A stretch of 64,000 nucleotides of DNA from Nocardia sp. MH4 (GTDB lineage Bacteria; Actinomycetota; Actinomycetes; Mycobacteriales; Mycobacteriaceae), in assembly GCF_019266065.1 (NCBI RefSeq), contig NZ_LPNR01000112.1:124001-188000 (forward strand), given 5' to 3'. Each line of letters begins with the position of its first letter. The first letter of the stretch is position 1. The notes below the pieces were generated by a model. It searched no databases. It was not told the origin of the DNA and worked only from the letters and a program-made list of their open reading frames with translations. The position numbers were made by a program, and so were the translations under genes. Positions 1-64,000 of the stretch are shown here, piece after piece.

Positions 1-618
1 ATGCAGCGCGACTTCCTGCTCCCCGGCGGCTTCGGCGAGAGTCTCGGCAACGATGTCGCGCTGCTGCGGACGGTCATCGACCCGCTGGCCGGGCTGCTCG
101 CCGCCGCGCGCGCCACCGGCATACCGGTGATCCACACCAGGGAGGGGCACCTGCCCGATCTCTCGGACTGCCCGCCCGCGAAATTGCGGCGCGGCACCCC
201 GTCCCAGCGGATCGGCGACCCGGGCGCGTTCGGCCGGATCCTGATCCGCGGCGAGTACGGACACGACATCATCGACGAACTCGCGCCCATCGAGGGCGAG
301 GTGGTGATCGACAAACCGGGCAAAGGCGCGTTCTACGCGACCGAGCTCGGCGAGGTACTGCACCGGCTCGCGATCACCTCGCTGCTCGTCACCGGCGTCA
401 CCACCGAGGTATGCGTGCACACGACCGTCCGCGAGGCCAACGATCGCGGCTACGAGTGCCTGGTCGTCGCCGACTGCGTCGGCTCCTACTTCCCCGAGTT
501 CCAGCGCGTCGGGCTGGCGATGATCGCCGCCCAGGGCGGGATCTTCGGGTGGGTCGCCGACTCGACCGCTGTCGTCACCGCGCTGACGGCCACCACCGCT
601 TCACCAGTCACGGCCTAG
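1..618 (+). CDS. Isochorismatase-like cysteine hydrolase, 5' end cut by the window
   Basis: This is the C-terminal 205 residues of an isochorismatase-superfamily hydrolase, the fold of ureidoacrylate, biuret and N-carbamoyl amidohydrolases. The first visible residues MQRDF match the family's DMQxDF motif, so the ATG at position 1 is very probably an internal Met; the true start and the catalytic Asp lie upstream. The catalytic Lys is seen in IDKPGKGAF (about visible residue 105), and the nucleophile Cys in the GVTTEVCV segment (about residue 138). An NCS2-type permease starts 16 nt downstream on the same strand, suggesting uptake and hydrolysis of a purine-, pyrimidine- or urea-type amide. 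The substrate cannot be read from the sequence. Confidence 0.85.
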
Positions 619-634
619 CGAACAGGAACAGCCC

Positions 635-2212
635 ATGTCCGTCGACACGACCACCACCAGCAAAGCCCCCGAACCTCCTGCGCCCCTGGTGCTTCCGTGG
701 TGGACACGCGGTGACACCAATGCCTTCTTCGGTCTGGCGTTCAATATCCTGGTCAACGTCTTGACCCTCACCACGCTCACCATCGCCGTGGTGCGGATCC
801 CCAGCGGTGATGTCCTGGGCACCGTGCTGCCCGCGCTCGCGGTCGCGCTGGTGCTCGGCAATCTCTACTACATAATCCTCGCGCGGCGGCTGGCCCGGCG
901 GGAGAATCGCGGCGACGTCACCGCACTGCCGTACGGACCGAGTGTGCCGCACATGTTCATCGTCGTGTTCGTGGTGATGCTGCCGATCTACCTGACGACC
1001 GGAGATCCGTTGCGGGCGTGGGCGGCCGGGCTGGCCTGGGCGTTCATGATCGGGGTGATCGTGATGATCGGCGCCTTCGTCGGGCCCGCCATCCGCCGGG
1101 TCACCCCGCGCGCCGCGATGCTGGGCACCCTCGCCGGCATCTCGATCACCTTCATCGCGATGCGGCCCGCCGCACAGATGTGGGAGGTGGCTTGGATCGG
1201 TCTGCCCGTGCTGGCCATCATCCTGATCGGCTTCTTCACCGATGTGAAGCTGCCGGGCAATATCCCGGTCGGGCTGGTGGCGCTGCTGGTGGGCACGGCG
1301 ATCGGCTGGATCGGCGGCTACATGTCCGCACCCGATGTGGCGCAGGCGGCGAGCGATATCGCGCTGGGCCTGCCGGATCTGCGCCTGGATCTGCTGTTCG
1401 ACGGATTGAGCAACCTCGCGCCGCTGCTGGCCACCGCCATTCCGCTCGGCATCTACAACTTCACCGAGGCGATGAGCAATGTCGAGAGCGCCGCGGCGGC
1501 CGGGGACAACTACAACCTGCGCAGCGTCCTGCTGGCCGACGGCTTCGGCGCGATCATCGGGGCAGGCTTCGGCTCCCCGTTCCCGCCCGCGGTCTACATC
1601 GGCCACCCGGGCTGGAAGGACGCCGGCGGGCGCACCGGATACTCGCTGGCCAGCGGCCTGACCCTCGGCGTCATGTGCCTGCTCGGCCTGTTCGGAGTGC
1701 TGGCGACGCTGCTGCCGATTCCGGCGATCGTGCCGATCCTGCTCTACATCGGCCTGCTGATCGGCGCCCAAGCCTTCCAGGCGGTGCCACGACTGCACGC
1801 GGTGGCCGTCGTCGCCGCCCTGCTGCCCAATCTCGCGGAGTGGGCGGTAACCCAGATCGACAACGCGTTGTCGGCGGCGGGCACCTCGGCCGACAAGGTC
1901 GGGTCGGCGGCGCTGGGCCAGGCCGGTGTGGTGTACGACGGGCTGAAGACGTTCGGCTCCGGGGCGGTGCTGGCCGGTCTCGTGCTCGGCGCGATCGTCA
2001 CCTTCGTTCTCGACAAGCGTTTCCGCGCCGCGGGACTGGCCGCGCTCATCGGCGCGGTACTGAGCTGGATCGGTCTCATCCACGCCCACGCGGTCGAGTG
2101 GGCGGCCGCGCCGCAAGTGGCCCTCGGGTACGCGTTCTTCGCGATCGTCTGCCTGGCCTACTCACTGGTGCCCTCGGCCGCGACCGAACCGGCGGCGGTC
2201 GACGAGACCTGA
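635..2212 (+). CDS. NCS2/AzgA-like nucleobase permease
   Basis: A 525-residue integral membrane protein with about 12 or more hydrophobic segments. It resembles the xanthine/uracil/hypoxanthine permease superfamily: a TALPYGPSVPH segment near residue 97 and an NFTEAMSNVESA segment near residue 280 correspond to the substrate-binding half-helices of the fold. The ATG is preceded by an AGGAACAG ribosome-binding sequence. It follows the amidohydrolase by 16 nt, so the two are probably one operon importing and degrading a nitrogenous compound. It may carry a nucleobase or a related ureide; the family call is firmer than the substrate. Confidence 0.75.
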   Translation: MSVDTTTTSKAPEPPAPLVLPWWTRGDTNAFFGLAFNILVNVLTLTTLTIAVVRIPSGDVLGTVLPALAVALVLGNLYYIILARRLARRENRGDVTALPYGPSVPHMFIVVFVVMLPIYLTTGDPLRAWAAGLAWAFMIGVIVMIGAFVGPAIRRVTPRAAMLGTLAGISITFIAMRPAAQMWEVAWIGLPVLAIILIGFFTDVKLPGNIPVGLVALLVGTAIGWIGGYMSAPDVAQAASDIALGLPDLRLDLLFDGLSNLAPLLATAIPLGIYNFTEAMSNVESAAAAGDNYNLRSVLLADGFGAIIGAGFGSPFPPAVYIGHPGWKDAGGRTGYSLASGLTLGVMCLLGLFGVLATLLPIPAIVPILLYIGLLIGAQAFQAVPRLHAVAVVAALLPNLAEWAVTQIDNALSAAGTSADKVGSAALGQAGVVYDGLKTFGSGAVLAGLVLGAIVTFVLDKRFRAAGLAALIGAVLSWIGLIHAHAVEWAAAPQVALGYAFFAIVCLAYSLVPSAATEPAAVDET

Positions 2213-2219
2213 TCGCCGC

Positions 2220-2750
2220 TCAGCCGGTGCCGTGCTGGTCCGCGGACTGTCCGGGCTCCGGGAGTTCGGTGTAGAACTCGCGCAGCGCCGCCGTCACTCC
2301 GACCAGCACCCGGTGGGCCGCCGCCAGATCGCTGTCGGGCAGATCCGCCAGCGCCGCCCGGACGCGCGCGCTGAGCGGGCCGAAGAATCCGGCCGCCACG
2401 GCCATGCCGTCCTCGGTATAGCCGAGATGGACGCGCCGCCGATCGGTGGCATCGGGTACTCGCGCGAGATGGCCGGATTCGATCATCCGCTCGACCAGAT
2501 AGGTCACCGCGGGCGCGGACACGCCCATGAGTTTGCTCAGCTGGCCTGCGGTGACCGGCGCGCCCTCGGCGTCGGCGGTCGCCACGTGCATCAGGGCGCG
2601 GAAGTCGTTCGGGCGCAGATTGTTCGACCGTGCGAAGACGTGGCCGATCTGTTCCGAGATCGCGGTCAGCGCGCGCAGATCCCGGGCGATCTCGGTCTGC
2701 AGCTCCGTCCGGTCGACGGCCGGATCGGGCTCCGCGATGTCCTCGCCCAC
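2220..2750 (-). CDS. MarR-family transcriptional regulator
   Basis: A protein of about 176 residues with the MarR winged helix. The region TAGQLSKLMGVSAPAVTYLV (about residues 68-87) is the helix-turn-helix, followed by the wing RVPDATDRRRVHLGYT. The GTG at 2750 is chosen because GAGAGGAGA lies just upstream; the reading frame continues further upstream only as antisense to the MMPL gene. It is divergent from the MMPL transporter at 2841, which it probably represses, with a palindrome between them. It converges on the permease gene, the two stop codons being a few bases apart. Confidence 0.85.
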   Translation of the reverse strand: MGEDIAEPDPAVDRTELQTEIARDLRALTAISEQIGHVFARSNNLRPNDFRALMHVATADAEGAPVTAGQLSKLMGVSAPAVTYLVERMIESGHLARVPDATDRRRVHLGYTEDGMAVAAGFFGPLSARVRAALADLPDSDLAAAHRVLVGVTAALREFYTELPEPGQSADQHGTG

Positions 2751-2808
2751 GCACTGTCTCCTCTCACTGTCCGGCTGCGAGCTTAGCGTCCGGATCCTGC
2801 GACATTGC

Positions 2809-2832
2809 CTATTAGTTAAGTTTCTGAAATAG
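2809..2832. promoter_or_regulatory. Putative MarR operator between marR and MMPL genes
   Basis: An AT-rich 24-bp imperfect palindrome with outer arms CTATT and AATAG and inner TTAA/TTTC elements. It sits in otherwise GC-rich DNA and overlaps TAGTCT (2830-2835), a plausible -10 box ending 5 nt before the GTG of the MMPL gene. The position suits repression of the transporter and autoregulation of marR. Confidence 0.5.
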
Positions 2833-2840
2833 TCTCCCTC

Positions 2841-4940
2841 GTGACGGGAGACAGCGACGGAAATGGCTGGGACCGGTTCGCCCGACTGGTCACCGGAAGG
2901 CGATCGTGGGCGGTGCTGCTGGTAGTGCTCGCTGCCGCGGTCGCCGTGATGGCGCTGGCCGGCGGCAACGACAGTGCGGGTCAGGCGCCGGTGTCGCTGC
3001 CCGGGTCGGCGGAATCGGCACGGGCGGCCGAGGCCGTCGAGCAGTTTCCCGACGCGGGGACCGCCACCGCGATCATGGTGGCGACGCGCGTCGACGACGG
3101 CGTGCTGACCCCGCCGGACCTCGCGGCGGTGGACGCCGCGCTCACCCGGGCCGGGGTGCCCGCGCCCGAGGGACCGCGGGTCGTTCCCGCGCCCGACGGC
3201 CGCGCCGTCCTCGCGCAGATCCCGGTGTCGGCGGAGCTGAACGGTTTCGCGCTCACCGATCGGATCGCCGAGTTGCGCGTCGGGCTCACCGCCGAACTGC
3301 CGGATTCGTTGCGCGTGCAGGTGACCGGCGGTCCCGCCTTCGGCGCGGATATCGCCGACTCGTTCTCCGGCGCGAACACCCTGCTCTTGCTGGTCACCGC
3401 GCTCGTGGTGATGGTGCTGCTGATCGTCACCTATCGCTCGCCGGTGCTGTGGCTGGTCCCGTTGACCGTCGTCGGCCTGGCCGACCGCGTCGCCACGAGC
3501 GTGGGCACCGCGCTGGCCCAGGTCACCGGGCTGACCTTCGACGGGTCGACCTCCGGGATCACCAGCGTGCTGGTCTTCGGCGCCGGAACCAACTACGCCC
3601 TGCTGCTGGTGTCGCGCTACCGCGACGAACTGCACCGGCACGACGATCATCGGATGGCCCTGCGCGCGGCGGTGCGGCATGCCGCACCCGCCATCGTCGC
3701 CAGCAACGTCACGGTGGTGCTGGCGCTGCTGACGCTGTTGCTGGCCCTGCTGCCCAACACCCGCAGCCTGGGCGCGTTCGCCGCGGCGGGCCTCGTCGTC
3801 GCCCTGATCTTCGTCCTCGCGGCCCTGCCGCCCGCACTGGCGCTGTGCGGACGAAGGGTGTTCTGGCCGTTCGTGCCACCCGCGGACGGTCGCGATACCG
3901 CCGCGCACGGCGTCTGGTCGGCCGTGGCCACGCGCGTGGTGCGACGGCCCGCGATGGTGGCCGGTGTCGCGTCGGCGGTCCTGGTGGTGCTCGCCACCGG
4001 GCTGGCCACCACCGACATCGGACTCTCGCGCACCGAACAGTTCCGGGTCGACGCCGAATCGGTCGACGGGCTCGAGACCATGGCCGAGCACTTCCCGTCC
4101 GGCTCCTCGGACCCCGCCGTGGTGATCGCCCGGACGAGCGCCGATTCCGCCGTGCGCCCTGCACTCGAAGGCGTGCGGGGTGTTTCGCGGGCCGCGGTGT
4201 CCGGTGTCTCCGAGGTCGGCACCACCCGCTGGTCGGTCGTGCTGGACGCGGCACCCGGCTCGGCGGAGGCATTCACCACCATCGAAGCGGTCCGCTCGGC
4301 CGTCGGCGCGGTCCCGGGCGCCGAGGCGCTCGTCGGCGGATCCGATGCCGAGGCGCTCGACATCCGCGATGCCGCCCGCCGGGATCAGGCGCTGGTCATC
4401 CCGCTGATCCTGGCCGTCGTGCTGCTGGTCCTGCTGGCGCTGTTGCGGGCCGTTCCGGCGGCGGTGCTGCTCGTCGGAGTGACCGTGCTCAGCGCGCTCG
4501 CGGCGCTCGGCGCGGGCAGCTGGATCAGCGGCACGGTGTTCGGGTTCCCGGCCCTGGACACCAATGTTCCGCTGTTCGGCTTCCTGTTCCTGGTGGCCCT
4601 GGGCGTGGACTACACGATCTTCCTGGTGACCAGGGCCCGCGAGGAAGCCGGAACGTACGGCACCACGCAGGGAATGGTGCGTGCCGTCGCCTCGACGGGG
4701 GCGGTGATCACCAGCGCGGGTGTCGTTCTCGCCGCGGTGTTCTGTGTGCTGGGCGTTCTGCCGTTGATCACACTGACCCAGCTGGGCATCGTCGTCGGTA
4801 TCGGCATCCTGCTCGACACCTTCGTGGTGCGGACCCTGGTCGTCCCGGCGCTGTTCGCGTTGCTGGGCGACCGGATCTGGTGGCCGTCGTCGCCCGCGAG
4901 CACCGAGGACGCGGGCGCCGAGCCGGTCCACGCGTCGTGA
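2841..4940 (+). CDS. MMPL-family RND transporter
   Basis: A 699-residue transporter with the duplicated MMPL layout: one N-terminal TM helix (about 20-40), an extracytoplasmic domain (about 45-175), a five-helix block (about 178-340) that includes a GAGTNYALLLVSRYR segment, then a second helix, loop and five-helix block ending near 680 that includes GVDYTIFLVTRAREE. These proteins export lipids, siderophores, polyketides or drugs using the proton gradient. No Shine-Dalgarno precedes the GTG; TAGTCT upstream suggests a near-leaderless transcript. Regulation by the divergent MarR protein is likely. Lipid-transport MmpL proteins are usually longer (above 900 residues), so a drug- or antibiotic-type exporter is more likely. 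Confidence 0.85.
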   Translation: MTGDSDGNGWDRFARLVTGRRSWAVLLVVLAAAVAVMALAGGNDSAGQAPVSLPGSAESARAAEAVEQFPDAGTATAIMVATRVDDGVLTPPDLAAVDAALTRAGVPAPEGPRVVPAPDGRAVLAQIPVSAELNGFALTDRIAELRVGLTAELPDSLRVQVTGGPAFGADIADSFSGANTLLLLVTALVVMVLLIVTYRSPVLWLVPLTVVGLADRVATSVGTALAQVTGLTFDGSTSGITSVLVFGAGTNYALLLVSRYRDELHRHDDHRMALRAAVRHAAPAIVASNVTVVLALLTLLLALLPNTRSLGAFAAAGLVVALIFVLAALPPALALCGRRVFWPFVPPADGRDTAAHGVWSAVATRVVRRPAMVAGVASAVLVVLATGLATTDIGLSRTEQFRVDAESVDGLETMAEHFPSGSSDPAVVIARTSADSAVRPALEGVRGVSRAAVSGVSEVGTTRWSVVLDAAPGSAEAFTTIEAVRSAVGAVPGAEALVGGSDAEALDIRDAARRDQALVIPLILAVVLLVLLALLRAVPAAVLLVGVTVLSALAALGAGSWISGTVFGFPALDTNVPLFGFLFLVALGVDYTIFLVTRAREEAGTYGTTQGMVRAVASTGAVITSAGVVLAAVFCVLGVLPLITLTQLGIVVGIGILLDTFVVRTLVVPALFALLGDRIWWPSSPASTEDAGAEPVHAS

Positions 4941-4956
4941 GGACGGGGACCGGCGA

Positions 4957-5805
4957 TCAGGCGTCGTGCGGTAGGGACGCCAGGTAGTCCCGGAAGTCGG
5001 TGGCCTGGTGTCCGGTGAGGGCGGGCACCGCGTCGGAGACCTGGGCGAGATCGCCCTGGGCGATGGCGGTGTAGGTGCTCACCCAGCCGTCGACCTCCCA
5101 CTGCGGCGCGTGGTAGCCGGCGCGCGTGGCGTAGGCCTCCTCGACGGTCTGATCGACGAAACGGTAGGGGCGGCCGAGGATTTCGGTCATGTCGGCCGCG
5201 GCGGTCGGCAACGTGAAGGCGCGCGGGCCGGTGAGGTCGAAGGTCTCGCCGGTGTAGGTGGTCGAGGCCAGTACGGCGGCGGCGCAGTCGGCGACGTCGG
5301 CGCGGGTCACCGCGGCCACCTTGCCGTCACCGGCCGGGCCCGCGATGACGCCGTCGGCATCGGCGAAGTGCGGGATGATGTCCTGATACTGGTTGTCGCG
5401 CAGGAACGTGAAGTCCAGACCGGACTGGCGGATGGCCTGCTCGGTGTACCAGTGGTCGCGGCCGAAGGTGAAGGTGCAGTCCGGTGCCGCGCCGACGAAC
5501 GACAGATACACGATGCGCCGGACACCCGCGCTCCGAGCGGCGTGCACCACTGTGGCCTGCTGCGCGGCGCGGTCGGCGCTCTCCGTGGCCGAGACGAAGA
5601 AGAAGGTCTGCACACCTTCCAGCGCGGGTGCCACCGTCGCCGGATCGGCGAAATCGAGGACCGCCCGGCTCGCGCCCGCGATGGCCGGCAGGCGATCGAG
5701 GCGCCGGCCGAGCAACCGCAGCGGTGCGCTCGAGTCCGCGAGCAGCCGGGCGACCCGCCCGCCGATCTGTCCACTGGCCCCTGAAATCGCAATGGTTTCC
5801 GGCAT
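4957..5805 (-). CDS. NmrA/QorB-like NAD(P)-binding reductase
   Basis: A 282-residue atypical SDR. The N-terminus ISGASGQIGGRVARLL carries the GxxGxxG dinucleotide-binding motif, and the substrate domain includes TFLRDNQYQDIIPHFAD, as in NmrA- and QorB-like NAD(P)H:quinone oxidoreductases. The classical YxxxK pair is not obvious. The gene converges on the MMPL gene with a 16-nt gap and is transcribed alone. Whether it is an active quinone reductase or a redox-sensing protein cannot be decided from sequence. Confidence 0.8.
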   Translation of the reverse strand: MPETIAISGASGQIGGRVARLLADSSAPLRLLGRRLDRLPAIAGASRAVLDFADPATVAPALEGVQTFFFVSATESADRAAQQATVVHAARSAGVRRIVYLSFVGAAPDCTFTFGRDHWYTEQAIRQSGLDFTFLRDNQYQDIIPHFADADGVIAGPAGDGKVAAVTRADVADCAAAVLASTTYTGETFDLTGPRAFTLPTAAADMTEILGRPYRFVDQTVEEAYATRAGYHAPQWEVDGWVSTYTAIAQGDLAQVSDAVPALTGHQATDFRDYLASLPHDA

Positions 5806-5901
5806 CCGCCCAGGCTATTGCACGCGAGGTGCGTGGCAGCGGACGCGCCGGTCGCCGTGTCGCGCGCTGCGGTTCGGCCGCGCGAATGATGGAATCTGCG
5901 G

Positions 5902-6792
5902 ATGCGTGTTTCGAGCGGGATCGCCGCCTTCGCGGCGGCCGTGATCATGACCTTGCCCGCGCTCGTCGCGGCACCGGCGAGCGCGGCGGTGCGTGACACC
6001 GCCTGCGGGTCGACACTGTCCGCCGCCGACATCGCCGAGATCGTGCGGCTTTCCGACACCTCGACGATCACCGGCGCCGACGGTCTTGCCCGCCTCGAGG
6101 ACGCCGTCGCCCGGCATCATCGGATCACCGAGATCCTCGTCGAGCACCGAGATCTGCGCGGCTTGTTCGCAATCGGGCTCGACGGCGTCGAATACGCCGC
6201 CGTCATGCCGTTGCAGCGCGACCCCAGCGCCTTCGTCGACCGCGAGTACGCGCACGCGATCAGTACCGAACTGCTGCGACGCTTCCTCGACAACCTGTAC
6301 GCCGAGTTCACCGGCAGCGTCGCCGAGCCGCAGTGGGCCCACTACTTCGCGCTCGCGCAGGACTGCGGCGCCTCGCGCGCCCGCACCGCGATGGCGGGCT
6401 ACAACGCCCACCTGACCGTGGACCTGACGTATTCGGTTGCGGCCGTGGGCAGCCGGCCGGAGAACGCGCCGGACTATTTCGAGATCGTCGCCGGTATCGC
6501 CGCCGCCGGCGATCTGATCGTCGAGCGCACCAAGGCCGTCTACGGGGCCGACCTCGGCCCGCTGTGGCGGTTCTACTTCGTCGGCGAAGGACTCGACCAG
6601 CTCTTCGGCGCGGGAGTAGCGACCGAACAGCTGCTCATCGCCGCTGATCTCGGCGCCAACGTCGTCATCTTCACCAACGGCCTAGCCCTCCAGGACCCCG
6701 CCCTCGCTCCCACCGTCCGAACCGAGATCACCGCCCTGTGGCAGGCCGCGGACCTGGCGTTCGAGGCGCTGGCCCGGATCAACGCCCTCTGA
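5902..6792 (+). CDS. Secreted protein of DUF5995-like type
   Basis: A 296-residue protein beginning with a clear Sec signal peptide (MRVSSGIAAFAAAVIMTLPA, cleavage probably after APASAA near residue 29). The mature part is mostly alpha-helical and has the pattern seen in actinobacterial DUF5995-type proteins: a LEDAVARHHRITEIL segment, a central NAHLTVDL motif and a GEGLDQLFG segment. No catalytic function is known to me for this group. Two Cys in the mature protein (near residues 35 and 159) could form a disulfide outside the cell. It is divergent from the NmrA-like gene and stands alone. Confidence 0.55.
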   Translation: MRVSSGIAAFAAAVIMTLPALVAAPASAAVRDTACGSTLSAADIAEIVRLSDTSTITGADGLARLEDAVARHHRITEILVEHRDLRGLFAIGLDGVEYAAVMPLQRDPSAFVDREYAHAISTELLRRFLDNLYAEFTGSVAEPQWAHYFALAQDCGASRARTAMAGYNAHLTVDLTYSVAAVGSRPENAPDYFEIVAGIAAAGDLIVERTKAVYGADLGPLWRFYFVGEGLDQLFGAGVATEQLLIAADLGANVVIFTNGLALQDPALAPTVRTEITALWQAADLAFEALARINAL

Positions 6793-6882
6793 GATCGGGA
6801 GGACGAAGCTACCGGCGAGGACAGTCTCCGAGTCGGCGGGCGAGCTGATCCGCGCCGCGGGGAGGACAAGGCGAAGCGATTG

Positions 6883-7806
6883 TCAGAACCTGACACCGAT
6901 CGCTGATAGATCATGCCGAAGCATCTCGATCTCGAGAAGTTCGTGAATCCATGTCGGCGCGGTTATGCGGTGGTGCGCCATCTCCCGGACTGCGGTGGCG
7001 GCGACCACGGCAGTGGCCAGCGATTGTCCACGGCCGCTGGCCCAGCGTGAGGACCCATCGAAGGCTCGCACGAGCACAACCCATCTGTCGCCGCCGGGCA
7101 TTCGATGAGGAACCACCGCCCGTAGTGCGGGTGCCCAGGTGAGTGCTGCCAGCCCGGCGGTGGCGAGGCGGGAGTCCAGTCTCAGGTAGCTGCGGACTGG
7201 TACTGCGAATTCGCGGGTGAGTCGGTGCTGGTCGACGAAGTCGGCGCGCAGCGCGGGAAACGGCCGGTATCCCGCGTATTCGGGAATGGTGAATTGCGCG
7301 GGTTCGGTGAAGTTGCGGACGCTGGTGCCGTCGGGGTCGGGGAAGTGTTGTCCCATCAGCCGGTAGGTCCAGGCGGTGGCGGCGGCGCCGTGGTGTTCCC
7401 CGGAACCGAGACCGACCATGATGTCGACGGGGCCGGGGTCGCGTGAGAGCACGTCGACGGCGAGCAGGGTCGTCAGGCCGGGCGCCAATCCGACCCCCAG
7501 CACGACAGGCCCCTCGACGCGCTCCAATGCCTGCACGTAGCCGGAGGTCGCGGAAATCTCGAGGAAGGCGATCCCGCGGCAGGCGCACGCCTCCGCGAGC
7601 CCAACGTCCTCGACGCCTGCGCAATTCACCACGATCGAGACTCCGTCGAGAGCGGAGACGACACTGTCCACCAGGGCGACGTCGAGCACGCGGTCCGCGC
7701 GTGCCGCATCGCGTCCGGCCGCGAGCACCGGTACACCTCGTGCGCGCAGTAGCCGTACCAGATGGCCTCCGACGGCTCCGTATCCGCCCAGGACCAGCAC
7801 ACTCAC
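6883..7806 (-). CDS. Saccharopine dehydrogenase-like NAD(P)-binding protein
   Basis: A 307-residue Rossmann protein starting VSVLVLGGYGAVGGHLVRLL, with GxGxxG followed by a short-chain and saccharopine-reductase-like body. The GTG at 7806 is preferred because GAGGAG lies 5 nt upstream and the start overlaps the stop of the TetR gene (GTGA), implying translational coupling. A longer frame exists upstream but runs through the TetR coding sequence. Co-expression with its TetR gene, and their divergence from an MFS exporter and an MpaB-like gene, suggests a shared stress or secondary-metabolite function. Confidence 0.75.
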   Translation of the reverse strand: MSVLVLGGYGAVGGHLVRLLRARGVPVLAAGRDAARADRVLDVALVDSVVSALDGVSIVVNCAGVEDVGLAEACACRGIAFLEISATSGYVQALERVEGPVVLGVGLAPGLTTLLAVDVLSRDPGPVDIMVGLGSGEHHGAAATAWTYRLMGQHFPDPDGTSVRNFTEPAQFTIPEYAGYRPFPALRADFVDQHRLTREFAVPVRSYLRLDSRLATAGLAALTWAPALRAVVPHRMPGGDRWVVLVRAFDGSSRWASGRGQSLATAVVAATAVREMAHHRITAPTWIHELLEIEMLRHDLSAIGVRF

Positions 7807-8489
7807 CGGGTCTCCTCGGGCGCGAGCGCTTCGACGGAGTCGCCGCGGAATCGTGCTGAGGGGAGCAGTTGCCGTGTGAGCGCGTCGGTGGCCCACGACG
7901 CCCACTCGGCATCCGTCCAGCCGCGTTGGTGGACGAGTAGGCGGTAGGTCTCGGGGGCCAGTGTGGCAAGAGCGATGTCGGCGGCGCGGGCAGCGGTGAT
8001 GCCACCACGCAGCGTCGTCTTGCCGGCGAGGGCCTCGGCCAGACGAAGTTGGACCAGGTGACGTTGGGCGACGTTGGTTTCCCAGATCTCGGCGAGTTCC
8101 GGGTCGGTCGCCGCGGCCGACCGAATCACCTCGAGCAACGGGCTGACCCGAGCGAAAATCGTTGCCGCCGCGGCGACTTGAAGCCGGATCTGCTCGGCGG
8201 GCGCCGCTGCGAGGGCCTCGGTGAACCAGGGACGGTCCATGGTGGCGACCGGTTCGGTGTCGCCGGCGATCTCGACGTCGAGTAGTTCGGACAGGATCGC
8301 GCGCTTGGTGGCGAAGGTGAAGTACAGCGTCTGCACCGCCATGCCGGCCTGATCGGCGATGGCCTTCATCGTGGTCGGTGTGTAGCCGCGGGTGGTGAAC
8401 AGTTCCCGTGCCGCTGCCAGCATCTTTTCTCGGTTGGCCGTTGTCCTGGCTGCTCGCACACCGGTGTTCTTGCCTGTCATGCCTCGCAT
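7803..8489 (-). CDS. TetR-family repressor
   Basis: A protein of 228 residues (225 if the ATG at 8480 is used). Its N-terminal TetR helix-turn-helix runs from about 17 to 65: a REKMLAAARELFTTRGYTPT helix, then AIADQAGMAVQTLYFTFATK. The C-terminal ligand-binding domain resembles no specific subfamily I can name. It is translationally coupled to the downstream dehydrogenase-like gene and divergent from the MFS exporter; the intergenic region holds two copies of a palindrome that is almost certainly its operator. Confidence 0.88.
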   Translation of the reverse strand: MRGMTGKNTGVRAARTTANREKMLAAARELFTTRGYTPTTMKAIADQAGMAVQTLYFTFATKRAILSELLDVEIAGDTEPVATMDRPWFTEALAAAPAEQIRLQVAAAATIFARVSPLLEVIRSAAATDPELAEIWETNVAQRHLVQLRLAEALAGKTTLRGGITAARAADIALATLAPETYRLLVHQRGWTDAEWASWATDALTRQLLPSARFRGDSVEALAPEETR

Positions 8490-8498
8490 ACTACTTGA

Positions 8499-8542
8499 CT
8501 AGAGCGTAACTCTAGTGAAATCTGACTAGAGTTACGCTCTAG
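8499..8542. promoter_or_regulatory. Double TetR operator (two mirrored palindromes)
   Basis: CTAGAGCGTAACTCTAG at 8499-8515 and CTAGAGTTACGCTCTAG at 8526-8542 are exact reverse complements of one another. Each is itself a palindrome with 6-bp arms (CTAGAG/CTCTAG) around five bases. Centres are 27 bp apart. The pair lies between the TetR gene and the MFS gene it faces, ending 16 bp before the MFS start, and should block both promoters. Confidence 0.8.
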
Positions 8543-8558
8543 CGAAAGGGTTGTGCTC

Positions 8559-10001
8559 ATGCCGAGCAAGGTTGTACTCGCGCCGAAGGACCGGCTGGTC
8601 CTGCTGTTGATCACGATGGTCGAGCTGGTGGTCTTCCTGGACACGACCGTGTTGAATGTGGCGCTGCCCAGCATCGGCGCGGACCTCGGGCTCGACGAAG
8701 CGGGATTGGGCTGGGTGACCAACGCCTACCTCCTCGCCTTCGGCGGATTCATGCTGCTCGGCGGGCGCGCCGCCGATCTGCTCGGACCACGCCGGGTGTT
8801 CGCGGGCGGGCTCGCAGTCTTCACGGTGGCGTCCGCGCTGGCCGGATTCGCGCCGACCCCGGCGGTCCTCATCGCGGCCCGGGCATTGCAGGGCCTCGGC
8901 GCGGCCGTGGTCATCCCCGCGCAACTGGCACTGCTCACCCTGACGTTCACCGAACCCACGGCACGCAACCGCGCCTTCGGCGTGTGGAGTGCGATGGGGG
9001 CGGCGGGCGCGGCCATCGGCACCGCGGTCGGCGGACCACTCACCGATCTGTTCGGCTGGCCGTCGATCTTCCTGATCAACCTGCCCGTGGGTGTGCTGGC
9101 GCTGGCCTACGTCCGAGTGCTCCCGCCGGATCCGGCGCCATCCGTCCGGGCGCTGCGTCGGCTCGACGTGCCGGGTGCGATCACCGGCACGGTGGGGCTG
9201 TTGATCACCGGATATGCCATCGGCGCCCTCGGCGACGAGTCGACGCGCACCGCGGCGTCAGGTCTGCTGGTGACCGGGCTCGCGCTGCTCGCGGGCTTCG
9301 TACTCCTCGAGGCGCGGAGCGCGCATCCGCTGATGCCGTTGCGGCTGTTCGCCGTTCGCCAGGTGAGCGGGTCGGCCGTAGTCAACGCGCTGGTCGGTGC
9401 GGCGCACGTGCCCACCTTCGCCCTGCTGGCGCTGTACCTGCAGAACACTCAGCACTACAGTCCGACCGGCTCCGGCCTCGCGGTGCTACCGGTGGCCGTG
9501 GTGAACGTGGTGGTCTCCCGGACGCTGATCCCGTACGCGCTGGATCGGCTGGGTGCCTGGCGGGTGCTGGCTGCGGGCCTCGGGCTACAGGCGCTGGCCA
9601 TGGCCTGGTTCGCTCGTCTGCCCGAGCATGGCAACTACCTGATCGACGTGCTGCCCGGTGCGGTGCTGCTCGGCGTCGGCCTGCCCGCCGCGTTCGTCGG
9701 CGTCACCGTCCCCGCGGTCACCTCCGTTTCCCCAAGCGACGCCGGGATCGCGGCGGGCATCGTCAACACCGCACAGCGTGTCGGATCGGGGGTCGGAGTC
9801 ACGGCTGTTCTGCTGCTCGCCGATGTGGTGGCTCGGCAGTCCCCGGCAGTCGACGCCTACCGGACGGGCCTGAACGTCGCCTTCGCGGGCGCCGCCGCGC
9901 TGGCCGCGATCGGCGCCGTGCTGACCATCGCCTTGCTGCGCACGAGTCCGGCCACGGACGCGGAGCCGAAGTCCGAAACCCCCGCCGTAGTGAACGATTG
10001 A
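8559..10001 (+). CDS. MFS drug:H+ antiporter, DHA2 (EmrB/QacA) type
   Basis: About 480 residues with some 14 predicted transmembrane helices, as in DHA2 exporters. Motif D1 is seen as LDTTVLNVALPSIGADL (about 28-44), the motif A equivalent as GGRAADLLGPRRVF (about 69-82), and motif C-like glycine-rich sequence as GAAGAAIGTAVGGPLTDLFG (about 150-169). The ATG at 8559 has GAAAGGG 8 nt upstream; an in-frame GTG two codons earlier is less well placed. It probably exports a toxic compound recognised by the divergent TetR protein. The MpaB-like gene follows 13 nt downstream, likely in the same operon. Confidence 0.9.
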   Translation: MPSKVVLAPKDRLVLLLITMVELVVFLDTTVLNVALPSIGADLGLDEAGLGWVTNAYLLAFGGFMLLGGRAADLLGPRRVFAGGLAVFTVASALAGFAPTPAVLIAARALQGLGAAVVIPAQLALLTLTFTEPTARNRAFGVWSAMGAAGAAIGTAVGGPLTDLFGWPSIFLINLPVGVLALAYVRVLPPDPAPSVRALRRLDVPGAITGTVGLLITGYAIGALGDESTRTAASGLLVTGLALLAGFVLLEARSAHPLMPLRLFAVRQVSGSAVVNALVGAAHVPTFALLALYLQNTQHYSPTGSGLAVLPVAVVNVVVSRTLIPYALDRLGAWRVLAAGLGLQALAMAWFARLPEHGNYLIDVLPGAVLLGVGLPAAFVGVTVPAVTSVSPSDAGIAAGIVNTAQRVGSGVGVTAVLLLADVVARQSPAVDAYRTGLNVAFAGAAALAAIGAVLTIALLRTSPATDAEPKSETPAVVND

Positions 10002-10014
10002 CAGGAGTACCCCG

Positions 10015-10926
10015 ATGGCAAACGACAAGCGTGGCTTCCACTGGATTCGCACCGAGATCGAACGACTCGATCCGGAGGTGGACAGCGAACAGATCGTGAG
10101 ATTGACCAGCTGCCAGCTCCTCCCGAAGAGCCTGCTCGCGGTGCACCTGTTCTATACCGTCGGATTCGTCCGTTTCGCCGGTCCGCCGGTCTCGGCGGAA
10201 TCGGTGGACCGCAACGGCACCGGGATGCTCTACGGCCACGGAATCCGGCGCGCCGACGAAACCATGTTCCACCTCTTCTCCTGGGTCGACGACGGCGTAT
10301 CCAGCCCCACCAGCGTCGAAAGCCTCGGCTACGTACGGAACTGGCACTCCGGCGTTGCCCGCAACTGGCCGATGCCCATGCATACCTTCCAGCACAGCGC
10401 CGCCGTCTTCACCCTCATCTACGACCGCCTGCTGCGACAGGTCGTCGGAGCTCCCGGACTGAGCGAGAACGAGCGCCGCGCCCAGCTGATCCACTGGCGC
10501 GGCGTGTCCGAACACCTCGGTGTGACCGATATCCCGGGTACCTGGCGGGACATGGAACAGTTCCTCGAATCCTACGAATACGGTGCAGAGTTCGCGTATT
10601 CGCCGGCCGGCCGACGACTGGCGGAAGCGCTCGTCGACCAGTTCGCGACCCGTTGGTTCCCGCGGCCACTGCGCTGGTTCGGGCGCTGGCTGGTGTTGGC
10701 GTTCTCCGAAGAACACGTCCTCGACACCCTCCGAATCCCGCGCCCGCCCGCCGCGTTCAGTTACGCGGTACGCCGCCTGGCCCGATTCGCCGTGTTCGCG
10801 AAACGCCACCTGCTGCCGGATCCGCGTGCGGTGTTCCGGCTCAGCGACATCATCGCCGAGCACAAGTACTCGGCACTGGTCACACCATCCATCCCGGCGT
10901 CGGGAACCACACAGAGCGAACGCTGA
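10015..10926 (+). CDS. MpaB/DUF2236-like putative heme oxygenase
   Basis: A 303-residue protein whose middle part (NWHS...HTFQHSAAVF, then WRGVSEHLGVTDIPGTW and FLESYE, about residues 108-190) follows the pattern of MpaB-type oxygenases and Lcp-related DUF2236 proteins, a group known or thought to bind heme b and cleave C-C double bonds. A conserved His in the HTFQHS segment would be a candidate axial ligand. An SD (AGGAG) precedes the ATG. Its place in an exporter operon under TetR control hints at modification of the exported compound. The family call rests on motif resemblance only. Confidence 0.5.
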   Translation: MANDKRGFHWIRTEIERLDPEVDSEQIVRLTSCQLLPKSLLAVHLFYTVGFVRFAGPPVSAESVDRNGTGMLYGHGIRRADETMFHLFSWVDDGVSSPTSVESLGYVRNWHSGVARNWPMPMHTFQHSAAVFTLIYDRLLRQVVGAPGLSENERRAQLIHWRGVSEHLGVTDIPGTWRDMEQFLESYEYGAEFAYSPAGRRLAEALVDQFATRWFPRPLRWFGRWLVLAFSEEHVLDTLRIPRPPAAFSYAVRRLARFAVFAKRHLLPDPRAVFRLSDIIAEHKYSALVTPSIPASGTTQSER

Positions 10927-11031
10927 GGCGGTGTCGGTTTCCGGCGCGATACGCGGGTGCCACCGATGTCGAACCTCTGGTTGAGCGTCCGCCCGTTTGC
11001 TGGTCGGCCGGAGGGAAACGAACAGGCCGGC

Positions 11032-11574
11032 TCAACGGAGACCGACATCGGTGCCGTGGTGATCGGTACCGTGATCGCTGGATTGGGCTTCGAACCATCG
11101 GTGCAGTGCGTCGACCAGTGTGGGGTCGGCCGAGGAGTAGTGCAGGGCCGCACCGGCGGTCAGTTCCTCGTAGCGAACGGTGATGCGACCCGCGCCTGCC
11201 CGGAGTTCGGCCAGTCCGGGCATCTGGTCGCCGTGAATTCTTGCGGGATCGGTGAAATCGCCCGCGGCGAACTTCGCTGCCTCTGCGGTGAGGTGTTCGC
11301 GGATCAGCCGGGTCTGCTCCGTCCCGGCGAGGTCGTTGGCGGTGACGGTTTGCTGTCCGCCGTCGGGGGTGGGCACGAAGGAGTGGGTGGTCTCGGTCAG
11401 ATCGAACGGCATGACGACGGCGCCTCGGTCGGCGACCTCGGCCCGCCGTTCCACCAGGCCTGACGGGGAGACTTCCCGTGTCGACGCCCACCACAGTCCG
11501 CCGGCGGCGACGATGAGCGCGAGGAAGACCGATACCACGGCACGGGTACGGCCGGACATGTTGTCAATGTTCAT
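11032..11574 (-). CDS. Membrane-anchored extracytoplasmic protein of unknown function
   Basis: A 180-residue protein with an N-terminal uncleaved-type TM anchor (about residues 10-29) and a soluble domain rich in polar residues. It includes HSFVPTPDGGQQTV, HGDQMPGLAELRAGAGRI and ALHRWFEAQSSDHG. Proteins with this pattern occur in many proteobacteria and actinobacteria and are sometimes mislabelled as aspartate carbamoyltransferase; nothing of that enzyme is seen here. The ATG overlaps the last codons of the upstream MarR gene by 11 nt, so the two are translationally coupled. The role is unknown. Confidence 0.6.
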   Translation of the reverse strand: MNIDNMSGRTRAVVSVFLALIVAAGGLWWASTREVSPSGLVERRAEVADRGAVVMPFDLTETTHSFVPTPDGGQQTVTANDLAGTEQTRLIREHLTAEAAKFAAGDFTDPARIHGDQMPGLAELRAGAGRITVRYEELTAGAALHYSSADPTLVDALHRWFEAQSSDHGTDHHGTDVGLR

Positions 11575-12016
11575 CTGCTGCCTCTGTCAGGGTCGAAAGT
11601 GCTTGCAGCACAGCGTCTCGCTGCGCTGTCGGGATGCGGCCGAGGAAGGTCTCCATTCGCGTGCGCCGGGCGGCCGAGATGTCCGCGGCCACCCGCTCAC
11701 CGCTGTCGGTGAGCCGCAGTAGGACCATGCGTCCATCGGCCGCGCCGCCGCGGACTCGCTCGATCCAGCCGCGCCCTTCCATCAGCCCGACCATCCGGCT
11801 GACCGTGCTTTTGGTCAGTCGCAGGATCAGGCCGAGTTCGGACTGGTTGATCGGTTGCCGTGCGGCGAGTTCGGTCAGTGCATGCGCTTGGGATATCGGG
11901 ATCGTCTGCCCGCACGGCGTCGTGTCGGGTTGGTGCAACCCGAACGCTCGCACGAAGGCGACAACGCCGCTTTGCAGACGATCGACGTCCGGGTTCGCGG
12001 CAGGTTCGTTCGACAT
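11564..12016 (-). CDS. MarR-family regulator
   Basis: About 150 residues from the ATG at 12016. The winged-helix core is INQSELGLILRLTKSTVSRM (about 53-72), followed by the wing GGAADGRMVLLRLTDSG. The frame extends 12 codons upstream through the putative operator, so the internal ATG is the better start. Its stop overlaps the next gene, which it probably controls together with itself through the direct repeats at 12016-12054. Confidence 0.85.
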   Translation of the reverse strand: MSNEPAANPDVDRLQSGVVAFVRAFGLHQPDTTPCGQTIPISQAHALTELAARQPINQSELGLILRLTKSTVSRMVGLMEGRGWIERVRGGAADGRMVLLRLTDSGERVAADISAARRTRMETFLGRIPTAQRDAVLQALSTLTEAADEH

Positions 12017-12054
12017 AGTTCGACGGTACAACCAATTAGTTCGATCGCACAACT
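12016..12054. promoter_or_regulatory. Tandem direct repeats upstream of marR
   Basis: Two 18-bp direct repeats with a 21-bp period, TAGTTCGACGGTACAACC at 12016-12033 and TAGTTCGATCGCACAACT at 12037-12054, match at 14 of 18 positions. Two helical turns of spacing would place two MarR dimers on one face of the promoter. The first copy touches the start codon. Confidence 0.5.
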
Positions 12055-12130
12055 ACATGTCGGCAGGAGACTCGTCTGCGCTGGCGTCACCCGCCCGGGT
12101 CGCAGTCCCGGGCCGAGCTGCCGTGACCAG

Positions 12131-12173
12131 AAACAAAACAGCCCCGGGCAACGGGTGAACCGTTGTCCGGGGC
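12131..12173 (-). terminator. Rho-independent terminator of choD
   Basis: Read on the minus strand, a hairpin with 14-bp arms (GCCCCGG-CAACGG type, one mismatch, 5-nt loop; plus-strand 12141-12173) is followed by TGTTTTGTTT. It lies about 20 nt past the choD stop codon and isolates choD from the marR operon. Confidence 0.8.
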
Positions 12174-12191
12174 CGATTTTCGCGACGGGGG

Positions 12192-13919
12192 TCAGCCCGC
12201 GGTCTGCTCCTTGCTGCGGATCTCGATGATCGGCAGGACCAGGGCGGCGGGGGCGCCTGCCGGGACGGCGGGCTGGTGCGGGGCGACCGGGTCGATGCGG
12301 GTGTAGCCGGCGCTCTGGTCGGGGCGGGTGTCGACCTCACCCTTGTTCGGCCAGTAGGCGGCCGCGCGCTCGGCCTGGGCGGTGATGGTCAGCGACGGGT
12401 TCACGCCCAGGTTGGCCGAGACGGCGGCGCCGTCGACGACGCTGAGGGTGGGGTAGCCGAAGACGCGGTGGTAGGCGTCGATCACGCCGTGGTCGCGATC
12501 GGCGCCGATCGCGGCACCGCCGAGGAAGTGCGCGGTGAGCGGGACGTTGAAGACTTCACCCCAGGTGCCACCCGCGACGCCGCCGATCTTCTCCGCGACG
12601 CGACGGGTGACATCGTTGCCCGCCGGGATCCAGGTCGGATTCGGTTCGCCGTGGCCCTGCTTGGAGGTCAGCTTGCGTCCACCGAACAGCCCGCGCTTGG
12701 TGTAGGTGGTGATCGAGTTGTCCAGGTGCTGCATCACCAGCGAGATGATGGTGCGCTCGCTCCAGTTCTTCACGCTCAGGAAGCGCAGCAGCAGTAACGG
12801 ATGCAGGAGTGCGACACCGAGGAAGCGCAGCCAGCGCGGGACCTTGCCGCCGCCGTCGACCATCAGGGTCTGTAGCAGGCCCATCGAGTTGGAGCCCTTG
12901 CCGTAGCGCACCGGCTCCACGTGAGTGTCGGGCGTCGGGTGGATCGAGGACGTGATCGCGACGCCCTTGGTGAAGTCCTGACCGGGGGCGAGCGTCTTGG
13001 TCGCCGCGCCGACGATGGACTCGGAGTTGGTGCGGGTCAGCAGGCCGAGCTTGTCCGACAGGTTCGGCAGCACGCCCTGATCGCGCATCGAGTGCAGCAG
13101 CTTCTGCGTGCCGAGCGTGCCCGCGGCCAGCACGACGTGCTCGGCGGTGAAGGTCTTGGGGTCCTTGCGGACCCAGGCGCCGGTGCGCTCGGTCGCGACG
13201 TCCCAGGTGCCGTCGGGCAGCGGACGCAGGGCAGTCACGGTCGTCATCGGAATGATCTGCGCCCCGGCCTTTTCCGCGAGGTACAGGTAGTTCTTGACGA
13301 GGGTGTTCTTGGCCCCGAACTTGCAGCCGACCATGCAGTCGCCGCATTCCACGCACCCGGTGCGCTCGGGGCCCGCGCCACCGAAGTACGGGTCGGCCAC
13401 GGTCTTGCCCGGATCACCGAAGAAGACGCCGACGGGGGTCTGCACGAAGGTGTCGCCGACGCCCATGTCCTCGGCGACGGCCTTGAAGATCTCGTCGGCG
13501 GGGGTCATGTGCGGGTTGCGCACCACACCGAGCATCTTCTGGGCCCGCTCGTAGTACGGGGTGAGCTCGGCGCGCCAGTCGGTGATGTCGCGCCACTGGG
13601 CGTCCTGGAAGAACGGCTCCGGCGGCACGTAGAGGGTGTTGGCGTAGTTCAGCGAACCACCGCCGACTCCGGCGCCACCGAGGATCAGGACGTCGCGCAG
13701 GGGGTGGATGCGCTGGATGCCGAAGCAGCCGAGCTTGGGTGCCCACAGGAATTTGCGCAGGTCCCAGCTGGTCTTGGGCAGTTCGTCATCGGCGAACCGG
13801 CGACCCGCCTCGAGAATGCCGACCTTGTAGCCCTTCTCGACCAGGCGCAGCGCGGTGACACTGCCACCGAAGCCGGAGCCGACGATCAAGACGTCGAAGT
13901 CGGTGGTGCGATCGGACAT
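12192..13919 (-). CDS. choD: Cholesterol oxidase ChoD-type GMC oxidoreductase
   Basis: A 575-residue FAD enzyme of the GMC family. The N-terminal VLIVGSGFGGSVTALRLVEK (about 10-29) is the ADP-binding GxGxxG fold, and a GGAGVGGGSLNYANTL signature lies near 80-95. A Cys-rich segment CVECGDCMVGCKFGAKN (about 189-205) and the C-terminal GVNPSLTITAQAERAAAYW (about 523-541) are typical of mycobacterial ChoD (about 578 residues). ChoD is described as oxidising 3-beta-hydroxysterols, although its physiological role in actinobacteria is debated; a related role in sterol or lipid oxidation is possible. It is transcribed from a promoter shared with the divergent MerR gene and ends at a strong terminator. 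Confidence 0.85.
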   Translation of the reverse strand: MSDRTTDFDVLIVGSGFGGSVTALRLVEKGYKVGILEAGRRFADDELPKTSWDLRKFLWAPKLGCFGIQRIHPLRDVLILGGAGVGGGSLNYANTLYVPPEPFFQDAQWRDITDWRAELTPYYERAQKMLGVVRNPHMTPADEIFKAVAEDMGVGDTFVQTPVGVFFGDPGKTVADPYFGGAGPERTGCVECGDCMVGCKFGAKNTLVKNYLYLAEKAGAQIIPMTTVTALRPLPDGTWDVATERTGAWVRKDPKTFTAEHVVLAAGTLGTQKLLHSMRDQGVLPNLSDKLGLLTRTNSESIVGAATKTLAPGQDFTKGVAITSSIHPTPDTHVEPVRYGKGSNSMGLLQTLMVDGGGKVPRWLRFLGVALLHPLLLLRFLSVKNWSERTIISLVMQHLDNSITTYTKRGLFGGRKLTSKQGHGEPNPTWIPAGNDVTRRVAEKIGGVAGGTWGEVFNVPLTAHFLGGAAIGADRDHGVIDAYHRVFGYPTLSVVDGAAVSANLGVNPSLTITAQAERAAAYWPNKGEVDTRPDQSAGYTRIDPVAPHQPAVPAGAPAALVLPIIEIRSKEQTAG

Positions 13920-13958
13920 ACGAGGGCTCCTCGATCGGTGTCGACAGTGACCTCGGTA

Positions 13959-13987
13959 ACGCTAACGTCGACAGCCAGAGCTGTCAA
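13959..13987 (-). promoter_or_regulatory. choD promoter overlapped by a MerR-type palindrome
   Basis: On the minus strand TTGACA (13987-13982) and TAGCGT (13964-13959) are separated by 17 bp. A perfect 6-bp-arm palindrome, GACAGC-4-GCTGTC at 13970-13985, overlaps the -35 box and half of the spacer, which is where MerR-family operators sit. Confidence 0.6.
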
Positions 13988-14006
13988 AGTCCGGCGCGGG
14001 CGGCCC

Positions 14007-14012
14007 TATGCT
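14007..14012 (+). promoter_or_regulatory. -10 element of a leaderless merR transcript
   Basis: TATGCT ends 6 nt before the GTG start at 14019, and there is no Shine-Dalgarno between them. This suggests transcription starts at or next to the start codon. Confidence 0.45.
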
Positions 14013-14018
14013 GGTCGG

Positions 14019-14750
14019 GTGCCCCGATATACCCGAGCGGAACTCGCCGACGTCAGCGGCGTCGCGGCGCGCACCATCCGCTACTACCACTCGCTCGGCG
14101 TGCTGCCGAAACCCGGCCGCGCGGGCAAGGAGGTCGTCTACTCCGACGCGCACCTGGACCGGTTACGCGACATCGTCGCGATGCAGGCCCGCGGGCTGCG
14201 CCTGGACGCCATCCGCGAGGTGTTCGACGCCGAGCCGTCGCCCGGTGCGGGCGATTGGCGCACGCTGTTCGATCCGCGCGCCGTGCAGGCGGGGGAACGG
14301 GCGGTGATCGTCGACGACGCCGAGCTGATCGAGCTGCTCGGTGACCGCGGCACCGACGTCCTCGCCGAGCTCATCGGAGCGGGCTACCTCGAACGTCGCG
14401 ACGACGCCTGGTTCGTGCCCGACCGTCCGATGCTCAAGGGCGCGCTCGTGCTCTACGACGTCGGCACCGACATCACGCTCAGCGGCGTCCTGCGCACGCT
14501 GATCCGGGAGCGGATCGCCGATCTGGCCGACGACGTGGTGCGCACGGTGCGCGCCGCCGCGGGCACCGGCTACGGCGGCGAGGACATCGGTGTCGACCTG
14601 AGCCGGTTCCGCGAGCAGTTCCTGGCCATGGCCTGGGAGGTCGGCGGCGCGACCTTCGCCGCGGAGATCGAACGCGCGGCCGGGGTCGTCGAGCCGGCCG
14701 ACGACACAGCCCAGCGGCGGCGACTGGACCGGGCCGCGGGTGCGCGATGA
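14019..14750 (+). CDS. MerR-family regulator
   Basis: A 243-residue protein. The N-terminal MerR winged helix begins at residue 1 (YTRAELADVSGVAARTIRYY, then HSLGVLPKPGR and VVYSDAHLDRLRDI), followed by a long C-terminal domain without a Cys metal-binding motif, so it probably senses an organic ligand. The GTG at 14019 is chosen because the HTH starts immediately after it and TATGCT lies upstream. It is divergent from choD and is the obvious candidate for its control. Its stop is 7 nt before the TetR gene start. Confidence 0.85.
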   Translation: MPRYTRAELADVSGVAARTIRYYHSLGVLPKPGRAGKEVVYSDAHLDRLRDIVAMQARGLRLDAIREVFDAEPSPGAGDWRTLFDPRAVQAGERAVIVDDAELIELLGDRGTDVLAELIGAGYLERRDDAWFVPDRPMLKGALVLYDVGTDITLSGVLRTLIRERIADLADDVVRTVRAAAGTGYGGEDIGVDLSRFREQFLAMAWEVGGATFAAEIERAAGVVEPADDTAQRRRLDRAAGAR

Positions 14751-14757
14751 TCGGGGG

Positions 14758-15477
14758 ATGAGTACCGATCGACCGGGGCCGCGGGCACTGGCGCGCGCCC
14801 AGACCCTCGCCGACATCAAGCGGATCGGCCGCGAGCACCTGGCGTCGCAGGGCGCGGCCGCGCTGTCGCTGCGCGCCGTCGCCCGTGATCTGGGGGTCGT
14901 GTCGTCGGCGGTGTACCGGTACGTGCGCAGCCGCGACGAGTTGCTGACGATGCTCGTCGTCGACGGCTACAACGCGCTCGGCGACGCGGTCGACGCGGCA
15001 CTGGCCGACGCGCCCGACGACCCGGCGACGCGGTTCCGGGTGGTCGCCCGGACGGTGCGGACCTGGGCGCTGGCCGAGCCCGCCTGGTACGGATTGCTGT
15101 TCGGCACGCCCGTGCCGGGCTACGCCGCCCCCGCCGAGGACACCGAGACCCCCGGAATCCGGGTGATCGCGACGCTGCTCGGCATCATCGACAGCGCCTT
15201 CCGCGCCGGACAGCTCGGCGCTCCCGCCGTCGAGCCGGTCGTGTCGACCGCCACGTCGGCCGACTTCACCGCAATCCGGGAGCAATTCGGCATGACCGCC
15301 CCGGACTGGTTGATCGTGGGCGGCCTCACCGCCTGGACGACCCTGTTCGGCGCCGTGAACTTCGATGTCTTCGACATGTACGGCCGCGACACCTTCGCCG
15401 ATCGGGCCGAGGTGTTCGACCTCCAGATCGACCAGATGCTGCGAATGCTCGGATTCGGCCGAGTAGCCGTGAACTAG
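14758..15477 (+). CDS. TetR-family regulator
   Basis: A 239-residue protein with an N-terminal TetR DNA-binding domain (IKRIGREHLASQGAAALSLR, then AVARDLGVVSSAVYRYVRSR, about 15-62) and a C-terminal domain of the WHG/TetR_C_33 kind (AWYGLLFGTPVPGY near 105). The ATG at 14758 follows a GGGGG run closely; an in-frame GTG at 14740 overlaps merR. It directly follows merR, so the two regulators may be co-transcribed. The target genes are unknown. Confidence 0.85.
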   Translation: MSTDRPGPRALARAQTLADIKRIGREHLASQGAAALSLRAVARDLGVVSSAVYRYVRSRDELLTMLVVDGYNALGDAVDAALADAPDDPATRFRVVARTVRTWALAEPAWYGLLFGTPVPGYAAPAEDTETPGIRVIATLLGIIDSAFRAGQLGAPAVEPVVSTATSADFTAIREQFGMTAPDWLIVGGLTAWTTLFGAVNFDVFDMYGRDTFADRAEVFDLQIDQMLRMLGFGRVAVN

Positions 15478-15616
15478 CCATTCGGTCCGGTGTGGCGGAC
15501 CGCCTACTGTGGACCGGTCGGTACCGTAGCGAACGAGGTGATTCCCACGGTATGTGGAAAGAGAGATGTGTGTACGGCGATGTCCACCGGCGTCGCCAAC
15601 GAACGGGAGTGCCCGA

Positions 15617-16210
15617 GTGAATTCTCGCGAGGAGATGTTGCGTCGCGTCCGTGACGGGCTGCTGGACCTACCCGACGACGAGCGCCGAGTCCCTCTGCGC
15701 CGGACCTCACTGCACGGCGACGATGTCGATCCCGCCGAGCGTGCCGCGGTCCTGGCCGAGTTCGCCGAACGGTTGCGCGACCACGGCTCCCTCGTTCGTA
15801 CCGTCGACCTCGCCGGCCTCCCGGCCGCGGTCGCCGACGTCCTGTACGGCATGAGCGTGCGCTCGGTCCAGGCCGCGGTCGAACCGGGCCCGGCCTGGCT
15901 CGATCACTGGGCGAGCGCGCCCGGGCACGAGGTCGTGCACCGCGGCTCGGGTGCGGCGGACTCCGGCGACGCCGTCGTCCGCGACGCGGTGGCGGGCGAC
16001 GCCTCGACCGGCTCTCTCGCTCTCGACGTCGACGGCGGTCCCGACGTCTCCGAAGTGGTTCCTCAGGTCTGTGTCCTGCGCGCCGAGCGTGTCTTCGGCT
16101 CCCTGCCCGACGCCCTCGACCGCCTCGACCCCCGCCGCCCCCTGGTCTGGCTGGGCGGTCCCGGCGATGCCGATCTCGCGCGCCGGCTGGTCGTGCTTCT
16201 CGTCGAATAG
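15617..16210 (+). CDS. LUD-domain (LutC-like) protein with a shortened C-terminus
   Basis: About 197 residues with similarity to LutC/YkgG, the small subunit of the lactate-utilisation iron-sulfur system: an N-terminal helix SREEMLRRVRDGLLDLP, a TVDLAGLPAAVADVL segment, and the central VVRDAVAGDASTGSLALDVD strand-turn region. LutC proteins normally end with a GPS-T-DIE segment followed by GVHGP; here GPGDADLA is followed directly by RRLVVLLVE, so the GVHGP part is missing. GTG at 15617 is chosen for the GGGAG upstream. No lutA or lutB lies in the window, so a stand-alone or non-functional role is likely. Confidence 0.65.
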   Translation: MNSREEMLRRVRDGLLDLPDDERRVPLRRTSLHGDDVDPAERAAVLAEFAERLRDHGSLVRTVDLAGLPAAVADVLYGMSVRSVQAAVEPGPAWLDHWASAPGHEVVHRGSGAADSGDAVVRDAVAGDASTGSLALDVDGGPDVSEVVPQVCVLRAERVFGSLPDALDRLDPRRPLVWLGGPGDADLARRLVVLLVE

Positions 16211-16339
16211 CGGTTCGCGGTCGGCGGTCACAAGTCGGTGTGGCGGGTTGTGTGGGACTGCGGGTCTCAGTTATTCTCGGATCAACCGGTGTGACGACGC
16301 TTACAGCGCCGACGCCGGACGCGAACCGAGGAGGCACCG

Positions 16340-17338
16340 ATGACGCTGACCGAATCGAGCCGTGGCGGACTCATCACCGAGGAGTACCGAGATGCGCTGG
16401 CGACCCTCTCGCAGGGGTCGGTCGACCGGCATTTCGATCCCTACCTCGATATCGACTGGGATTCGCCGGAGCTCGCCCTTGACCCGGACGACGTGCGCTG
16501 GGTTCTCTCGCCCGACGTCGACCCGCTGGGTGCCACGCAGTGGTATCGCGACCAGCCGCTGGATCGGCAGATCGCGATCGGGAAATGGCGAATCGCGAAC
16601 ACGATCAAGGTGGGCGCGGCATTCGAGAGCATCCTGATCCGCGGAATGATGCAGTACATCATGAAGCTGCCGAACGGCTCGCCCGAGTTCCGGTACTGCT
16701 TGCACGAGATGACCGAAGAGTGCAACCACATCCAGATGTTCCAGGAGCTGGTGAATCGCATCGGGGTGGACGTGCCCGGTATGCGCCCGATGTTCAAGGC
16801 GCTTTCGCCGCTGATCGGTGTCGCGGGCGGCTACGCCCACACGATCCTGTTCATCGGCATCCTCGGCGGCGAGGAACCGATCGATCACTATCAGAAGGCG
16901 GTCATCCGCGAGGGTGCGTCCATGCCGCCGATGGTGTTGCGCACCATGGAGATCCACATCGCGGAGGAAGCGCGGCACATCTCCTTCGCCGGTGAGTTCC
17001 TGGCCGCGCACATCAGCCGGATGGGCAAATTCAACCGGGGCGCGTGTTCGGTGGCGTTCCCGATCGCCATGCGCTGGCTGGCCGGAGAGATCATGGCGCC
17101 ACCGCGGTCGTTCGAGCGCGAATTCGGCATTCCCCACGAGGTGATCGAGCAGGCGTTCTGGAAGTCGGAGCACTCGCGCAAGATCCTGTCGGGCTACTTC
17201 GGTGACATGCGCAAGCTCGCCGACGACCTCGGCCTGATGAATCCGATCGCCCGGCGGTTGTGGCGCACGCTCGGTGTCGACGGCCCGGCCTCGCGCTACC
17301 GCAGCGAGCCCGAGCGCGGACATCGCCGGGTCGCCTGA
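16340..17338 (+). CDS. AurF-like diiron oxygenase
   Basis: A 332-residue all-helical protein of the AurF/CmlI (p-aminobenzoate N-oxygenase) group. Diiron ligands are suggested by AAFESILIRGM (about 94-104), HEMTEECNHIQMF (about 128-140, ExxxH-type pair) and EIHIAEEARHISFAGEFL (about 204-221, ExxxEExxH). GAGGAGG precedes the ATG. AurF-type enzymes oxidise arylamines or hydroxylate other substrates with O2; which reaction applies cannot be read here. It stands alone, facing a TetR gene whose stop is 8 nt from its own. Confidence 0.8.
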   Translation: MTLTESSRGGLITEEYRDALATLSQGSVDRHFDPYLDIDWDSPELALDPDDVRWVLSPDVDPLGATQWYRDQPLDRQIAIGKWRIANTIKVGAAFESILIRGMMQYIMKLPNGSPEFRYCLHEMTEECNHIQMFQELVNRIGVDVPGMRPMFKALSPLIGVAGGYAHTILFIGILGGEEPIDHYQKAVIREGASMPPMVLRTMEIHIAEEARHISFAGEFLAAHISRMGKFNRGACSVAFPIAMRWLAGEIMAPPRSFEREFGIPHEVIEQAFWKSEHSRKILSGYFGDMRKLADDLGLMNPIARRLWRTLGVDGPASRYRSEPERGHRRVA

Positions 17339-17345
17339 CGGCGGA

Positions 17346-18065
17346 TCAGCTCGTGGCGAGTCGGGTGATGATCTCGACCAGCTGCTGATCGGGATCAAGG
17401 GTCAGGCCGTGGCGGCGGGCGACACCGTCGACCACGTGCCAGGCGTAGGAGGCGACCTCCTCGATCAACTGGTCCCTGGTCAGCACCGGCTGCGGGTCGT
17501 TGGCCCAGCGGGTGACGGTGGCCTCGGTCATCGACACGATGGCGAAGGTCATCGTGTCGGCCGAGCCGTCGTCGCTCACGCCGACGACACCGGCGAGGCC
17601 GGTGACCAGCGCCCGGGTCGACGCCGCGATGGTGCCGATCAGCGCGCTCATCGCGTCGATCTCGGAGTCGTCGTCCGACGGACCCGTCCGCAGGAACTCG
17701 TGCAGCCGGGGGTGGTCCTCGATCCAGGTGACCACGGCACCGACCGTGCGCACGAGAATGCTGTTGATGGATCCGTCCGCGATGTCGAGCGCGTCTTCGA
17801 TGTCGGCGACGAAGCGGTCGGCGATCTCGCTCCTGATCCGCCGGTCGAGTTCGTCGCGGCCCGCGAACTGCCGGTACACCACCGATTTCGCGAGGCCGGC
17901 GTGCTCGGCGATCTGGACGATCGGCACCTCGACCCCGGCGGGCGCCTGCTCGAGCAATTCGACCGCCGACAGCACGATCCGCTCCCGGCGGCTGTCGTTG
18001 TGCGGTTGCCATCGGGCTTGTCTGCCGCTCACGGCGCTGGAGGGGCGTGACGTTGCGCTCGACAC
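17346..18065 (-). CDS. TetR-family regulator
   Basis: About 239 residues. The DNA-binding helix pair (RERIVLSAVELLEQAPAG, then IVQIAEHAGLAKSVVYRQFA) starts near residue 27. The GTG at 18065 is preceded by TACACT (minus strand, 18073-18078) at a 7-nt distance with no Shine-Dalgarno, suggesting a leaderless mRNA. It lies 38 nt downstream of the GH1 gene on the same strand but probably has its own promoter. The C-terminal domain is not assigned. Confidence 0.83.
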   Translation of the reverse strand: MSSATSRPSSAVSGRQARWQPHNDSRRERIVLSAVELLEQAPAGVEVPIVQIAEHAGLAKSVVYRQFAGRDELDRRIRSEIADRFVADIEDALDIADGSINSILVRTVGAVVTWIEDHPRLHEFLRTGPSDDDSEIDAMSALIGTIAASTRALVTGLAGVVGVSDDGSADTMTFAIVSMTEATVTRWANDPQPVLTRDQLIEEVASYAWHVVDGVARRHGLTLDPDQQLVEIITRLATS

Positions 18066-18072
18066 CCGCCCG

Positions 18073-18078
18073 AGTGTA
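18073..18078 (-). promoter_or_regulatory. -10 element of the leaderless tetR transcript
   Basis: TACACT on the minus strand is followed after 7 nt by the GTG start at 18065; no ribosome-binding sequence is present. Confidence 0.45.
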
Positions 18079-18103
18079 GAGCACCCGGCACGCGCGGAAA
18101 CCG

Positions 18104-19426
18104 CTACCGAGGGACCGACACGGGATCGGTGCAGCTCGTCGCCGCGTCGACCAGCGAGCACGGGACCGGTGCGCGGGTCGGGCGGTAGTCGGCGGGGACG
18201 CCGCCGCCCGCGGTGATCGCGCGGTAGGCCGCGACAGCGTCGGTCGGGGTACGGGTCAGCGTCGGGTCGGTCAGCACATCGACCGTGTACAGCCCGAAAC
18301 GTGGTGTGTAGGAACCCCATTCGTAGTTGTCGGTCAGGCTCCAGTAGTTGTAGCCGATCAGCGGGATCCCGTCGGCGACGGCGCGCTGCAGCCAGTAGAC
18401 GGTGTCGCGCAGGGAGTCGGCGCGGGTGTAGCCGTCCGCGCGTGGGAGACCGTTCTCCGTGGGGATGCCGTTCTCGACGATGTAGAGCGGCTTGCCGGGG
18501 AATCGGCGGGTGTAGTGGTCGAGGGCGTAGTAGATGCCTTCGGATTGCAGGGGCAGTGTCCAGAGTCGGTCGAAGTCGGGGACGGTGAGCTGGGTGGGGG
18601 AGACACCGTAGTAGTAGTCGATGCCGATGTAGTCGAGACGGGCCGCGATGCGGTCGAGCAGTGGCCCGCTGACCGCGTCGTCGACGCCGGGAATGAAGGC
18701 GATATTGCTGGTGACCCGCGCTCCGGGCTGCACGGAGTGGATGTAGTCGTAGATGTTGTTGTGCGCCTGGGCGATTCGGTCGGTCATGGCCGGGGCGTCG
18801 GCCACGCCGATCCCGCCCTTGCGCACTTCGTTGACCAGATAGAACGTCGGCTCGTTGAAGGTCACCCACAGGGGGTCGACGCCGGCGAAACGGTCGACCA
18901 CCGCCCGCGCGTTGGCGAGCCAGTTCGACACGATCTCGGGATCGCGCCAGCCACCACGGTCGGCGGTCCAACCCGGGTACACCCAGTGGTCGAGGGTGAG
19001 CATCGGGCGCATCCCCGCGTCGGTGATCGCGCGCACGACGTCGTCGTAGAAGGCGAGTGCGCTCTCGTCCCAGACGCCGGGTTGTGGTTGCACCCGCGCC
19101 CACTCGATGCCGATGCGGTACACGCGCACACCGAGATCCGCGGCGAGGGCGATGTCGGAGCGGTACCGGGTGCGGAAGTCCACCGAGTTCAGATAGGGGT
19201 CCTGGGTGGCACCCGAGGCCGCGTAACGGCGCCAATTGCTGTCCGGCGCATCGCCTTCGGCCTGGAATCCGGAAGCGGCTACGCCCCAAAGGAATTCGGG
19301 GCCGAGTGAGGCGAGGTGAGTCGGCGCCGGTGGACGGGCGATGGCAGGGGAGGGGCTGGCCGCCAGGAGTGCCGTGGCGGCCATGGCGACGGCGGCGAGG
19401 AATCGGCGACCGCTGGGGGAGGGCAT
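18104..19426 (-). CDS. Secreted glycoside hydrolase family 1 beta-glycosidase
   Basis: A 440-residue protein with a signal peptide (hydrophobic stretch AAVAMAATALLAASP, cleavage probably near residue 30). GH1 landmarks are present: FLWGVAASGFQAEG at the start of the barrel, acid/base Glu in VTFNEPTF (about residue 198), nucleophile Glu in YIVENGIPTENG (about 347) and YNYWSLTDNYEW near the end. It should hydrolyse beta-glucosides or related sugars outside the cell. GH1 enzymes are usually cytoplasmic, so export is of note. A GAGAGGAG-like sequence lies close upstream of the ATG, and the 345-bp region before it contains an AT-rich palindrome. Confidence 0.9.
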   Translation of the reverse strand: MPSPSGRRFLAAVAMAATALLAASPSPAIARPPAPTHLASLGPEFLWGVAASGFQAEGDAPDSNWRRYAASGATQDPYLNSVDFRTRYRSDIALAADLGVRVYRIGIEWARVQPQPGVWDESALAFYDDVVRAITDAGMRPMLTLDHWVYPGWTADRGGWRDPEIVSNWLANARAVVDRFAGVDPLWVTFNEPTFYLVNEVRKGGIGVADAPAMTDRIAQAHNNIYDYIHSVQPGARVTSNIAFIPGVDDAVSGPLLDRIAARLDYIGIDYYYGVSPTQLTVPDFDRLWTLPLQSEGIYYALDHYTRRFPGKPLYIVENGIPTENGLPRADGYTRADSLRDTVYWLQRAVADGIPLIGYNYWSLTDNYEWGSYTPRFGLYTVDVLTDPTLTRTPTDAVAAYRAITAGGGVPADYRPTRAPVPCSLVDAATSCTDPVSVPR

Positions 19427-19771
19427 GGCACTCGCTCCTGAGAGGAAGGGTGGGGGAGTGGTCCAGTGTGCGTCATCGGGACCACGGATTCCGGGAATCG
19501 CGTCGGTGCGGCGCCCGAAGAGCAGCGAACTGGCATTTGAAACATGATGTTACGTAGATATGCGCATCTATTTATTGATGCTCACCTACCCCGTTCAACC
19601 CACTCACGTTCTCGACATGTCCTCATGTCATCACCGCTCACTCGCATGGACGAGGGGGCGGGCGGCGGCGCTCCGCATGTCGCCCCCGGCACTCCGGGAA
19701 GGTGAGTGAGTTGCCTCTCAGCGGCCGGTCCCGAGTCGAGGTATCCGTTCCGCTCGAGACAGGATTCGAGG
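19427..19771. other. Gene-free divergent promoter region
   Basis: A 345-bp intergenic region between the GH1 gene (minus) and the Ddn-like gene (plus). It is unusually AT-rich around 19535-19590 and contains a 16-bp palindrome with arms TAGAT/ATCTA around a GCGC core (19555-19570), a likely operator. No convincing coding sequence or RNA gene was seen. Confidence 0.5.
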
Positions 19772-20257
19772 ATGGCGTGGAATCCCTTACCTGCCCTCGC
19801 ACGTGAATTCGCGGCACAGCCCTGGGTGATGCGCGGCGCGGGCATCGTGCTGCCGACCGAACGACTCCTCCGCAAGCTCAGTGGCGGCCGGTGGGGAGTT
19901 CTGGATCTGGCCGGCCTGCCGTCGATCGAGGTCACCGTGGTCGGGCGCAAGTCCGGGCAGCCGCGCACGACCTCGCTACTGTGCGTCCCCGACGGCGACG
20001 GCTTCTATCTGGTCGGGTCCAACTGGGGTAAGCCCGAGCACCCGGCGTGGTCGGCGAACCTGCGTGCGGCGCGCACGGCCTCGGTCCGTTACAACAGCAG
20101 CTCCGCGTTCCCGGTGACGGTCGCCGAGATCACCGGCGTCGAGCGCAAGCGTGTATGGGACCAGGCCGTCGAGTTCTGGCCCGGCTACGAGATGGAGTTC
20201 GAACGCTCCGGTGGTCGCGAGTTCCGCATCTTCCGCCTGGACCGCATCGCTGACTGA
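19772..20257 (+). CDS. Ddn-like nitroreductase / deazaflavin-dependent oxidoreductase
   Basis: A 161-residue split-beta-barrel protein of the F420-dependent Ddn/nitroreductase group. Landmarks are VTVVGRKSGQPRTTSLLCV (about 52-70), the cofactor phosphate-binding region, then FYLVGSNWGKPEHPAWSANL (about 75-94). Such enzymes use reduced F420 to protect against quinones and nitro compounds. The ATG at 19772 fits the start of the family; the frame continues 22 codons upstream without similarity. It is a single gene converging on the integrase. Confidence 0.85.
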   Translation: MAWNPLPALAREFAAQPWVMRGAGIVLPTERLLRKLSGGRWGVLDLAGLPSIEVTVVGRKSGQPRTTSLLCVPDGDGFYLVGSNWGKPEHPAWSANLRAARTASVRYNSSSAFPVTVAEITGVERKRVWDQAVEFWPGYEMEFERSGGREFRIFRLDRIAD

Positions 20258-20287
20258 CACGACGCTACCCACCGTGCCGGCGGGGTG

Positions 20288-21496
20288 TCAGAGGCCGAGT
20301 TTGGTGACGGCGTTGTCCTCGAGGGGGTTCGCGGTGCGGATGTAGCCGTGGACGGTACGGGGGTTGGACCAGCGGCCCTGGCGCATGATCTCGCGGTCAC
20401 TGGCGCCGCCGAGGGCGGCCTGGGTGGCGAATCCGGCGCGGAGGGAGTGACCGGAGAACAGGTCCGGGTCGAGGCCGGCGCGGGCGGCGTAGCGTTTGAC
20501 GAGTTCAGCGACGGCTCGGCCGGACAAGGGGGACGCGCCGATGGAGCCGTGGCGGTTGATGGTCGGAAACAGTGGTCGCTCGGTGTCGGTCGCCAGGGGC
20601 GTGCCGGTGAAGCCGTGGCAGCGGTGAATCGTGGTATCGGGGACGGGGTGATCGGCGGTCCAGGAACGGGCGCCGAGGTCGCCCGCTGCCGCGTGCACTT
20701 CCAGGAGGCGCACCCAGTCGGCGAAGGCGCAGATCGGGCAGGTGCGGGGATGCTTGCCGCGCGGCAGGGCGATGCGCTGTTCGGCGACGCCGGTCGGGTC
20801 GGTCTTCGTGGTCGGCAGATGGACGACGAGCAGTGGTTCGCCGGTGGAGTGGTCGGTGCGCACATGGACGTCGCTGACGCGCAGGCCCGCGAGTTCGCTG
20901 CGGCGCAGAGCGCCGGCGAAACCGACCAGCAGGGCGAGGGCGTCGCGGCGGCGGGCGGGTTCGGTGGGCCAGCCGGCGTCGGGGAGTTCGGCGAGCAGCT
21001 GGTCGAGGGTGTGCAGCAGGACGGGTCGTTTGCGAGTCGGTGGGGTGCGGCGGGTGCGCCGGATGCCGCGCAGGGTCAGCCGGACGACGTCGGAGCGGGT
21101 CGGCGAGGGTAATCCGTTGGCGGCGTGCACGGCGGCGATGGCGGCCGACTTGCGGTCCAGCGTCGCGGGGCTGAAGGCCCAGGAGCCGTTGTCGCGCCGG
21201 GCGTCGGCGGCCGCGGCCAGGTATACCGCGACGTCGAGGGGGTCGGCGGGCAGCGCCTGCCGGTGCTCGGCCGCGCACCAACCCGCCCAGGCGATCCAGT
21301 CGGTGCGGTAGGCGCGCAGGGTGTTCGCGGACTGGGAGGCTTCGAGGTAGCGGCGCAGGGCGGCGGCTTGGCCGTCGTCGAATCGTTCGCGGACCAGGCG
21401 CAGCGCGGCCGTGTCGACCAGGACGCTGCGCACGCCGCGCCGCAGTTCGGTCCGGACCTGTTCGGGAAGGACGACCGCTGCGTCGCTGCCGCTCAC
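20288..21496 (-). CDS. Tyrosine recombinase/integrase
   Basis: A 402-residue site-specific recombinase. An N-terminal SAM-like core-binding domain covers about 40-145 (RRYLEASQSANTLRAYRTDW). The catalytic domain shows Arg198/199 in GALRRSELAG, Lys231 in LPTTKTD, His350-x-x-Arg353 in GHSLRAGF, Trp376 at the position often held by His, and the nucleophile Tyr385 in TVHGYIR. All catalytic residues are present, so it may be active. No tRNA gene, excisionase, phage or conjugation gene lies beside it, and no flanking att repeat was recognised. It may be a remnant of, or a resident relative to, an integrative element. Confidence 0.88.
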   Translation of the reverse strand: MSGSDAAVVLPEQVRTELRRGVRSVLVDTAALRLVRERFDDGQAAALRRYLEASQSANTLRAYRTDWIAWAGWCAAEHRQALPADPLDVAVYLAAAADARRDNGSWAFSPATLDRKSAAIAAVHAANGLPSPTRSDVVRLTLRGIRRTRRTPPTRKRPVLLHTLDQLLAELPDAGWPTEPARRRDALALLVGFAGALRRSELAGLRVSDVHVRTDHSTGEPLLVVHLPTTKTDPTGVAEQRIALPRGKHPRTCPICAFADWVRLLEVHAAAGDLGARSWTADHPVPDTTIHRCHGFTGTPLATDTERPLFPTINRHGSIGASPLSGRAVAELVKRYAARAGLDPDLFSGHSLRAGFATQAALGGASDREIMRQGRWSNPRTVHGYIRTANPLEDNAVTKLGL

Positions 21497-21569
21497 CTCG
21501 CCACTCCTCGCGTGAATCAGTCCGCCGCCGATGACTCCTGGCGTTCGAGCCTAGGTCATCGGCGGGCGT

Positions 21570-21797
21570 TCACGGCATTTCGGCGAGCTCGGCGAGCTTG
21601 GTGTGGATGAAGGCGGCGAGGCGGTGCCGGGCCGCGGTGGTGAGGAAACTGGTGTCGCCGAGTCGTGGGAAATGGTCGTCAGCGGGGTCCGACGGGGTTT
21701 CGGGGGTGTCGACGAGTTCGAGGCGTGCCGGATGTTGCTGGGGGAGAGGAACATTCGGCACGTCCGAGTCGGTGTGTGCTGCTCCGTGACGTACCAT
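21570..21797 (-). CDS. Small hypothetical protein upstream of the integrase
   Basis: A 75-residue open frame, rich in Pro and acidic residues in the middle (LVDTPETPSDPADDHFPRLG), with an amphipathic C-terminal helix TTAARHRLAAFIHTKLAELA. An AGGGTTCAGGC sequence lies just before the ATG, and a TTGGCA/TTAGGG pair further upstream could be its promoter. It lies 73 nt upstream of the integrase on the same strand, so it could be a companion of it. I do not recognise the family; the frame competes with a plus-strand open frame and could be spurious. Confidence 0.35.
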   Translation of the reverse strand: MVRHGAAHTDSDVPNVPLPQQHPARLELVDTPETPSDPADDHFPRLGDTSFLTTAARHRLAAFIHTKLAELAEMP

Positions 21798-21868
21798 GCC
21801 TGAACCCTAACGTTTTGATTACGACCGTTGCCAACACGGTGGGGCCGGTAGTGATAACCGCCACGTTT

Positions 21869-22966
21869 TCAGAGTACGTGGATGATCGGCGCCCGCCAGC
21901 GGAACAGCCGCGACGTCGCGGAGAGGGCCACGACATCGGGCACGACCCGGGCGGTGGCGTCGCGGATGGCCGCGCTTCGCGGGGAATCGGGCATGTTGTT
22001 GCCGGTGGCCTGGCGCGACAGCCACGACACCGTCCGTACCCGCCGCCGTCGCGCCTTCGAATACGCGCGCAGGTCGGGTGCGTGGGCGGCGAGGGTCACC
22101 GCGTCTTCGAGTGCCATGGCCGCGCCCTGCCCGAGTTCCGGGCGCATCGCGTGCGCCGAGTCGCCCACCAACGCGACCTTGCCGAGGGTGAGGGTGCGCG
22201 GCACCGGCACCTCCAGGAACTCGTCGCGCAGGATGCGCGCCGGGTCGGCCGCGGCGAGGATGTCGGGCACAGGCGCGGCCCAGTCGGCGAAGTGGTCGAG
22301 GCTGTCGATGCCGGGCTGGGCGGCGGCGAAGAAGTAGGTACGGGCTCCCGGCATCGGCAGTACGCCGAACTCCGCGCGCACGCCGACCATGCCGCCGACG
22401 AAGTCGGGAGCCGGAGTGTCGAGGACTCCTCGCCACGCGGTGATTCCGGTGTGCCGGACGGCGGTGTCGCCGGGCCACAGGCGCTGCCGGATCGCGCTGT
22501 GCACTCCGTCGGCCGCCACGATCAGGTCGTGGCGCGCGGTCTCTCCGTCGACGCGCAGTGTTCCGTCCGGGTCGACGTCGTCGATCGTGCTCCCCGGCCG
22601 CAGGCATTCGTCCGGCAGTGCGCGCAGGAGCAGTGCGATGAGTTCCGCGCGGTGCGGCACGGCGAAACCGCCCGGCAGTGGTTTCGCCCAGCGGGTGAAC
22701 AGGGCGCGGCCTGCGGAATTGCGGATCGCGCCGGGAACGGCGCCGACTCCCGCGGCGCGGATCTCGGCGCCGATGCCGAGTGCGTCGAGTGCGGTGAGCG
22801 CGTTGGGGAACAGTGAGATTCCCGCGCCCGCTTCGGTGAACCCGGGCGCCCGCTCGTAGACGGTCACCTGCCAGCCCGCCTTGCGCAGTGCGATCGCGGC
22901 GGCGAGGCCGCCGATGCCACCTCCCACGATTCCGGCACTGCGTCCCTGTGCTGTGGAATTCGGCAT
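21869..22966 (-). CDS. FAD-dependent monooxygenase (salicylate hydroxylase-like)
   Basis: About 365 residues of group A flavoprotein monooxygenase. GIVGGGIGGLAAAIALRKAG (about 12-31) is the FAD-binding GxGxxG, the DG motif appears in DLIVAADGVHSAIR (about 146-159) and the GD motif in VALVGDSAHAMRPELGQGAA (about 268-287). These enzymes hydroxylate aromatic rings using NAD(P)H and O2. The ATG at 22966 has a GGGG run upstream and matches the start of the fold. It is divergent from the PdxH-like gene; the palindrome at 23011-23026 lies between them. Confidence 0.88.
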   Translation of the reverse strand: MPNSTAQGRSAGIVGGGIGGLAAAIALRKAGWQVTVYERAPGFTEAGAGISLFPNALTALDALGIGAEIRAAGVGAVPGAIRNSAGRALFTRWAKPLPGGFAVPHRAELIALLLRALPDECLRPGSTIDDVDPDGTLRVDGETARHDLIVAADGVHSAIRQRLWPGDTAVRHTGITAWRGVLDTPAPDFVGGMVGVRAEFGVLPMPGARTYFFAAAQPGIDSLDHFADWAAPVPDILAAADPARILRDEFLEVPVPRTLTLGKVALVGDSAHAMRPELGQGAAMALEDAVTLAAHAPDLRAYSKARRRRVRTVSWLSRQATGNNMPDSPRSAAIRDATARVVPDVVALSATSRLFRWRAPIIHVL

Positions 22967-23010
22967 GCTCAACCCCCGTCGGCGTTTCGGTGCGACCACC
23001 CCGCACCTAA

Positions 23011-23026
23011 GTTACTCGAAAGTAAC
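23011..23026. promoter_or_regulatory. Palindromic operator candidate
   Basis: GTTACTCGAAAGTAAC is a perfect 6-bp-arm palindrome (GTTACT/AGTAAC) around CGAA, 45 bp before the monooxygenase start. TTACT-n-AGTAA elements are typical of TetR-type operators; the cognate regulator is not adjacent. Confidence 0.55.
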
Positions 23027-23128
23027 AACGGGTCGATTGTGTTGTCCAGAGCTGAAATCGGAGCTCGTCCACGCGAATCCCCGCGGCGGCGGTATCGGTC
23101 GAACGGTCGATGGCCGTACGGTCGGGGC

Positions 23129-23767
23129 ATGGTTTCCTTGCGTGGCTGGGCGTCCTTTCCCGACGACCTGCCGGACTTCGACCCGGACTCGGCACCGTCG
23201 ACACCGCAGGAGCTGTTCCTCGACTGGCTGCACGAGGCCGGCGAACACGTGCTGGCCCCACACGCGGTGACGCTGTCGACCGTGGACGCCGAGGGCGCTC
23301 CGGACGCGCGCGTGGTGATCCTGAAGGACGTCGGCCGCGCGGGATGGGCGATCGCTACCAGCTCGGAAAGCCCGAAGGGCCTGCAGCTGAGCAAGACTCC
23401 GCAGGCGGCGCTGACGTTCTTCTGGCCCGGTCGCGGCCGTCAGGTCCGGCTGCGCGGCCCGGTCACACCCGCGGCGCCGGACGTCTCCGCCGAGGACTTC
23501 CTCGCCCGACCGCCGGCCTCGCGGGTCGAGGCGTTCATCGGACGACAGTCGCAGGTGCTCGACGATCCGGCGCAGCTGTCGCGGGCCGCCCGCGACGCCG
23601 AGCGCTGGGTCGCCGAGAATCCCGACGTGGCGCCGGAAACCTGGACGCGGTACCTGGTCGCGCCGGTCGAGGTCGAGTTCTGGCAGGCGAGTCACGACCG
23701 TCGACACCTGCGCTTGCGCTACCGCGACACAGGCGAGGCCTGGGTGCGGGAACGTCTGTGGCCGTGA
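23129..23767 (+). CDS. Pyridoxamine 5'-phosphate oxidase-like protein
   Basis: A 212-residue FMN split-barrel protein with PdxH organisation: an N-terminal helix PQELFLDWLHEAGEHV, FMN-binding ARVVILKDVG (near 63-72) and ATSSESPKGLQLSKTPQAAL (near 78-97), then RQVRLRGPV, and a C-terminal dimerisation region ending RYRDTGEAWVRERLWP, close to the RLxP end of PdxH. It may make pyridoxal phosphate or oxidise another substrate; actinobacteria often carry PdxH paralogues. The ATG at 23129 follows GGTCGGGG. The gene converges on the HxlR gene. Confidence 0.8.
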   Translation: MVSLRGWASFPDDLPDFDPDSAPSTPQELFLDWLHEAGEHVLAPHAVTLSTVDAEGAPDARVVILKDVGRAGWAIATSSESPKGLQLSKTPQAALTFFWPGRGRQVRLRGPVTPAAPDVSAEDFLARPPASRVEAFIGRQSQVLDDPAQLSRAARDAERWVAENPDVAPETWTRYLVAPVEVEFWQASHDRRHLRLRYRDTGEAWVRERLWP

Positions 23768-23779
23768 GGTCGGCCGAGG

Positions 23780-24481
23780 TCAGGACGCGCGGGCAGTGGC
23801 GTTCTCGGTGAGGGTCGCTTCGCTGACATAGCCCGCGACCGGGCTCAGCTGGAGCACGGTGGGCATGCGGCGGGTCAGAGCGGCGGGACCGGCGAAACTG
23901 ACGCGGCCGGTGCGCTGGGCATGGGTCAACGGCATCCGGCCGAGCCAGACCTCGTAGAGGGCGGCCACATCGGCGATGATGGCGACGTCGACGGGGTAGC
24001 CGGGGTCGGTCTCGCAGACCGAGGGCGTGGAACCCTCGACGACGATCCAGAATCGGCGGACGTCGTCGGTGAACCGGACCTGCAGGACATGGCGTCTGCC
24101 CGGGAATCCGGACGTGTCGACGCGGGTGTGCATCCACCACACCAACAGTGCGGCGTCGAGTTCCTCGTGCTGGGGGGCACCGAAGGTCCATCGGGCGCCC
24201 CATTCACCCAGGCCGAACAGGATCGGTTCGAGCTGGGTGCCCGCTTCGGTGAGCAGGTGGTCGGCGCCGATCTTGTCGAGCAGCCCGGCGCGTTCGAACT
24301 GGCGCAGCCGTTTGGCGAGCAGGCTGCGCGACAGTCCGGGCAGGCCGCGGGCCAGGTCGTTGAAGCGGGTCGTGCCCAGGTAGAGGTCGCGCAGGATGAG
24401 CAGCGACCAGCGCTCGCCGAGCACGTCGAGCGCACGGGAGATCGGGCAGTACTGGCCGTAGCCTGCGGTCGTATCAGTCAT
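23780..24481 (-). CDS. HxlR-type regulator with C-terminal SCP2-like domain
   Basis: A 233-residue two-domain protein. Residues 1-100 are an HxlR winged helix (YCPISRALDVLGERWSLLIL, then LLAKRLRQFERAGLLDK). Residues 110-220 resemble a sterol-carrier-protein-2-like fold (VWWMHTRVDTSGFPGRRHVL, then LQVRFTDDVRRFWIVVEG and GYPVDVAIIADVAALYEVWL), which could bind a hydrophobic ligand. The ATG at 24481 has GAGG upstream. It faces the acyl-CoA dehydrogenase gene across two copies of a 15-bp palindrome, so it probably senses an acyl or lipid ligand and controls that gene. Confidence 0.8.
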   Translation of the reverse strand: MTDTTAGYGQYCPISRALDVLGERWSLLILRDLYLGTTRFNDLARGLPGLSRSLLAKRLRQFERAGLLDKIGADHLLTEAGTQLEPILFGLGEWGARWTFGAPQHEELDAALLVWWMHTRVDTSGFPGRRHVLQVRFTDDVRRFWIVVEGSTPSVCETDPGYPVDVAIIADVAALYEVWLGRMPLTHAQRTGRVSFAGPAALTRRMPTVLQLSPVAGYVSEATLTENATARAS

Positions 24482-24499
24482 GGTCACCTCGCCGACGGG

Positions 24500-24536
24500 G
24501 TCCAGTTTCTGGACCGGGGGAGTCCACTTTCTGGAC
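24500..24536. promoter_or_regulatory. Double HxlR operator
   Basis: GTCCAGTTTCTGGAC at 24500-24514 (perfect GTCCAG/CTGGAC arms) and GTCCACTTTCTGGAC at 24522-24536 differ at one base and have a 22-bp period. They lie between the HxlR gene and the acyl-CoA dehydrogenase and would place two dimers on the same DNA face. Confidence 0.8.
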
Positions 24537-24559
24537 TATCCGGTTATCGCGGTGGTTCC

Positions 24560-24565
24560 TACCTT
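24560..24565 (+). promoter_or_regulatory. -10 element of a leaderless acyl-CoA dehydrogenase transcript
   Basis: TACCTT ends 6 nt before the ATG at 24572 with no Shine-Dalgarno in between; the HxlR palindromes lie 24-60 bp upstream of it. Confidence 0.45.
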
Positions 24566-24571
24566 CGAAAC

Positions 24572-25693
24572 ATGACTTCCACATTTCCCGACACCACGTC
24601 CCGCACCGACCGCGTCGCTCTGGCTCGCCTGCTCGGTGAATCCCTGCGTTCGGAGGTCCCCGAGCGGGACCGCACCGGCGAGATCTCCGTCGCCGCCTTC
24701 GACCGGCTCCGTGCCGACGGCCTCTCGGCCGCGCTCGTTCCCGTCGAGTTCGGCGGTGGCGGTGCCACCCATCAGGAGATGGGGGAGGTCCTGCGTGAAC
24801 TCGGTCGCCATGATCCGTCGACCGCGGTCGCGTTCGCCATGCATTCGCATCTGGTGGCCGCGCAGGTGTGGCGGCACAAGCACGGTGTCGACGCCTCCGC
24901 GGTCTTCGCGAAGGTCGCGGCGGGCGCGATCCTGGTCAGCACGGGGGCGTCGGACTGGGTCGACTCCAACGGCACGGCCGTGCGCGTCGACGGCGGCTAT
25001 CTGGTCAGTGCCAGGAAGTCGCCCGCGAGTGGGTGCGAGGTCGGGGACGTGCTGGTGACCAGCGTCCGTTTCGAGGATCAGGTCGTGCACTGCGCGGTGC
25101 CGATGACCGCGCCCGGCGTGAGCATCGACAAGACCTGGGACGCGTTCGGGCTGCGCGCCAGTGGATCGCACACGGTCGTTCTCGACGAGGTGTTCGTGCC
25201 CGACGCCGCGGTCTCGCTGATCCGTCCGGCCGGTGCCTGGCCGCCGGTGCTGAATGTGGTGATCGGCGCGGCGCTGCCATTGGTGTTGGCGGCCTACCTC
25301 GGTGTCGCCGATACCGCCGTCGAGCTGACCGCCCGTATGCTCGAGGGTCGCGCCGAGTTCCACACGGTGCAGTCGGCGGGGGAGATGCTCAACGCCTACA
25401 CGACCGCGGCGGATCTGATCACCGCCATGTTCGCCGACTCCGAGGACCTGACCTTCGCCAACACCGACGCCTACGCGGCCCGCGCCCTGAGCCGCAAGAC
25501 CGTCGCCGCCGACGCGCTCATCACCACGGTCCGCCTGGCCATCGAAACCACCGGCGGCGCGGGCTATTCCCGCGCCTGCGACCTCGAACGCCTCTACCGC
25601 GACATCCACGGCTGCCAGTTCCATCCCCTGCCCCGCGCCAAGCAGACCCGCTTCAGCGGCCGGGTCCTGTTGGGCCACAGCCCGATCGACTGA
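24572..25693 (+). CDS. Acyl-CoA dehydrogenase family protein
   Basis: A 373-residue acyl-CoA dehydrogenase fold: an alpha domain with LVPVEFGGGGATHQEMGEVL (about 49-68), a beta-domain containing STGASDWVDSNGTAVRVDGG, and a C-terminal four-helix bundle including ETTGGAGYSRACDLERLYRD (about 329-348). The usual catalytic Glu region is not the canonical one, so it could also be a flavin-dependent monooxygenase or desulfurase of this fold. The ATG at 24572 is preferred over a longer upstream frame that is antisense to the HxlR gene. Control by the divergent HxlR-SCP2 protein is likely. Confidence 0.8.
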   Translation: MTSTFPDTTSRTDRVALARLLGESLRSEVPERDRTGEISVAAFDRLRADGLSAALVPVEFGGGGATHQEMGEVLRELGRHDPSTAVAFAMHSHLVAAQVWRHKHGVDASAVFAKVAAGAILVSTGASDWVDSNGTAVRVDGGYLVSARKSPASGCEVGDVLVTSVRFEDQVVHCAVPMTAPGVSIDKTWDAFGLRASGSHTVVLDEVFVPDAAVSLIRPAGAWPPVLNVVIGAALPLVLAAYLGVADTAVELTARMLEGRAEFHTVQSAGEMLNAYTTAADLITAMFADSEDLTFANTDAYAARALSRKTVAADALITTVRLAIETTGGAGYSRACDLERLYRDIHGCQFHPLPRAKQTRFSGRVLLGHSPID

Positions 25694-25870
25694 CCGCCCC
25701 GTTCTCGCATGGCCCGCTCAGATGGTCGCGCGACAGCTCGAGCGGTGCCGGACGTTGTAGTCGGCGCCGCGGCATTCGGTCCCGACCGCTGCGGCGTGGT
25801 GGCGTCACGGTCTGCGTGGTGACAGCTGTCGGCGAGGTAGGTCGCGCGGGGTCGTCGGTCACCGGTCGTT

Positions 25871-25912
25871 GCTCGACATCGCCGCATGTGTTGACCTGCG
25901 GCGATGTCGAGC
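25871..25912. terminator. Bidirectional hairpin between convergent genes
   Basis: A perfect inverted repeat with 15-bp arms (GCTCGACATCGCCGC at 25871-25885 and its complement at 25898-25912) and a 12-nt loop lies between the ends of two convergent acyl-CoA dehydrogenase genes, 8 bp from the second stop codon. It has no T tract, as is common in actinobacteria. The rest of the 226-bp gap shows nothing else. Confidence 0.65.
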
Positions 25913-25919
25913 AGGGTGT

Positions 25920-27047
25920 TCAGATTTCGGCGAGTTGGTGGTCGGCGACGTGGCCGGCCAGGTAGCGCAGGTGGTCGCCGGAGTCACCGAGGGTGTGCTC
26001 GATGGCGGTCAGGCGCGCGGTGTAGTGGCCGACCGGGTATTCGGCGGTCATCCCGATGCCGCCGTGCATCTGGATCGCTTCCTGTCCGATGTGCCTGCCG
26101 GAGCGTCCGATGCGCAGTTTGGCGCGGGCCGCGACGACGGGGTCGGCGACGCCGTCGGCCAGTGACATCGACGCGTACAGGCTCATGCTCCGGGCCAGTT
26201 CCAGTGATACGTACATGTCGGCGGCGCGCTGGGTGAGCGTCTGGAAGCTGCGCAGCGGGACACCGAATTGCTTGCGGGTCGAGAGGTATTCGGTGGTGAG
26301 TCGCAACGCTTGCGACATCGCGCCGATCGCCTCGGCGCCGAGCGCGGCCTGGGCGGTGACGATGATGTCGGCGATGGCGTCGCCGGCGTCGACCGCGGCG
26401 CCCAGGGGAACCGCGGTGGCGCGGTCGAAGGTGAGGTCGGCGCCGCGTCTGCCGTCGTGGGTGCGGTAGCCGGCGACGGTCACCCCGGAATCGGTGGGCT
26501 CGATCAGGAACAGTCCGGTGCCGCCGTCGGGCAGCGCCGCGCTGACGATGAGCTGGTCGGCGCAATCACCCCAGGCCACGGGATGTTTGCGTCCGCTGAC
26601 CTGCCAGCCGTCGCCCACCAGCGTCGCCTGGGTCGTGACCTGGGCCGTCACCGGGCGCAGACCGGGCTCACCGTGCGCGAACACGATGCGGCGTTCGCCC
26701 GAGGCGACCTCGGGCAGGATCTGCTTGCGCTGGAGCTGTGACCCGGCCCTGGAGATGAGCGCGCCCGGCAGCAGCGCGCAATCCAGCACCGGTTCGGGTG
26801 CCAGGACGCGGCCGAGTTCCTCGAGCACGAGCATCGTTTCGATGGGGCCGGCGCCCATCCCGCCGTCCTCGGCGGAGATGGTGAGCCCGAGCAAGCCGAT
26901 CTCGGCGAAGGTCGACCAGACCTGCGGGTCCCAGCCCGGATCGGTGCCGATGACCTGGGCGCGATGTTCGTGGGTGTAGTGGCGGGCCAGCACGCTGCGC
27001 ACAGTGTCACGCAGCATGGTCTGTTCGGTGGTGAGTTCGAAATCCAT
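25920..27047 (-). CDS. Acyl-CoA dehydrogenase (FadE-like), second subunit of a pair
   Basis: A 375-residue protein: MDFELTTEQTMLRDTVRSVL at the N-terminus, a middle FAD-binding beta domain, and a C-terminal helical domain with TRKQFGVPLRSFQTLTQRAA and AIQMHGGIGMTAEYPVGHYT (about 333-352), the flavin adenine contact region. Together with the gene upstream (stop 9 nt before this ATG) it resembles the heteromeric FadE pairs of sterol side-chain degradation in mycobacteria, where only one subunit carries the catalytic base. The substrate is unknown. Confidence 0.85.
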   Translation of the reverse strand: MDFELTTEQTMLRDTVRSVLARHYTHEHRAQVIGTDPGWDPQVWSTFAEIGLLGLTISAEDGGMGAGPIETMLVLEELGRVLAPEPVLDCALLPGALISRAGSQLQRKQILPEVASGERRIVFAHGEPGLRPVTAQVTTQATLVGDGWQVSGRKHPVAWGDCADQLIVSAALPDGGTGLFLIEPTDSGVTVAGYRTHDGRRGADLTFDRATAVPLGAAVDAGDAIADIIVTAQAALGAEAIGAMSQALRLTTEYLSTRKQFGVPLRSFQTLTQRAADMYVSLELARSMSLYASMSLADGVADPVVAARAKLRIGRSGRHIGQEAIQMHGGIGMTAEYPVGHYTARLTAIEHTLGDSGDHLRYLAGHVADHQLAEI

Positions 27048-27056
27048 GACGGTGTC

Positions 27057-28220
27057 TCACAATCCGAGGATCGTCGAAGCGATGATGCTGCGCTGCACCT
27101 CGTTGGATCCTCCGTAGATCGATGTCTTGCGGTAGTTGAGGTAGGTGGCGGTGCTGCGGCGAGCCCAGTCGCCGGTATCGCCTTCGCGGGCCAGGGAGTC
27201 GGGTCCGGCGATGTCGACGAGCAGTTCGGTGACCGCCTGCTGGAGTTCGGTACCGCGCAGCTTGAGAATCGACGACACCGGGTTCGGGTCGCCGTCGGCC
27301 GAGCCGGCCACGACCCGCATCTGTACGAGTTCCAGTGCGAGCAGCTCGTTTTCGAGCTCGGCGATGCGGGCGGCGAAGACCGGGTCGTCGAGCAGGGTGC
27401 CGGTGTCGAGTGAGGTCTGCTTGGCGTATTCCTTGGCGAGCCACAGCCGCACCTTGGTCTGGCCGACGGCGGCGATGCCGGTGCGTTCGTTGCCGAGCAG
27501 GAACTTCGCGTAGGTCCAGCCGTGGTTCTCCGCGCCGACGAGCTGGTCGGCGGGGACGCGCACGTTCTCCAGGAATACCTCGTTGACCTCGAATCCGCCG
27601 TCGATGAGCTCGATCGGGCGGACCGTCACGCCAGGGGTGTCGAGGGGGAACAGCAGCATCGAGATGCCTGCCTGCTTCTTGGGCGCGTCCGGGTCGGTGC
27701 GGGCCAGGCAGAACATCCAGTCCGCGCTCTGGGCGGCGGTGGTCCAGGTCTTCTGGCCGTTGATCACGTAGTGGTCGCCGTCGCGGACGGCCACGGTGCG
27801 CAGCGAGGCCAGGTCCGAACCGGCATCGGGTTCGGAGAAGCCCTGGCACCACCAGATGTCGAGGTTGGCCGTGGCGGGCAGGAAGCGCTGCTTCATCTCC
27901 GGTGACCCGAAGTGGGCGATCACCGGACCGATCATGTTGGTGTTGAAGGTCAGTGGCTCGGGCACCGAGGCGAGCTGCATCTCGTCGTGCCAGAGATGGC
28001 GCTGGATGGGGGTCCAGTCGCGCCCGCCCCACTCGACCGGCCAGTGCGGCACCGCGAGTCCGTGCGCGTGCAGGATGCGCTGGGTCGTGACGATGTCGTC
28101 CTTGCTCAGTTCGGCCATGTGCCTGGCCCGATTGCGGATGTCGGCGGGGATTTCGCGCCGGAAGAAGGCCCGGAGCTCGTCGCGGAAGGCGAGCTCGTCC
28201 TCGGTCAGTGCCAATTGCAT
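27057..28220 (-). CDS. Acyl-CoA dehydrogenase (FadE-like), first subunit of a pair
   Basis: A 387-residue acyl-CoA dehydrogenase starting MQLALTEDELAFRDELRAFF. The beta domain has WWCQGFSEPDAGSDLASLRT (about 129-148), the flavin-contacting WxxQGxSEPxAGSD motif of the family. The C-terminal domain ends YRKTSIYGGSNEVQRSIIAS, with the YGGSNEVQR signature. The ATG at 28220 is chosen over an upstream in-frame ATG that crosses the promoter. It forms an operon with the partner dehydrogenase and faces a TetR gene, which may repress both. Confidence 0.87.
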   Translation of the reverse strand: MQLALTEDELAFRDELRAFFRREIPADIRNRARHMAELSKDDIVTTQRILHAHGLAVPHWPVEWGGRDWTPIQRHLWHDEMQLASVPEPLTFNTNMIGPVIAHFGSPEMKQRFLPATANLDIWWCQGFSEPDAGSDLASLRTVAVRDGDHYVINGQKTWTTAAQSADWMFCLARTDPDAPKKQAGISMLLFPLDTPGVTVRPIELIDGGFEVNEVFLENVRVPADQLVGAENHGWTYAKFLLGNERTGIAAVGQTKVRLWLAKEYAKQTSLDTGTLLDDPVFAARIAELENELLALELVQMRVVAGSADGDPNPVSSILKLRGTELQQAVTELLVDIAGPDSLAREGDTGDWARRSTATYLNYRKTSIYGGSNEVQRSIIASTILGL

Positions 28221-28226
28221 GGTCGA

Positions 28227-28252
28227 GTATGTTACACAGCATGCCGTATGTT
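28227..28252. promoter_or_regulatory. Direct repeat in the fadE pair/TetR intergenic region
   Basis: GTATGTT occurs at 28227-28233 and 28246-28252 (19-bp period) within 26 bp of unusually AT-rich sequence between the two divergent starts. It is a candidate binding site of the TetR protein encoded at 28280. Confidence 0.35.
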
Positions 28253-28279
28253 TCAAATGGTGGTCACGGGGGAGCCCTT

Positions 28280-28876
28280 ATGCTGTGCGATGTGACGCGA
28301 GCCGACGGGACACGAGCACCGGGACGCCCCGCCGCGGCCAGCCGTGAGGACGTACTGCGCACCGCGATCGAGGTGTTCCTGTCCGGCAACCGCATCGACG
28401 TCAACGCCATCGCCGCCCACCTCGGCCTCGGCCGGACCAGCATCTACCGCTGGTTCGGCTCCCGCGACGGCCTGCTCGGCGCCGCCATCGCCGGCCAGCT
28501 CGAGCGGATGGTCGCCTACGCCGACCGCACCAGCGAGGCGAGCGGCGCCGAACGCCTCAACGAGATCCTCGATCGCTGCATCCACTGGCTGGTCCAGGAC
28601 GATTCGCTGCGCACCTACTTCGACAACGAGTCCACCGCCGCCCTGCGCCTGATCACGCGCAGCGACGGGCCCGTCCACCAGGCCGCGGTCGCCGTCGTCG
28701 AAGGACTCATCGCCCGCGCCGAAGACGAGGGCTACCGCCCCCCGATCGAGCGCGCCACCCTGGCCTACGCGCTGGTGCGGCTCTGGGAAGCCTTCCTCTA
28801 CAACGACGCCGTCGCCGGTTTCCGCGGCGACGTCGAGCGCCTGCGCCAAGTCCAGGCCGCCCTCCTGCGCGCCTGA
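28280..28876 (+). CDS. TetR-family (QsdR-like) regulator
   Basis: About 198 residues. The N-terminal GRPAAASREDVLRTAIEVFL and AIAAHLGLGRTSIYRWFGSR (about residues 13-64) form the TetR helix-turn-helix. The ATG at 28280 has GGGGGAG 5 nt upstream; a GTG at 28292, 7 nt after TATGCT, would give a leaderless product of 194 residues. Divergence from the FadE pair suggests it controls acyl-CoA oxidation in response to a fatty-acyl or sterol-derived ligand, which remains inferred. Confidence 0.83.
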   Translation: MLCDVTRADGTRAPGRPAAASREDVLRTAIEVFLSGNRIDVNAIAAHLGLGRTSIYRWFGSRDGLLGAAIAGQLERMVAYADRTSEASGAERLNEILDRCIHWLVQDDSLRTYFDNESTAALRLITRSDGPVHQAAVAVVEGLIARAEDEGYRPPIERATLAYALVRLWEAFLYNDAVAGFRGDVERLRQVQAALLRA

Positions 28877-28896
28877 TCCGAACGGGTCACTCGCCT

Positions 28897-28938
28897 TTCG
28901 GGCCGATGGTCACCCGGCGGCGGGACCTTGGCCCCTAA
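28897..28938. promoter_or_regulatory. Tandem DevR (DosR) boxes before the rafH-like operon
   Basis: TTCGGGCCGATGGTCACCCG (28897-28916) and GGCGGGACCTTGGCCCCTAA (28919-28938) each match the mycobacterial DosR palindrome TTSGGGACTWWAGTCCCSAA at about 14 of 20 positions by my count and are spaced 22 bp centre to centre. They lie 80-120 bp before the start of the ribosome hibernation gene. Confidence 0.7.
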
Positions 28939-29018
28939 ACGCCGGACCGCGCGGGTGGTGCTATTGCCCGGAGCCTCTTGCGGGACGGGATCAAGCAGCG
29001 GAAAGCAGGTCGGATTAC

Positions 29019-29774
29019 GTGAGTTCTCCCCGACTACGGTGGACCGGTTCAGAGATCGCGGTGGTGACCGCCGGTGCGGTCGACGCGGTCGATGTCGCGC
29101 GAACGGCGCGTGCGGTCGAGGCGGTGCTGCGCAGCCGCCGGGTCGACGGACCGGTCCGGATCCGGTTGTCCGCCGTGCCTGCCGGATCGGTGCTGGCGCA
29201 GGTGAACGCGGGGCAGGGGCCCGCCATGCTGCGGGTGCAGGTAGCGGGTCCCGCCGGATTCGTCGCGCGGATCGTCTCCGAGCGGCTCGACCGGGAGATC
29301 TCGCGGTCGGCACCGGCGGGGCCGCCGAGAATCTGGCCCGACCCGGCGCGGCCGCCGCTGGCCTCGGTGAGCGAGGTCCGGCCGATCGTGCGCCGTAAGC
29401 GTTGCGCGCTGCTGCGCACCGACCCGGCTTCGGCCACCCGGGTGATGGACGGGCTGGACTACGACGCGCACCTGTTCATCGACGGCGAGACCGGCGAGGA
29501 CGCGCTCGTCTACTGGGCGGGACCGCTGGGCGCGCGACTGGCACGACAACACCACACCCGCCCGCCCGGCGTCGGGACAACGATGGCGCTGACAGTGAAC
29601 CCGCATCCGGCGCCACAGCTCACCGAGTCCGAAGCCGCGAGCCGGCTGTGCCGATTCGGGCTGCCGCACGTGTTCTTCACCGATCCGGGCAGTGGACGTG
29701 GCCGACTCGTGTACCGCCGCTACGACGGCGACTTGGCGCTGGTGTGTGCGGCGGACCACGAGGCGCGGTCGTGA
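29019..29774 (+). CDS. rafH: RafH-like ribosome hibernation factor with two S30AE C-terminal domains
   Basis: A 251-residue protein resembling mycobacterial RafH (Rv0079), a DosR-regulated ribosome-associated factor. The N-terminal 110 residues are divergent and may be a degenerate ribosome-binding domain. Two copies of the HPF-type dimerisation domain follow: a first around 120-178 ([20 protein letters not shown]) and a second around 200-247 ([20 protein letters not shown], then [13 protein letters not shown]). In mycobacteria RafH stabilises 70S ribosomes during hypoxia rather than forming 100S dimers. Tandem DevR boxes lie upstream. Its stop overlaps the next gene (GTGA). Confidence 0.8.
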
Positions 29775-30226
29775 TCGAACTGGCCGGTGACGGCCGGGAA
29801 CCGTGCGATGTCGTCGAACTCGAACGGGCCGAGGCGATGCGGCTGGTGGCAGCGGCGCCGTTCGGCCGGGTGCTGTTCACCCGCGACGCGCTGCCGGCGA
29901 TCCGCCCGGTCAACCACCTCGTCGACGAGGACGACGTGATCGTCGTCCGCACCCGGCTCACCTCGCGGTTGACCGGTGCGGTGCAAGCCAACGCGCCCGT
30001 GGTGGTGGCCTACCAGGTCGACGACATCGACGCGGTGCGGCGCACCGGGTGGTCGGTCATGGTCACCGGATTGGCGCGCACCGTCACCGATCCGGCGCGG
30101 GTGGCGCGTTACGAACAGTTGTTGCGGCCGTGGGTCGGCCGGGTGATGGACACCGTCGTGGCCATCGAACCCGAGATCGTCACCGGCATCCGACTCCTCG
30201 AACAGAAGGGCAGGCACCCCCGTTGA
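29771..30226 (+). CDS. Pyridoxamine 5'-phosphate oxidase-family split-barrel protein
   Basis: A 151-residue FMN/F420-binding split-barrel protein. [20 protein letters not shown] (about 24-43) followed by [20 protein letters not shown] is the typical first half of the barrel. Members of this group recur in mycobacterial DosR regulons as putative flavin oxidoreductases. The GTG start overlaps the rafH stop by 4 nt and its own stop overlaps the next start by 4 nt (TTGA), so three proteins are made from one tightly coupled message. Confidence 0.8.
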
Positions 30227-31182
30227 CCCGCGATCTGACGCAGCGCGAGATCCTCACCGAACTCGAACCGACGGCCGAGGACTGCGTGCACCGCCACCTG
30301 GCGCTGGCCAAGGACTGGCATCCGCACGACTACGTCCCGTGGGACGAAGGGCGAAACTTCGCGGCGTTGGGTGGAACCGACTGGGAGAGTGATCAATCCA
30401 AGCTCGGCGAGGTCGCCAGGGCGGCGATGATCACCAACCTGCTCACCGAGGACAACCTGCCCTCCTATCACCGTGAGATCGCCGAGAACTTCTCCCGCGA
30501 CGGTGCGTGGGGCACGTGGGTGGGCCGATGGACCGCGGAGGAGATGCGGCACAGCATCGTGCTGCGCGACTATCTGGTGGTGACCCGCGGGGTCGATCCG
30601 GTGGCGCTCGAGAACGCCAGGATGGTCCACATGACCAATGGCTTCGCCTCCGGGGCCACGGCAGCCGACATCGACAGTGGCTCGGCGTTCCTGCACTCGG
30701 TGGCCTATGTCAGCTTTCAGGAACTGGCGACCCGCGTCACCCACCGCAATACCGGGCGGGTGTGTGACGACGAGATCGCCGACCGGATGCTGCAACGCAT
30801 CGCCGCCGACGAGAACCTGCACATGATCTTCTATCGCACCGTGTGCGCGGCGGCGCTGGATCTGGTGCCGGATCAGGCGATCGAGGCGATCGCCGACATC
30901 GTGGAGAACTTCCGCATGCCCGGCGCGGGAATGCCGAACTTCCGTCGTCACGGCGTGCTGATGGCCAAGCACGGTGTCTACGACCTGCGACAGCACCTCG
31001 AGGAGGTCCTGCAGCCGGTGCTGCGGCAGTGGAACATCTTCGGCCGCAACGATTTCGGTGCGCGCGGCGAGCAGGTGCGCGAGCGGCTGGCCGGATTCCT
31101 CGACGACCTGGCCCAGGTGCGGATTCCGCGTTTCGAAGAACAACGCGACCGCGCCCTGGCCAGGGAACGCGCCAGGGCGTAG
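30223..31182 (+). CDS. Acyl-[ACP] desaturase (DesA1/DesA2-like)
   Basis: A 319-residue soluble diiron fatty-acid desaturase. Diiron ligands are visible as [14 protein letters not shown] near 76-89, [16 protein letters not shown] (ExxRH, about 103-118), [13 protein letters not shown] (ExxxxH-like, about 165-177) and [13 protein letters not shown] (EN-H, about 193-205). It should introduce a double bond in acyl-ACP for membrane or mycolate precursors, needing O2 and ferredoxin. The TTG start at 30223 overlaps the previous stop. A desaturase induced with hibernation genes suggests membrane remodelling as O2 falls. Confidence 0.87.
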
Positions 31183-31192
31183 GGCGCCGGTG

Positions 31193-32047
31193 TCAACGGT
31201 GCCCGGCCAGCACGAGCGGGATCTCGGTGGCGTACGCGACGGTTCGGCTCACCGACCCGAAACCGTCGTGGGCGCCGCGCCGATGACTGCCGAGCACGAG
31301 CAGTTGGGCACCGGCCGACTCGCGCAGCAATCGGCGCGCCGGATCGTCGTCGGTGACGATCCGGGTGATCGGCACATCGGGATACTTCTCGCCGTAGCCG
31401 ACCAGGCTGTCGGCCAGCAGGCGATGGGTGTGCTCGGTCATCCGGGAGTCGTGTACGCCGGGGGCCGGTGTCGTCCACGCGCGCAGCGCGACGAGGCCGA
31501 CACCGCGCAGCGACGCCTCCTCGATCGCGAAGTCGAGGGCGCGGTCGCTGCCCGGGGAACCGTCGAGACCGACCAGTACGGGTCGACGGTCGGGCGCGGG
31601 ATCGAACGAGGCGGGGACGATCGCGAGCGGACACACGGGGCGGCGCGCCAGCGCGCTGCTGACGGAACCGAGCAGCGCCCGTTCGAAGGCACCGAGGCCG
31701 CGGGTGCCGACCGCGAGGAGCTGGGCATGGCGGGCGCTACGGCGCAGCGCCGACACCGGGGCCGGGCTCACCACCGATGTTCGCATCTCGAGGTGATCGG
31801 GTGCGGTCTCGGCCAGGGCGACCGTGGTCGCGCTCGCCAGCGCGGCCCGGCCGTCGTCGTGGAAGTGCTGATTGTGTATCGACACCGTGCCGACGCGGCC
31901 CAGATCCCAGCCCGAGCTCATCGCGTGTACCGCGTGCAGCGATGTGTCGCGCAGGACCGCGGCCCTGGCGGCCCAGCGAACGGCGGTGAGGGCGGAATCG
32001 GAGCCGTCGACGCCGACGACGACGGGGCGGGTGGTCGGTGTTGACAT
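31193..32047 (-). CDS. Tandem universal stress protein
   Basis: A 284-residue protein of two UspA domains (about 7-146 and 153-282). The first has an intact ATP-binding motif, [16 protein letters not shown] (G-2x-G-9x-GS); in the second, [13 protein letters not shown], the second Gly is replaced by Arg, so only one site may bind ATP. Tandem Usps are typical DosR-regulon members in mycobacteria and act in growth arrest. GAGG lies 9 nt before the ATG. It faces the alcohol dehydrogenase gene across weak DevR-like boxes. Confidence 0.9.
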
Positions 32048-32115
32048 CGGTACTGCCTCACTGCTCGGACAGGGAACGTGCGCAGCCGATTCTCGCCCGA
32101 CGCGGCGGCGGTGGA

Positions 32116-32157
32116 AGAGGGCCGAAGTGCTCTGCTGTCGAGGACTTCGGTGGACTG
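32116..32157. promoter_or_regulatory. Weak tandem DevR-like boxes between usp and adh
   Basis: Half-site-like elements GGGCCGAAGTGCTC (box 32116-32135) and GAGGACTTCGGTGG (box 32138-32157, about 11 of 20 to the DosR consensus) are 22 bp apart, with a third weaker GGCCTCCGGCCC 22 bp further. They lie between the divergent Usp and alcohol dehydrogenase genes. Confidence 0.4.
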
Positions 32158-32237
32158 GCCCTCGGCCTCCGGCCCTACACCGGGTGGGCGTGTCAGGGTG
32201 GCATCGGCACAGCGGGGCGAACAGAAGGAGCGACGAC

Positions 32238-33239
32238 ATGATGCGTACGTGGCGAGTGGAACATCCCGGTCCGGTCGGCTCGGCGCCGCTGCGGCTCGGA
32301 CACGAACCGGTCCCGGAACCCGGCCCCGGTGAGCTCCTGGTGCGGGTGCTGGCATGCGGTGTGTGCCGGACCGATCTGCACGTCGTCGAAGGCGATCTGC
32401 CGGTGCACCGCAAGCACGTGACTCCGGGCCACGAGGTGGTCGCCGAGGTGGTGTCGGTTCCGGACGGCTGCGTGAACGTGGCGGTCGGTGATCGAGTCGG
32501 CATCCCGTGGCTGCGGTACACGTGTGGACAGTGCCGGTACTGTCTGCGCGGGGCGGAGAACCTGTGTCCGCGCTCGCGCTACACGGGCTGGGACGCCGAC
32601 GGCGGGTATGCCGAGTTCGCCACTGTGCCGGTCGATTTCGCGGTGGCATTGCCGAGCGGCTACCGCGACGACGAGCTGGCACCGCTGCTGTGCGCCGGCA
32701 TCATCGGCTATCACGCGCTCGTGCGGGCCGAGGTGCCCGACGGTGGGGTGCTCGGCATCTACGGCTTCGGCGGCAGTGCTCATCTCACCGCGCAGGTCGC
32801 TCTCGCCCGGGGCGCGCGCGTGCACGTGATGACCAGGGACGCGGCGGCCAGGGAGCTGGCCCTGGCCTTGGGCGCGGATTCGGTGCAGGGCGCCGCCGAC
32901 GCACCGCCGGAACCGCTGGATTCGGCGATCCTGTTCGCTCCCGTCGGCGCCCTGGTCCTGCCGGCGATGGCGGCGCTGGACGCCGGGGGGACGCTGGCGG
33001 TGGCCGGTATCCACCTCACCGACGTGCCGCCACTGAACTATCAACGACATCTGTTCCGGGAGCGCCAGATCCGCAGCGTCACCTCGAACACGCGGGCGCA
33101 GGCCAAGGAGTTCCTCGAGCTCGCGCAGCAGCGTCGGCTCACGGTCTCGACCCACCGCTACCCGCTCGATCACGCGGATCGCGCGTTGAGCGATCTGTCC
33201 CTCGGCCGCTTCGACGGTGCGGCGGTCCTGGTGCCGTGA
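32238..33239 (+). CDS. Zinc-dependent alcohol dehydrogenase (AdhA-like)
   Basis: A 333-residue MDR enzyme. Catalytic zinc ligands are Cys in [17 protein letters not shown] (about 36-52) and His/Glu in PGHEVVAEV (about 64-72). Structural zinc is held by [15 protein letters not shown] (four Cys, about 97-111). The nucleotide fold has [20 protein letters not shown] (about 174-193). It likely reduces aldehydes to alcohols with NAD(P)H, useful for cofactor recycling under low oxygen; AdhA of M. tuberculosis is similar. GAAGGAG precedes the ATG pair. Confidence 0.88.
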
Positions 33240-33264
33240 CCGGCCGCACCGTCGATCGTGGCGA

Positions 33265-34140
33265 TCAGCGGCTCGTGGTCGGCCGGGCGATGATCAGCGG
33301 AGCCTCGGCGCCGTGCAGGACGGTCTGAGCGACCGAACCCAAGGTCATGCCGGCGAACCCGCCGCGCCCGTGACTGCCGACGACGATCAGCTGGGCATCG
33401 GACGCGGCCGCGAGGACCGCTCTGGCCGGGCGGTCTTCGACGACGACCCGTTCGACGGTGACCTCGGGATACTTCTCGGCGTAGCCGGCGAGGCTTTCCG
33501 CGAGCACCGCCTCGGCTTCGGTCTGCATCGTCGAGCGGGCCTCGTAGCGGTAGAACTCCGACCAGGCGTGGATCGCGATCAGGCGGGTATCGCGGCGGGC
33601 GGCTTCGTCGAAGGCGATGGCGACCGCCTCGACGCTGCACGGTGAACCGTCGACCCCGACCACCACCGGGCCGTCGGCCGGTGCCTCCGACTCCGGGATC
33701 ACAGCGACCGGGCACGCGGCATGTCGGGCGATCGCGGTGCTGACCGAGCCGAGCAGGGTGCGGCGGAAAGCCCCGAGTCCCCGGCTGCCGACGACCAGCA
33801 GGCGCGCCGATTCGCTGCGTTGACGCAGTACCGCGACCGCGGAGCCGAGGACGGCGTCGGTCGAGACGGTGATATCGGCGATCGGCGTGGTGAGCTCGGT
33901 TGCCACCACGGCGGCGGCGGCGACCACGGACTCGCCGTGTTTGCGCAGCGCTTCGAGGTCGTAGAGGGGACCAGCCAGGCCCGGCCCGTAGTCGACCGGG
34001 ACGTCGGCGGCGTAGACGAGCTGCAGCGGTACCCGGTGGTGCGCGGCGAAGTCCGCGGCCCAGCGCAGCGCTCGGCGCGACTGGTCCGATCCGTCGACAC
34101 CGACGACGACCGGCTGCTTCGGGTTTCCGGGTGTGGTCAT
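33265..34140 (-). CDS. Tandem universal stress protein
   Basis: A 291-residue protein with two UspA domains (about 8-150 and 157-289). Both ATP-binding loops are intact: VGSRGLGAFRRTLLGS and VGSHGRGGFAGMTLGS. AAGGAAG lies upstream of the ATG. It faces the CHAD gene across two DevR-like boxes and converges on the alcohol dehydrogenase gene. It probably binds ATP and helps control metabolism in non-growing cells, as for its mycobacterial relatives. Confidence 0.9.
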   Translation of the reverse strand: MTTPGNPKQPVVVGVDGSDQSRRALRWAADFAAHHRVPLQLVYAADVPVDYGPGLAGPLYDLEALRKHGESVVAAAAVVATELTTPIADITVSTDAVLGSAVAVLRQRSESARLLVVGSRGLGAFRRTLLGSVSTAIARHAACPVAVIPESEAPADGPVVVGVDGSPCSVEAVAIAFDEAARRDTRLIAIHAWSEFYRYEARSTMQTEAEAVLAESLAGYAEKYPEVTVERVVVEDRPARAVLAAASDAQLIVVGSHGRGGFAGMTLGSVAQTVLHGAEAPLIIARPTTSR

Positions 34141-34191
34141 GATGTCTTCCTTTCCGTTTCTGTCACTGTGCGCCGGTTCCCGGGACGAGCG

Positions 34192-34233
34192 GCAGGGTCT
34201 CAGGGCCCGCACCGGTGGGCCCTTCGTCGTGGG
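34192..34233. promoter_or_regulatory. Tandem DevR-like boxes between usp and the CHAD gene
   Basis: Boxes at 34192-34211 (core GGGTCTCAGGGCCC, about 12/20) and 34214-34233 (core GGGCCCTTCGTC, about 10/20) are exactly 22 bp apart in the divergent intergenic region. Confidence 0.5.
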
Positions 34234-34343
34234 CGTCGGTGGCCGCGATCGAGGACTCGGCGGGGCCAACGGCACTGGGGAGCCGGAGCGGGACGGAGCA
34301 GGGTGAAGGGACAGACACACCCCCTACCGAGGCAGGTTCGGCG

Positions 34344-35294
34344 ATGAGCATCCAGATCCAGACGACCGGCGACGCGTCGACCGCGTCGGAGCCGCAGCGG
34401 GTGAGTGTCCTGCTGGCTCGTTATCTGCACACCCAACGAGAAACGATCATGGACGGTCAGATCGCGGCCGGCCACGATGACCCGGATGCGGTCGTCGAGA
34501 TGGTGATCGCCGCGCGCCGTGCTCGCAGCGCGCTGTCTGCGCACCGGCCCGCGATCGGCAGGCAGACCGAGATCCGACGGCTGATCGAGGAACTGCGCTG
34601 GTTCGGTATCAGTCTGGGCGCGGCCCAGGAACTGCGTACGCAGTCCGCGCGCCTGCACGCCGCGATGGATGTGCTGCGCCCGCGCTACCTACGGGGTCCG
34701 GTGCGGGCCCGGACGTCGAAGTACTTCGACGCGCGGGTGCGACCGGCCTGGACCGCCGCGCGCGATCTGCTGGCCTCGCCGCGGTTTCCGGCCATGATCG
34801 AGGATCTGATGGCCGAGGAACGGTTGTTGCGCAGCGGTGTGGTGCCCGGGATCGATGAGCCGGACAACGCCGTGGTGCTCGATGCGTTGCTGGCGCGGGT
34901 GCGGCGGCGGATGCGCGCGATCGAGTCGGCCAGGGACGAGGATGCCACCGACGCGGCGATGCACGCGCTGCGCAAGGCGATCCGGCGCACCCGCTACTAC
35001 CTGGAGTCGGTGCACGACCTGGATCCCGCGCGCAGCGATCAGGCCGCCGAGGGTCTGATCGCCCTGCAGGACCTGCTCGGTGATCACCAGGACGCGGTGG
35101 TGGCCAAGCATCACCTGATCCAGCTGACCAGAGAAGCGGAGAACGCGGGGGAGTCGACGTTCACCTACGGGCTGTTGCTGCAGCGCGAGATCGATCGCAC
35201 CGCCGAATGCGCGGCGGCACTGCCCGCGATGTACTGGCGGTCGTTGCGCACGGTGCGCGTGATGGCCGACGTCCACCCCTCGACCACCGGCTGA
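34344..35294 (+). CDS. CHAD-domain protein
   Basis: A 316-residue all-helical protein of the CHAD family (conserved histidine alpha-helical domain), rich in Arg and His. Positively charged helices include VIAARRARSALSAHRPAIGR (about 54-73) and AAMHALRKAIRRTRYYLESV (about 208-227). CHAD domains bind inorganic polyphosphate and often accompany CYTH phosphatases; no CYTH domain is present here. A plausible role is to tether polyphosphate or polyphosphate granules in stressed cells. It shares a divergent DevR-like promoter with a Usp gene and converges on devS. Confidence 0.82.
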   Translation: MSIQIQTTGDASTASEPQRVSVLLARYLHTQRETIMDGQIAAGHDDPDAVVEMVIAARRARSALSAHRPAIGRQTEIRRLIEELRWFGISLGAAQELRTQSARLHAAMDVLRPRYLRGPVRARTSKYFDARVRPAWTAARDLLASPRFPAMIEDLMAEERLLRSGVVPGIDEPDNAVVLDALLARVRRRMRAIESARDEDATDAAMHALRKAIRRTRYYLESVHDLDPARSDQAAEGLIALQDLLGDHQDAVVAKHHLIQLTREAENAGESTFTYGLLLQREIDRTAECAAALPAMYWRSLRTVRVMADVHPSTTG

Positions 35295-35298
35295 CGGG

Positions 35299-37720
<2,422 letters not shown>

Positions 37721-37817
37721 GGAAGGCTCTCTCTCGCGTGGGGAACGTCGCCCTTCATTGTCCGCCAACTCGGCGGCACAGGGAGGTGATGCTCTCGGTA
37801 CTCGGCGATGATCACGT

Positions 37818-38237
37818 TCAGCGCCGGAGAGTGGGCTGGTGCCCGAGTGGGGGTGCGCCGAGGGCGGCCACGGTCACCGCCAGGATCACGCAGACCGGCT
37901 GCGACCAGCTGAACTCACGCAGGATCAGCAATTGTGCCAGGACCCAGCCGATCAGCAGGTACGCCGCGGCCAGGGTCGTCTGAGCGGTCGCCGGATCATC
38001 GTCGTGGGTGACGGTGAGGGCGACGACGGTCATCGGCAGGCCGACGACCAGCGCGAGCAGCACGCCGGCGAGGATGGGGCTGTGCCACGGCAGGCGGGCC
38101 TCGGCGACGGGACCGAGGGACAGTGCGCCGGTGATGAGGCCGAGGGATCCGGCGAAGGCCCAGATCGCCAGCAGCCCGGAGAACACGCACAGCGTGGCCC
38201 TTCGGGGATCGAGCCGCCGGAAGTACGTGGTGATCAT
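37818..38237 (-). CDS. Four-helix membrane protein of unknown function
   Basis: A 139-residue protein with four predicted TM helices (about 14-38, 50-74, 84-106, 111-130). GAGG lies 8 nt before the ATG. A related sequence, sharing the [21 protein letters not shown] pattern, is encoded at 54554-54826 in the same window, so the two are paralogues. It lies 97 nt upstream of devR on the same strand with two DevR-like boxes before it, so it may be the first gene of the devRS operon. No function can be assigned. Confidence 0.75.
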
Positions 38238-38270
38238 CTGCACAGCCTCGCGCGCCGGAGGTGTGGACAG

Positions 38271-38312
38271 GCAGGGCCGAAGGTCCCGGAAGCCGGGGAC
38301 CGGTGGCCTGAC
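38271..38312. promoter_or_regulatory. Tandem DevR boxes upstream of the membrane protein-devRS unit
   Basis: GCAGGGCCGAAGGTCCCGGA (38271-38290, about 13/20 to the DosR palindrome) and a box with core GGGACCGGTGGCC (38293-38312) are exactly 22 bp apart, 34-75 bp before the start at 38237. This would give DevR positive autoregulation if the message extends into devR. Confidence 0.65.
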
Positions 38313-38374
38313 CTGCCGCAAGCGCGGCCACCGGGCACGGACCACGGCGAATTCGAGGTCGATCGGCCCGCCCC

Positions 38375-38415
38375 CGCGATGACTTTGTCCCCTGCCGAGG
38401 GTCCATCGGCCGCGA
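38375..38415. promoter_or_regulatory. DevR-like boxes upstream of usp at 38474
   Basis: A right-half-perfect site (core GACTTTGTCCCC, 38375-38394) and a box with core GGGTCCATCGGCC (38396-38415, about 11/20) lie 60-100 bp before the Usp start, 21 bp apart. Confidence 0.5.
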
Positions 38416-38473
38416 CGATGCTCGAAGGTGAACCGGCGTTGGTCTGGTTGACCCGACGAGGAAAGGTACCCCG

Positions 38474-39379
38474 ATGACCGACAAGAAGGCACGGCCCACC
38501 GAACATCGTCCCCGGCCGGTGCTGGCCGCGGTCGACGGGTCGGCGAACTCCTACCAGGCCGCCGCCTGGGCCGCGGCCGAGGCGGCGCTGCACCACCTGC
38601 CCCTGCACATCCTGACCTCGGGGGCGTTGCAGACCGGGTTCGGTCCCGGCATGTCCCTGGGGGAGGCGGACCTGGAATGGCTGCGCGTCGATGCCGAGCG
38701 GGTGGTGGGCGAGGCCGAACGGGTCGCCCGCGCCGCGGTACCGGACGAGGACCTCACGATCACGACCGAGGTCGCGTTCGAAATGGCGGCGCCGCTGCTG
38801 ATCGAGCGCTCGACGACGGCGGAGATCCTCGTCGTGGGCAGCCGTGGCCTCGGCGCCTTCCAGCGTGGCCTGCTCGGGTCGGTCAGCCGTGCGGCGGCTC
38901 AGCACGCGCACTGCCCGGTGGCCGTGATCCACGGCATCGCGGCGATCGACCCGGTCTCGGCGGCCCTGCCGGTGCTGGTCGGTGTCGACGGCACCGCCAA
39001 CAGTGTGCCCGCGGTCGAGCTCGCGTTCGACGAGGCATCGCGGCGCAAGGTCGAACTGGTCGCGCTGCACGCGTTCAGCGACTCCAGCGCACTGGATCTG
39101 CCCGCGTTCGGGTGGGAGATGGGCAGGCAGTCGGCCGAGGCCGACCTCGCCGAAACCCTCGCCGGCTACGCCGAGCGCTATCCGGATGTGCCGGTGCGCC
39201 GGATCGTGGTCGCCGACCGGCCCGTGCGCTCGCTGGTCGACGAAGCGGCCTCGGCGCAGCTGGTCGTGGTGGGCAGCCACGGCCGCGGTGGCTTCTCGAG
39301 CATGCTGCTCGGCTCGACCAGCAACGCGCTGCTGCATTCGGTGGAGATCCCGACGATCGTCGTCCGCAGCAGAAAGTAG
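38474..39379 (+). CDS. Tandem universal stress protein
   Basis: A 301-residue protein of two UspA domains (about 14-155 and 165-300), both with intact ATP-binding loops: VGSRGLGAFQRGLLGS and VGSHGRGGFSSMLLGS. GAGGAAAGG lies just before the ATG. DevR-like boxes lie upstream, and the gene ends at a strong bidirectional terminator shared with the nitroreductase. Confidence 0.9.
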   Translation: MTDKKARPTEHRPRPVLAAVDGSANSYQAAAWAAAEAALHHLPLHILTSGALQTGFGPGMSLGEADLEWLRVDAERVVGEAERVARAAVPDEDLTITTEVAFEMAAPLLIERSTTAEILVVGSRGLGAFQRGLLGSVSRAAAQHAHCPVAVIHGIAAIDPVSAALPVLVGVDGTANSVPAVELAFDEASRRKVELVALHAFSDSSALDLPAFGWEMGRQSAEADLAETLAGYAERYPDVPVRRIVVADRPVRSLVDEAASAQLVVVGSHGRGGFSSMLLGSTSNALLHSVEIPTIVVRSRK

Positions 39380-39396
39380 TGACGCTGCTCGAACAG

Positions 39397-39433
39397 AGCG
39401 AGGCGGCCACCGGATTCCGGTGGCCGCCTCGCT
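39397..39433. terminator. Bidirectional terminator, 17-bp perfect stem
   Basis: A perfect hairpin with 17-bp arms (39397-39413 and 39417-39433) and a 3-nt loop ATT lies between the convergent Usp and nitroreductase genes. No T tract follows on either side. Confidence 0.8.
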
Positions 39434-39449
39434 GTGGTGCCTGGCGCGC

Positions 39450-40439
39450 TCATGTCGTCGTGGTGAGGACATCGCTCAGCGGCCTGCGCGGGGTGGGCGG
39501 CGGTCGCCGATCGTCGGGCGCGACACCGATCCGCAGCACGACCTGAGGGACGCCGGGGTGGCCGATGAGGCTGCTCAACAGTCGCCGCCCCGCGGCCAGT
39601 TCGGTGATGTGGGTCAGCGCGCAGGTCGACAAGCCGGACGCGGTGCATTCGAGCAGGGCCGCCGACAGCGCCTCGCCGGTATGCAGCCAGGACAGCGGAG
39701 TCTCGCTCGTGGCGGTGAGGACGGCCAGGCGCGCGTGGTCGCGCAGCTCACCGCGGCGGGCGCCGGGTCCCGGCGACGGGAACGTGCGGGCGACGCCGAC
39801 GCGGGCGGCTTCGGACTCCGAGACCAGCGACGCGGGCGGCACTCCCTCGGGCATATCGGGATGACCTGCCCACCAATGGATTTCGGATTGGTACTCCATG
39901 TCGTAGCGGCGCAGCGCGCCGGATTGTTCCGAAGCCACCGACAGTCGGGCGCGCGCGTCTTCGTCGAGCACGTCGAGGGTGAGTTCGTGTGCGCTGACCA
40001 GGTCCTCGAGCTCCGCCCTGACCGACGCCCAGCCGCTGGGCTCCGCCATCGGCAGTCGGTCGGTGTAGCGGTATTCGATCGCCTCGGCCCGCCGGAACAC
40101 CGCGGTGGGCGGATCGGGCCACGGCCGGAACTCGAGGGTGGCCAGCAGGTCGGGCCGACCGAGGTCGGGCAGGCGGGCGACATCGGTACCCCAGCAGAAG
40201 GAGGCGAAGGCGGTGCGGACGTGGTGCAGCGCCGCGCCGCAGCTCATCACGGCTTGGCGACCGTGCGGGTCGGCCGCGGTGAGTTGCCGGTCGGCGTCGC
40301 GGAACAGGTGCAGTCGGGTGCCGTCGAAGACCCACCGCCACGGCTGGGTGTTGTGGACCGACGGCGCCCGGCATCCGAGACCGACAGCGGCTCGGAGGGT
40401 CGGAGGGTCAGGGACTCGGGGAACTGGTTGTTCGCTCAT
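39450..40439 (-). CDS. Acg-type nitroreductase-fold protein
   Basis: A 329-residue protein of the Acg family (Rv2032/Rv3131/Rv3127), DosR-regulon members with a nitroreductase fold. RAPSVHNTQPWRW (about 25-37) is the family FMN-site signature, followed by DADRQLTAADPHGRQAVMSC and a C-terminal SALIxxGxxQVVLRIG-type segment. Acg proteins keep an FMN whose access to reductants is blocked by a lid, so they may store flavin rather than reduce nitro compounds. A DevR-like box lies 55-75 bp upstream. Confidence 0.85.
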   Translation of the reverse strand: MSEQPVPRVPDPPTLRAAVGLGCRAPSVHNTQPWRWVFDGTRLHLFRDADRQLTAADPHGRQAVMSCGAALHHVRTAFASFCWGTDVARLPDLGRPDLLATLEFRPWPDPPTAVFRRAEAIEYRYTDRLPMAEPSGWASVRAELEDLVSAHELTLDVLDEDARARLSVASEQSGALRRYDMEYQSEIHWWAGHPDMPEGVPPASLVSESEAARVGVARTFPSPGPGARRGELRDHARLAVLTATSETPLSWLHTGEALSAALLECTASGLSTCALTHITELAAGRRLLSSLIGHPGVPQVVLRIGVAPDDRRPPPTPRRPLSDVLTTTT

Positions 40440-40493
40440 ACCTCGAGTCTGGTCGGTAAGGGGGTTCGCCGAGACGGCCATTGCGCCTGTTCA

Positions 40494-40513
40494 GCGGGGA
40501 CCAAATGCCTTCG
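40494..40513. promoter_or_regulatory. DevR-like box before the nitroreductase
   Basis: GCGGGGACCAAATGCCTTCG matches the DosR palindrome at about 11 of 20 positions, with a nearly perfect left half. It lies between the Usp stop (40522) and the nitroreductase start (40439). Confidence 0.5.
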
Positions 40514-40521
40514 TCGCCGGC

Positions 40522-41430
40522 TCAGTCGGGGTGCACGACCAGCACGGGGCAGTCGGCGTGCTGCACCAGCCAGTTGCTGGTCGAGCCGAGGAGCAGGCCG
40601 CGGAACCCACCGCGGCCGCGACTGCCGACGACGATCAGGCTCGCGGTCCGCGACCACCGCGCCAGCCGTTCGCGCGGATCGTAGAGCTCGATCTCACGGC
40701 GGACGACGACCTCGGGGTATTGCTCGGTCCAGCCGGCCAGCCGTTCGGCCAACAGCGCCTCTTCGGCGGTGTCGAAGTCGGGGATCGGCAGCTCGAGATA
40801 GCTCGAGCCCGCGAATCCGCCGCGGGACAGATCGCTCCAGGCATGGACGGCGACCAGGTCGCTGCCACGTTCGGCGGCTTCGGCGAACGCGGCGGCGATG
40901 GCGGGCTCGCCGACGGCGCTGCCGTCGACACCGACGACGACCGGTCCGGTCCGGGTGTCCGGGTCGGACCCGCGCACCACCACGACGCAGCCGCGGGCAT
41001 GGGAGGTCACCGCGAGCAGAGTGGAGCCGAGATGGGCCATCGAGCCCGTCGAGGCGGTCGCGCCGAGCACCACCAGATGTGCCTGTGCGGACCGTTCCAC
41101 GAGGGCCCGCGCGGCGTTGCCGTCGGTGAGTTCGGTGCTGACCGCCAGCTCTGGTGCGACGACCAGAGCGTCGTCGAGTGCACCGGCGAGGACCCGTTCG
41201 GCGCGGAGCCGGATGTCCTGCATCGTGAAGGCGACGAACGCGTCGTAGAGGCCCCGAGGTGTGGCCGTGGTGACGGGGTCGATGCTGTGCACGATCCGCA
41301 GCCTGCGGCCGCGGGCGACGGCGACGCGGGCCGCCCAGCGCACCGCGATTGCCGAGCCGGTCGATCCGTCGGCGCCGACGACGACCTCGGCGCCGACGGA
41401 TCGGTGGGGATTGTCGGGGTGGTCGGTCAT
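40522..41430 (-). CDS. Tandem universal stress protein
   Basis: A 302-residue two-domain Usp. The second ATP loop VGSRGRGGFRGLLLGS is intact; the first, LGATASTGSMAHLGS, deviates from G-2x-G and is probably not ATP-binding. It is the last gene of the operon ppsA-SDR-kinase-usp, 27 nt after the kinase fusion, the same pairing seen for Rv2004c and Rv2005c in M. tuberculosis. AAAGG precedes the ATG. Confidence 0.9.
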   Translation of the reverse strand: MTDHPDNPHRSVGAEVVVGADGSTGSAIAVRWAARVAVARGRRLRIVHSIDPVTTATPRGLYDAFVAFTMQDIRLRAERVLAGALDDALVVAPELAVSTELTDGNAARALVERSAQAHLVVLGATASTGSMAHLGSTLLAVTSHARGCVVVVRGSDPDTRTGPVVVGVDGSAVGEPAIAAAFAEAAERGSDLVAVHAWSDLSRGGFAGSSYLELPIPDFDTAEEALLAERLAGWTEQYPEVVVRREIELYDPRERLARWSRTASLIVVGSRGRGGFRGLLLGSTSNWLVQHADCPVLVVHPD

Positions 41431-41457
41431 CGTCGGGCCTTTCCGAGGGACTCCGGT

Positions 41458-42948
41458 TCAGGACGAGGTCGTGACGGGAACGGGCGGGGTGCGGGTGCGC
41501 CAGGCGTGCAGGGCGGTGGCGACGGAGTCGGCGAGCGCTGTGCTGGTGTCGACGGTGACCGCGTCGGGCCATGGCGCCGCGGTCACGGCCATCGCGTCGG
41601 CGATCGCGGTCGTCGCGTCGGATTCGTGGCCGTGGCGGCCCTCGATGCGGCGATGCGCGAGGTCGGTCGGGCAGACACAGTGCAGGAGAACGAGATCGGT
41701 GCAGGCTTCGGCGGCGGTGGCCGTGGCGCGCTGTCGATCCTCGGCGGAGGTCCAGCTGGCGTCGAGGATCACCGAGACGCCGCCGGCGAGCAGCACTCTG
41801 GCCCGCCACAGGAGTTCGTCGTAGACGCGGGCCCGGTTGGCGTCGGAGTAGCGGCCCGCGCCGAACTGCCCGAGGTGCCCCGGCACTGCGTCGACTCGGG
41901 CCAGTTCTTTGCGGATGTGGTCGCTGGCGAGCACGACCGCGCCGGTCTCGGCGGCGAGTTCGGCGGCCACAGTGGACTTCCCGGTTCCCGGAAGACCGCC
42001 GACCAGGGTGAGCCGCACCGCGCCGCGGGTCAGACGGTCCGCGGCGATGCGCAGGTGGGCGCGCAGTCGCTCGCCCGCGGCCGGGTCGCCCTGGTCGGCG
42101 CGCAGGGCATCCACTTTCGCGCGCACGGTCGCCCGGTAGGCGATGTAGTGGTCGCGCAGTGACGTGGGCGCGGTGTCCCCGCTCATCCGCTGGTAGTCCG
42201 CGACGAGCCGGTCACCGAGCGCGCCGTGACCGAGGAACTCGAAGTCCATCGCCAGGAACGCGATGTCGTCGAGCCGGTCGACATAGCGCAGGCGGTCGTC
42301 GAAATCGAGGCAGTCGAGGACCCGGAACCCGTCCGGGAGTTCGAAGATGTCCTCGGCCAGTAGATCGCCGTGACCGTCGACGAGGTAGCCGTCGGCGATC
42401 CGGCTGTCGAACAGGGCGGCCCGGCCGGCGAGGAAGCGCATCGCGGCTCGGTCGACGCGGGCGCACAGGTCGGGGTCGACGAGGTCGGCGGGCGCGGCGC
42501 GCAGCGGGTCGAGCAGGGACCGCCACCGGGCGCGCACGGCGGTGACGGTGCCTTCGTGGTCGATCTCGGGGCCGCGTGCGGCCGCGTCGTGGAATCGCAC
42601 CAGCAAACGGACCAGGGCAGCCGAGGCCGCCGGGGTCAGGCCCTGACTGTCGGTGAGCAGTTCGGACAACCGGCGCGACTCGGGCATCCGGCGCATGATC
42701 AGCACCGGCTCGGCCGGACCGCCCGCCGGGTCGCTGAGGTGTGCGACCCCGACGTAGACGTCCGGCGCCAGCCTGCGGTTGAGTTCGAGTTCGCGCGCGC
42801 ACGCGCGTTCGCGCAGGGCCGGGGTGCTGAAGTCGAGGAAGTCGGTGCGCAGCGACTTCTTGACCTTGTACGCGCGGTCGCCGTAGAGCAGGACGACTCC
42901 GGTGTGCGTTTCGTGCACCTGTGCCGGTGCCGAAGCCGAGGTGAGCAT
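41458..42948 (-). CDS. Rv2004c-like aminoglycoside-phosphotransferase/P-loop kinase fusion
   Basis: A 496-residue two-domain protein. Residues 1-310 resemble an APH-type kinase, with YKVKKSLRTDFLDFSTPALR near 27-46 and catalytic-loop-like LVDGHGDLLAEDIF (about 189-202) then LDCLDFDDRLRYVD. Residues 325-490 form a small P-loop kinase domain with Walker A in GGLPGTGKSTVAAEL (about 328-342). Homologues sit in mycobacterial DosR regulons beside usp genes; the substrates are unknown. GAGGAG lies 5 nt before the ATG. It is cotranscribed with the SDR upstream and the Usp downstream. Confidence 0.85.
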   Translation of the reverse strand: MLTSASAPAQVHETHTGVVLLYGDRAYKVKKSLRTDFLDFSTPALRERACARELELNRRLAPDVYVGVAHLSDPAGGPAEPVLIMRRMPESRRLSELLTDSQGLTPAASAALVRLLVRFHDAAARGPEIDHEGTVTAVRARWRSLLDPLRAAPADLVDPDLCARVDRAAMRFLAGRAALFDSRIADGYLVDGHGDLLAEDIFELPDGFRVLDCLDFDDRLRYVDRLDDIAFLAMDFEFLGHGALGDRLVADYQRMSGDTAPTSLRDHYIAYRATVRAKVDALRADQGDPAAGERLRAHLRIAADRLTRGAVRLTLVGGLPGTGKSTVAAELAAETGAVVLASDHIRKELARVDAVPGHLGQFGAGRYSDANRARVYDELLWRARVLLAGGVSVILDASWTSAEDRQRATATAAEACTDLVLLHCVCPTDLAHRRIEGRHGHESDATTAIADAMAVTAAPWPDAVTVDTSTALADSVATALHAWRTRTPPVPVTTSS

Positions 42949-42957
42949 CGGGTCTCC

Positions 42958-43701
42958 TCAGGAGGGGGTGAGCAGCGCCGCGCCCGCGGTGGCGCCGCCG
43001 TCGAGCACGAACTCCGAACCGGTGGAGAAAGTCGCGTCGGTGACGATGAAGCCGACCATGGCGGCGACCTCTTCCGGTTCGCCGAAGCGTGGCAGCGGCT
43101 GCGCCGCGGCGATACCCGGATCCATGCCGGCGGTCATCGCGGTGTGGATCGGTCCCGGATGCACCGAACAGACGCGGATTCCGGCACCGCCGAGCTCGAT
43201 CGCGGCCGCTTTGGTCAGGCCGCGCAGGCCCCACTTGGCGGCGACGTAGCCGGAGATGCCCGAGTAGCCGATCAAGCCAGCGGTCGAGGAGACGTTGACG
43301 ATGACGCCGTCGCCCGCGGCCCGCAGCCGGGGCGCGGCCAGATGCATACCCAGCCAGGAGCCGACGAGATCGACGTCGAGCACATGGCGGAACTGGGTGG
43401 GCGATTCGGCTTCGACGCCGCCGAAGTCGACGATGCCCGCGTTGTTCACCAGGACCGCGAGCGGCCCGAACGTCGCTTCGGCGTCGTCGAGCACCCGCCG
43501 CCACTCGTCCTCGTCGGTGACGTCGAGATGCCGGAAGATCGCCTGGGAGCCCAGGGATTCGGCGACGGCTTTGCCGTCGTGCTCGAGCAGGTCGGCGACG
43601 ACGATCCCGGCGCCGGACTTGGCGAGGGTGCGCACGACGGCCGCGCCGATGCCGCGGGCGGCGCCGGTGACGACGACGCTGCGGCCATGAAGATCGGACA
43701 T
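42958..43701 (-). CDS. Short-chain dehydrogenase (FabG3-like)
   Basis: A 247-residue classical SDR: TGAARGIGAAVVRTLAKSGA (TGxxxGxG, about 12-31), NNAG near 86-89, catalytic Ser in NVSSTAG (about 137) and the pair YVAAKWG (Tyr about 151, Lys about 155). It resembles Rv2002/FabG3, described as a 3-alpha,20-beta-hydroxysteroid dehydrogenase, whose gene lies close to Rv2004c in M. tuberculosis. It is the second gene of the ppsA operon, 41 nt after ppsA. AAAGG precedes the ATG. Confidence 0.9.
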   Translation of the reverse strand: MSDLHGRSVVVTGAARGIGAAVVRTLAKSGAGIVVADLLEHDGKAVAESLGSQAIFRHLDVTDEDEWRRVLDDAEATFGPLAVLVNNAGIVDFGGVEAESPTQFRHVLDVDLVGSWLGMHLAAPRLRAAGDGVIVNVSSTAGLIGYSGISGYVAAKWGLRGLTKAAAIELGGAGIRVCSVHPGPIHTAMTAGMDPGIAAAQPLPRFGEPEEVAAMVGFIVTDATFSTGSEFVLDGGATAGAALLTPS

Positions 43702-43742
43702 GATCGAACCTTTCGTTGCGGATGGGCGGAAGTTGTTGGAGG

Positions 43743-46019
43743 TCACTGTGTTTCCGTGCTGGCTGCGGTGAGCGCGTGATCGAGCAGCACTCGCCGTTCG
43801 GCGGCGGCGACGGCGTTGCGGGTGGCGGTGACGGCGTCCGGCGTCACCGAGACCGACGTGATGCCCATCCGGACGAGGTGTTCGGCGAAGGCGGGACGAT
43901 TCGACGGCGCCTGTCCGCACAGCGAGGAGGTGATGCCGAGCCGGCGCGCGGTACCGATGATCCGGGAGATCGCGTCCAGTACGGCGGGATCGGATTCGTC
44001 GAACAGTTCCGCGCACTGCTCGGAGTCGCGGTCGACACCGAGCATGAGCTGGGTGAGGTCGTTGCTGCCGATCGAGACGCCGTCGACTCCCAGACCCACG
44101 TATTCGGGCAGCCAGTAGGCCACCGACGGCACTTCGGCCATCACCCACCGGTGCAGCCCGCGTTGGCGGCCCAGCGGGCTCGCGTCGATCAGTTCGAGGC
44201 AGGCCTCGAGCTCCCAGCGGGTGCGCACGAACGGGACCATCACGTGCAGATTGGGGTGACGTTCGCGGGCCGCGGCCAGGGCGGCCAGCTCGGCGGCGAA
44301 CAGGTCGGGTTCGCGGATATAGCGGTAGCAGCCGCGGTAGCCGATCATCGGATTGTGCTCGACGGGCTCGTACTGCTCGCCGCCGCGCAGTGCGCGGAAC
44401 TCGTTGGTCCGGAAGTCGGTGGTGCGGTAGACGACCGGTCGCGTCCCGAATGGTTCGGCGATGCGGTGCAGCGATTCACTCATGCGATCGAGGAAGAGCC
44501 GCTGCTCACCGGCGGCGATGACCTCGCGGGGGTGGCGGCCGTCCAGGGCGGCGGTCAGCAGGGTCTCGGCGCGGAGCAGCCCGACACCGTCGACGTCGCC
44601 CGCGGCGACCTGGGCAGCGCGCTCCGGGGTCGCGAGGTTGACATAGATCTTGGTGGCGGTGGGTGCGGCCGCCGACGGCGGCGGTGCGGCCGCGACGGTG
44701 ATCCGATCGGCGACGCTGCGGCCTGCGGTGACCTCGCCGGTCGATCCGTCGACGGTGACCAGGGTGGCGTCGGCGAGGGCGGTCGTGGCGGTGCGTGCGC
44801 CAACGATGCACGGAATGCCCAGTTCACGGGCCACGATCGCGGCATGACAGGTCATGCCGCCGCTGTCGGTGACCACCGCGGCGGCGCGGCTCAGCGTCGG
44901 CAGCCAATCCGGGTTGGTCATCGGCGCGACCAGCACCTCACCGTCGCGCAGCTGGGCGCCTTCGTCGGGACCGGCCAGTACCCGGGTGCGGCCGGTGGCG
45001 GTGCCGGGCGCGGCGCCGACCCCGCGGATGAGTACGTTGTGGCCCGGCCCGGCGGCATCGGATCCGGTCGGTGTGGTGATGGGCCGGGCCTGCACGATCC
45101 ACAGGCCGGCGTGGTCGAATGCCCACTCGATGTCCTGTGGGATGCCGTGGTGATGGGCCTGGACCGCCAGGGCCAGTTCGGCGACCGCGCGTGCCCGGTC
45201 CTCGGTGAGCACCGGGGTGGCGGCCTCGTCGTCGGTGACCGCGACCCGCCGGTCGCCGTCGGGTCCGGCCACGACGGCCCATCGCTGCCGGCCGACCCGG
45301 GTGTGCAGCAGGGTGGGGCCCGCGGCGTCGAACAGGTAGGTGTCGGGCTCGGCCTCGCCGGACACCACGACTTCGCCTTGGCCGCGGGCCGCTTCGACGA
45401 CCACCCGGTCACGGCGCCCGGTCGTCGGGTCGGCGGTGAACGCGACACCGGAGCATTCGGCGGCCACCATCGTCTGCACCACGACAGCCATCACCGGTCG
45501 CCCGCGCATGCCGCGCCGCGCCCGGTAGGTCACCACCCGAGGGGTGAACAGCGAGGCCCAGCAGTCGACGACGGCGTGTAGCAGCGCTGTGTCGCCACGG
45601 ATGTTGGTGCGCGTGACGTTCATCCCGGCGAAGGAGGCGCTCGCGCTGTCCTCTCCGATCGCCGAGGAGCGCACCGCCACGGCCACGTCGTCGCCGAGGG
45701 CGCGGTAGGCCGCCAGCACCGGCGCGCGCACCACGTCGTCGAGCTCCGCGGACCGGACCAGCGCCGCCATCCGGTCGCAGAGGGCGCCGACCGCGGCGGG
45801 ATCGGTGCTCGCGGCCATGGCCCGGCTGTGCAGTCGATCGAGTTCGGCGCCCGCGGCCCCCTCGGTGAGGACGTGTTCGTAGGACGCGGCCAGGATGACG
45901 AAGCCGGACGGGACAGGCGACCCGGCCGCGACGAGTTCGCCGAGGTTGGCGCCCTTGCCGCCGGCACGATCGGCGTCGGTCAGCCGCAGGTCGTTGAACT
46001 CGGTGACGAATTCGCCCAT
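43743..46019 (-). CDS. ppsA: Phosphoenolpyruvate synthase
   Basis: A 758-residue PEP synthase/PPDK-family enzyme. The ATP-grasp domain has [20 protein letters not shown] (about 20-39). The swivelling domain carries the phosphohistidine His392 in [16 protein letters not shown]. The C-terminal barrel includes [18 protein letters not shown] and the catalytic Cys in SLCGQAPS (about 705). It converts pyruvate plus ATP to PEP, which would support gluconeogenesis from lipids or lactate in non-growing cells. GAGGG lies 7 nt before the ATG and DevR-like boxes further upstream. It leads the operon ppsA-SDR-kinase-usp. Confidence 0.88.
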
Positions 46020-46376
46020 GTCGATTCCCTCGTTTCGGGTGGTCGTCGGTGTGTCTCCAGCGTCGCCGGTGGCCGGGGCCGGTCGATACGGCCGAAGGTC
46101 CCGGCCGAGCGCTGGCATTGGTCCCCGATGGTCCCCGCCGGTGGCGCCTCGGTGTCGGCGCGAATGTCGTTGTCGCGGGCCACGGAGTCCTCCCGAACGA
46201 GGCACCATGGCCACGTCGACCGTGTCGTTCGGATCTGCCGACGAGTGGGAGCCGGGCCGATGATGGAGACATGAACAGCACGACCCCCACGTGGTCGACA
46301 ACGACGTCGGACACGTAGCTCGCACCGACACAACGAGGTGACGATGCGGCTCGTGCGGTAGCTCCACCCCGGACGG
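46020..46376. promoter_or_regulatory. Gene-free region with DevR boxes before ppsA
   Basis: A 357-bp intergenic region between ctpF and ppsA (both minus). Boxes at 46086-46105 (core GGCCGAAGGTCCC, about 12/20 to the DosR palindrome) and 46109-46128 (core GGCATTGGTCCCC, about 12/20) lie 67-110 bp before the ppsA start, 23 bp apart, and a GTCCCC half site follows. No coding sequence is apparent in the rest. Confidence 0.6.
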
Positions 46377-48923
46377 TCAGGGGTGCCGACCGACCCGGCG
46401 CCGGTGCCGACGACCGCGCCACGCCTTGTGCGCGGTGTCGGACGCCAGCAACGCGGGTATCGCGCAGGCCGCCAGCCCCCAGCCCAAGGCGCTCGGCGGC
46501 GCGCCCCCGAGCAGGCGGGGCAGCGGCGGCACCCACAGGAACACGACGAGCAAACCGATCTCGACCCCGACCGTGGCCAGCAGCAACGGATTCCCGCGCC
46601 AGCCCACCGCTCCCACCCACCGTGACTCGCTGCGGCAGGCGAACGCGTTCGACAGTTGTCCGAACACGATCGCGACGAACAGCGCCCCCGACGCCGAGGC
46701 CAGCACCCTTGCATCCACCTGCTCGCCGGGCCGCCAGCCTGCGACGGCGAGCACGGTCAGGAACGTGATCATGCCGACGGTCGCCTCGGTGGCGCCGAGC
46801 ACGCCGAAGACCCGGCGCAGCAGCGTTCGATCGATGAGGGTGCCGACCGCGGGCCGTCCCGCCATGGTCCGGGGATTCGGTGGTTCGGCGCCGAGTGCGA
46901 GGGCGGGCAGCATGTCGGTGCCGATGTCGAGCGCGAGCACCTGCAAGACCGTGAAGCCCAGCGGGATGGTTCCGCCGCTGGCTGCCCAGAGCGCGAACGG
47001 CGCGAGCTCGGCGACATTGTCGGTGAGGTGGTAGGTCAGGAACCTGCGGATGTTGGCGAAGGTCGCGCGGCCGAGCCGGATCGCGGCGACGATGGTGCCG
47101 AAGTGGTCGTCGAGCAGGACCAGATCGGCGGCCTCCCGCGCGACATCGGTGCCGGAGGCCCCCATGGCGATGCCGATATCGGCCGTGCGCAGAGCCGGGC
47201 CGTCGTTCACGCCGTCGCCGGTCATCGCGACGACATGCCCGCGCTGTTGCAGCGCGGCCGCGATCCGCAGCTTCTGTTCGGGCGCGACCCGCGCGATCAC
47301 GACCCCGCCGCGTTCGAGCAGGGTCGCCAGTTTCGCGTCGTCGGCGGGGAGGTCGGCGCCCGAGACGACGACGCGGTCCGGACCGAACAGGCCGACCTGG
47401 TCGGCGATGGCCGTGGCTGTTCCGGGATGGTCACCGGTCACCATGGCGACCTCGATGCCCGCGCCGCGACAGGCCGCGATCGCCGCGGCGACATCGGGTC
47501 GGGGCGGATCCTCGAGTCCGATGACGCCGAGCAGACGCGGGGCGGTGCCCGGCTCGCGGGCCCTGGCCACGGCGATGACGCGAAGTCCACGCGCGGTCAT
47601 GTCGACGACCCGCTCGGCCGCGTCCGCCGGTGCGGAATCGCAGAGCGCGACAACGGCTTCCGGTGCGCCGGTGATGTGTTCGCCGTCGGCGTCGACCACC
47701 GACGCGAGACGGGTGTGGGTGTCGAACGGGGTGCGGTGCCGGGGTTCCGGTGGGGCCGCGGCGCCGGTGCGCGCGGCGAGGACGTGCACGGCCACTTCCA
47801 TCGGGTCACCGATCGGCACCCACTTGTCGTGCACCAGCTGGGCGCGCGCGTCCGGTGAACAGCGAGCGGCGGAGTCGGCGACCGCGCGCGTGGCCGCGAG
47901 CGCGCCCTCGCCGCCGCGCAGAGTCGCGGCGGGACCGTAGCCGGTGCCGTCGACGTCGACTTGTCCGTCCGGGGTCCACACCTCGACGACCTGCATCTCG
48001 TTGCGGGTCAGGGTGCCGGTCTTGTCCGTGCAGATGAAGGTGGTCGCGCCGAGCGTCTCGACCGCTTCGAGCCTGCGGACCAGGGCGTTCTCGGCGGCCA
48101 TTCGCTGTCCGGCGCGAGCGAGCGACAGGGTGACGGTGGGCAGCAGTCCTTCGGGGACGAGGGCGACGGTGACGCCGATCGAGAACAGCAGGCTCTCGGT
48201 GAGGTCGCGCCCGAGCACGGCGAAGGCGCCGAAGGACGTCACGCCGACCAGCAGCGCGATCAGCGCGACCAGTCGCACGACGCGGTGCAGCTGGCGGGTC
48301 AGCGGGCTGGGCGGCCTGGTCGCACCGGCGGTGACGGCGGCCAAGGTGGCCAGGCGGGTGTCCGCTGCGATCGCGCTCACCTCGGCCTCGCCCTGTCCGG
48401 CGACGACGTAGGTGCCTGCCAGGACCGGCTCGTTCGCACCACGCGGCACCGGTTCCGCCTCGCCGGTGAGCATCGACTCGTCGACGGCGAGGTGTCGCGC
48501 GTCGCGCATCGTCGCGTCGGCGCAGACCCGATCGCCGGCTTCGAGTACGAGCAGGTCGCCGACCACGAGCATGCTCGACTCGACGGTGACGACACGTCCG
48601 TCGCGCCGGACCCGGGCGCGGACCGGCAGCAGGTCGCGCAGGCGCTGCGCCGCCCGGTCGGCGCGGAACTCCTGCACGAACGCGAACACGCCGTTGAGGA
48701 TCACGACGCAGGCGATGGCCAGGGCGAGCGCGGGCATTCCGGCGACGAGTGCCAGCGCGGCGGCGATCCACAACATCGCGGCGAAGAAGTGGGACAACTG
48801 CGCGGCGAACTGCGCGATCCGATTCGGTGGGGGCGGTTCGGGCAAGGTGTTGGCCCCGTCGCGGCGGTGGCGCAGGACGGCTTCGGCGTCGGTGAGTCCC
48901 CGGTGCTCGACCGTCGTCTCCAT
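46377..48923 (-). CDS. ctpF: CtpF-like P-type cation ATPase
   Basis: An 848-residue P2-type ATPase with the full set of motifs: TGE at about 153-155, PEGL at 257-260 in TM4, phosphorylation Asp300 in CTDKTGTLT, GDGVNDGPAL near 580, and about ten TM helices. The N-terminus (LTDAEAVLRHRRDGANTLPE) is the short cation-ATPase N domain without metal-binding Cys. M. tuberculosis CtpF (Rv1997), a DosR-regulon gene, is linked to calcium export; a similar role is likely. AAAGGGG precedes the ATG, and DevR-like boxes lie 66-106 bp upstream. Confidence 0.9.
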   Translation of the reverse strand: METTVEHRGLTDAEAVLRHRRDGANTLPEPPPPNRIAQFAAQLSHFFAAMLWIAAALALVAGMPALALAIACVVILNGVFAFVQEFRADRAAQRLRDLLPVRARVRRDGRVVTVESSMLVVGDLLVLEAGDRVCADATMRDARHLAVDESMLTGEAEPVPRGANEPVLAGTYVVAGQGEAEVSAIAADTRLATLAAVTAGATRPPSPLTRQLHRVVRLVALIALLVGVTSFGAFAVLGRDLTESLLFSIGVTVALVPEGLLPTVTLSLARAGQRMAAENALVRRLEAVETLGATTFICTDKTGTLTRNEMQVVEVWTPDGQVDVDGTGYGPAATLRGGEGALAATRAVADSAARCSPDARAQLVHDKWVPIGDPMEVAVHVLAARTGAAAPPEPRHRTPFDTHTRLASVVDADGEHITGAPEAVVALCDSAPADAAERVVDMTARGLRVIAVARAREPGTAPRLLGVIGLEDPPRPDVAAAIAACRGAGIEVAMVTGDHPGTATAIADQVGLFGPDRVVVSGADLPADDAKLATLLERGGVVIARVAPEQKLRIAAALQQRGHVVAMTGDGVNDGPALRTADIGIAMGASGTDVAREAADLVLLDDHFGTIVAAIRLGRATFANIRRFLTYHLTDNVAELAPFALWAASGGTIPLGFTVLQVLALDIGTDMLPALALGAEPPNPRTMAGRPAVGTLIDRTLLRRVFGVLGATEATVGMITFLTVLAVAGWRPGEQVDARVLASASGALFVAIVFGQLSNAFACRSESRWVGAVGWRGNPLLLATVGVEIGLLVVFLWVPPLPRLLGGAPPSALGWGLAACAIPALLASDTAHKAWRGRRHRRRVGRHP

Positions 48924-48988
48924 GGCGGCCCCTTTCCGCTGCTCCGATGGCTACCTGATCCAGTCTTTCGAGTCAGCGCAGGCCCCGG

Positions 48989-49029
48989 ATACGGCCGAAG
49001 TGCCTCACGGAGGGGACGGAATGGCACCA
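48989..49029. promoter_or_regulatory. DevR-like boxes upstream of ctpF
   Basis: Boxes with cores GGCCGAAGTGCC (48989-49008) and GGGGACGGAATGG (49010-49029) are 21 bp apart between the ctpF start and the end of the HAD-GH65 gene; each matches the DosR consensus at 9-10 of 20 positions. Confidence 0.45.
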
Positions 49030-49133
49030 TCCCGCCCAGGGATTCGGCATCCTCGCCGATATCGACATGCGCGACCATGAAGGCCGAACCGGGCCAGGAG
49101 ATGGATGACTGCCGCGTGCCGCCGGCGACGACT

Positions 49134-52100
49134 TCAGCGCGCGCTGATCGCGACGGTACCGGTGCTCGACGTGAGCGGGACCTCCCAGCACCCGCCCGCG
49201 TCGAGGACGCGTTCGATGCCCTCGACACTGACCCGGATCGGATCGGCGGTGCTCGGTGGCAGATCGAGTCGCACCCGGGCGTGGGTCACGTTCACGATGA
49301 CCGGCTGCCCGCGATAGGAGATGGTGAACTCGGCCTCCCGCAACTCGGCGGGCAGAACCGGGTGCAGCCGGAGCAGATCGTGGCGGGTCTCGATACCGCA
49401 ATAGCAGCGCAGCACCATGTCGGCCGTGCCCGCCATGGCTCCGATATGAACGCCCTCTCTGGTCGTCCCGCCCTGGGTGTCGGCCAGATCGGCATCGAGG
49501 GCCCGGGTGAACAGCGACCACGACGCCTTGCGATCGGTGCGGGCCAGCACCCAGGCATGGGCGAGGCGGCTCAGCGTCGACCCGTGACTGGTGCGGGCCA
49601 GGTAGTACTCGACGGTGCGGGGGATGATCTGTGGCGGTAGCGAATAGCCGAGCCGTTCGAGGATGTGACGCAGTTCCTCGGCGGAGAAGAGATAGAACAG
49701 CATCAACACATCGGCCTGTTTGGACAGCTTGTAGCGATTGGTCGTGTCGCCCTCGGCGTGCAGGATCAGATCGAGCCGCTCGATGTTCCCGTAGCGCGCA
49801 CGGTAGGCCTCCCAATCGAATTCGGCCAGATCCTCGTACCCCTCGAACTGGCTGATGATGCCGTCACGATGGAACGGCACGCGCAACCGCCTGCTGACCC
49901 GGTCCCAGCGGATCGGTTCGTCGGCGCGCAGCCGCAGCCGTTCCCACAGCGGCGCGCAGTCGCGGCCGTCGAGCAGCCGGACCACATCGCGGGCGCGCGC
50001 CAGCGTCCAGGCGGCGAGCACGTTGGTGTAGGCGTTGTTGCGCAAACCGCATCCGGGTGACTCCGGGCCGCCGTCGTGGTATTCGTCGGGTCCCATCACG
50101 CCCTCGATGTCGTATCGGTCGTCGGCCGCGTCGTAGGCGGCCATCGCGGCGAAGGAGCGAGCCACCTCGACCACGATCTCGGCGCCCACGTCGACGAGGA
50201 ACCGTTCGTCGCCGGTGGCCTGGTAGTACTGCCAGATGCTGTAGGCCACGGCCAGGCCCACGTGGCGCTGCCGAGACGAATGGTCCGGCATCCACTGACC
50301 GTTTCGCACATTGAACAGCTCCGCCGGAGCCTCCTCCCGGCCGTCGCTGCCGCTCTGCCAGGGGAACAGCGCGCCGTCGAGCCCGGCCGCGCGGGCAGCG
50401 GCCCTGGCCCGGGGCAGGCGCTCGTAGCGGTAGTGCAGCAGCGCCCTGGTCAGCTCGGGCTGTCGCAGCGTGAGCATCGGGTAGACGAACAACTCGTCCC
50501 AGAAGACGTGCCCGCGGTAGCCCTCACCGTGCAGGCCACGCGCTGGTACACCGATGTCGAGGTCGGTGCCGGTCACGTGCACCGCCTGCAGGACATGGAA
50601 TACGTGCAGGTTCAGCGCCAGGTTGTGCTCGTGGCGATCGCCCAGCCGGATCGCGAACCGATCCCACAACCGCGCCCACGCCGCGACATGGGCGTCGCGC
50701 AGGCCGGCGGCGTCGGCGAGTATCCCGATGCGATCGGCGGCGGCGAGCGCGGCGGTGGAGATGCCGCGGTCGCGCGAGGTGCTGACCACGGCGACCTTCT
50801 CGATGTGGACCGGGGTTCGACGACCGATCCGGATCGTGGCGACCACACCCGGCCGCGAGCGTTCGTCGAGGAACGCGCGGTCGGCGAGCGCGCCGTCGAC
50901 GCGCGTACGCACCGCGGTGGCGATCGTGAGCCCGGACTGGCGGGTGGTGGTCTCGTACAGCACGGTGTCGTCGTCGACCCGGTGGTGGGTGCCCGGATCG
51001 AGGTGCTCGGCGGTCAGTGCCCGGTCCGCGGCGACATTGCGGTTGCGCACCCGGCCCTCGATCACGGACTCGACGATGATCTCGCCGTCCCAGTTGTGGG
51101 CGAGCACGGACATTTCCAGAACGGCGACATGAGGATCGGCCATCGAATGGAACCGCCGGGTCGTCACCGTCGTCTGCCTGCCCGCGGCGTCCTCGTATCG
51201 GTCGAGGCAGGTGAGCACGCCCGCGCGTAGATTCAGATCCTGGTGATGGCCGACCATCTCGGGGGCGCCGGGCCGGAGGACCGTCCCGTCGGTGTGCCGG
51301 ACCACGACCGACGTCCAGTCGGGGGCGTTCACCAGGTGTTCGGTCTCGACGACGCGCTCGCCGACGGACGAGACGCACCGGTCGTAGATGCCGGCCAGGT
51401 AGGTGCCGGGGTAGTGGATGCCGTCGGGCACGGTGCCCGGGGCGGCGGCGCGGCTGGCCCAGTACCCGTTGCCGGTGGCGCACAGTGCTTCCCGCGTGCC
51501 CTCCTGGGCCGGATCGACATCGTCGTAGATCAGATTCCAGCCACCCGAACTCGCGGTGACAGCGCCACCGCACCACCGAGCCGCCGCGGGGATCGGGTCC
51601 TCCTCGGCGGATGTCAGCGCCAGGTCCGACAGGTCGGTGACGATGTTGTCGGCGCCCACGGCCGCGAGGCGGGCGCCGGAACCGGTGCGATCGACACCGA
51701 CGACGAGTCCGAACCTGCCCTCGACGGCCGCCTGCACCCCCGACGTGGCGTCTTCGAGGACGACGGCATCGATCGGCTCGATTCGCAGCCTGCGGGCTGC
51801 CTCGAGGAACATCGCCGGATCGGGTTTGCCCGGCAATCCGTAGCGGCGGGCGTCGTTTCCGTCGACACGGGCCGTGAACGCTTCGGTCAGCCCGGCCGCG
51901 GTCAGCACCGCGGCGCTGTTGGCGCTGGCGGTCACCAGTGCGGTCGGCACCCGGGCGGCGCGCAGTCGGCGCAGTAGCGCGGCGGCGTCGGGGAATACGC
52001 GCACTCCGGATGCGGCGAGTTCGGCGGTGAACAGCTGTTGTTTGCGAGCGCTGATCCCCGCCACAGTCAGCCGATCCGGTGTGTCGTCGGGACAACCCTC

Positions 52101-52367
52101 GTCGAGGGTGATGCCCCGGGCGGCCAGGAAGGTCCGGACGCCATCGGCGCGGTCACGGCCGTCGACGAAACGCCGGTAGTCCTCGTCGCTGTCGAACGGG
52201 GTCACGGTGGGGTCTGCCAGCCGGGGCAGGACCTCGTCGAAGAGCTGTTTCCACGCGATGGCATGGACGGCCGCGGTGTCGGTGACGACGCCGTCCATGT
52301 CGAACAGCACCGCGCCGAAGCCGTTCGCGGTGCGGCCCGCCGCGACCGGGAGGTTCGCCAGGCGCAT
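49134..52367 (-). CDS. HAD phosphatase/phosphoglucomutase-GH65 fusion
   Basis: A protein of about 1077 residues. Residues 10-235 are a beta-phosphoglucomutase-like HAD domain with FDMDGVVTDT as motif I and GKPDPAMFLEAARRL preceding motif III/IV. Residues 260-1070 are a GH65 (trehalose/maltose/kojibiose phosphorylase-type) domain, with the general-acid Glu in VMGPDEYHDG (about 759). In M. tuberculosis the DosR-regulon gene otsB1 (Rv2006) joins these domains in a longer protein. The fusion could phosphorolyse a disaccharide and isomerise the glucose 1-phosphate. Several starts (52385-52367) share one GGAGGG; the ATG at 52367 has the best spacing. Confidence 0.85.
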   Translation of the reverse strand: MRLANLPVAAGRTANGFGAVLFDMDGVVTDTAAVHAIAWKQLFDEVLPRLADPTVTPFDSDEDYRRFVDGRDRADGVRTFLAARGITLDEGCPDDTPDRLTVAGISARKQQLFTAELAASGVRVFPDAAALLRRLRAARVPTALVTASANSAAVLTAAGLTEAFTARVDGNDARRYGLPGKPDPAMFLEAARRLRIEPIDAVVLEDATSGVQAAVEGRFGLVVGVDRTGSGARLAAVGADNIVTDLSDLALTSAEEDPIPAAARWCGGAVTASSGGWNLIYDDVDPAQEGTREALCATGNGYWASRAAAPGTVPDGIHYPGTYLAGIYDRCVSSVGERVVETEHLVNAPDWTSVVVRHTDGTVLRPGAPEMVGHHQDLNLRAGVLTCLDRYEDAAGRQTTVTTRRFHSMADPHVAVLEMSVLAHNWDGEIIVESVIEGRVRNRNVAADRALTAEHLDPGTHHRVDDDTVLYETTTRQSGLTIATAVRTRVDGALADRAFLDERSRPGVVATIRIGRRTPVHIEKVAVVSTSRDRGISTAALAAADRIGILADAAGLRDAHVAAWARLWDRFAIRLGDRHEHNLALNLHVFHVLQAVHVTGTDLDIGVPARGLHGEGYRGHVFWDELFVYPMLTLRQPELTRALLHYRYERLPRARAAARAAGLDGALFPWQSGSDGREEAPAELFNVRNGQWMPDHSSRQRHVGLAVAYSIWQYYQATGDERFLVDVGAEIVVEVARSFAAMAAYDAADDRYDIEGVMGPDEYHDGGPESPGCGLRNNAYTNVLAAWTLARARDVVRLLDGRDCAPLWERLRLRADEPIRWDRVSRRLRVPFHRDGIISQFEGYEDLAEFDWEAYRARYGNIERLDLILHAEGDTTNRYKLSKQADVLMLFYLFSAEELRHILERLGYSLPPQIIPRTVEYYLARTSHGSTLSRLAHAWVLARTDRKASWSLFTRALDADLADTQGGTTREGVHIGAMAGTADMVLRCYCGIETRHDLLRLHPVLPAELREAEFTISYRGQPVIVNVTHARVRLDLPPSTADPIRVSVEGIERVLDAGGCWEVPLTSSTGTVAISAR

Positions 52368-52475
52368 CACCACCATGCCCTCCACACGGGCGGAGCCGGG
52401 AGAAGCCGTTCACTGTCCACGAACTTCATCCTGCCGAGCGCGGACCGGCGGGGGAAGGGCGCGGGGGTACGCCGA

Positions 52476-52517
52476 CGGATACCCGAAGTCCTTCCGAATG
52501 GGGACGTCGGGCCCTTA
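52476..52517. promoter_or_regulatory. Tandem DevR boxes between HAD-GH65 and nitroreductase genes
   Basis: ATGGGGACGTCGGGCCCTTA (52498-52517, about 13/20 to the DosR palindrome) and a right-half site with core CGAAGTCC (52476-52495) are exactly 22 bp apart. They could drive both divergent genes. Confidence 0.65.
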
Positions 52518-52577
52518 TCCCGGCCGCCGGGCTGCTGGGACGGTGAACACAACCCACTGCGACGAAGGACGGACATC

Positions 52578-53558
52578 ATGAGACACGGACTGCCCGACGA
52601 CACCACCGTCAAGGCGGCACTCACCCTCGCCGGCCGCGCGCCGTCCGTGCACAACGTGCAGCCGTGGCGCTGGCGCATCGCCGACCGCAGCATCCACCTC
52701 TACCTCGACACGCGACGCGCGCTACCCGCCACCGACCCCGATGATCGCGACATCGTCCTCAGCTGTGGAGCGGCCCTGCATCACCTCACGGTGGCGTTGA
52801 CGGCGATGGGCTGGGCGCCGGTGATCCACCGCATCCCCGACCCGGCCGAACCGGACCACCTGGCCGCGCTGACCCTGGTACCGCATCGGCCAACCGCGCT
52901 CGATGTCTCGCTCAGCGCTGCCATCACCCAGCGACGTACCGACCGTCGCCACTACACCTCCTGGCCGGTACCACCGGGCTATCTCGGCCTGCTCACCGAG
53001 CGCGCCGCCGTGCTCGGCGCGGTGGTGCGCCGGATCGACGACCGGGAACGGGTCAAGGCCGCGGCCCGGACCGCGAGCCGGGTACACGCCGACGACGAAA
53101 CCTACCGGTTCGAGCTCGCGATGTGGTCGGGCAGGCATGGCAGCGCCGACGGCGTACCCGCACGCAACACGCCTGCGCCGCGACCGGACGACGACTTCCC
53201 GCCCCGGGAGTTCGCGGCGCCGGAATTCCTCGACCCGGCGAGTCGCCCCGACCATGCGGAACTCCTGGTGGTCGGCACCTCGGCCGACGATCGCGCCTCG
53301 CGACTCCGCGCCGGCGAGGCGATCAGCAGCGTGCTGCTGACCGCGACCGGGATCGGCCTCGCGACCTGCCTGCTCACCGAACCACTCGAGATCGCGCACG
53401 AACGCGCACGGCTGCGGGAGCGGCTGCTGCACGATTCCGCCTATCCGCAGGCGATCGTGCGGGTCGGCTGGGCGCCGACGAGCGCCGACGCCCCGCCGCC
53501 GACGCCGCGTCGGACCCTCGAGGAACTGCTGATCACCGAGAACGAGGGACTTCCATGA
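52578..53558 (+). CDS. Acg-type nitroreductase-fold protein
   Basis: A 326-residue Acg-family protein, close to the length of M. tuberculosis Acg (331). The signature GRAPSVHNVQPWRW (about 22-35) is followed by ALPATDPDDRDIVLSCGAAL, then QRRTDRRHY. Its stop overlaps the start of a second Acg-like gene (ATGA). Tandem DevR boxes lie 60-100 bp upstream. Flavin sequestration or reduction is possible; no activity can be asserted. Confidence 0.87.
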   Translation: MRHGLPDDTTVKAALTLAGRAPSVHNVQPWRWRIADRSIHLYLDTRRALPATDPDDRDIVLSCGAALHHLTVALTAMGWAPVIHRIPDPAEPDHLAALTLVPHRPTALDVSLSAAITQRRTDRRHYTSWPVPPGYLGLLTERAAVLGAVVRRIDDRERVKAAARTASRVHADDETYRFELAMWSGRHGSADGVPARNTPAPRPDDDFPPREFAAPEFLDPASRPDHAELLVVGTSADDRASRLRAGEAISSVLLTATGIGLATCLLTEPLEIAHERARLRERLLHDSAYPQAIVRVGWAPTSADAPPPTPRRTLEELLITENEGLP

Positions 53559-54523
53559 GCGGGGCGGTCGGTCCCGATCTCGGCACCGTCCGTGCGGTTC
53601 TCGGGCGTGCTTCGCGGGCACCCTCGCTGCACAACGCGCAGCCGTGGCGGTGGCGCTGGGACGGCGCCACCGCGGCACTGTCGATGGACCCGCAGCGGCT
53701 CCTGCCCGCCACCGACATGTTCAACCGGGAAGGAGTGCTCGGCTGCGGGGTGATGCTGCACCACGCCGAGACCGCCTGGTCCGCCGCGGGCTGGGAGACC
53801 GCCGTGGACCGGTTCCCCGAGCCGTCCGTGCGCGCGCATGTCGCCTCGCTGCGGCCGAGGCGGCAGAGCGAGCCCACCGAGTCGCAACGGTTGCTCGGCG
53901 AGGCGATCGACGTGCGCTACAGCGACCGGATGCCGATGGATCCGCCCCCGGACTGGCCGGTGACGCGCGAGATCCTGGAGTTCCTCTGCGCTCGCACCGG
54001 CACCACGGTGAGCTTCCTTGATCCGACTGAATCCGTTGCACTGCAACATATCTCGGCGGTAGCCGCACGACTGCGCCACTACGATCCGAAGTACCAGGCC
54101 GAACTCACCTGGTGGACCGCGGGTCCGGACACGGACGGTACCGGTGTGCCCGCGACCACGCTGCCGTCGATCTCCGATCGCCCTCGAGTTCCGGTCGGTC
54201 GTGAGTTCCCTTCGGGCAGTGCCGAAGGCGCGGGCGAGGCAGACGACGAAGCGATGGTCGCGGTGCTGTCCACCGATGGTGATGCGGCGGCCGACCTGCT
54301 CGATGGCGGTAGCGCGCTCTCGGCGGTGCTGCTCGAGTGTACGGTCCACGGCCTGTCCACCTGCACCGTCTCCCACGTCGTCGAGATCCCGGCGGCCCGC
54401 GCCGCCGTCGCCGACCTCGTGGCCCACCGGCACCCCCAGGTCCTGATTCGGATCGGTGCCGCCAGGTGCGAACCACCGCCACGGACGCCCCGGCGTCCGG
54501 TCGACAGCTTCCTGGAGATCTGA
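53555..54523 (+). CDS. Second Acg-type nitroreductase-fold protein, overlapping the first
   Basis: A 322-residue paralogue with SRAPSLHNAQPWRWRWDG (about 20-37), RLLPATDMFNREGVLGCGV and a C-terminal HVVEIPAARAAVADLV segment. The 4-nt ATGA overlap couples its translation to the preceding gene, so the two may form a heterodimer; nitroreductase-fold proteins build their FMN site at a dimer interface. It converges on a small membrane protein gene, with a hairpin between. Confidence 0.87.
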   Translation: MSGAVGPDLGTVRAVLGRASRAPSLHNAQPWRWRWDGATAALSMDPQRLLPATDMFNREGVLGCGVMLHHAETAWSAAGWETAVDRFPEPSVRAHVASLRPRRQSEPTESQRLLGEAIDVRYSDRMPMDPPPDWPVTREILEFLCARTGTTVSFLDPTESVALQHISAVAARLRHYDPKYQAELTWWTAGPDTDGTGVPATTLPSISDRPRVPVGREFPSGSAEGAGEADDEAMVAVLSTDGDAAADLLDGGSALSAVLLECTVHGLSTCTVSHVVEIPAARAAVADLVAHRHPQVLIRIGAARCEPPPRTPRRPVDSFLEI

Positions 54524-54558
54524 ATTCCTTTGCTTTCCCTATTCGGGGAATTCTCAGA
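54520..54558. terminator. Hairpin between convergent genes
   Basis: An imperfect inverted repeat (TCTGAATTCC against GGAATTCTCAGA, with a two-base bulge and a loop of about 17 nt) spans the ends of the second Acg gene and the membrane protein gene. Its AT-rich arms differ from the GC-rich terminators elsewhere. Confidence 0.45.
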
Positions 54559-54826
54559 CCGGACGGTGCCGGAAACGGAGTGCCAGCACGCAGACAGAGA
54601 TCCCGAGGACGCCGAAAATCGGCTGTAGCCAGTGGAACCGTCCGATGATCAACGGCTGGATCGTGACCCAGCCGACCAAGAGCACACCGGCGGCGAACGC
54701 GAGGTCGGCGGCATACCGGTCCGTCCGCAGGGTCGCGGCCGCCGTGGCCGCCATCGGCAGACCGACGACGAGAGCGAGCAGGCAACCTGCCAACAGCGGA
54801 CTGTCGAACGGCAGCCGGCTCGTCAC
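54554..54826 (-). CDS. Short membrane protein, paralogue of the protein at 37818-38237
   Basis: A 90-residue frame from the GTG at 54826 with three TM helices (about 8-30, 38-57, 64-83). It aligns with the C-terminal three quarters of the 37818-38237 protein ([20 protein letters not shown] against [20 protein letters not shown]). The similarity continues upstream of the GTG for a few residues (ALGAD), after which the frame loses resemblance. The gene may be an N-terminally truncated copy. A DevR-type half site lies just upstream. Confidence 0.55.
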   Translation of the reverse strand: MTSRLPFDSPLLAGCLLALVVGLPMAATAAATLRTDRYAADLAFAAGVLLVGWVTIQPLIIGRFHWLQPIFGVLGISVCVLALRFRHRPV

Positions 54827-54850
54827 GTCGGCGCCCAGAGCGAATTCGCG

Positions 54851-54870
54851 CTCGGGACTTGCCTTTCGGC
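54851..54870. promoter_or_regulatory. DevR-like box upstream of the short membrane protein
   Basis: CTCGGGACTTGCCTTTCGGC contains a perfect DosR left half (TCGGGACTT) but an imperfect right half. It is centred about 34 bp before the GTG at 54826, where an activator site for a leaderless transcript would be. Confidence 0.4.
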
Positions 54871-54952
54871 CGCAGGCGCGCGACCTCGAGGCGCACGTCG
54901 ATGGTGAAGGTGGTGGCGACGGAAATCGTCCGCGGCGCGGGGAGCGCAGCAG

Positions 54953-55048
54953 CTACCGATCGTTCCTGCGCGCCGCGACATAGGCCGCGACGACAGCGGC
55001 CAGCACGACGATCTCCGCGCCGAGCACCAGGGTGAGCGGCCAGTTCAT
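54953..55048 (-). CDS. 31-residue single-TM microprotein
   Basis: A very small gene: the ATG at 55048 is preceded by GGAAGGACATC, a strong Shine-Dalgarno, and encodes one hydrophobic helix (about residues 4-25) ending in the basic tail ARRNDR before TAG. It lies 29 nt downstream of the flavodoxin gene on the same strand, so it is probably its operon partner. Position and charge suggest an inner-membrane peptide with a cytoplasmic C-terminus, perhaps a subunit or regulator of a membrane complex. Confidence 0.55.
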   Translation of the reverse strand: MNWPLTLVLGAEIVVLAAVVAAYVAARRNDR

Positions 55049-55077
55049 GATGTCCTTCCGGCGTGGGAACCCGTCGG

Positions 55078-55635
55078 TCAGGGATGGATGGTGCTGGCGG
55101 GCGCCCGTGGCAGGTCGAGCACGCGCGCGATCCTGCTCGACCAGGCGCGCACGGCCTGCCAGTCGCGCAGATCGCCATAGCGGGCGCCCCCGAGGAGCCG
55201 GTACATGGCGCGGGCCTGCCACGAGACGCCGGCACGTTCGTACTTCCCGGCGAAGGCGGTGTAGTTGCGGGGGCGCACGGCGTGGACGATGTCGGCGATC
55301 TTGCGGGGGATCCGGCGCCCGATCCTGCGACCGATCGGCCCGCGCAGCGCGGGGCCCAAGCCCACACTGAACAGCCAGACATCCTTGTCCGTCAGTGTGT
55401 TCAGGTTGTGGCGGATATACGCCGAGGCTTCGGGCAGCAGATCCATGTCGTGGATCGCGCTGCCGAGGACGACGGTGTCGAAACCGGTCAGCTCGGGTGC
55501 GTGTGCGATGTCGTGGAGTTCGGTGTGGGCGCCACGGGCGAGCAGGTCGTCGGCGATGAACTCGGCGATGTCGCGGGTCGAGCCCTGCGCGGTGGCGTAC
55601 AGAACGGCGATGCGGTGGGAAGGGTTCGAAGTCAT
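55078..55635 (-). CDS. Flavodoxin-domain protein (HemG-like)
   Basis: A 185-residue protein with the FMN phosphate loop ATAQGSTRDIAEFIADDLLA (about 14-33), a VVLGSAIHDMDLLPEASAYI segment (about 53-72) and VWLFSVGLGP near 84-93. It resembles menaquinone-dependent protoporphyrinogen oxidase HemG and other long-chain flavodoxin-like proteins of actinobacteria. It probably carries electrons or oxidises a substrate with menaquinone. The ATG at 55635 fits the fold start. A good DevR box lies 56-75 bp upstream, shared with the divergent ABC transporter. Confidence 0.8.
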   Translation of the reverse strand: MTSNPSHRIAVLYATAQGSTRDIAEFIADDLLARGAHTELHDIAHAPELTGFDTVVLGSAIHDMDLLPEASAYIRHNLNTLTDKDVWLFSVGLGPALRGPIGRRIGRRIPRKIADIVHAVRPRNYTAFAGKYERAGVSWQARAMYRLLGGARYGDLRDWQAVRAWSSRIARVLDLPRAPASTIHP

Positions 55636-55690
55636 GGTCTCAGCGTCGCTCGAGCCGTGGCGGGTGGAGCAGAGCCGAGATACCCGCACC

Positions 55691-55710
55691 TCGGGGACCA
55701 AAGACACCGC
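55691..55710. promoter_or_regulatory. DevR box between flavodoxin and ABC exporter genes
   Basis: TCGGGGACCAAAGACACCGC matches the DosR palindrome at about 14 of 20 positions, one of the best sites in the window. A weaker GGxxxx-CCC element lies exactly 22 bp to the left (55669-55688). Confidence 0.65.
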
Positions 55711-55790
55711 AGCCGCGCAGGTGACCATCGCTGGTCGCGCCGGGACTTTCGGCTCTGCATTCCACATCCGCCACGATCGACGATTGAGCT

Positions 55791-56711
55791 ATGACCAGTG
55801 ATAACGTCTCCGCCATCGTCGTCGCGGGCCTGACGAAACGTTTCGGCCGCACCATCGCGCTGGACCAGCTGGACCTGACCGTGCGGACGGGCGAAGTCCA
55901 TGGCTTCCTCGGCCCCAACGGCGCGGGCAAGACCACGGCGATCCGCGTCCTGCTCGGGCTGTTGCGCGCCGACGCGGGCACGGTGCGCCTGCTGGGCGCG
56001 GACCCGTGGTCGGATGCGGTCGCGGTGCACGCCAGGCTGGCCTATGTTCCGGGCGAGGTCACCCTCTGGCCTGGCCTGACCGGGGGCGAGACGATCGATC
56101 TGCTCGGCACGCTGCGCGGCGGCATCGACCGGCGTCGCCGCGCCGAGCTGCTGGAGCGGTTCGATCTCGACCCGACGGTGAAGGGTCGCGCCTACTCCAA
56201 GGGCAACCGGCAAAAGGTGGCGCTGGTCGCCGCGCTGGCCTCCGACGCCGAACTGTTCCTGTTCGACGAGCCGACCGTCGGCCTCGATCCGCTCAAGGAG
56301 GTCGAATTCCAGCGGTGTGTGCGTGAGCTCGTCGACGACGGCCGCACCGTGCTGTTGTCGAGCCATATCCTCGCCGAAGTGGAGGCCCTGTGTGACCGGG
56401 TGAGCATCATCCGGCACGGCCGCGCGGTGGACAGCGGCACGCTCGCCGAACTGCGACAGTTGCGCGCAACCACGATCAGTGTCGAAACCGCGCGCCCGGC
56501 CGACGGGCTCGCCGCGGTACCCGGCGTACACAATCTGACCATCGAAGGTCGTCGGGCCAGGTTCGACATCGAGACCGACCGCTTCGACGAGGTACTGCGT
56601 GCGATGTCGGGCCTGGGTGTGGTCGAGATGACCAGTACCAGACCGACCTTGGAAGACATCTTCCTGCGTCACTATGCGAGCGGGCCGGTGTCGGTGGCGG
56701 TGGGATCATGA
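55791..56711 (+). CDS. ABC transporter ATP-binding protein
   Basis: A 306-residue ABC ATPase: Walker A GPNGAGKTT (41-49), signature region YSKGNRQKVALVAALAS (about 137-153, a KGN variant of LSGGQ), Walker B ELFLFDEPTVGLDP (about 157-170), and the H-loop in LLSSHILAEVEAL. The C-terminal 80 residues form the extra domain seen in multidrug exporters of the ABC-2/CcmA type. It overlaps the permease gene by 4 nt (ATGA), forming a two-gene exporter. The divergent DevR box suggests hypoxic induction. Confidence 0.9.
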   Translation: MTSDNVSAIVVAGLTKRFGRTIALDQLDLTVRTGEVHGFLGPNGAGKTTAIRVLLGLLRADAGTVRLLGADPWSDAVAVHARLAYVPGEVTLWPGLTGGETIDLLGTLRGGIDRRRRAELLERFDLDPTVKGRAYSKGNRQKVALVAALASDAELFLFDEPTVGLDPLKEVEFQRCVRELVDDGRTVLLSSHILAEVEALCDRVSIIRHGRAVDSGTLAELRQLRATTISVETARPADGLAAVPGVHNLTIEGRRARFDIETDRFDEVLRAMSGLGVVEMTSTRPTLEDIFLRHYASGPVSVAVGS

Positions 56712-58321
56712 CCACCGGGACCGACACTCCGACCGACACCGGCGTAGCGGGTGCCGCGACGCTGGTGCGCTTCGCGATCCGCCGCGAACGCTGGACCGTG
56801 CCGTGGTGGCTGCTCGGCATCGGCACCCTGATGGCGGTGCAGTCGGTCAGCAGCCAGGGTTTCTACGACTCGCCCGCGAAGCTGGCCCAGCTGCGTGCCA
56901 CCATGAGTGCCAATGCCGCGGCGGTCGCGATGGGCGGACCCACCAGGCTGCTCGATACGATCGGCGGCGAGATCGTCTTCGAGATCTTCGCCTATCTCGC
57001 GATCGTCGCCGCGCTGATGAACATGTTCCTGATCGGCCGCAATACCCGGTCCGACGAGGAATCCGGGCGCGCGGAGCTGATCAGGTCCGCCCGCGTCGGA
57101 CGGCGCGCGCCGCTGGCCGCCGCGCTGGGCACCGCGCTGATCGCCGATGTCGTCGTCGCGGTCGTCGCCGGCGGCGCGGCGGCGGTCACCGGCCTTCCGG
57201 TCGGGGGGTCGATCCTGCTCGGCGTCGCGATCGGCGGCGTCGGGTTCACCTTCGCCGCCGTGACGGCGGTCGCCGCGCAGGTGTTCGAGAATCCGCGCAC
57301 GGTCTACGGTTCGGTCACCGCGCTCGTCGCGCTGGCTTACATCCTGCGCGCTGTCGGCGATGTCGGACCCGAGTACGTGTCGTGGCTGTCGCCCATCGGG
57401 TGGGGGCAGCGGACCTTTCCCTATGTCGACGATCGGTGGTGGCCGATCGTGCTGTACGTGGCAGCGGCGGCGTCGCTGATCGCGGTGGCGTTCGTGCTCG
57501 CCGAACACCGAGACTTCGGGGCAGGCCTGCTGCGGTACCGCGCCGGACGGGCCACGGCGTCGCGGCTGCTCGCCTCACCCCTCGGACTCATCTGGCGGCT
57601 GCAACGAGCCTCCGTGCTGGCTTGGTGCGTCGGGGTTTTCGTGCTCGGCGTCGCCTATGGCTCCTTCGCCGACAGCATCGAGCAATACCTTCGCGACAAT
57701 CCCGAGATCGCGGCGTACCTGGCCGGGAACGCGCAGGACGCGGTGAATTCCTATCTGGCACTGACTCTGTCGATCCTGGCGCTGCCGACCGCGGCCTACG
57801 GGACCGCCGCGGTACTGCGGGCCAGGGCCGAGGAATCGGCGGGCCGGACTTCGGTGATCCTGGCCCAACCCGTCGGCCGGGCGCGATGGCTGCTCGGCTA
57901 TCTGGTGGTGGCGATGACCGGCAGCGCGCTGGTGCTGATCGCCGGAGGGTTCGGCGAAGGCCTGGCTTACGGGGTGACCGTGCACGATCTGGCCCAAGCG
58001 CCGCGGATGGCGCTCGCCGCCGCCGCGTACGTGCCCGCCGTCTGGGTGATGGTGGCGGTCGGGGCCGCCGCCGTCGGTTGGTGGCCGGGGGTGGCCACGA
58101 CGGTGGCCTGGGTCTACTTCGGCTACGTCGTGGTGGCGACGATCTTCGCCGACGCGTTCGACCTGCCCGACTGGTTCGGTGCGGCGTCGCCGTTGCGCCA
58201 CAGCCCGTTGGTGCCGCTCGACGCGGTCGATCCGCGTGCCCTGGCCGCCACCCTGGCCGCCGCCGCGGTGATCGCGACGATCGGCGTCGCCGGATTCCGC
58301 CGCCGCGACATCGGGGGCTGA
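56708..58321 (+). CDS. ABC-2-type exporter permease
   Basis: A 537-residue membrane protein with two related halves of about six TM helices each (about 27-275 and 300-530), like the fused permeases of actinobacterial polyketide or antibiotic ABC exporters. Cytoplasmic segments ERARAELI-type, here ESGRAELIRSARVGR (about 119-133) and its counterpart EESAGRTSVILAQPVGRARW in the second half, are the expected contacts with the ATPase. The substrate is unknown. It is followed closely by a Rv1733c-like gene. Confidence 0.87.
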   Translation: MTTGTDTPTDTGVAGAATLVRFAIRRERWTVPWWLLGIGTLMAVQSVSSQGFYDSPAKLAQLRATMSANAAAVAMGGPTRLLDTIGGEIVFEIFAYLAIVAALMNMFLIGRNTRSDEESGRAELIRSARVGRRAPLAAALGTALIADVVVAVVAGGAAAVTGLPVGGSILLGVAIGGVGFTFAAVTAVAAQVFENPRTVYGSVTALVALAYILRAVGDVGPEYVSWLSPIGWGQRTFPYVDDRWWPIVLYVAAAASLIAVAFVLAEHRDFGAGLLRYRAGRATASRLLASPLGLIWRLQRASVLAWCVGVFVLGVAYGSFADSIEQYLRDNPEIAAYLAGNAQDAVNSYLALTLSILALPTAAYGTAAVLRARAEESAGRTSVILAQPVGRARWLLGYLVVAMTGSALVLIAGGFGEGLAYGVTVHDLAQAPRMALAAAAYVPAVWVMVAVGAAAVGWWPGVATTVAWVYFGYVVVATIFADAFDLPDWFGAASPLRHSPLVPLDAVDPRALAATLAAAAVIATIGVAGFRRRDIGG

Positions 58322-58383
58322 CCATGCGTTCCGCCCCGCCTGACGAAACGCCCCCAGCCGGTGCACCGAGGAGAGTGATCACC

Positions 58384-58962
58384 ATGACCGCGACCACGTT
58401 TCATATCGACGCCGTGGCGACGCGCACGGCGCGGCTGTGGCGATGCCGGCCGTGGAACACCAACCCGCTCATGCGCTGGCCCGACCGGCTGCTGGCGGTG
58501 GCCCGAGTGTGCGCGGTCGCGCTGCTGCTGGCGGCTGTGCCGGTAGCCGGCGCGGTCGGGACCATCACCTATTCCGATGACGTCGCCGACATCCAGGCCG
58601 AACGTGCCGGCGTCGACGTCGTGCAGGGGCTGGTACTGGACCGTCCAGAACGGACCTCGGGCCACCTCTATCAGGCACGGGTGAGCTGGCCCGGCACCTC
58701 CGGGCCGGTCGTCGCGACGGTGACCGTCTCCCGCAAAACCACCGAGGGCCAGGTGATTCCGGTATGGCTGAACGACGCCGGTGTCCCGGTCCGCGAACCC
58801 AGGACCACCGACGCGGCCGTGGTGAACGGTATCGGTGCCGCGGTGGTGATCCTGGTGACCGCCGGGCTCGTCGCCTGGGCCATGACCTACGGCACCGCGT
58901 TCGTCGTCGCCCGCCGTCGTTCCGCGGCGTGGGATCACCACCTCTCGGCCCTGAACGGCTGA
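58384..58962 (+). CDS. Rv1733c-like two-TM membrane protein
   Basis: A protein of 192 residues (212 from the earlier ATG at 58324). A cytoplasmic N-terminus with WRCRPWNTNPLMRWPDRLLA (about 18-37) leads to a first TM helix (about 38-60), an extracytoplasmic domain, and a second TM helix (about 155-177). The arrangement matches Rv1733c, a DosR-regulon membrane protein of M. tuberculosis. GAGGAG lies 9-10 nt before the ATG at 58384; the alternative ATG has a G run close to it. It may be transcribed with the ABC exporter. The function is not known. Confidence 0.75.
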   Translation: MTATTFHIDAVATRTARLWRCRPWNTNPLMRWPDRLLAVARVCAVALLLAAVPVAGAVGTITYSDDVADIQAERAGVDVVQGLVLDRPERTSGHLYQARVSWPGTSGPVVATVTVSRKTTEGQVIPVWLNDAGVPVREPRTTDAAVVNGIGAAVVILVTAGLVAWAMTYGTAFVVARRRSAAWDHHLSALNG

Positions 58963-58987
58963 CGAGCCCAGTCGGACTACGACCAGC

Positions 58988-59719
58988 TCACGTCAGGTGA
59001 CGGGCGAAGAAATGATTCCCGGCGTCTGCCTCGAATCGCGGTACTCCGGTGTGCCCACCCATGTTCGCGTGCAGCGTCTTCTGTTCGGACCCGAACGCGT
59101 CGAACAGGTCGAGGGCCTGCTGCCGGTCGTTGCCCTCGTCGTCCCATTGCAGCAGGACCTGCAGCGGAATGGTGAGCTGTCGGGCTTCCTCGAACATGGT
59201 GCGGGGCACGAAACTACCGGCGAACAGCAGCGCGGCGGCGATGCGGGGCTCGACGAGCGCCAGCCGGATGCCGAGGGAGATCACCCCGCCCGAATAGCCG
59301 ACCGGGCCGCCGAGTTCGGGCAGCGCAAGGAGAGCGTCCAGGGCTGTCCGCCATTCCGGGACCGCCTTGTCGACCAGCGGGAGGACGAGCCGGTCGACGA
59401 TGTCGTCATCGACCGGCTCACCGGCATCCAGTGCCCTGCGCAGGTCGACGACTGCCTGCTCGGTGACAGCGCAGCGGGGACGTTCACCGCCGCCGGGGAG
59501 TTCGATGGTGGCCGAGGCGAAGCCCGCCGCCGCGGCGTGCTGGGCGCGGGCCGCCAATCGGGGGTACATCGCGGGCAGTCCGCCCGGGTGGCCGACCAGG
59601 ATCAACGGTGCCGGTGCGGATACGGATGCGGGTGTCCACAGGATGCCGGGGATCTCGTCGAGGGTGAAGTGTCGTTCGAGGACGCCGTCGTCGAGGCGGC
59701 GTGCGGAGGTGACGTGCAT
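58988..59719 (-). CDS. Alpha/beta-hydrolase
   Basis: A 243-residue hydrolase of dienelactone-hydrolase-like layout: the oxyanion segment ILVGHPGGLPAMYPRLAARA (about 40-59), nucleophile Ser in VGYSGGVISLGI (GxSxG, about 140-151) and a late His in MGGHTGVPRF or NHFFARHLT. The substrate is unknown. AAAGG lies upstream of the ATG. It converges on the Rv1733c-like gene and is a single gene at the right border of the dormancy island; no DevR-like box was seen before it. Confidence 0.83.
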   Translation of the reverse strand: MHVTSARRLDDGVLERHFTLDEIPGILWTPASVSAPAPLILVGHPGGLPAMYPRLAARAQHAAAAGFASATIELPGGGERPRCAVTEQAVVDLRRALDAGEPVDDDIVDRLVLPLVDKAVPEWRTALDALLALPELGGPVGYSGGVISLGIRLALVEPRIAAALLFAGSFVPRTMFEEARQLTIPLQVLLQWDDEGNDRQQALDLFDAFGSEQKTLHANMGGHTGVPRFEADAGNHFFARHLT

Positions 59720-59913
59720 GGTCGTGCCTTTCGGGAGTGCTCGTGCGGCGCTCCCGGACGACCTATCGCCCGACCGTGACCCCGAAGGGGAGCACCCGTA
59801 CCGATACTGCGTTCACAGGTACCACCTCCTCGTTGTCTCACACGGTCTCCGGAAAGGTAGCAGCGGCCGCCATGGTCCGCCAACAGGTTTTCTCGCGAGG
59901 GCTGCCGCGCGGT

Positions 59914-60453
59914 TCAGCGCAGGTAGGCCGTGAGGTGGGGGACCGCGTCGGCGACGTGCTGGGCGGTGAGCGGTTCGGCGATGTAGGTGAAGGTCCATTC
60001 GTGGTCGGTCCGGCGGAGGACGCCCAGGACGAGGCCGGTGTGGGAGTGCGCGGAGGCCAGGTCGATGCGGGCGATCTCGGTGCCGGTGACGCTGTCGAGG
60101 AGTCGGCAGAAGCCGTTCTCGATCCGGTCGAAGGGCTGACCGGTATAGCAGGTGATGAGGAAGACGACGGTGGTGACGGCGGGGTTCAGCCGGGTCAGGT
60201 CGGTGACGATGAGTTCGTCGTCACCGTCACCGACGCCGTCGACACTGTCGCCGAGGTGCCGGATGGCGCCGTCGCGCGAGGTCAGCTGTTCGTGATAGGC
60301 GATGTCGACGAAGTCGGTTCCGCTGAACGCCAACGCGGCCGCGTTCAGGTCGATGTCCTTGGCGCGCCGCCGGAAATTGCCCGAGCGCGCAGGATCCCAG
60401 CCCAGTCCCAGGGTGACGTGAGTGAGGGTGGTGCGGGGGACTGCTCCGGGCAT
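59914..60453 (-). CDS. TerD-family protein
   Basis: A 179-residue TerD-domain protein. HVTLGLGWDPARSG (about 12-25) is the family start, DIDLNAAALAF (about 33-43) and DGDDELIVTDLTRL (about 76-89) are acidic calcium-binding loops, and the C-terminal ETGxEIAR-type SVTGTEIARIDL is conserved. TerD proteins form calcium-dependent stress-response scaffolds near the membrane, linked to tellurite and phage resistance, although the operon partners (TerC, TerF, kinases) are absent here. AGGAGC precedes the ATG. Confidence 0.85.
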   Translation of the reverse strand: MPGAVPRTTLTHVTLGLGWDPARSGNFRRRAKDIDLNAAALAFSGTDFVDIAYHEQLTSRDGAIRHLGDSVDGVGDGDDELIVTDLTRLNPAVTTVVFLITCYTGQPFDRIENGFCRLLDSVTGTEIARIDLASAHSHTGLVLGVLRRTDHEWTFTYIAEPLTAQHVADAVPHLTAYLR

Positions 60454-60607
60454 AAGACGCTCCTGGTCGATTGGCTTCGGCCGGTTGCCGTTCGGATCCC
60501 CCGGCGCGATTCCCCGCAAACATGCCCCACGGATCCGGCCCCCGCAATCCAGGCGCGGATGCGGGGGCCGGGAGGCGGTGCGCGACAGAGCGATTCGTCC
60601 CGCCCGG

Positions 60608-60951
60608 TCACGCCTCGACCGGGAACTGCGCCTCGGTGGCCGGGCGACCGGCGCGCAGACGGGTGACCTCCGAGCGGGCGAACTCGACCCGCGGCGTCTC
60701 GGCGCCGCGCTCCGCGGCCAGCGCGTCGGCCAGGTCGAAAATCGCTTCGAGGACACGGTGGTTGCGGGCGCGTCCGGCCCGGCCGGTGCCGGTCTTGCGG
60801 AATGCCCCACGCCGCGGTGCAACGCGATCACATCACCCGTGACGGTGACGTCCTTCTCCGGGATCGCCGCATTGACCTGCGGCAGCAGTACCCCTTGCAC
60901 AAAGGCCAGGGCGAAGACGCTCGGCGCGGGCACGATGGTGCGCGTGTCCAT
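60608..60951 (-). pseudogene. Unrecognised gene apparently broken by a one-base frameshift
   Basis: From the ATG at 60951 one frame reads MDTRTIVPAPSVFALAFVQG and on to DVIALHRGVG. A second frame, which has no start codon of its own, continues RKTGTGRAGRARNHRVLEAI and on to RPATEAQFPVEA, ending at the TGA at 60608-60610. The switch falls at a run of four C (60805-60808, four G on the coding strand); one extra base would join both into about 114 residues. The composition of both halves is coding-like. I do not recognise the family. It may be a real pseudogene or a homopolymer sequencing error. Confidence 0.5.
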
Positions 60952-61008
60952 GCCGAGCCACCGGCGGTCCACAGGGACACAGCGGTCGCTCGGTCTGCGG
61001 CGAGAGGG

Positions 61009-61803
61009 TCAGGCAGCGGGAGCGGTCGCGGGCTCGATGCTGTGCCGCTTGACGAGCAGCACGATCGCCAGCACCGGGTAGACCAGGATCGGCAGCAGGG
61101 TGCCCGGGTAGATGGCCTGATCGGCCAGGATGACGGTGCCGGTGAGCAGGGTGAAGTCGAACAGCCCATGCAGGACGGAGTTGACCGTGTTGCCGCGGCT
61201 GACCCGGCGGGTCAGGTAGAAGAAGTAGCCGGCCAGGCTGACGACGACGGCCTGCGGCAGCGCGCTGACGCCGTGCGTTATTCCGTTGGTCAAGTGCACA
61301 GCGCCGAACACGATGCTCGACCACAACGCGACCCGGCCCTCGGTCAGCCCATGATCCCGCAACACCAGCACACCGATGCCGCGGAACATGCCCTCCTCAC
61401 CCCAGCCCACGAACTGGGTGGCGATCAACAGCACCAGCACATAGAGCAGGCCCTTGTCGGCCAACGCGCTGTAGTTGATACCGAAGACGATCGCGACGAC
61501 GAAAACGATCGGCACGATCCGGACCCAGGACCGGGTGGGCCGGTCGTCGTGCAGGACCGGCCGCAACCAGCCCAGGTAGGTGATCACGCCGTAGGTGAAG
61601 GCCAAGGCCACACCCAGCGGGATGATCATGCCGAAGAACACCGCGCGCGTGGACAGGAAGTCGTCGGAGTCGGTGAGGGCCGCCATCAGCAGACCGCCGA
61701 GCTGGATGATCGCCAGGTAGACGATCACGATCAGCGCGAACATCGGATAGGTCAGGCGGCGGCCGGGCCGCGTGACCGGCAACGCGGATTCTGGCGTGCT
61801 CAT
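61009..61803 (-). CDS. CPBP-family intramembrane metalloprotease
   Basis: A 264-residue membrane protein with about eight TM helices. CPBP/Abi motifs are present: EEGMFRGIG (Glu-Glu plus Arg, about 136-144), the His in FGAVHLTNGITHG (about 166-178), and NSVLHGLFDF (about 212-221). Such Rce1-type proteases cleave prenylated or other membrane substrates; bacterial ones act in bacteriocin immunity or signalling. TATCTT lies 7 nt before the ATG at 61803 with no Shine-Dalgarno, suggesting a leaderless message. A TTG 9 nt upstream is a less likely start. Confidence 0.85.
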   Translation of the reverse strand: MSTPESALPVTRPGRRLTYPMFALIVIVYLAIIQLGGLLMAALTDSDDFLSTRAVFFGMIIPLGVALAFTYGVITYLGWLRPVLHDDRPTRSWVRIVPIVFVVAIVFGINYSALADKGLLYVLVLLIATQFVGWGEEGMFRGIGVLVLRDHGLTEGRVALWSSIVFGAVHLTNGITHGVSALPQAVVVSLAGYFFYLTRRVSRGNTVNSVLHGLFDFTLLTGTVILADQAIYPGTLLPILVYPVLAIVLLVKRHSIEPATAPAA

Positions 61804-61810
61804 GTCGGTC

Positions 61811-61816
61811 AAGATA
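61811..61816 (-). promoter_or_regulatory. -10 element of the leaderless CPBP transcript
   Basis: TATCTT on the minus strand ends 7 nt before the ATG at 61803. Confidence 0.45.
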
Positions 61817-62321
61817 TCGGTTCGGGTCCGGGCATGGTGCCGCTGGAAGGATTCCCGGCACGCCGGTGTCGATCGCCGTGGCGATCAGCCAGCTAATCGG
61901 GGGACAGCGGGCGCCTTCGGCGGGCCGAGTCCGATGTCGGCGACCGGTGCGGTGATGAAAGTTCCCGCTCGACAGCATTGTTCGCCAGCACGTGCCGATT
62001 CGCATCATGTCCGTGAGGCTTCGCGACGAACTGATCGAGCCAGTGCCTTTCCGGGGTGGGCAACATCTGGCGCTTCCGGCCGATACCCAACCGCATCCCG
62101 GCCCGGGTAAGCGACTCCCTAGGGGAGCGGACCACCGGCTCCGGCGACGAGCGCCATCAGCACGGGCACGGCTACGGCCAACAATTCCGGCCAGGCAGCA
62201 CGAACGGTACGGGTGTACCACTGCCCCTAGTTTTCGAGAGGTTCTGTCGCAGTTACGTTACGTTGGCTGCGACCAAACGGAAACGGAAATACTCCGAGGT
62301 GTTCAGCCGAGAGGAGCGGCA

Positions 62322-62356
62322 CTGACCCCCGATAATGTTCACTTATCGGCGGTCAG
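62322..62356 (+). repeat. Strong hairpin with 14-bp arms
   Basis: CTGACCCCCGATAA (62322-62335) and TTATCGGCGGTCAG (62343-62356) pair with one mismatch around a 7-nt loop TGTTCAC. It could be a terminator, a structured leader or a protein-binding palindrome; there is no T tract directly after it. Confidence 0.65.
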
Positions 62357-62377
62357 ATGTGTGGTAAGCGGATTTGA

Positions 62378-62390
62378 GCCCCGAAGGGGC
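62378..62390 (+). repeat. Short GC hairpin followed by T-rich sequence
   Basis: GCCCC-GAA-GGGGC forms a 5-bp stem with a 3-nt loop, followed 6 nt later by GGTTTTCGTTT. It could act as a weak terminator. Confidence 0.4.
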
Positions 62391-62402
62391 GACACGGTTT
62401 TC

Positions 62403-62434
62403 GTTTCGTCTAATTCGTAAAGAATTGACGAAAC
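62403..62434. promoter_or_regulatory. AT-rich inverted repeat upstream of the coiled-coil gene
   Basis: GTTTCGTCTAATTC (62403-62416) and GAATTGACGAAAC (62422-62434) are near-perfect complements (one base missing) around GTAAA. The site ends 6 bp before TACGAT (62441-62446), a -10 box 6 nt upstream of the GTG at 62453. It is well placed as an autoregulatory operator of the coiled-coil protein. Confidence 0.6.
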
Positions 62435-62452
62435 CAACGTTACGATTCTCCC

Positions 62453-63604
62453 GTGTCGAGCGTCTGCAACTATCCCGGCTGTGCCCGTCCCATCACCCGC
62501 GGCGGCGGTCCGGGTCGTCCCTCCGAATACTGCGACCACCCGGACCACACCCGATGGCGGGCATGGCGGGAAAGGCAACGCCTACAGCAGGAGTCGGAGG
62601 GTGGGGTCGAAAACGTCACTGTGACGACTCAAGGTCCGGTGACCGTGGCGAGGCTGCGTGCGGATGAGCTGCTCGGCCAGTTCCGGGGACTGGCCGAGCA
62701 ATTGGGCACGACGCTGAACGCCGCCGTCGCGGAATTGTCGACGCTGGGCGACCCCTCGGTGGCCGAGGCCCAGGTCCAGGCCGTGCAGGCCGATGCCGCC
62801 CGACGGATCGCGGAAGCCGACATGAAGGCGGTCGCCGCCGAACAAGCCCGCCGGGAGGCGGAGGAAGCCCGGGCCAACGCCGAATCGGCGGCCGAGGACG
62901 CCGCAGGCGCTGCCGAGGACGCCGAGCAGCTGATCGCTGCCGCGCACGCGGCGCGCGACGAGGCCTTGGCCGAGGTCGAGCGCCTGACGAAACAGGCCGC
63001 CGACGAGGTGTTCGCGGCGCGCAGCGCGGCCGAGGCCGAAGTCCGTGCCGCGCAACGAGACGCTGCCGAGGAGATCGAACGGATCCGGCAGGACGCCGCC
63101 GACCAGACCGCGCGCGCCGAACAGCGCGCCGACACCGAGATCGCCCAGGTCCGTCGCGAGGCCGAAGCCAGGGTCAACGCGGCACAGGCCGAACGTGACC
63201 TGGCGGTGCAGCGGGCCGCCGACGCCGACCGGGCGACCGAACGGGCCGAGGCCGCGGCCGCCGAACGAGTGGAAGCCGCCAGCGAAGCGCGCGAGGAATG
63301 GCGCAGGGCCCGAAGCGAACTGGAGGCGACCCGGACCGAACTCGATCGCACGCGCGCCGAACTCGCCGACCTGCGCCGCACCGCCATCACCGACGCCGAA
63401 ACCTGGCGCACCGAATCGGCCGCCGCGCTGGAACGGGTCAGGGCGGAGACCTCCGAACGGCTCGCCGCGCTCGACGATGCCCGCACCCAGACCCTCGCCC
63501 GTGCCGAACGCGCCGAACGCCAACTCGACGAACTGCTGGCCGCGACCCGATCACCTGCCGAGGCGAACGCGCTAACCGGCGCGGCGCGCGGCGCACTGGA
63601 CTAG
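62453..63604 (+). CDS. Zinc-finger-like/coiled-coil protein, KfrA-like in layout
   Basis: A 383-residue protein. Residues 1-40 contain a possible zinc site (CNYPGC, then YCDHPDH, ligands Cys5, Cys10, Cys27, His29/His32) with GRPS between, a pattern seen at the N-terminus of several actinobacterial DNA-associated proteins. Residues about 65-370 are an uninterrupted Ala/Glu/Arg-rich coiled coil. KfrA proteins of plasmids have a DNA-binding head and a long coiled coil and autoregulate through promoter palindromes, a layout matched here, but the head differs from the KfrA winged helix. The GTG start appears leaderless. A chromosome-organising or regulatory role is inferred. Confidence 0.7.
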   Translation: MSSVCNYPGCARPITRGGGPGRPSEYCDHPDHTRWRAWRERQRLQQESEGGVENVTVTTQGPVTVARLRADELLGQFRGLAEQLGTTLNAAVAELSTLGDPSVAEAQVQAVQADAARRIAEADMKAVAAEQARREAEEARANAESAAEDAAGAAEDAEQLIAAAHAARDEALAEVERLTKQAADEVFAARSAAEAEVRAAQRDAAEEIERIRQDAADQTARAEQRADTEIAQVRREAEARVNAAQAERDLAVQRAADADRATERAEAAAAERVEAASEAREEWRRARSELEATRTELDRTRAELADLRRTAITDAETWRTESAAALERVRAETSERLAALDDARTQTLARAERAERQLDELLAATRSPAEANALTGAARGALD

Positions 63605-63614
63605 CGTCAGCGCC

Positions 63615-63803
63615 ATGACCGACCAGCCCGGACCACTGGAGTCCACACGCGAGTTCGCCGCCGTCGACCTCACCGCGATGCTGCACGAGGACGAGGACAC
63701 CTACACGGGTCCCTCACCGAAGGTCCGGCTGATCGCGATCCTGGTGGTGGCGGCGCTGGTCCTCGGTGCGGGCGCCACCACCCTCGCGATCCTGCTGTCC
63801 TGA
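63615..63803 (+). CDS. Small single-TM membrane protein
   Basis: A 62-residue protein with an acidic cytoplasmic N-terminus (TAMLHEDEDTYTGPS) and one C-terminal TM helix (about 38-60). It starts 10 nt after the coiled-coil gene's stop and is probably in the same operon. A membrane anchor next to a coiled-coil protein could tether it, but there is no direct evidence. Confidence 0.65.
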   Translation: MTDQPGPLESTREFAAVDLTAMLHEDEDTYTGPSPKVRLIAILVVAALVLGAGATTLAILLS

Positions 63804-63805
63804 CC

Positions 63806-64000
63806 CTAGGCCGGGCGGGCGAGCGGCGTGTCGGGGTCGCCGGAGTTGCGCAGCGCGACGATCTGGTCGGGAACCCAGTAGATGCGGCCGAACTCGAACT
63901 CCTGGTACCTGCCGTCGTCGTGGGTGATTTCGTCGGAGGCCGGCCAGCCCAGCTGACCGTTCTCGAATCCGGACGCCGACCAGCGCGCGCCGATCGCGCC
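63806..64000 (-). CDS. LGFP-repeat protein, C-terminal end only
   Basis: The last 64 residues of a protein on the minus strand running past the window edge. LGWPASDEITHDDGRYQEFE followed by FGRIYW is a textbook LGFP repeat, a module found in mycolic-acid-containing actinobacteria on cell-wall hydrolases, esterases and mycolyltransferases, where it is thought to anchor proteins to the cell envelope. The catalytic part, if any, lies beyond position 64000. Confidence 0.8.
   Translation of the reverse strand, partial: GAIGARWSASGFENGQLGWPASDEITHDDGRYQEFEFGRIYWVPDQIVALRNSGDPDTPLARPA

Follow-up and report, generated by a model that had tools for sequence, protein, structure and literature searches.

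A probable crossover site of a Cre/IntA-type tyrosine recombinase, conserved near the terminus of Nocardia chromosomes

What are three inverted repeats doing in the short stretch ahead of a coiled-coil gene on a Nocardia chromosome? An earlier note on this DNA had taken them for structured sites of a DNA-organising or segregation-like system, in which a KfrA-like coiled-coil protein would act with a small transmembrane (TM) protein encoded next to it. In the window (the whole stretch of 64,000 nt analysed here) all three repeats are indeed present. The first, at 62322-62356, has 14-bp arms, 13 of 14 positions of which pair, around a centre of 7 nt. The second, at 62378-62390, reads GCCCC-GAA-GGGGC, and the third, at 62403-62434, is TTTCGTC(t)AATTC / GAATTGACGAAA, whose full-length pairing needs a one-base bulge. 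As bare inverted repeats in this window, the three are unremarkable. A search for 14-bp arms with at most one mismatch and a loop of 3-12 returned 25 overlapping matches at nine distinct places, as compared with 1.1 +/- 1.4 after dinucleotide shuffling (40 shuffles); the first repeat is among the 25, and the other two fall outside them. Reading the repeats as an Rfam RNA was rejected, since there is no gathering-level match at their positions. The only such match in the window is ASdes (RF01781), which lies elsewhere, at full length, at 30541-30608 on the minus strand (78.8 bits, gathering score 40). Separately, a very long inverted repeat, AGAGCGTAACTCTAG...CTAGAGTTACGCTCT, occupies window positions 8501-8540 and is a candidate operator or terminator.

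Judging from aligned loci, it is conservation, not pairing, that sets 62322-62356 apart from the other two repeats. The features with which the argument is concerned are as follows.

62322-62356, no strand assigned: proposed crossover (lox/att-type) site, a 35-bp dyad CTGACCnCCGATAA-nGTTCAC-TTATCGGnGGTCAG, proposed from its conservation and its attA arms.
62400-62452, plus strand: proposed accessory/operator region, AT-rich, with TTTCGT/ACGAAAC and a leaderless promoter (TACGAT box at 62441-62446).
62453-63604, plus strand: 383-aa protein of KfrA-like build, its N-terminal Cys/His head followed by a long coiled coil (from 46 loci, alignment and predicted helix).
20288-21496, minus strand: 402-aa Cre-like/IntA-like tyrosine recombinase (from PF00589, IntA and Cre matches).

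The full dyad occurs once in this Nocardia genome (7.18 Mb, up to three mismatches), and its core was found at the same tolerance in 144 of 148 Nocardia genomes; a control with the reversed core pattern gave 12 places in the same 148 genomes. Information per position averages 1.76 bits within the 35-bp site, versus 0.18 and 0.19 bits in the 30-bp flanks, across a sample of 79 distinct windows that are nearly all main Nocardia loci and also include a second copy (L068), a locus from another genus (L053/L122) and a doubtful match (L123). Each arm has one free position, and 77 of the 79 windows retain the asymmetric centre GTTCAC. The four genomes without a match are G154, G222, G225 and G231. 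L123 is the sole match in G311 (88% complete, 720 contigs), where it has two mismatches and lacks the outer arms, and it is probably not a true site. Other Nocardia genomes can carry further copies, mostly variant, among the matches listed. Of 201 genomes drawn across the family, 15 match the site, 14 of them in the window's own genus.

The neighbouring elements fare differently. Relatives of the coiled-coil gene were collected at 46 loci, 45 titled Nocardia (two being MAGs) and one Streptoalloteichus, and in 42 of these the site lies within 600 bp upstream of the gene (up to three mismatches to CCGATAAnGTTCACTTATCGG). It is 2.4 and 4.9 kb upstream at L038 and L041, about 5.8 kb away and beside the recombinase in the genome of L046, and one spacer base short at L047 (genome G225). 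By eye, the aligned loci of other species do not keep the middle hairpin, and of the third repeat they keep only the outer TTTCGT / ACGAAAC. The small TM protein was found at 8 of the 46 orthologous loci (E 1e-3), so its proposed part as a partner was rejected.

The sequence of the dyad suggests what it may be. Its arms, CCGATAA-N7-TTATCGG, are the arms, and its spacer the spacer length, of attA from Rhizobium etli. As described in PMC4928290, attA is an experimentally defined site, printed as TCCGATAAGCATTACTTATCGGA; the tyrosine recombinase IntA recombines it with attD, and the two sites are 23-bp palindromes whose sequences differ at a single base. The stretch of p42a examined differs from the printed attA by one spacer base. 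When a related site was searched against plasmids by BLAST, 39 records matched, 25 of them from Rhizobium, although E-values up to 10 were accepted and the weakest of the 39 may be chance. Plasmid p42a of R. etli is among them, and its site adjoins a site-specific integrase gene. Of the seven site-bearing plasmids examined, all four from alphaproteobacteria have a site-specific integrase gene at a distance of 0.1-1 kb. The three actinobacterial ones, one each from Nocardia, Streptomonospora and Frondihabitans, show no such recombinase in their annotation within 6 kb.

Which enzyme, then, might serve the site on the Nocardia chromosome? The genome has 13 matches to PF00589, 12 of them over the cut-off, and among these 13 only the protein encoded at 20288-21496 is significantly similar to four IntA-type proteins (E 1e-9 to 1e-13). 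Its best sequence match in the PDB is Cre (2e-15), with XerD at 2.8e-5. Foldseek ranks Cre or engineered Cre variants at positions 1-30 for its fold model, which is of low confidence (mean pLDDT 61.6) and shows about 20% identity to Cre in the fold alignment. General Xer models of NCBIfam score well under their cut-offs, at 5e-12 and 3.9e-10. Judged by the PDB search and the fold model, this recombinase is closer to Cre than to XerC/D. In 29 aligned orthologues R198, K231, H350, R353, W376 and Y385 are invariant, which we take to be the catalytic R-K-H-R-W-Y set. The same genome also encodes XerD (over the model cut-off) and an XerC-like protein (320.3 vs 335.2 bits, just under it).

The recombinase has plasmid relatives in 112 records at 1e-20, 79 of them from Rhodococcus. 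In the 500 bp upstream of the six examined (L269-L274) there is no strong palindrome, and one of the six has GATAA-N7-TTATC in that interval. The next downstream gene at these six loci is annotated as a recombinase in two and as hypothetical in four, perhaps reflecting a tandem recombinase pair. Around more distant relatives the palindromes have other sequences. For instance, palindromes with the core GTGTT(T/C)-ACG(G/C)CGT surround the relative at L260 (G474:C7), at about 5248, 6501 and 8342, and are perhaps its own sites.

Site and recombinase are retained and lost together. The gene is present in 145 of the 148 Nocardia genomes, one of the 145 carrying an interrupted copy; it is absent from G154, G222 and G231, and interrupted by TGA in G225. 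These four are exactly the genomes without a site match. By simple counting, the chance of such agreement is about 1 in 19 million, though the genomes share ancestry; a dif variant is common to G154 and G231, which may represent one loss event. In G225 the interrupted gene occurs together with the shortened spacer of L047. A possible exception is G311, where the recombinase is present and the site match doubtful. In all 19 Nocardia loci examined that contain both, the recombinase lies upstream of the site and is divergent from it, and across 23 genomes the distance between the two is 0.1-115 kb, with about 110-150 bp in part of the genus and 40.8 kb in the window's genome.

From these comparisons, 62322-62356 is probably (we would put it at about 0.8) the crossover site of a chromosomal Cre/IntA-type tyrosine recombinase encoded at 20288-21496. 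The pairing of site and recombinase appears well supported by the genomes compared. We infer the function of the pair, as well as binding, catalysis, the coiled-coil protein's role and the reaction that counts in vivo. The proposal of the earlier note that the structured site serves the coiled-coil protein is not supported: the key element of the locus, 62322-62356, looks like a tyrosine-recombinase crossover site whose partner gene is 41 kb away.

The same association recurs outside Nocardia. Streptoalloteichus (L043) has CTGACCCGCGATAAGGTTCACTTATCACGGGTTAG 181 bp before the coiled-coil gene and a recombinase orthologue of 74% identity, and G014, a 66%-complete genome from another genus of the window's family, has the site, a 71% orthologue and the coiled-coil gene. 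Of 394 genomes drawn across the class, four Nocardia and seven others have the exact 17-bp core, and all seven belong to family f19, which presumably includes Streptomonospora (Nocardiopsidaceae). All seven have a recombinase orthologue (59-67%). Across the 40 genomes of f19 the orthologue occurs in 20, and none of the 20 genomes without it has the site. This co-presence is weak as independent evidence, because the split follows genera (eight with, ten without). The exact core is missing from 13 of the 20 orthologue-bearing genomes. Two of these were searched within 200 kb on either side, one revealing a variant site and one none; the variant, with the spacer GGCCCGC and a comparable array, lies 154 kb away from the recombinase gene. 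The seven f19 sites, presumed to be main copies, are flanked by a TTACGTT/AACGAAAC array that is clear in five (matched in at most 3 of 500 simulations) and weak at L153 (22/500) and L149 (58/500). No coiled-coil gene was found within 1.5 kb on either side of the site in these seven genomes. A shared neighbour gene was rejected as an explanation of the f19 sites, none being common to the eight other-family sites when open reading frames were compared at 1e-8. Therefore, the site itself is what would seem to be kept.

How, then, does the coiled-coil protein come into it? Its gene starts with GTG, and in 41 of the 46 loci a box ACGAAACnAACG(C/T)TACGATT was found, its end 5-6 bp (12 bp in one case) ahead of the start used, in agreement with the leaderless promoter that had been proposed. 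C5, C10, C27 and H32 are invariant in 30 aligned proteins, and AlphaFold predicts a single long helix over residues 101-364. The idea of a chromosomal locus that joins a conserved structured site to a KfrA-like gene is upheld. The protein has no Pfam or NCBIfam family above cut-off and no match to a KfrA model, and a Foldseek search with its predicted structure gave no match below E 7.6. Its N-terminal part (about residues 4-102) has relatives on eight plasmid records. Near two of the four plasmid relatives examined, in Arthrobacter p2MP and U41 unnamed3, lies an ATPase gene that is ParA-like by eye. At these two loci (L143, L144) the ParA-like gene is accompanied by a small second gene, possibly forming a partition locus.

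Hexamers of the type TT[AT]CGT/ACG[AT]AA are enriched in 62400-62452 and also occur ahead of the coiled-coil gene's relatives on plasmids, in all four cases tested (a count reached in at most 5 of 500 simulations). Because the plasmid relatives share these hexamers, 62400-62452 is more likely to be the coiled-coil protein's own putative binding region. Further copies of the third repeat, predicted by the earlier note, did not appear: the genus consensus has no match in the genome at up to three mismatches, a weak test because the window's own copy also exceeds three mismatches to that consensus.

The distance from the site to the promoter box is 56 bp at one locus, 66 at two, 67 at 24, 77 at seven, 78 at 23 and 89 at one. 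All of these gaps are 0 or 1 modulo 11 (58 distinct loci, with shared ancestry among them). As read from the aligned loci, several length changes between site and box have thus kept the helix face, and the 11-bp steps suggest contact between whatever binds the site and whatever binds at the AT-rich region or the promoter. Such phasing ahead of a leaderless promoter, and the position between divergent genes seen in some of the genus, are also what one would look for if the dyad were a transcription-factor operator that controls the coiled-coil gene, and partly the divergent recombinase gene, and never recombines. Yet its arms equal those of a proven recombinase site, and all nine second copies tested lack the array (see below). 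A dyad of 35 bp that hardly varies and whose conserved centre is asymmetric is unlike common operators. We consider an operator of this sort very improbable.

The reading with which the locus was first approached, that the repeats are an operator or centromere of the KfrA-like protein within a DNA-organising or segregation system, draws on the same fixed helical phase between the site and the gene's promoter. It also agrees with the ParA-like gene near two of four plasmid relatives, and with the description of KfrA-type proteins as autoregulators linked to plasmid maintenance (PMC7821693, PMC7783346). Nevertheless, the palindrome tracks the recombinase and not the coiled-coil gene, which is 2.4-5.8 kb off at L038, L041 and L046 and has no copy within 1.5 kb of the site in the seven f19 genomes. 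By these arrangements, the coiled-coil gene is separable from the site/recombinase pair. For the three repeats as a whole this explanation is unlikely; it may hold for the AT-rich region 62400-62452 alone. As to the segregation-like system, a segregation-type role is still a fair guess, and an operator of the coiled-coil protein at the first repeat and a TM partner are not.

If 62322-62356 is a crossover site, its position bears on what it would be for. An actinobacterial dif has been proposed for Frankia and served as the seed for Nocardia farcinica (PMC3025954). This canonical dif is found, separate from the site, in 144 of the 148 Nocardia genomes, and in the window's own genome it lies at C111:267428-267449. 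That the site is itself dif was rejected, canonical dif being located separately. The site also departs from the XerCD dif form (XerC half, 6-bp centre, XerD half TTATGTCAA), as both of its halves are of the CCGATAA type and its centre is 7 bp. The order recombinase-site-dif holds in 23 of 23 genomes (the window's own and 22 in at most ten contigs, a selection of such genomes), and shared ancestry of gene order contributes to this figure. The strand of dif relative to the site varies among Nocardia genomes while the order stays constant. From site to dif the distance is 11-481 kb (median 139 kb), or 0.2-5.4% of genome length, in the same 23 genomes.

The site is thus single-copy and terminus-linked, as a site for dimer resolution should be, and these two properties, with genus-wide retention, favour resolution between sister copies. 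Against it are the presence of XerCD-dif and the distance of up to 481 kb from dif; a site activated by FtsK would be expected nearer to dif than that. Dimer resolution is no empty niche, because dif, XerD and an XerC-like protein are all present. Moreover, the conservation of the spacer (GTTCAC in 77/79) exceeds what recombination between sister copies needs.

A different use for the same pair would be as a docking or service site, kept so that plasmids and integrative elements can resolve, cointegrate or integrate there, as IntA does. The occurrence of the site on Nocardia, Streptomonospora, Frondihabitans and many rhizobial plasmids fits such a use, and there is a precedent for cointegration, in which IntA joins p42a and the symbiotic plasmid of R. 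etli (PMC4928290). Second copies within Nocardia are also relevant. Sixteen second matches (L105-L120), among the matches listed, were examined, and 11 of the 16 have intact arms. Three (L105, L108 and L112) carry a similar AT-rich array, L108 next to what appears by eye to be a decayed coiled-coil paralogue. The remaining 13 have no array, and seven of these (L106, L110, L113, L115, L116, L118 and L120, in stretches of 4-10 kb with selected open reading frames) have nearby a gene that passes the Pfam cut-off as a serine recombinase, a tyrosine recombinase or TnsA-like. The figure of seven in 13 is a raw count, uncorrected for the background frequency of such genes along the chromosome, and five of the 13 matches (L115-L118 and L120) have degenerate arms and may be chance. 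L107 has a Rep_1 match nearby, below cut-off. Pfam confirms only in part the element-type genes (a relaxase, an integrase) named by eye near second copies. Enrichment of the TT[AT]CGT/ACG[AT]AA hexamers is absent beside nine of nine second copies tested.

Spacers, however, argue against free exchange between these copies and the chromosome. Compared with the main copy of the same genome, nine of 13 intact-arm second copies (11 from Nocardia, two from f19) differ by 1-3 bases in the spacer and four are identical, in a search of up to three mismatches that leaves strongly different spacers outside its reach; such differences should disfavour recombination with the chromosome. No element between two copies was seen at the main site in an unsystematic look, and selection by elements only would not readily explain why site and gene persist in about 144 of 148 chromosomes. 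We regard docking as possible, at less than even odds.

Viral sequences offer little to attach the site to. Searches with the protein head, a related site and the recombinase matched no phage record at the thresholds used. In IMG/VR, 16 contigs match the 17-bp core, none with the CC/GG-flanked form, and only one of them, L138, encodes a recombinase relative. This contig, listed as viral, has a palindrome CCCCGGATAA-CGTTCAC-TTATCCGGGG at 8410-8440, about 0.5 kb from the relative, which is partial (8958-9569) and 31% identical. Three IMG/VR contigs match a longer arms pattern, and in these stretches neither the recombinase nor IntA nor the coiled-coil protein is encoded at 1e-3. A phage feature was rejected on these grounds.

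Returning to the site/recombinase pair as a recombination system of the chromosome, we can sketch how it would work. One recombinase subunit would sit on each of the two arms (CTGACCnCCGATAA in either direction). Synapsis of two such sites would follow, with strand cleavage and exchange over the 7-bp spacer nGTTCAC, in the manner of Cre at loxP. Because the chromosome normally has one copy, the natural partner would be a sister copy or one on a plasmid or other element. With the sister-chromosome copy as partner, chromosome dimers would be resolved near the terminus; with a plasmid or element copy, multimers would be resolved, or cointegrates formed when spacers match. The TTTCGT/ACGAAAC region, kept on the same DNA face by the 11-bp steps, would be bound by the KfrA-like protein, which from there might act on the site or be controlled itself.

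The retention of site and recombinase near the terminus in nearly all Nocardia suggests a second way to sort merged chromosomes or plasmids. Extending this, we can speculate, and with some doubt, that Nocardia and a second actinobacterial lineage (Streptomonospora and kin, independently or by descent) might run an XerCD-independent segregation recombination. A plasmid Cre/lox module would have been domesticated beside the terminus, a KfrA-like protein on the phased accessory region would set the timing of recombination between sister sites, and plasmids and elements with the same arms, often with other spacers, would borrow the enzyme for their own resolution and stay out of the chromosome. 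If this is true, certain bacteria would have two recombination systems at work as their cell cycle ends, and why they do so is a directly testable question. The pair also supplies a new recombinase together with its probable natural site, and possibly a natural example of plasmids that share the arms of a host recombinase and change the spacer.

Several known systems resemble parts of this one. KfrA-type proteins share with the coiled-coil protein a small N-terminal head, a long coiled coil and repeats at their own promoter, and, as with KfrA plasmids, some plasmid relatives of the coiled-coil protein are near a ParA-like gene. Unlike them, the coiled-coil protein has a Cys/His motif in its head, is chromosomal and matches no KfrA model. 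IntA and attA-attD (p42a, p42d) have the same CCGATAA...TTATCGG arms with 7 bp between, and on p42a the gene of a tyrosine recombinase beside the site. They are plasmid-borne in R. etli and serve plasmid cointegration, whereas the window's system is chromosomal, near the terminus and genus-wide; IntA and the window's recombinase are only about 24-29% identical over BLAST segments, and the spacers differ (GCATTAC in R. etli, nGTTCAC here).

Cre/loxP of phage P1 consists of a single recombinase and palindromic arms around an asymmetric 8-bp spacer. The window's system is like it in its single recombinase, its palindromic arms and asymmetric spacer and its Cre-like C terminus with Trp and Tyr, and unlike it in having a spacer of 7 rather than 8 bp, other arms and a place on a bacterial chromosome. 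XerCD/dif and XerL/dif, like the site described here, involve one terminus-linked chromosomal site with copies on mobile DNA. XerL/dif of Legionellales is a single-recombinase Xer system revealed through the site copy of a mobile element, in an order in which, as far as that account goes, no other dif/Xer system had been identified (PMC9765430). XerCD/dif differs in that both arms of the window's site are CCGATAA, the XerC-side sequence of actinobacterial dif, and in that the window's enzyme is Cre-like and distinct from the XerC- and XerD-like proteins of its genome, with dif a separate site 11-481 kb away. Among the open PubMed Central papers that the searches listed, no title or opening of an abstract describes a site or recombinase of the Cre/IntA type that Nocardia chromosomes conserve. 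In kind, both parts are familiar from the IntA/att and Cre/lox systems of plasmids and phages; what is new, as far as searched, is a chromosomal, genus-wide, terminus-linked version that exists beside XerCD-dif.
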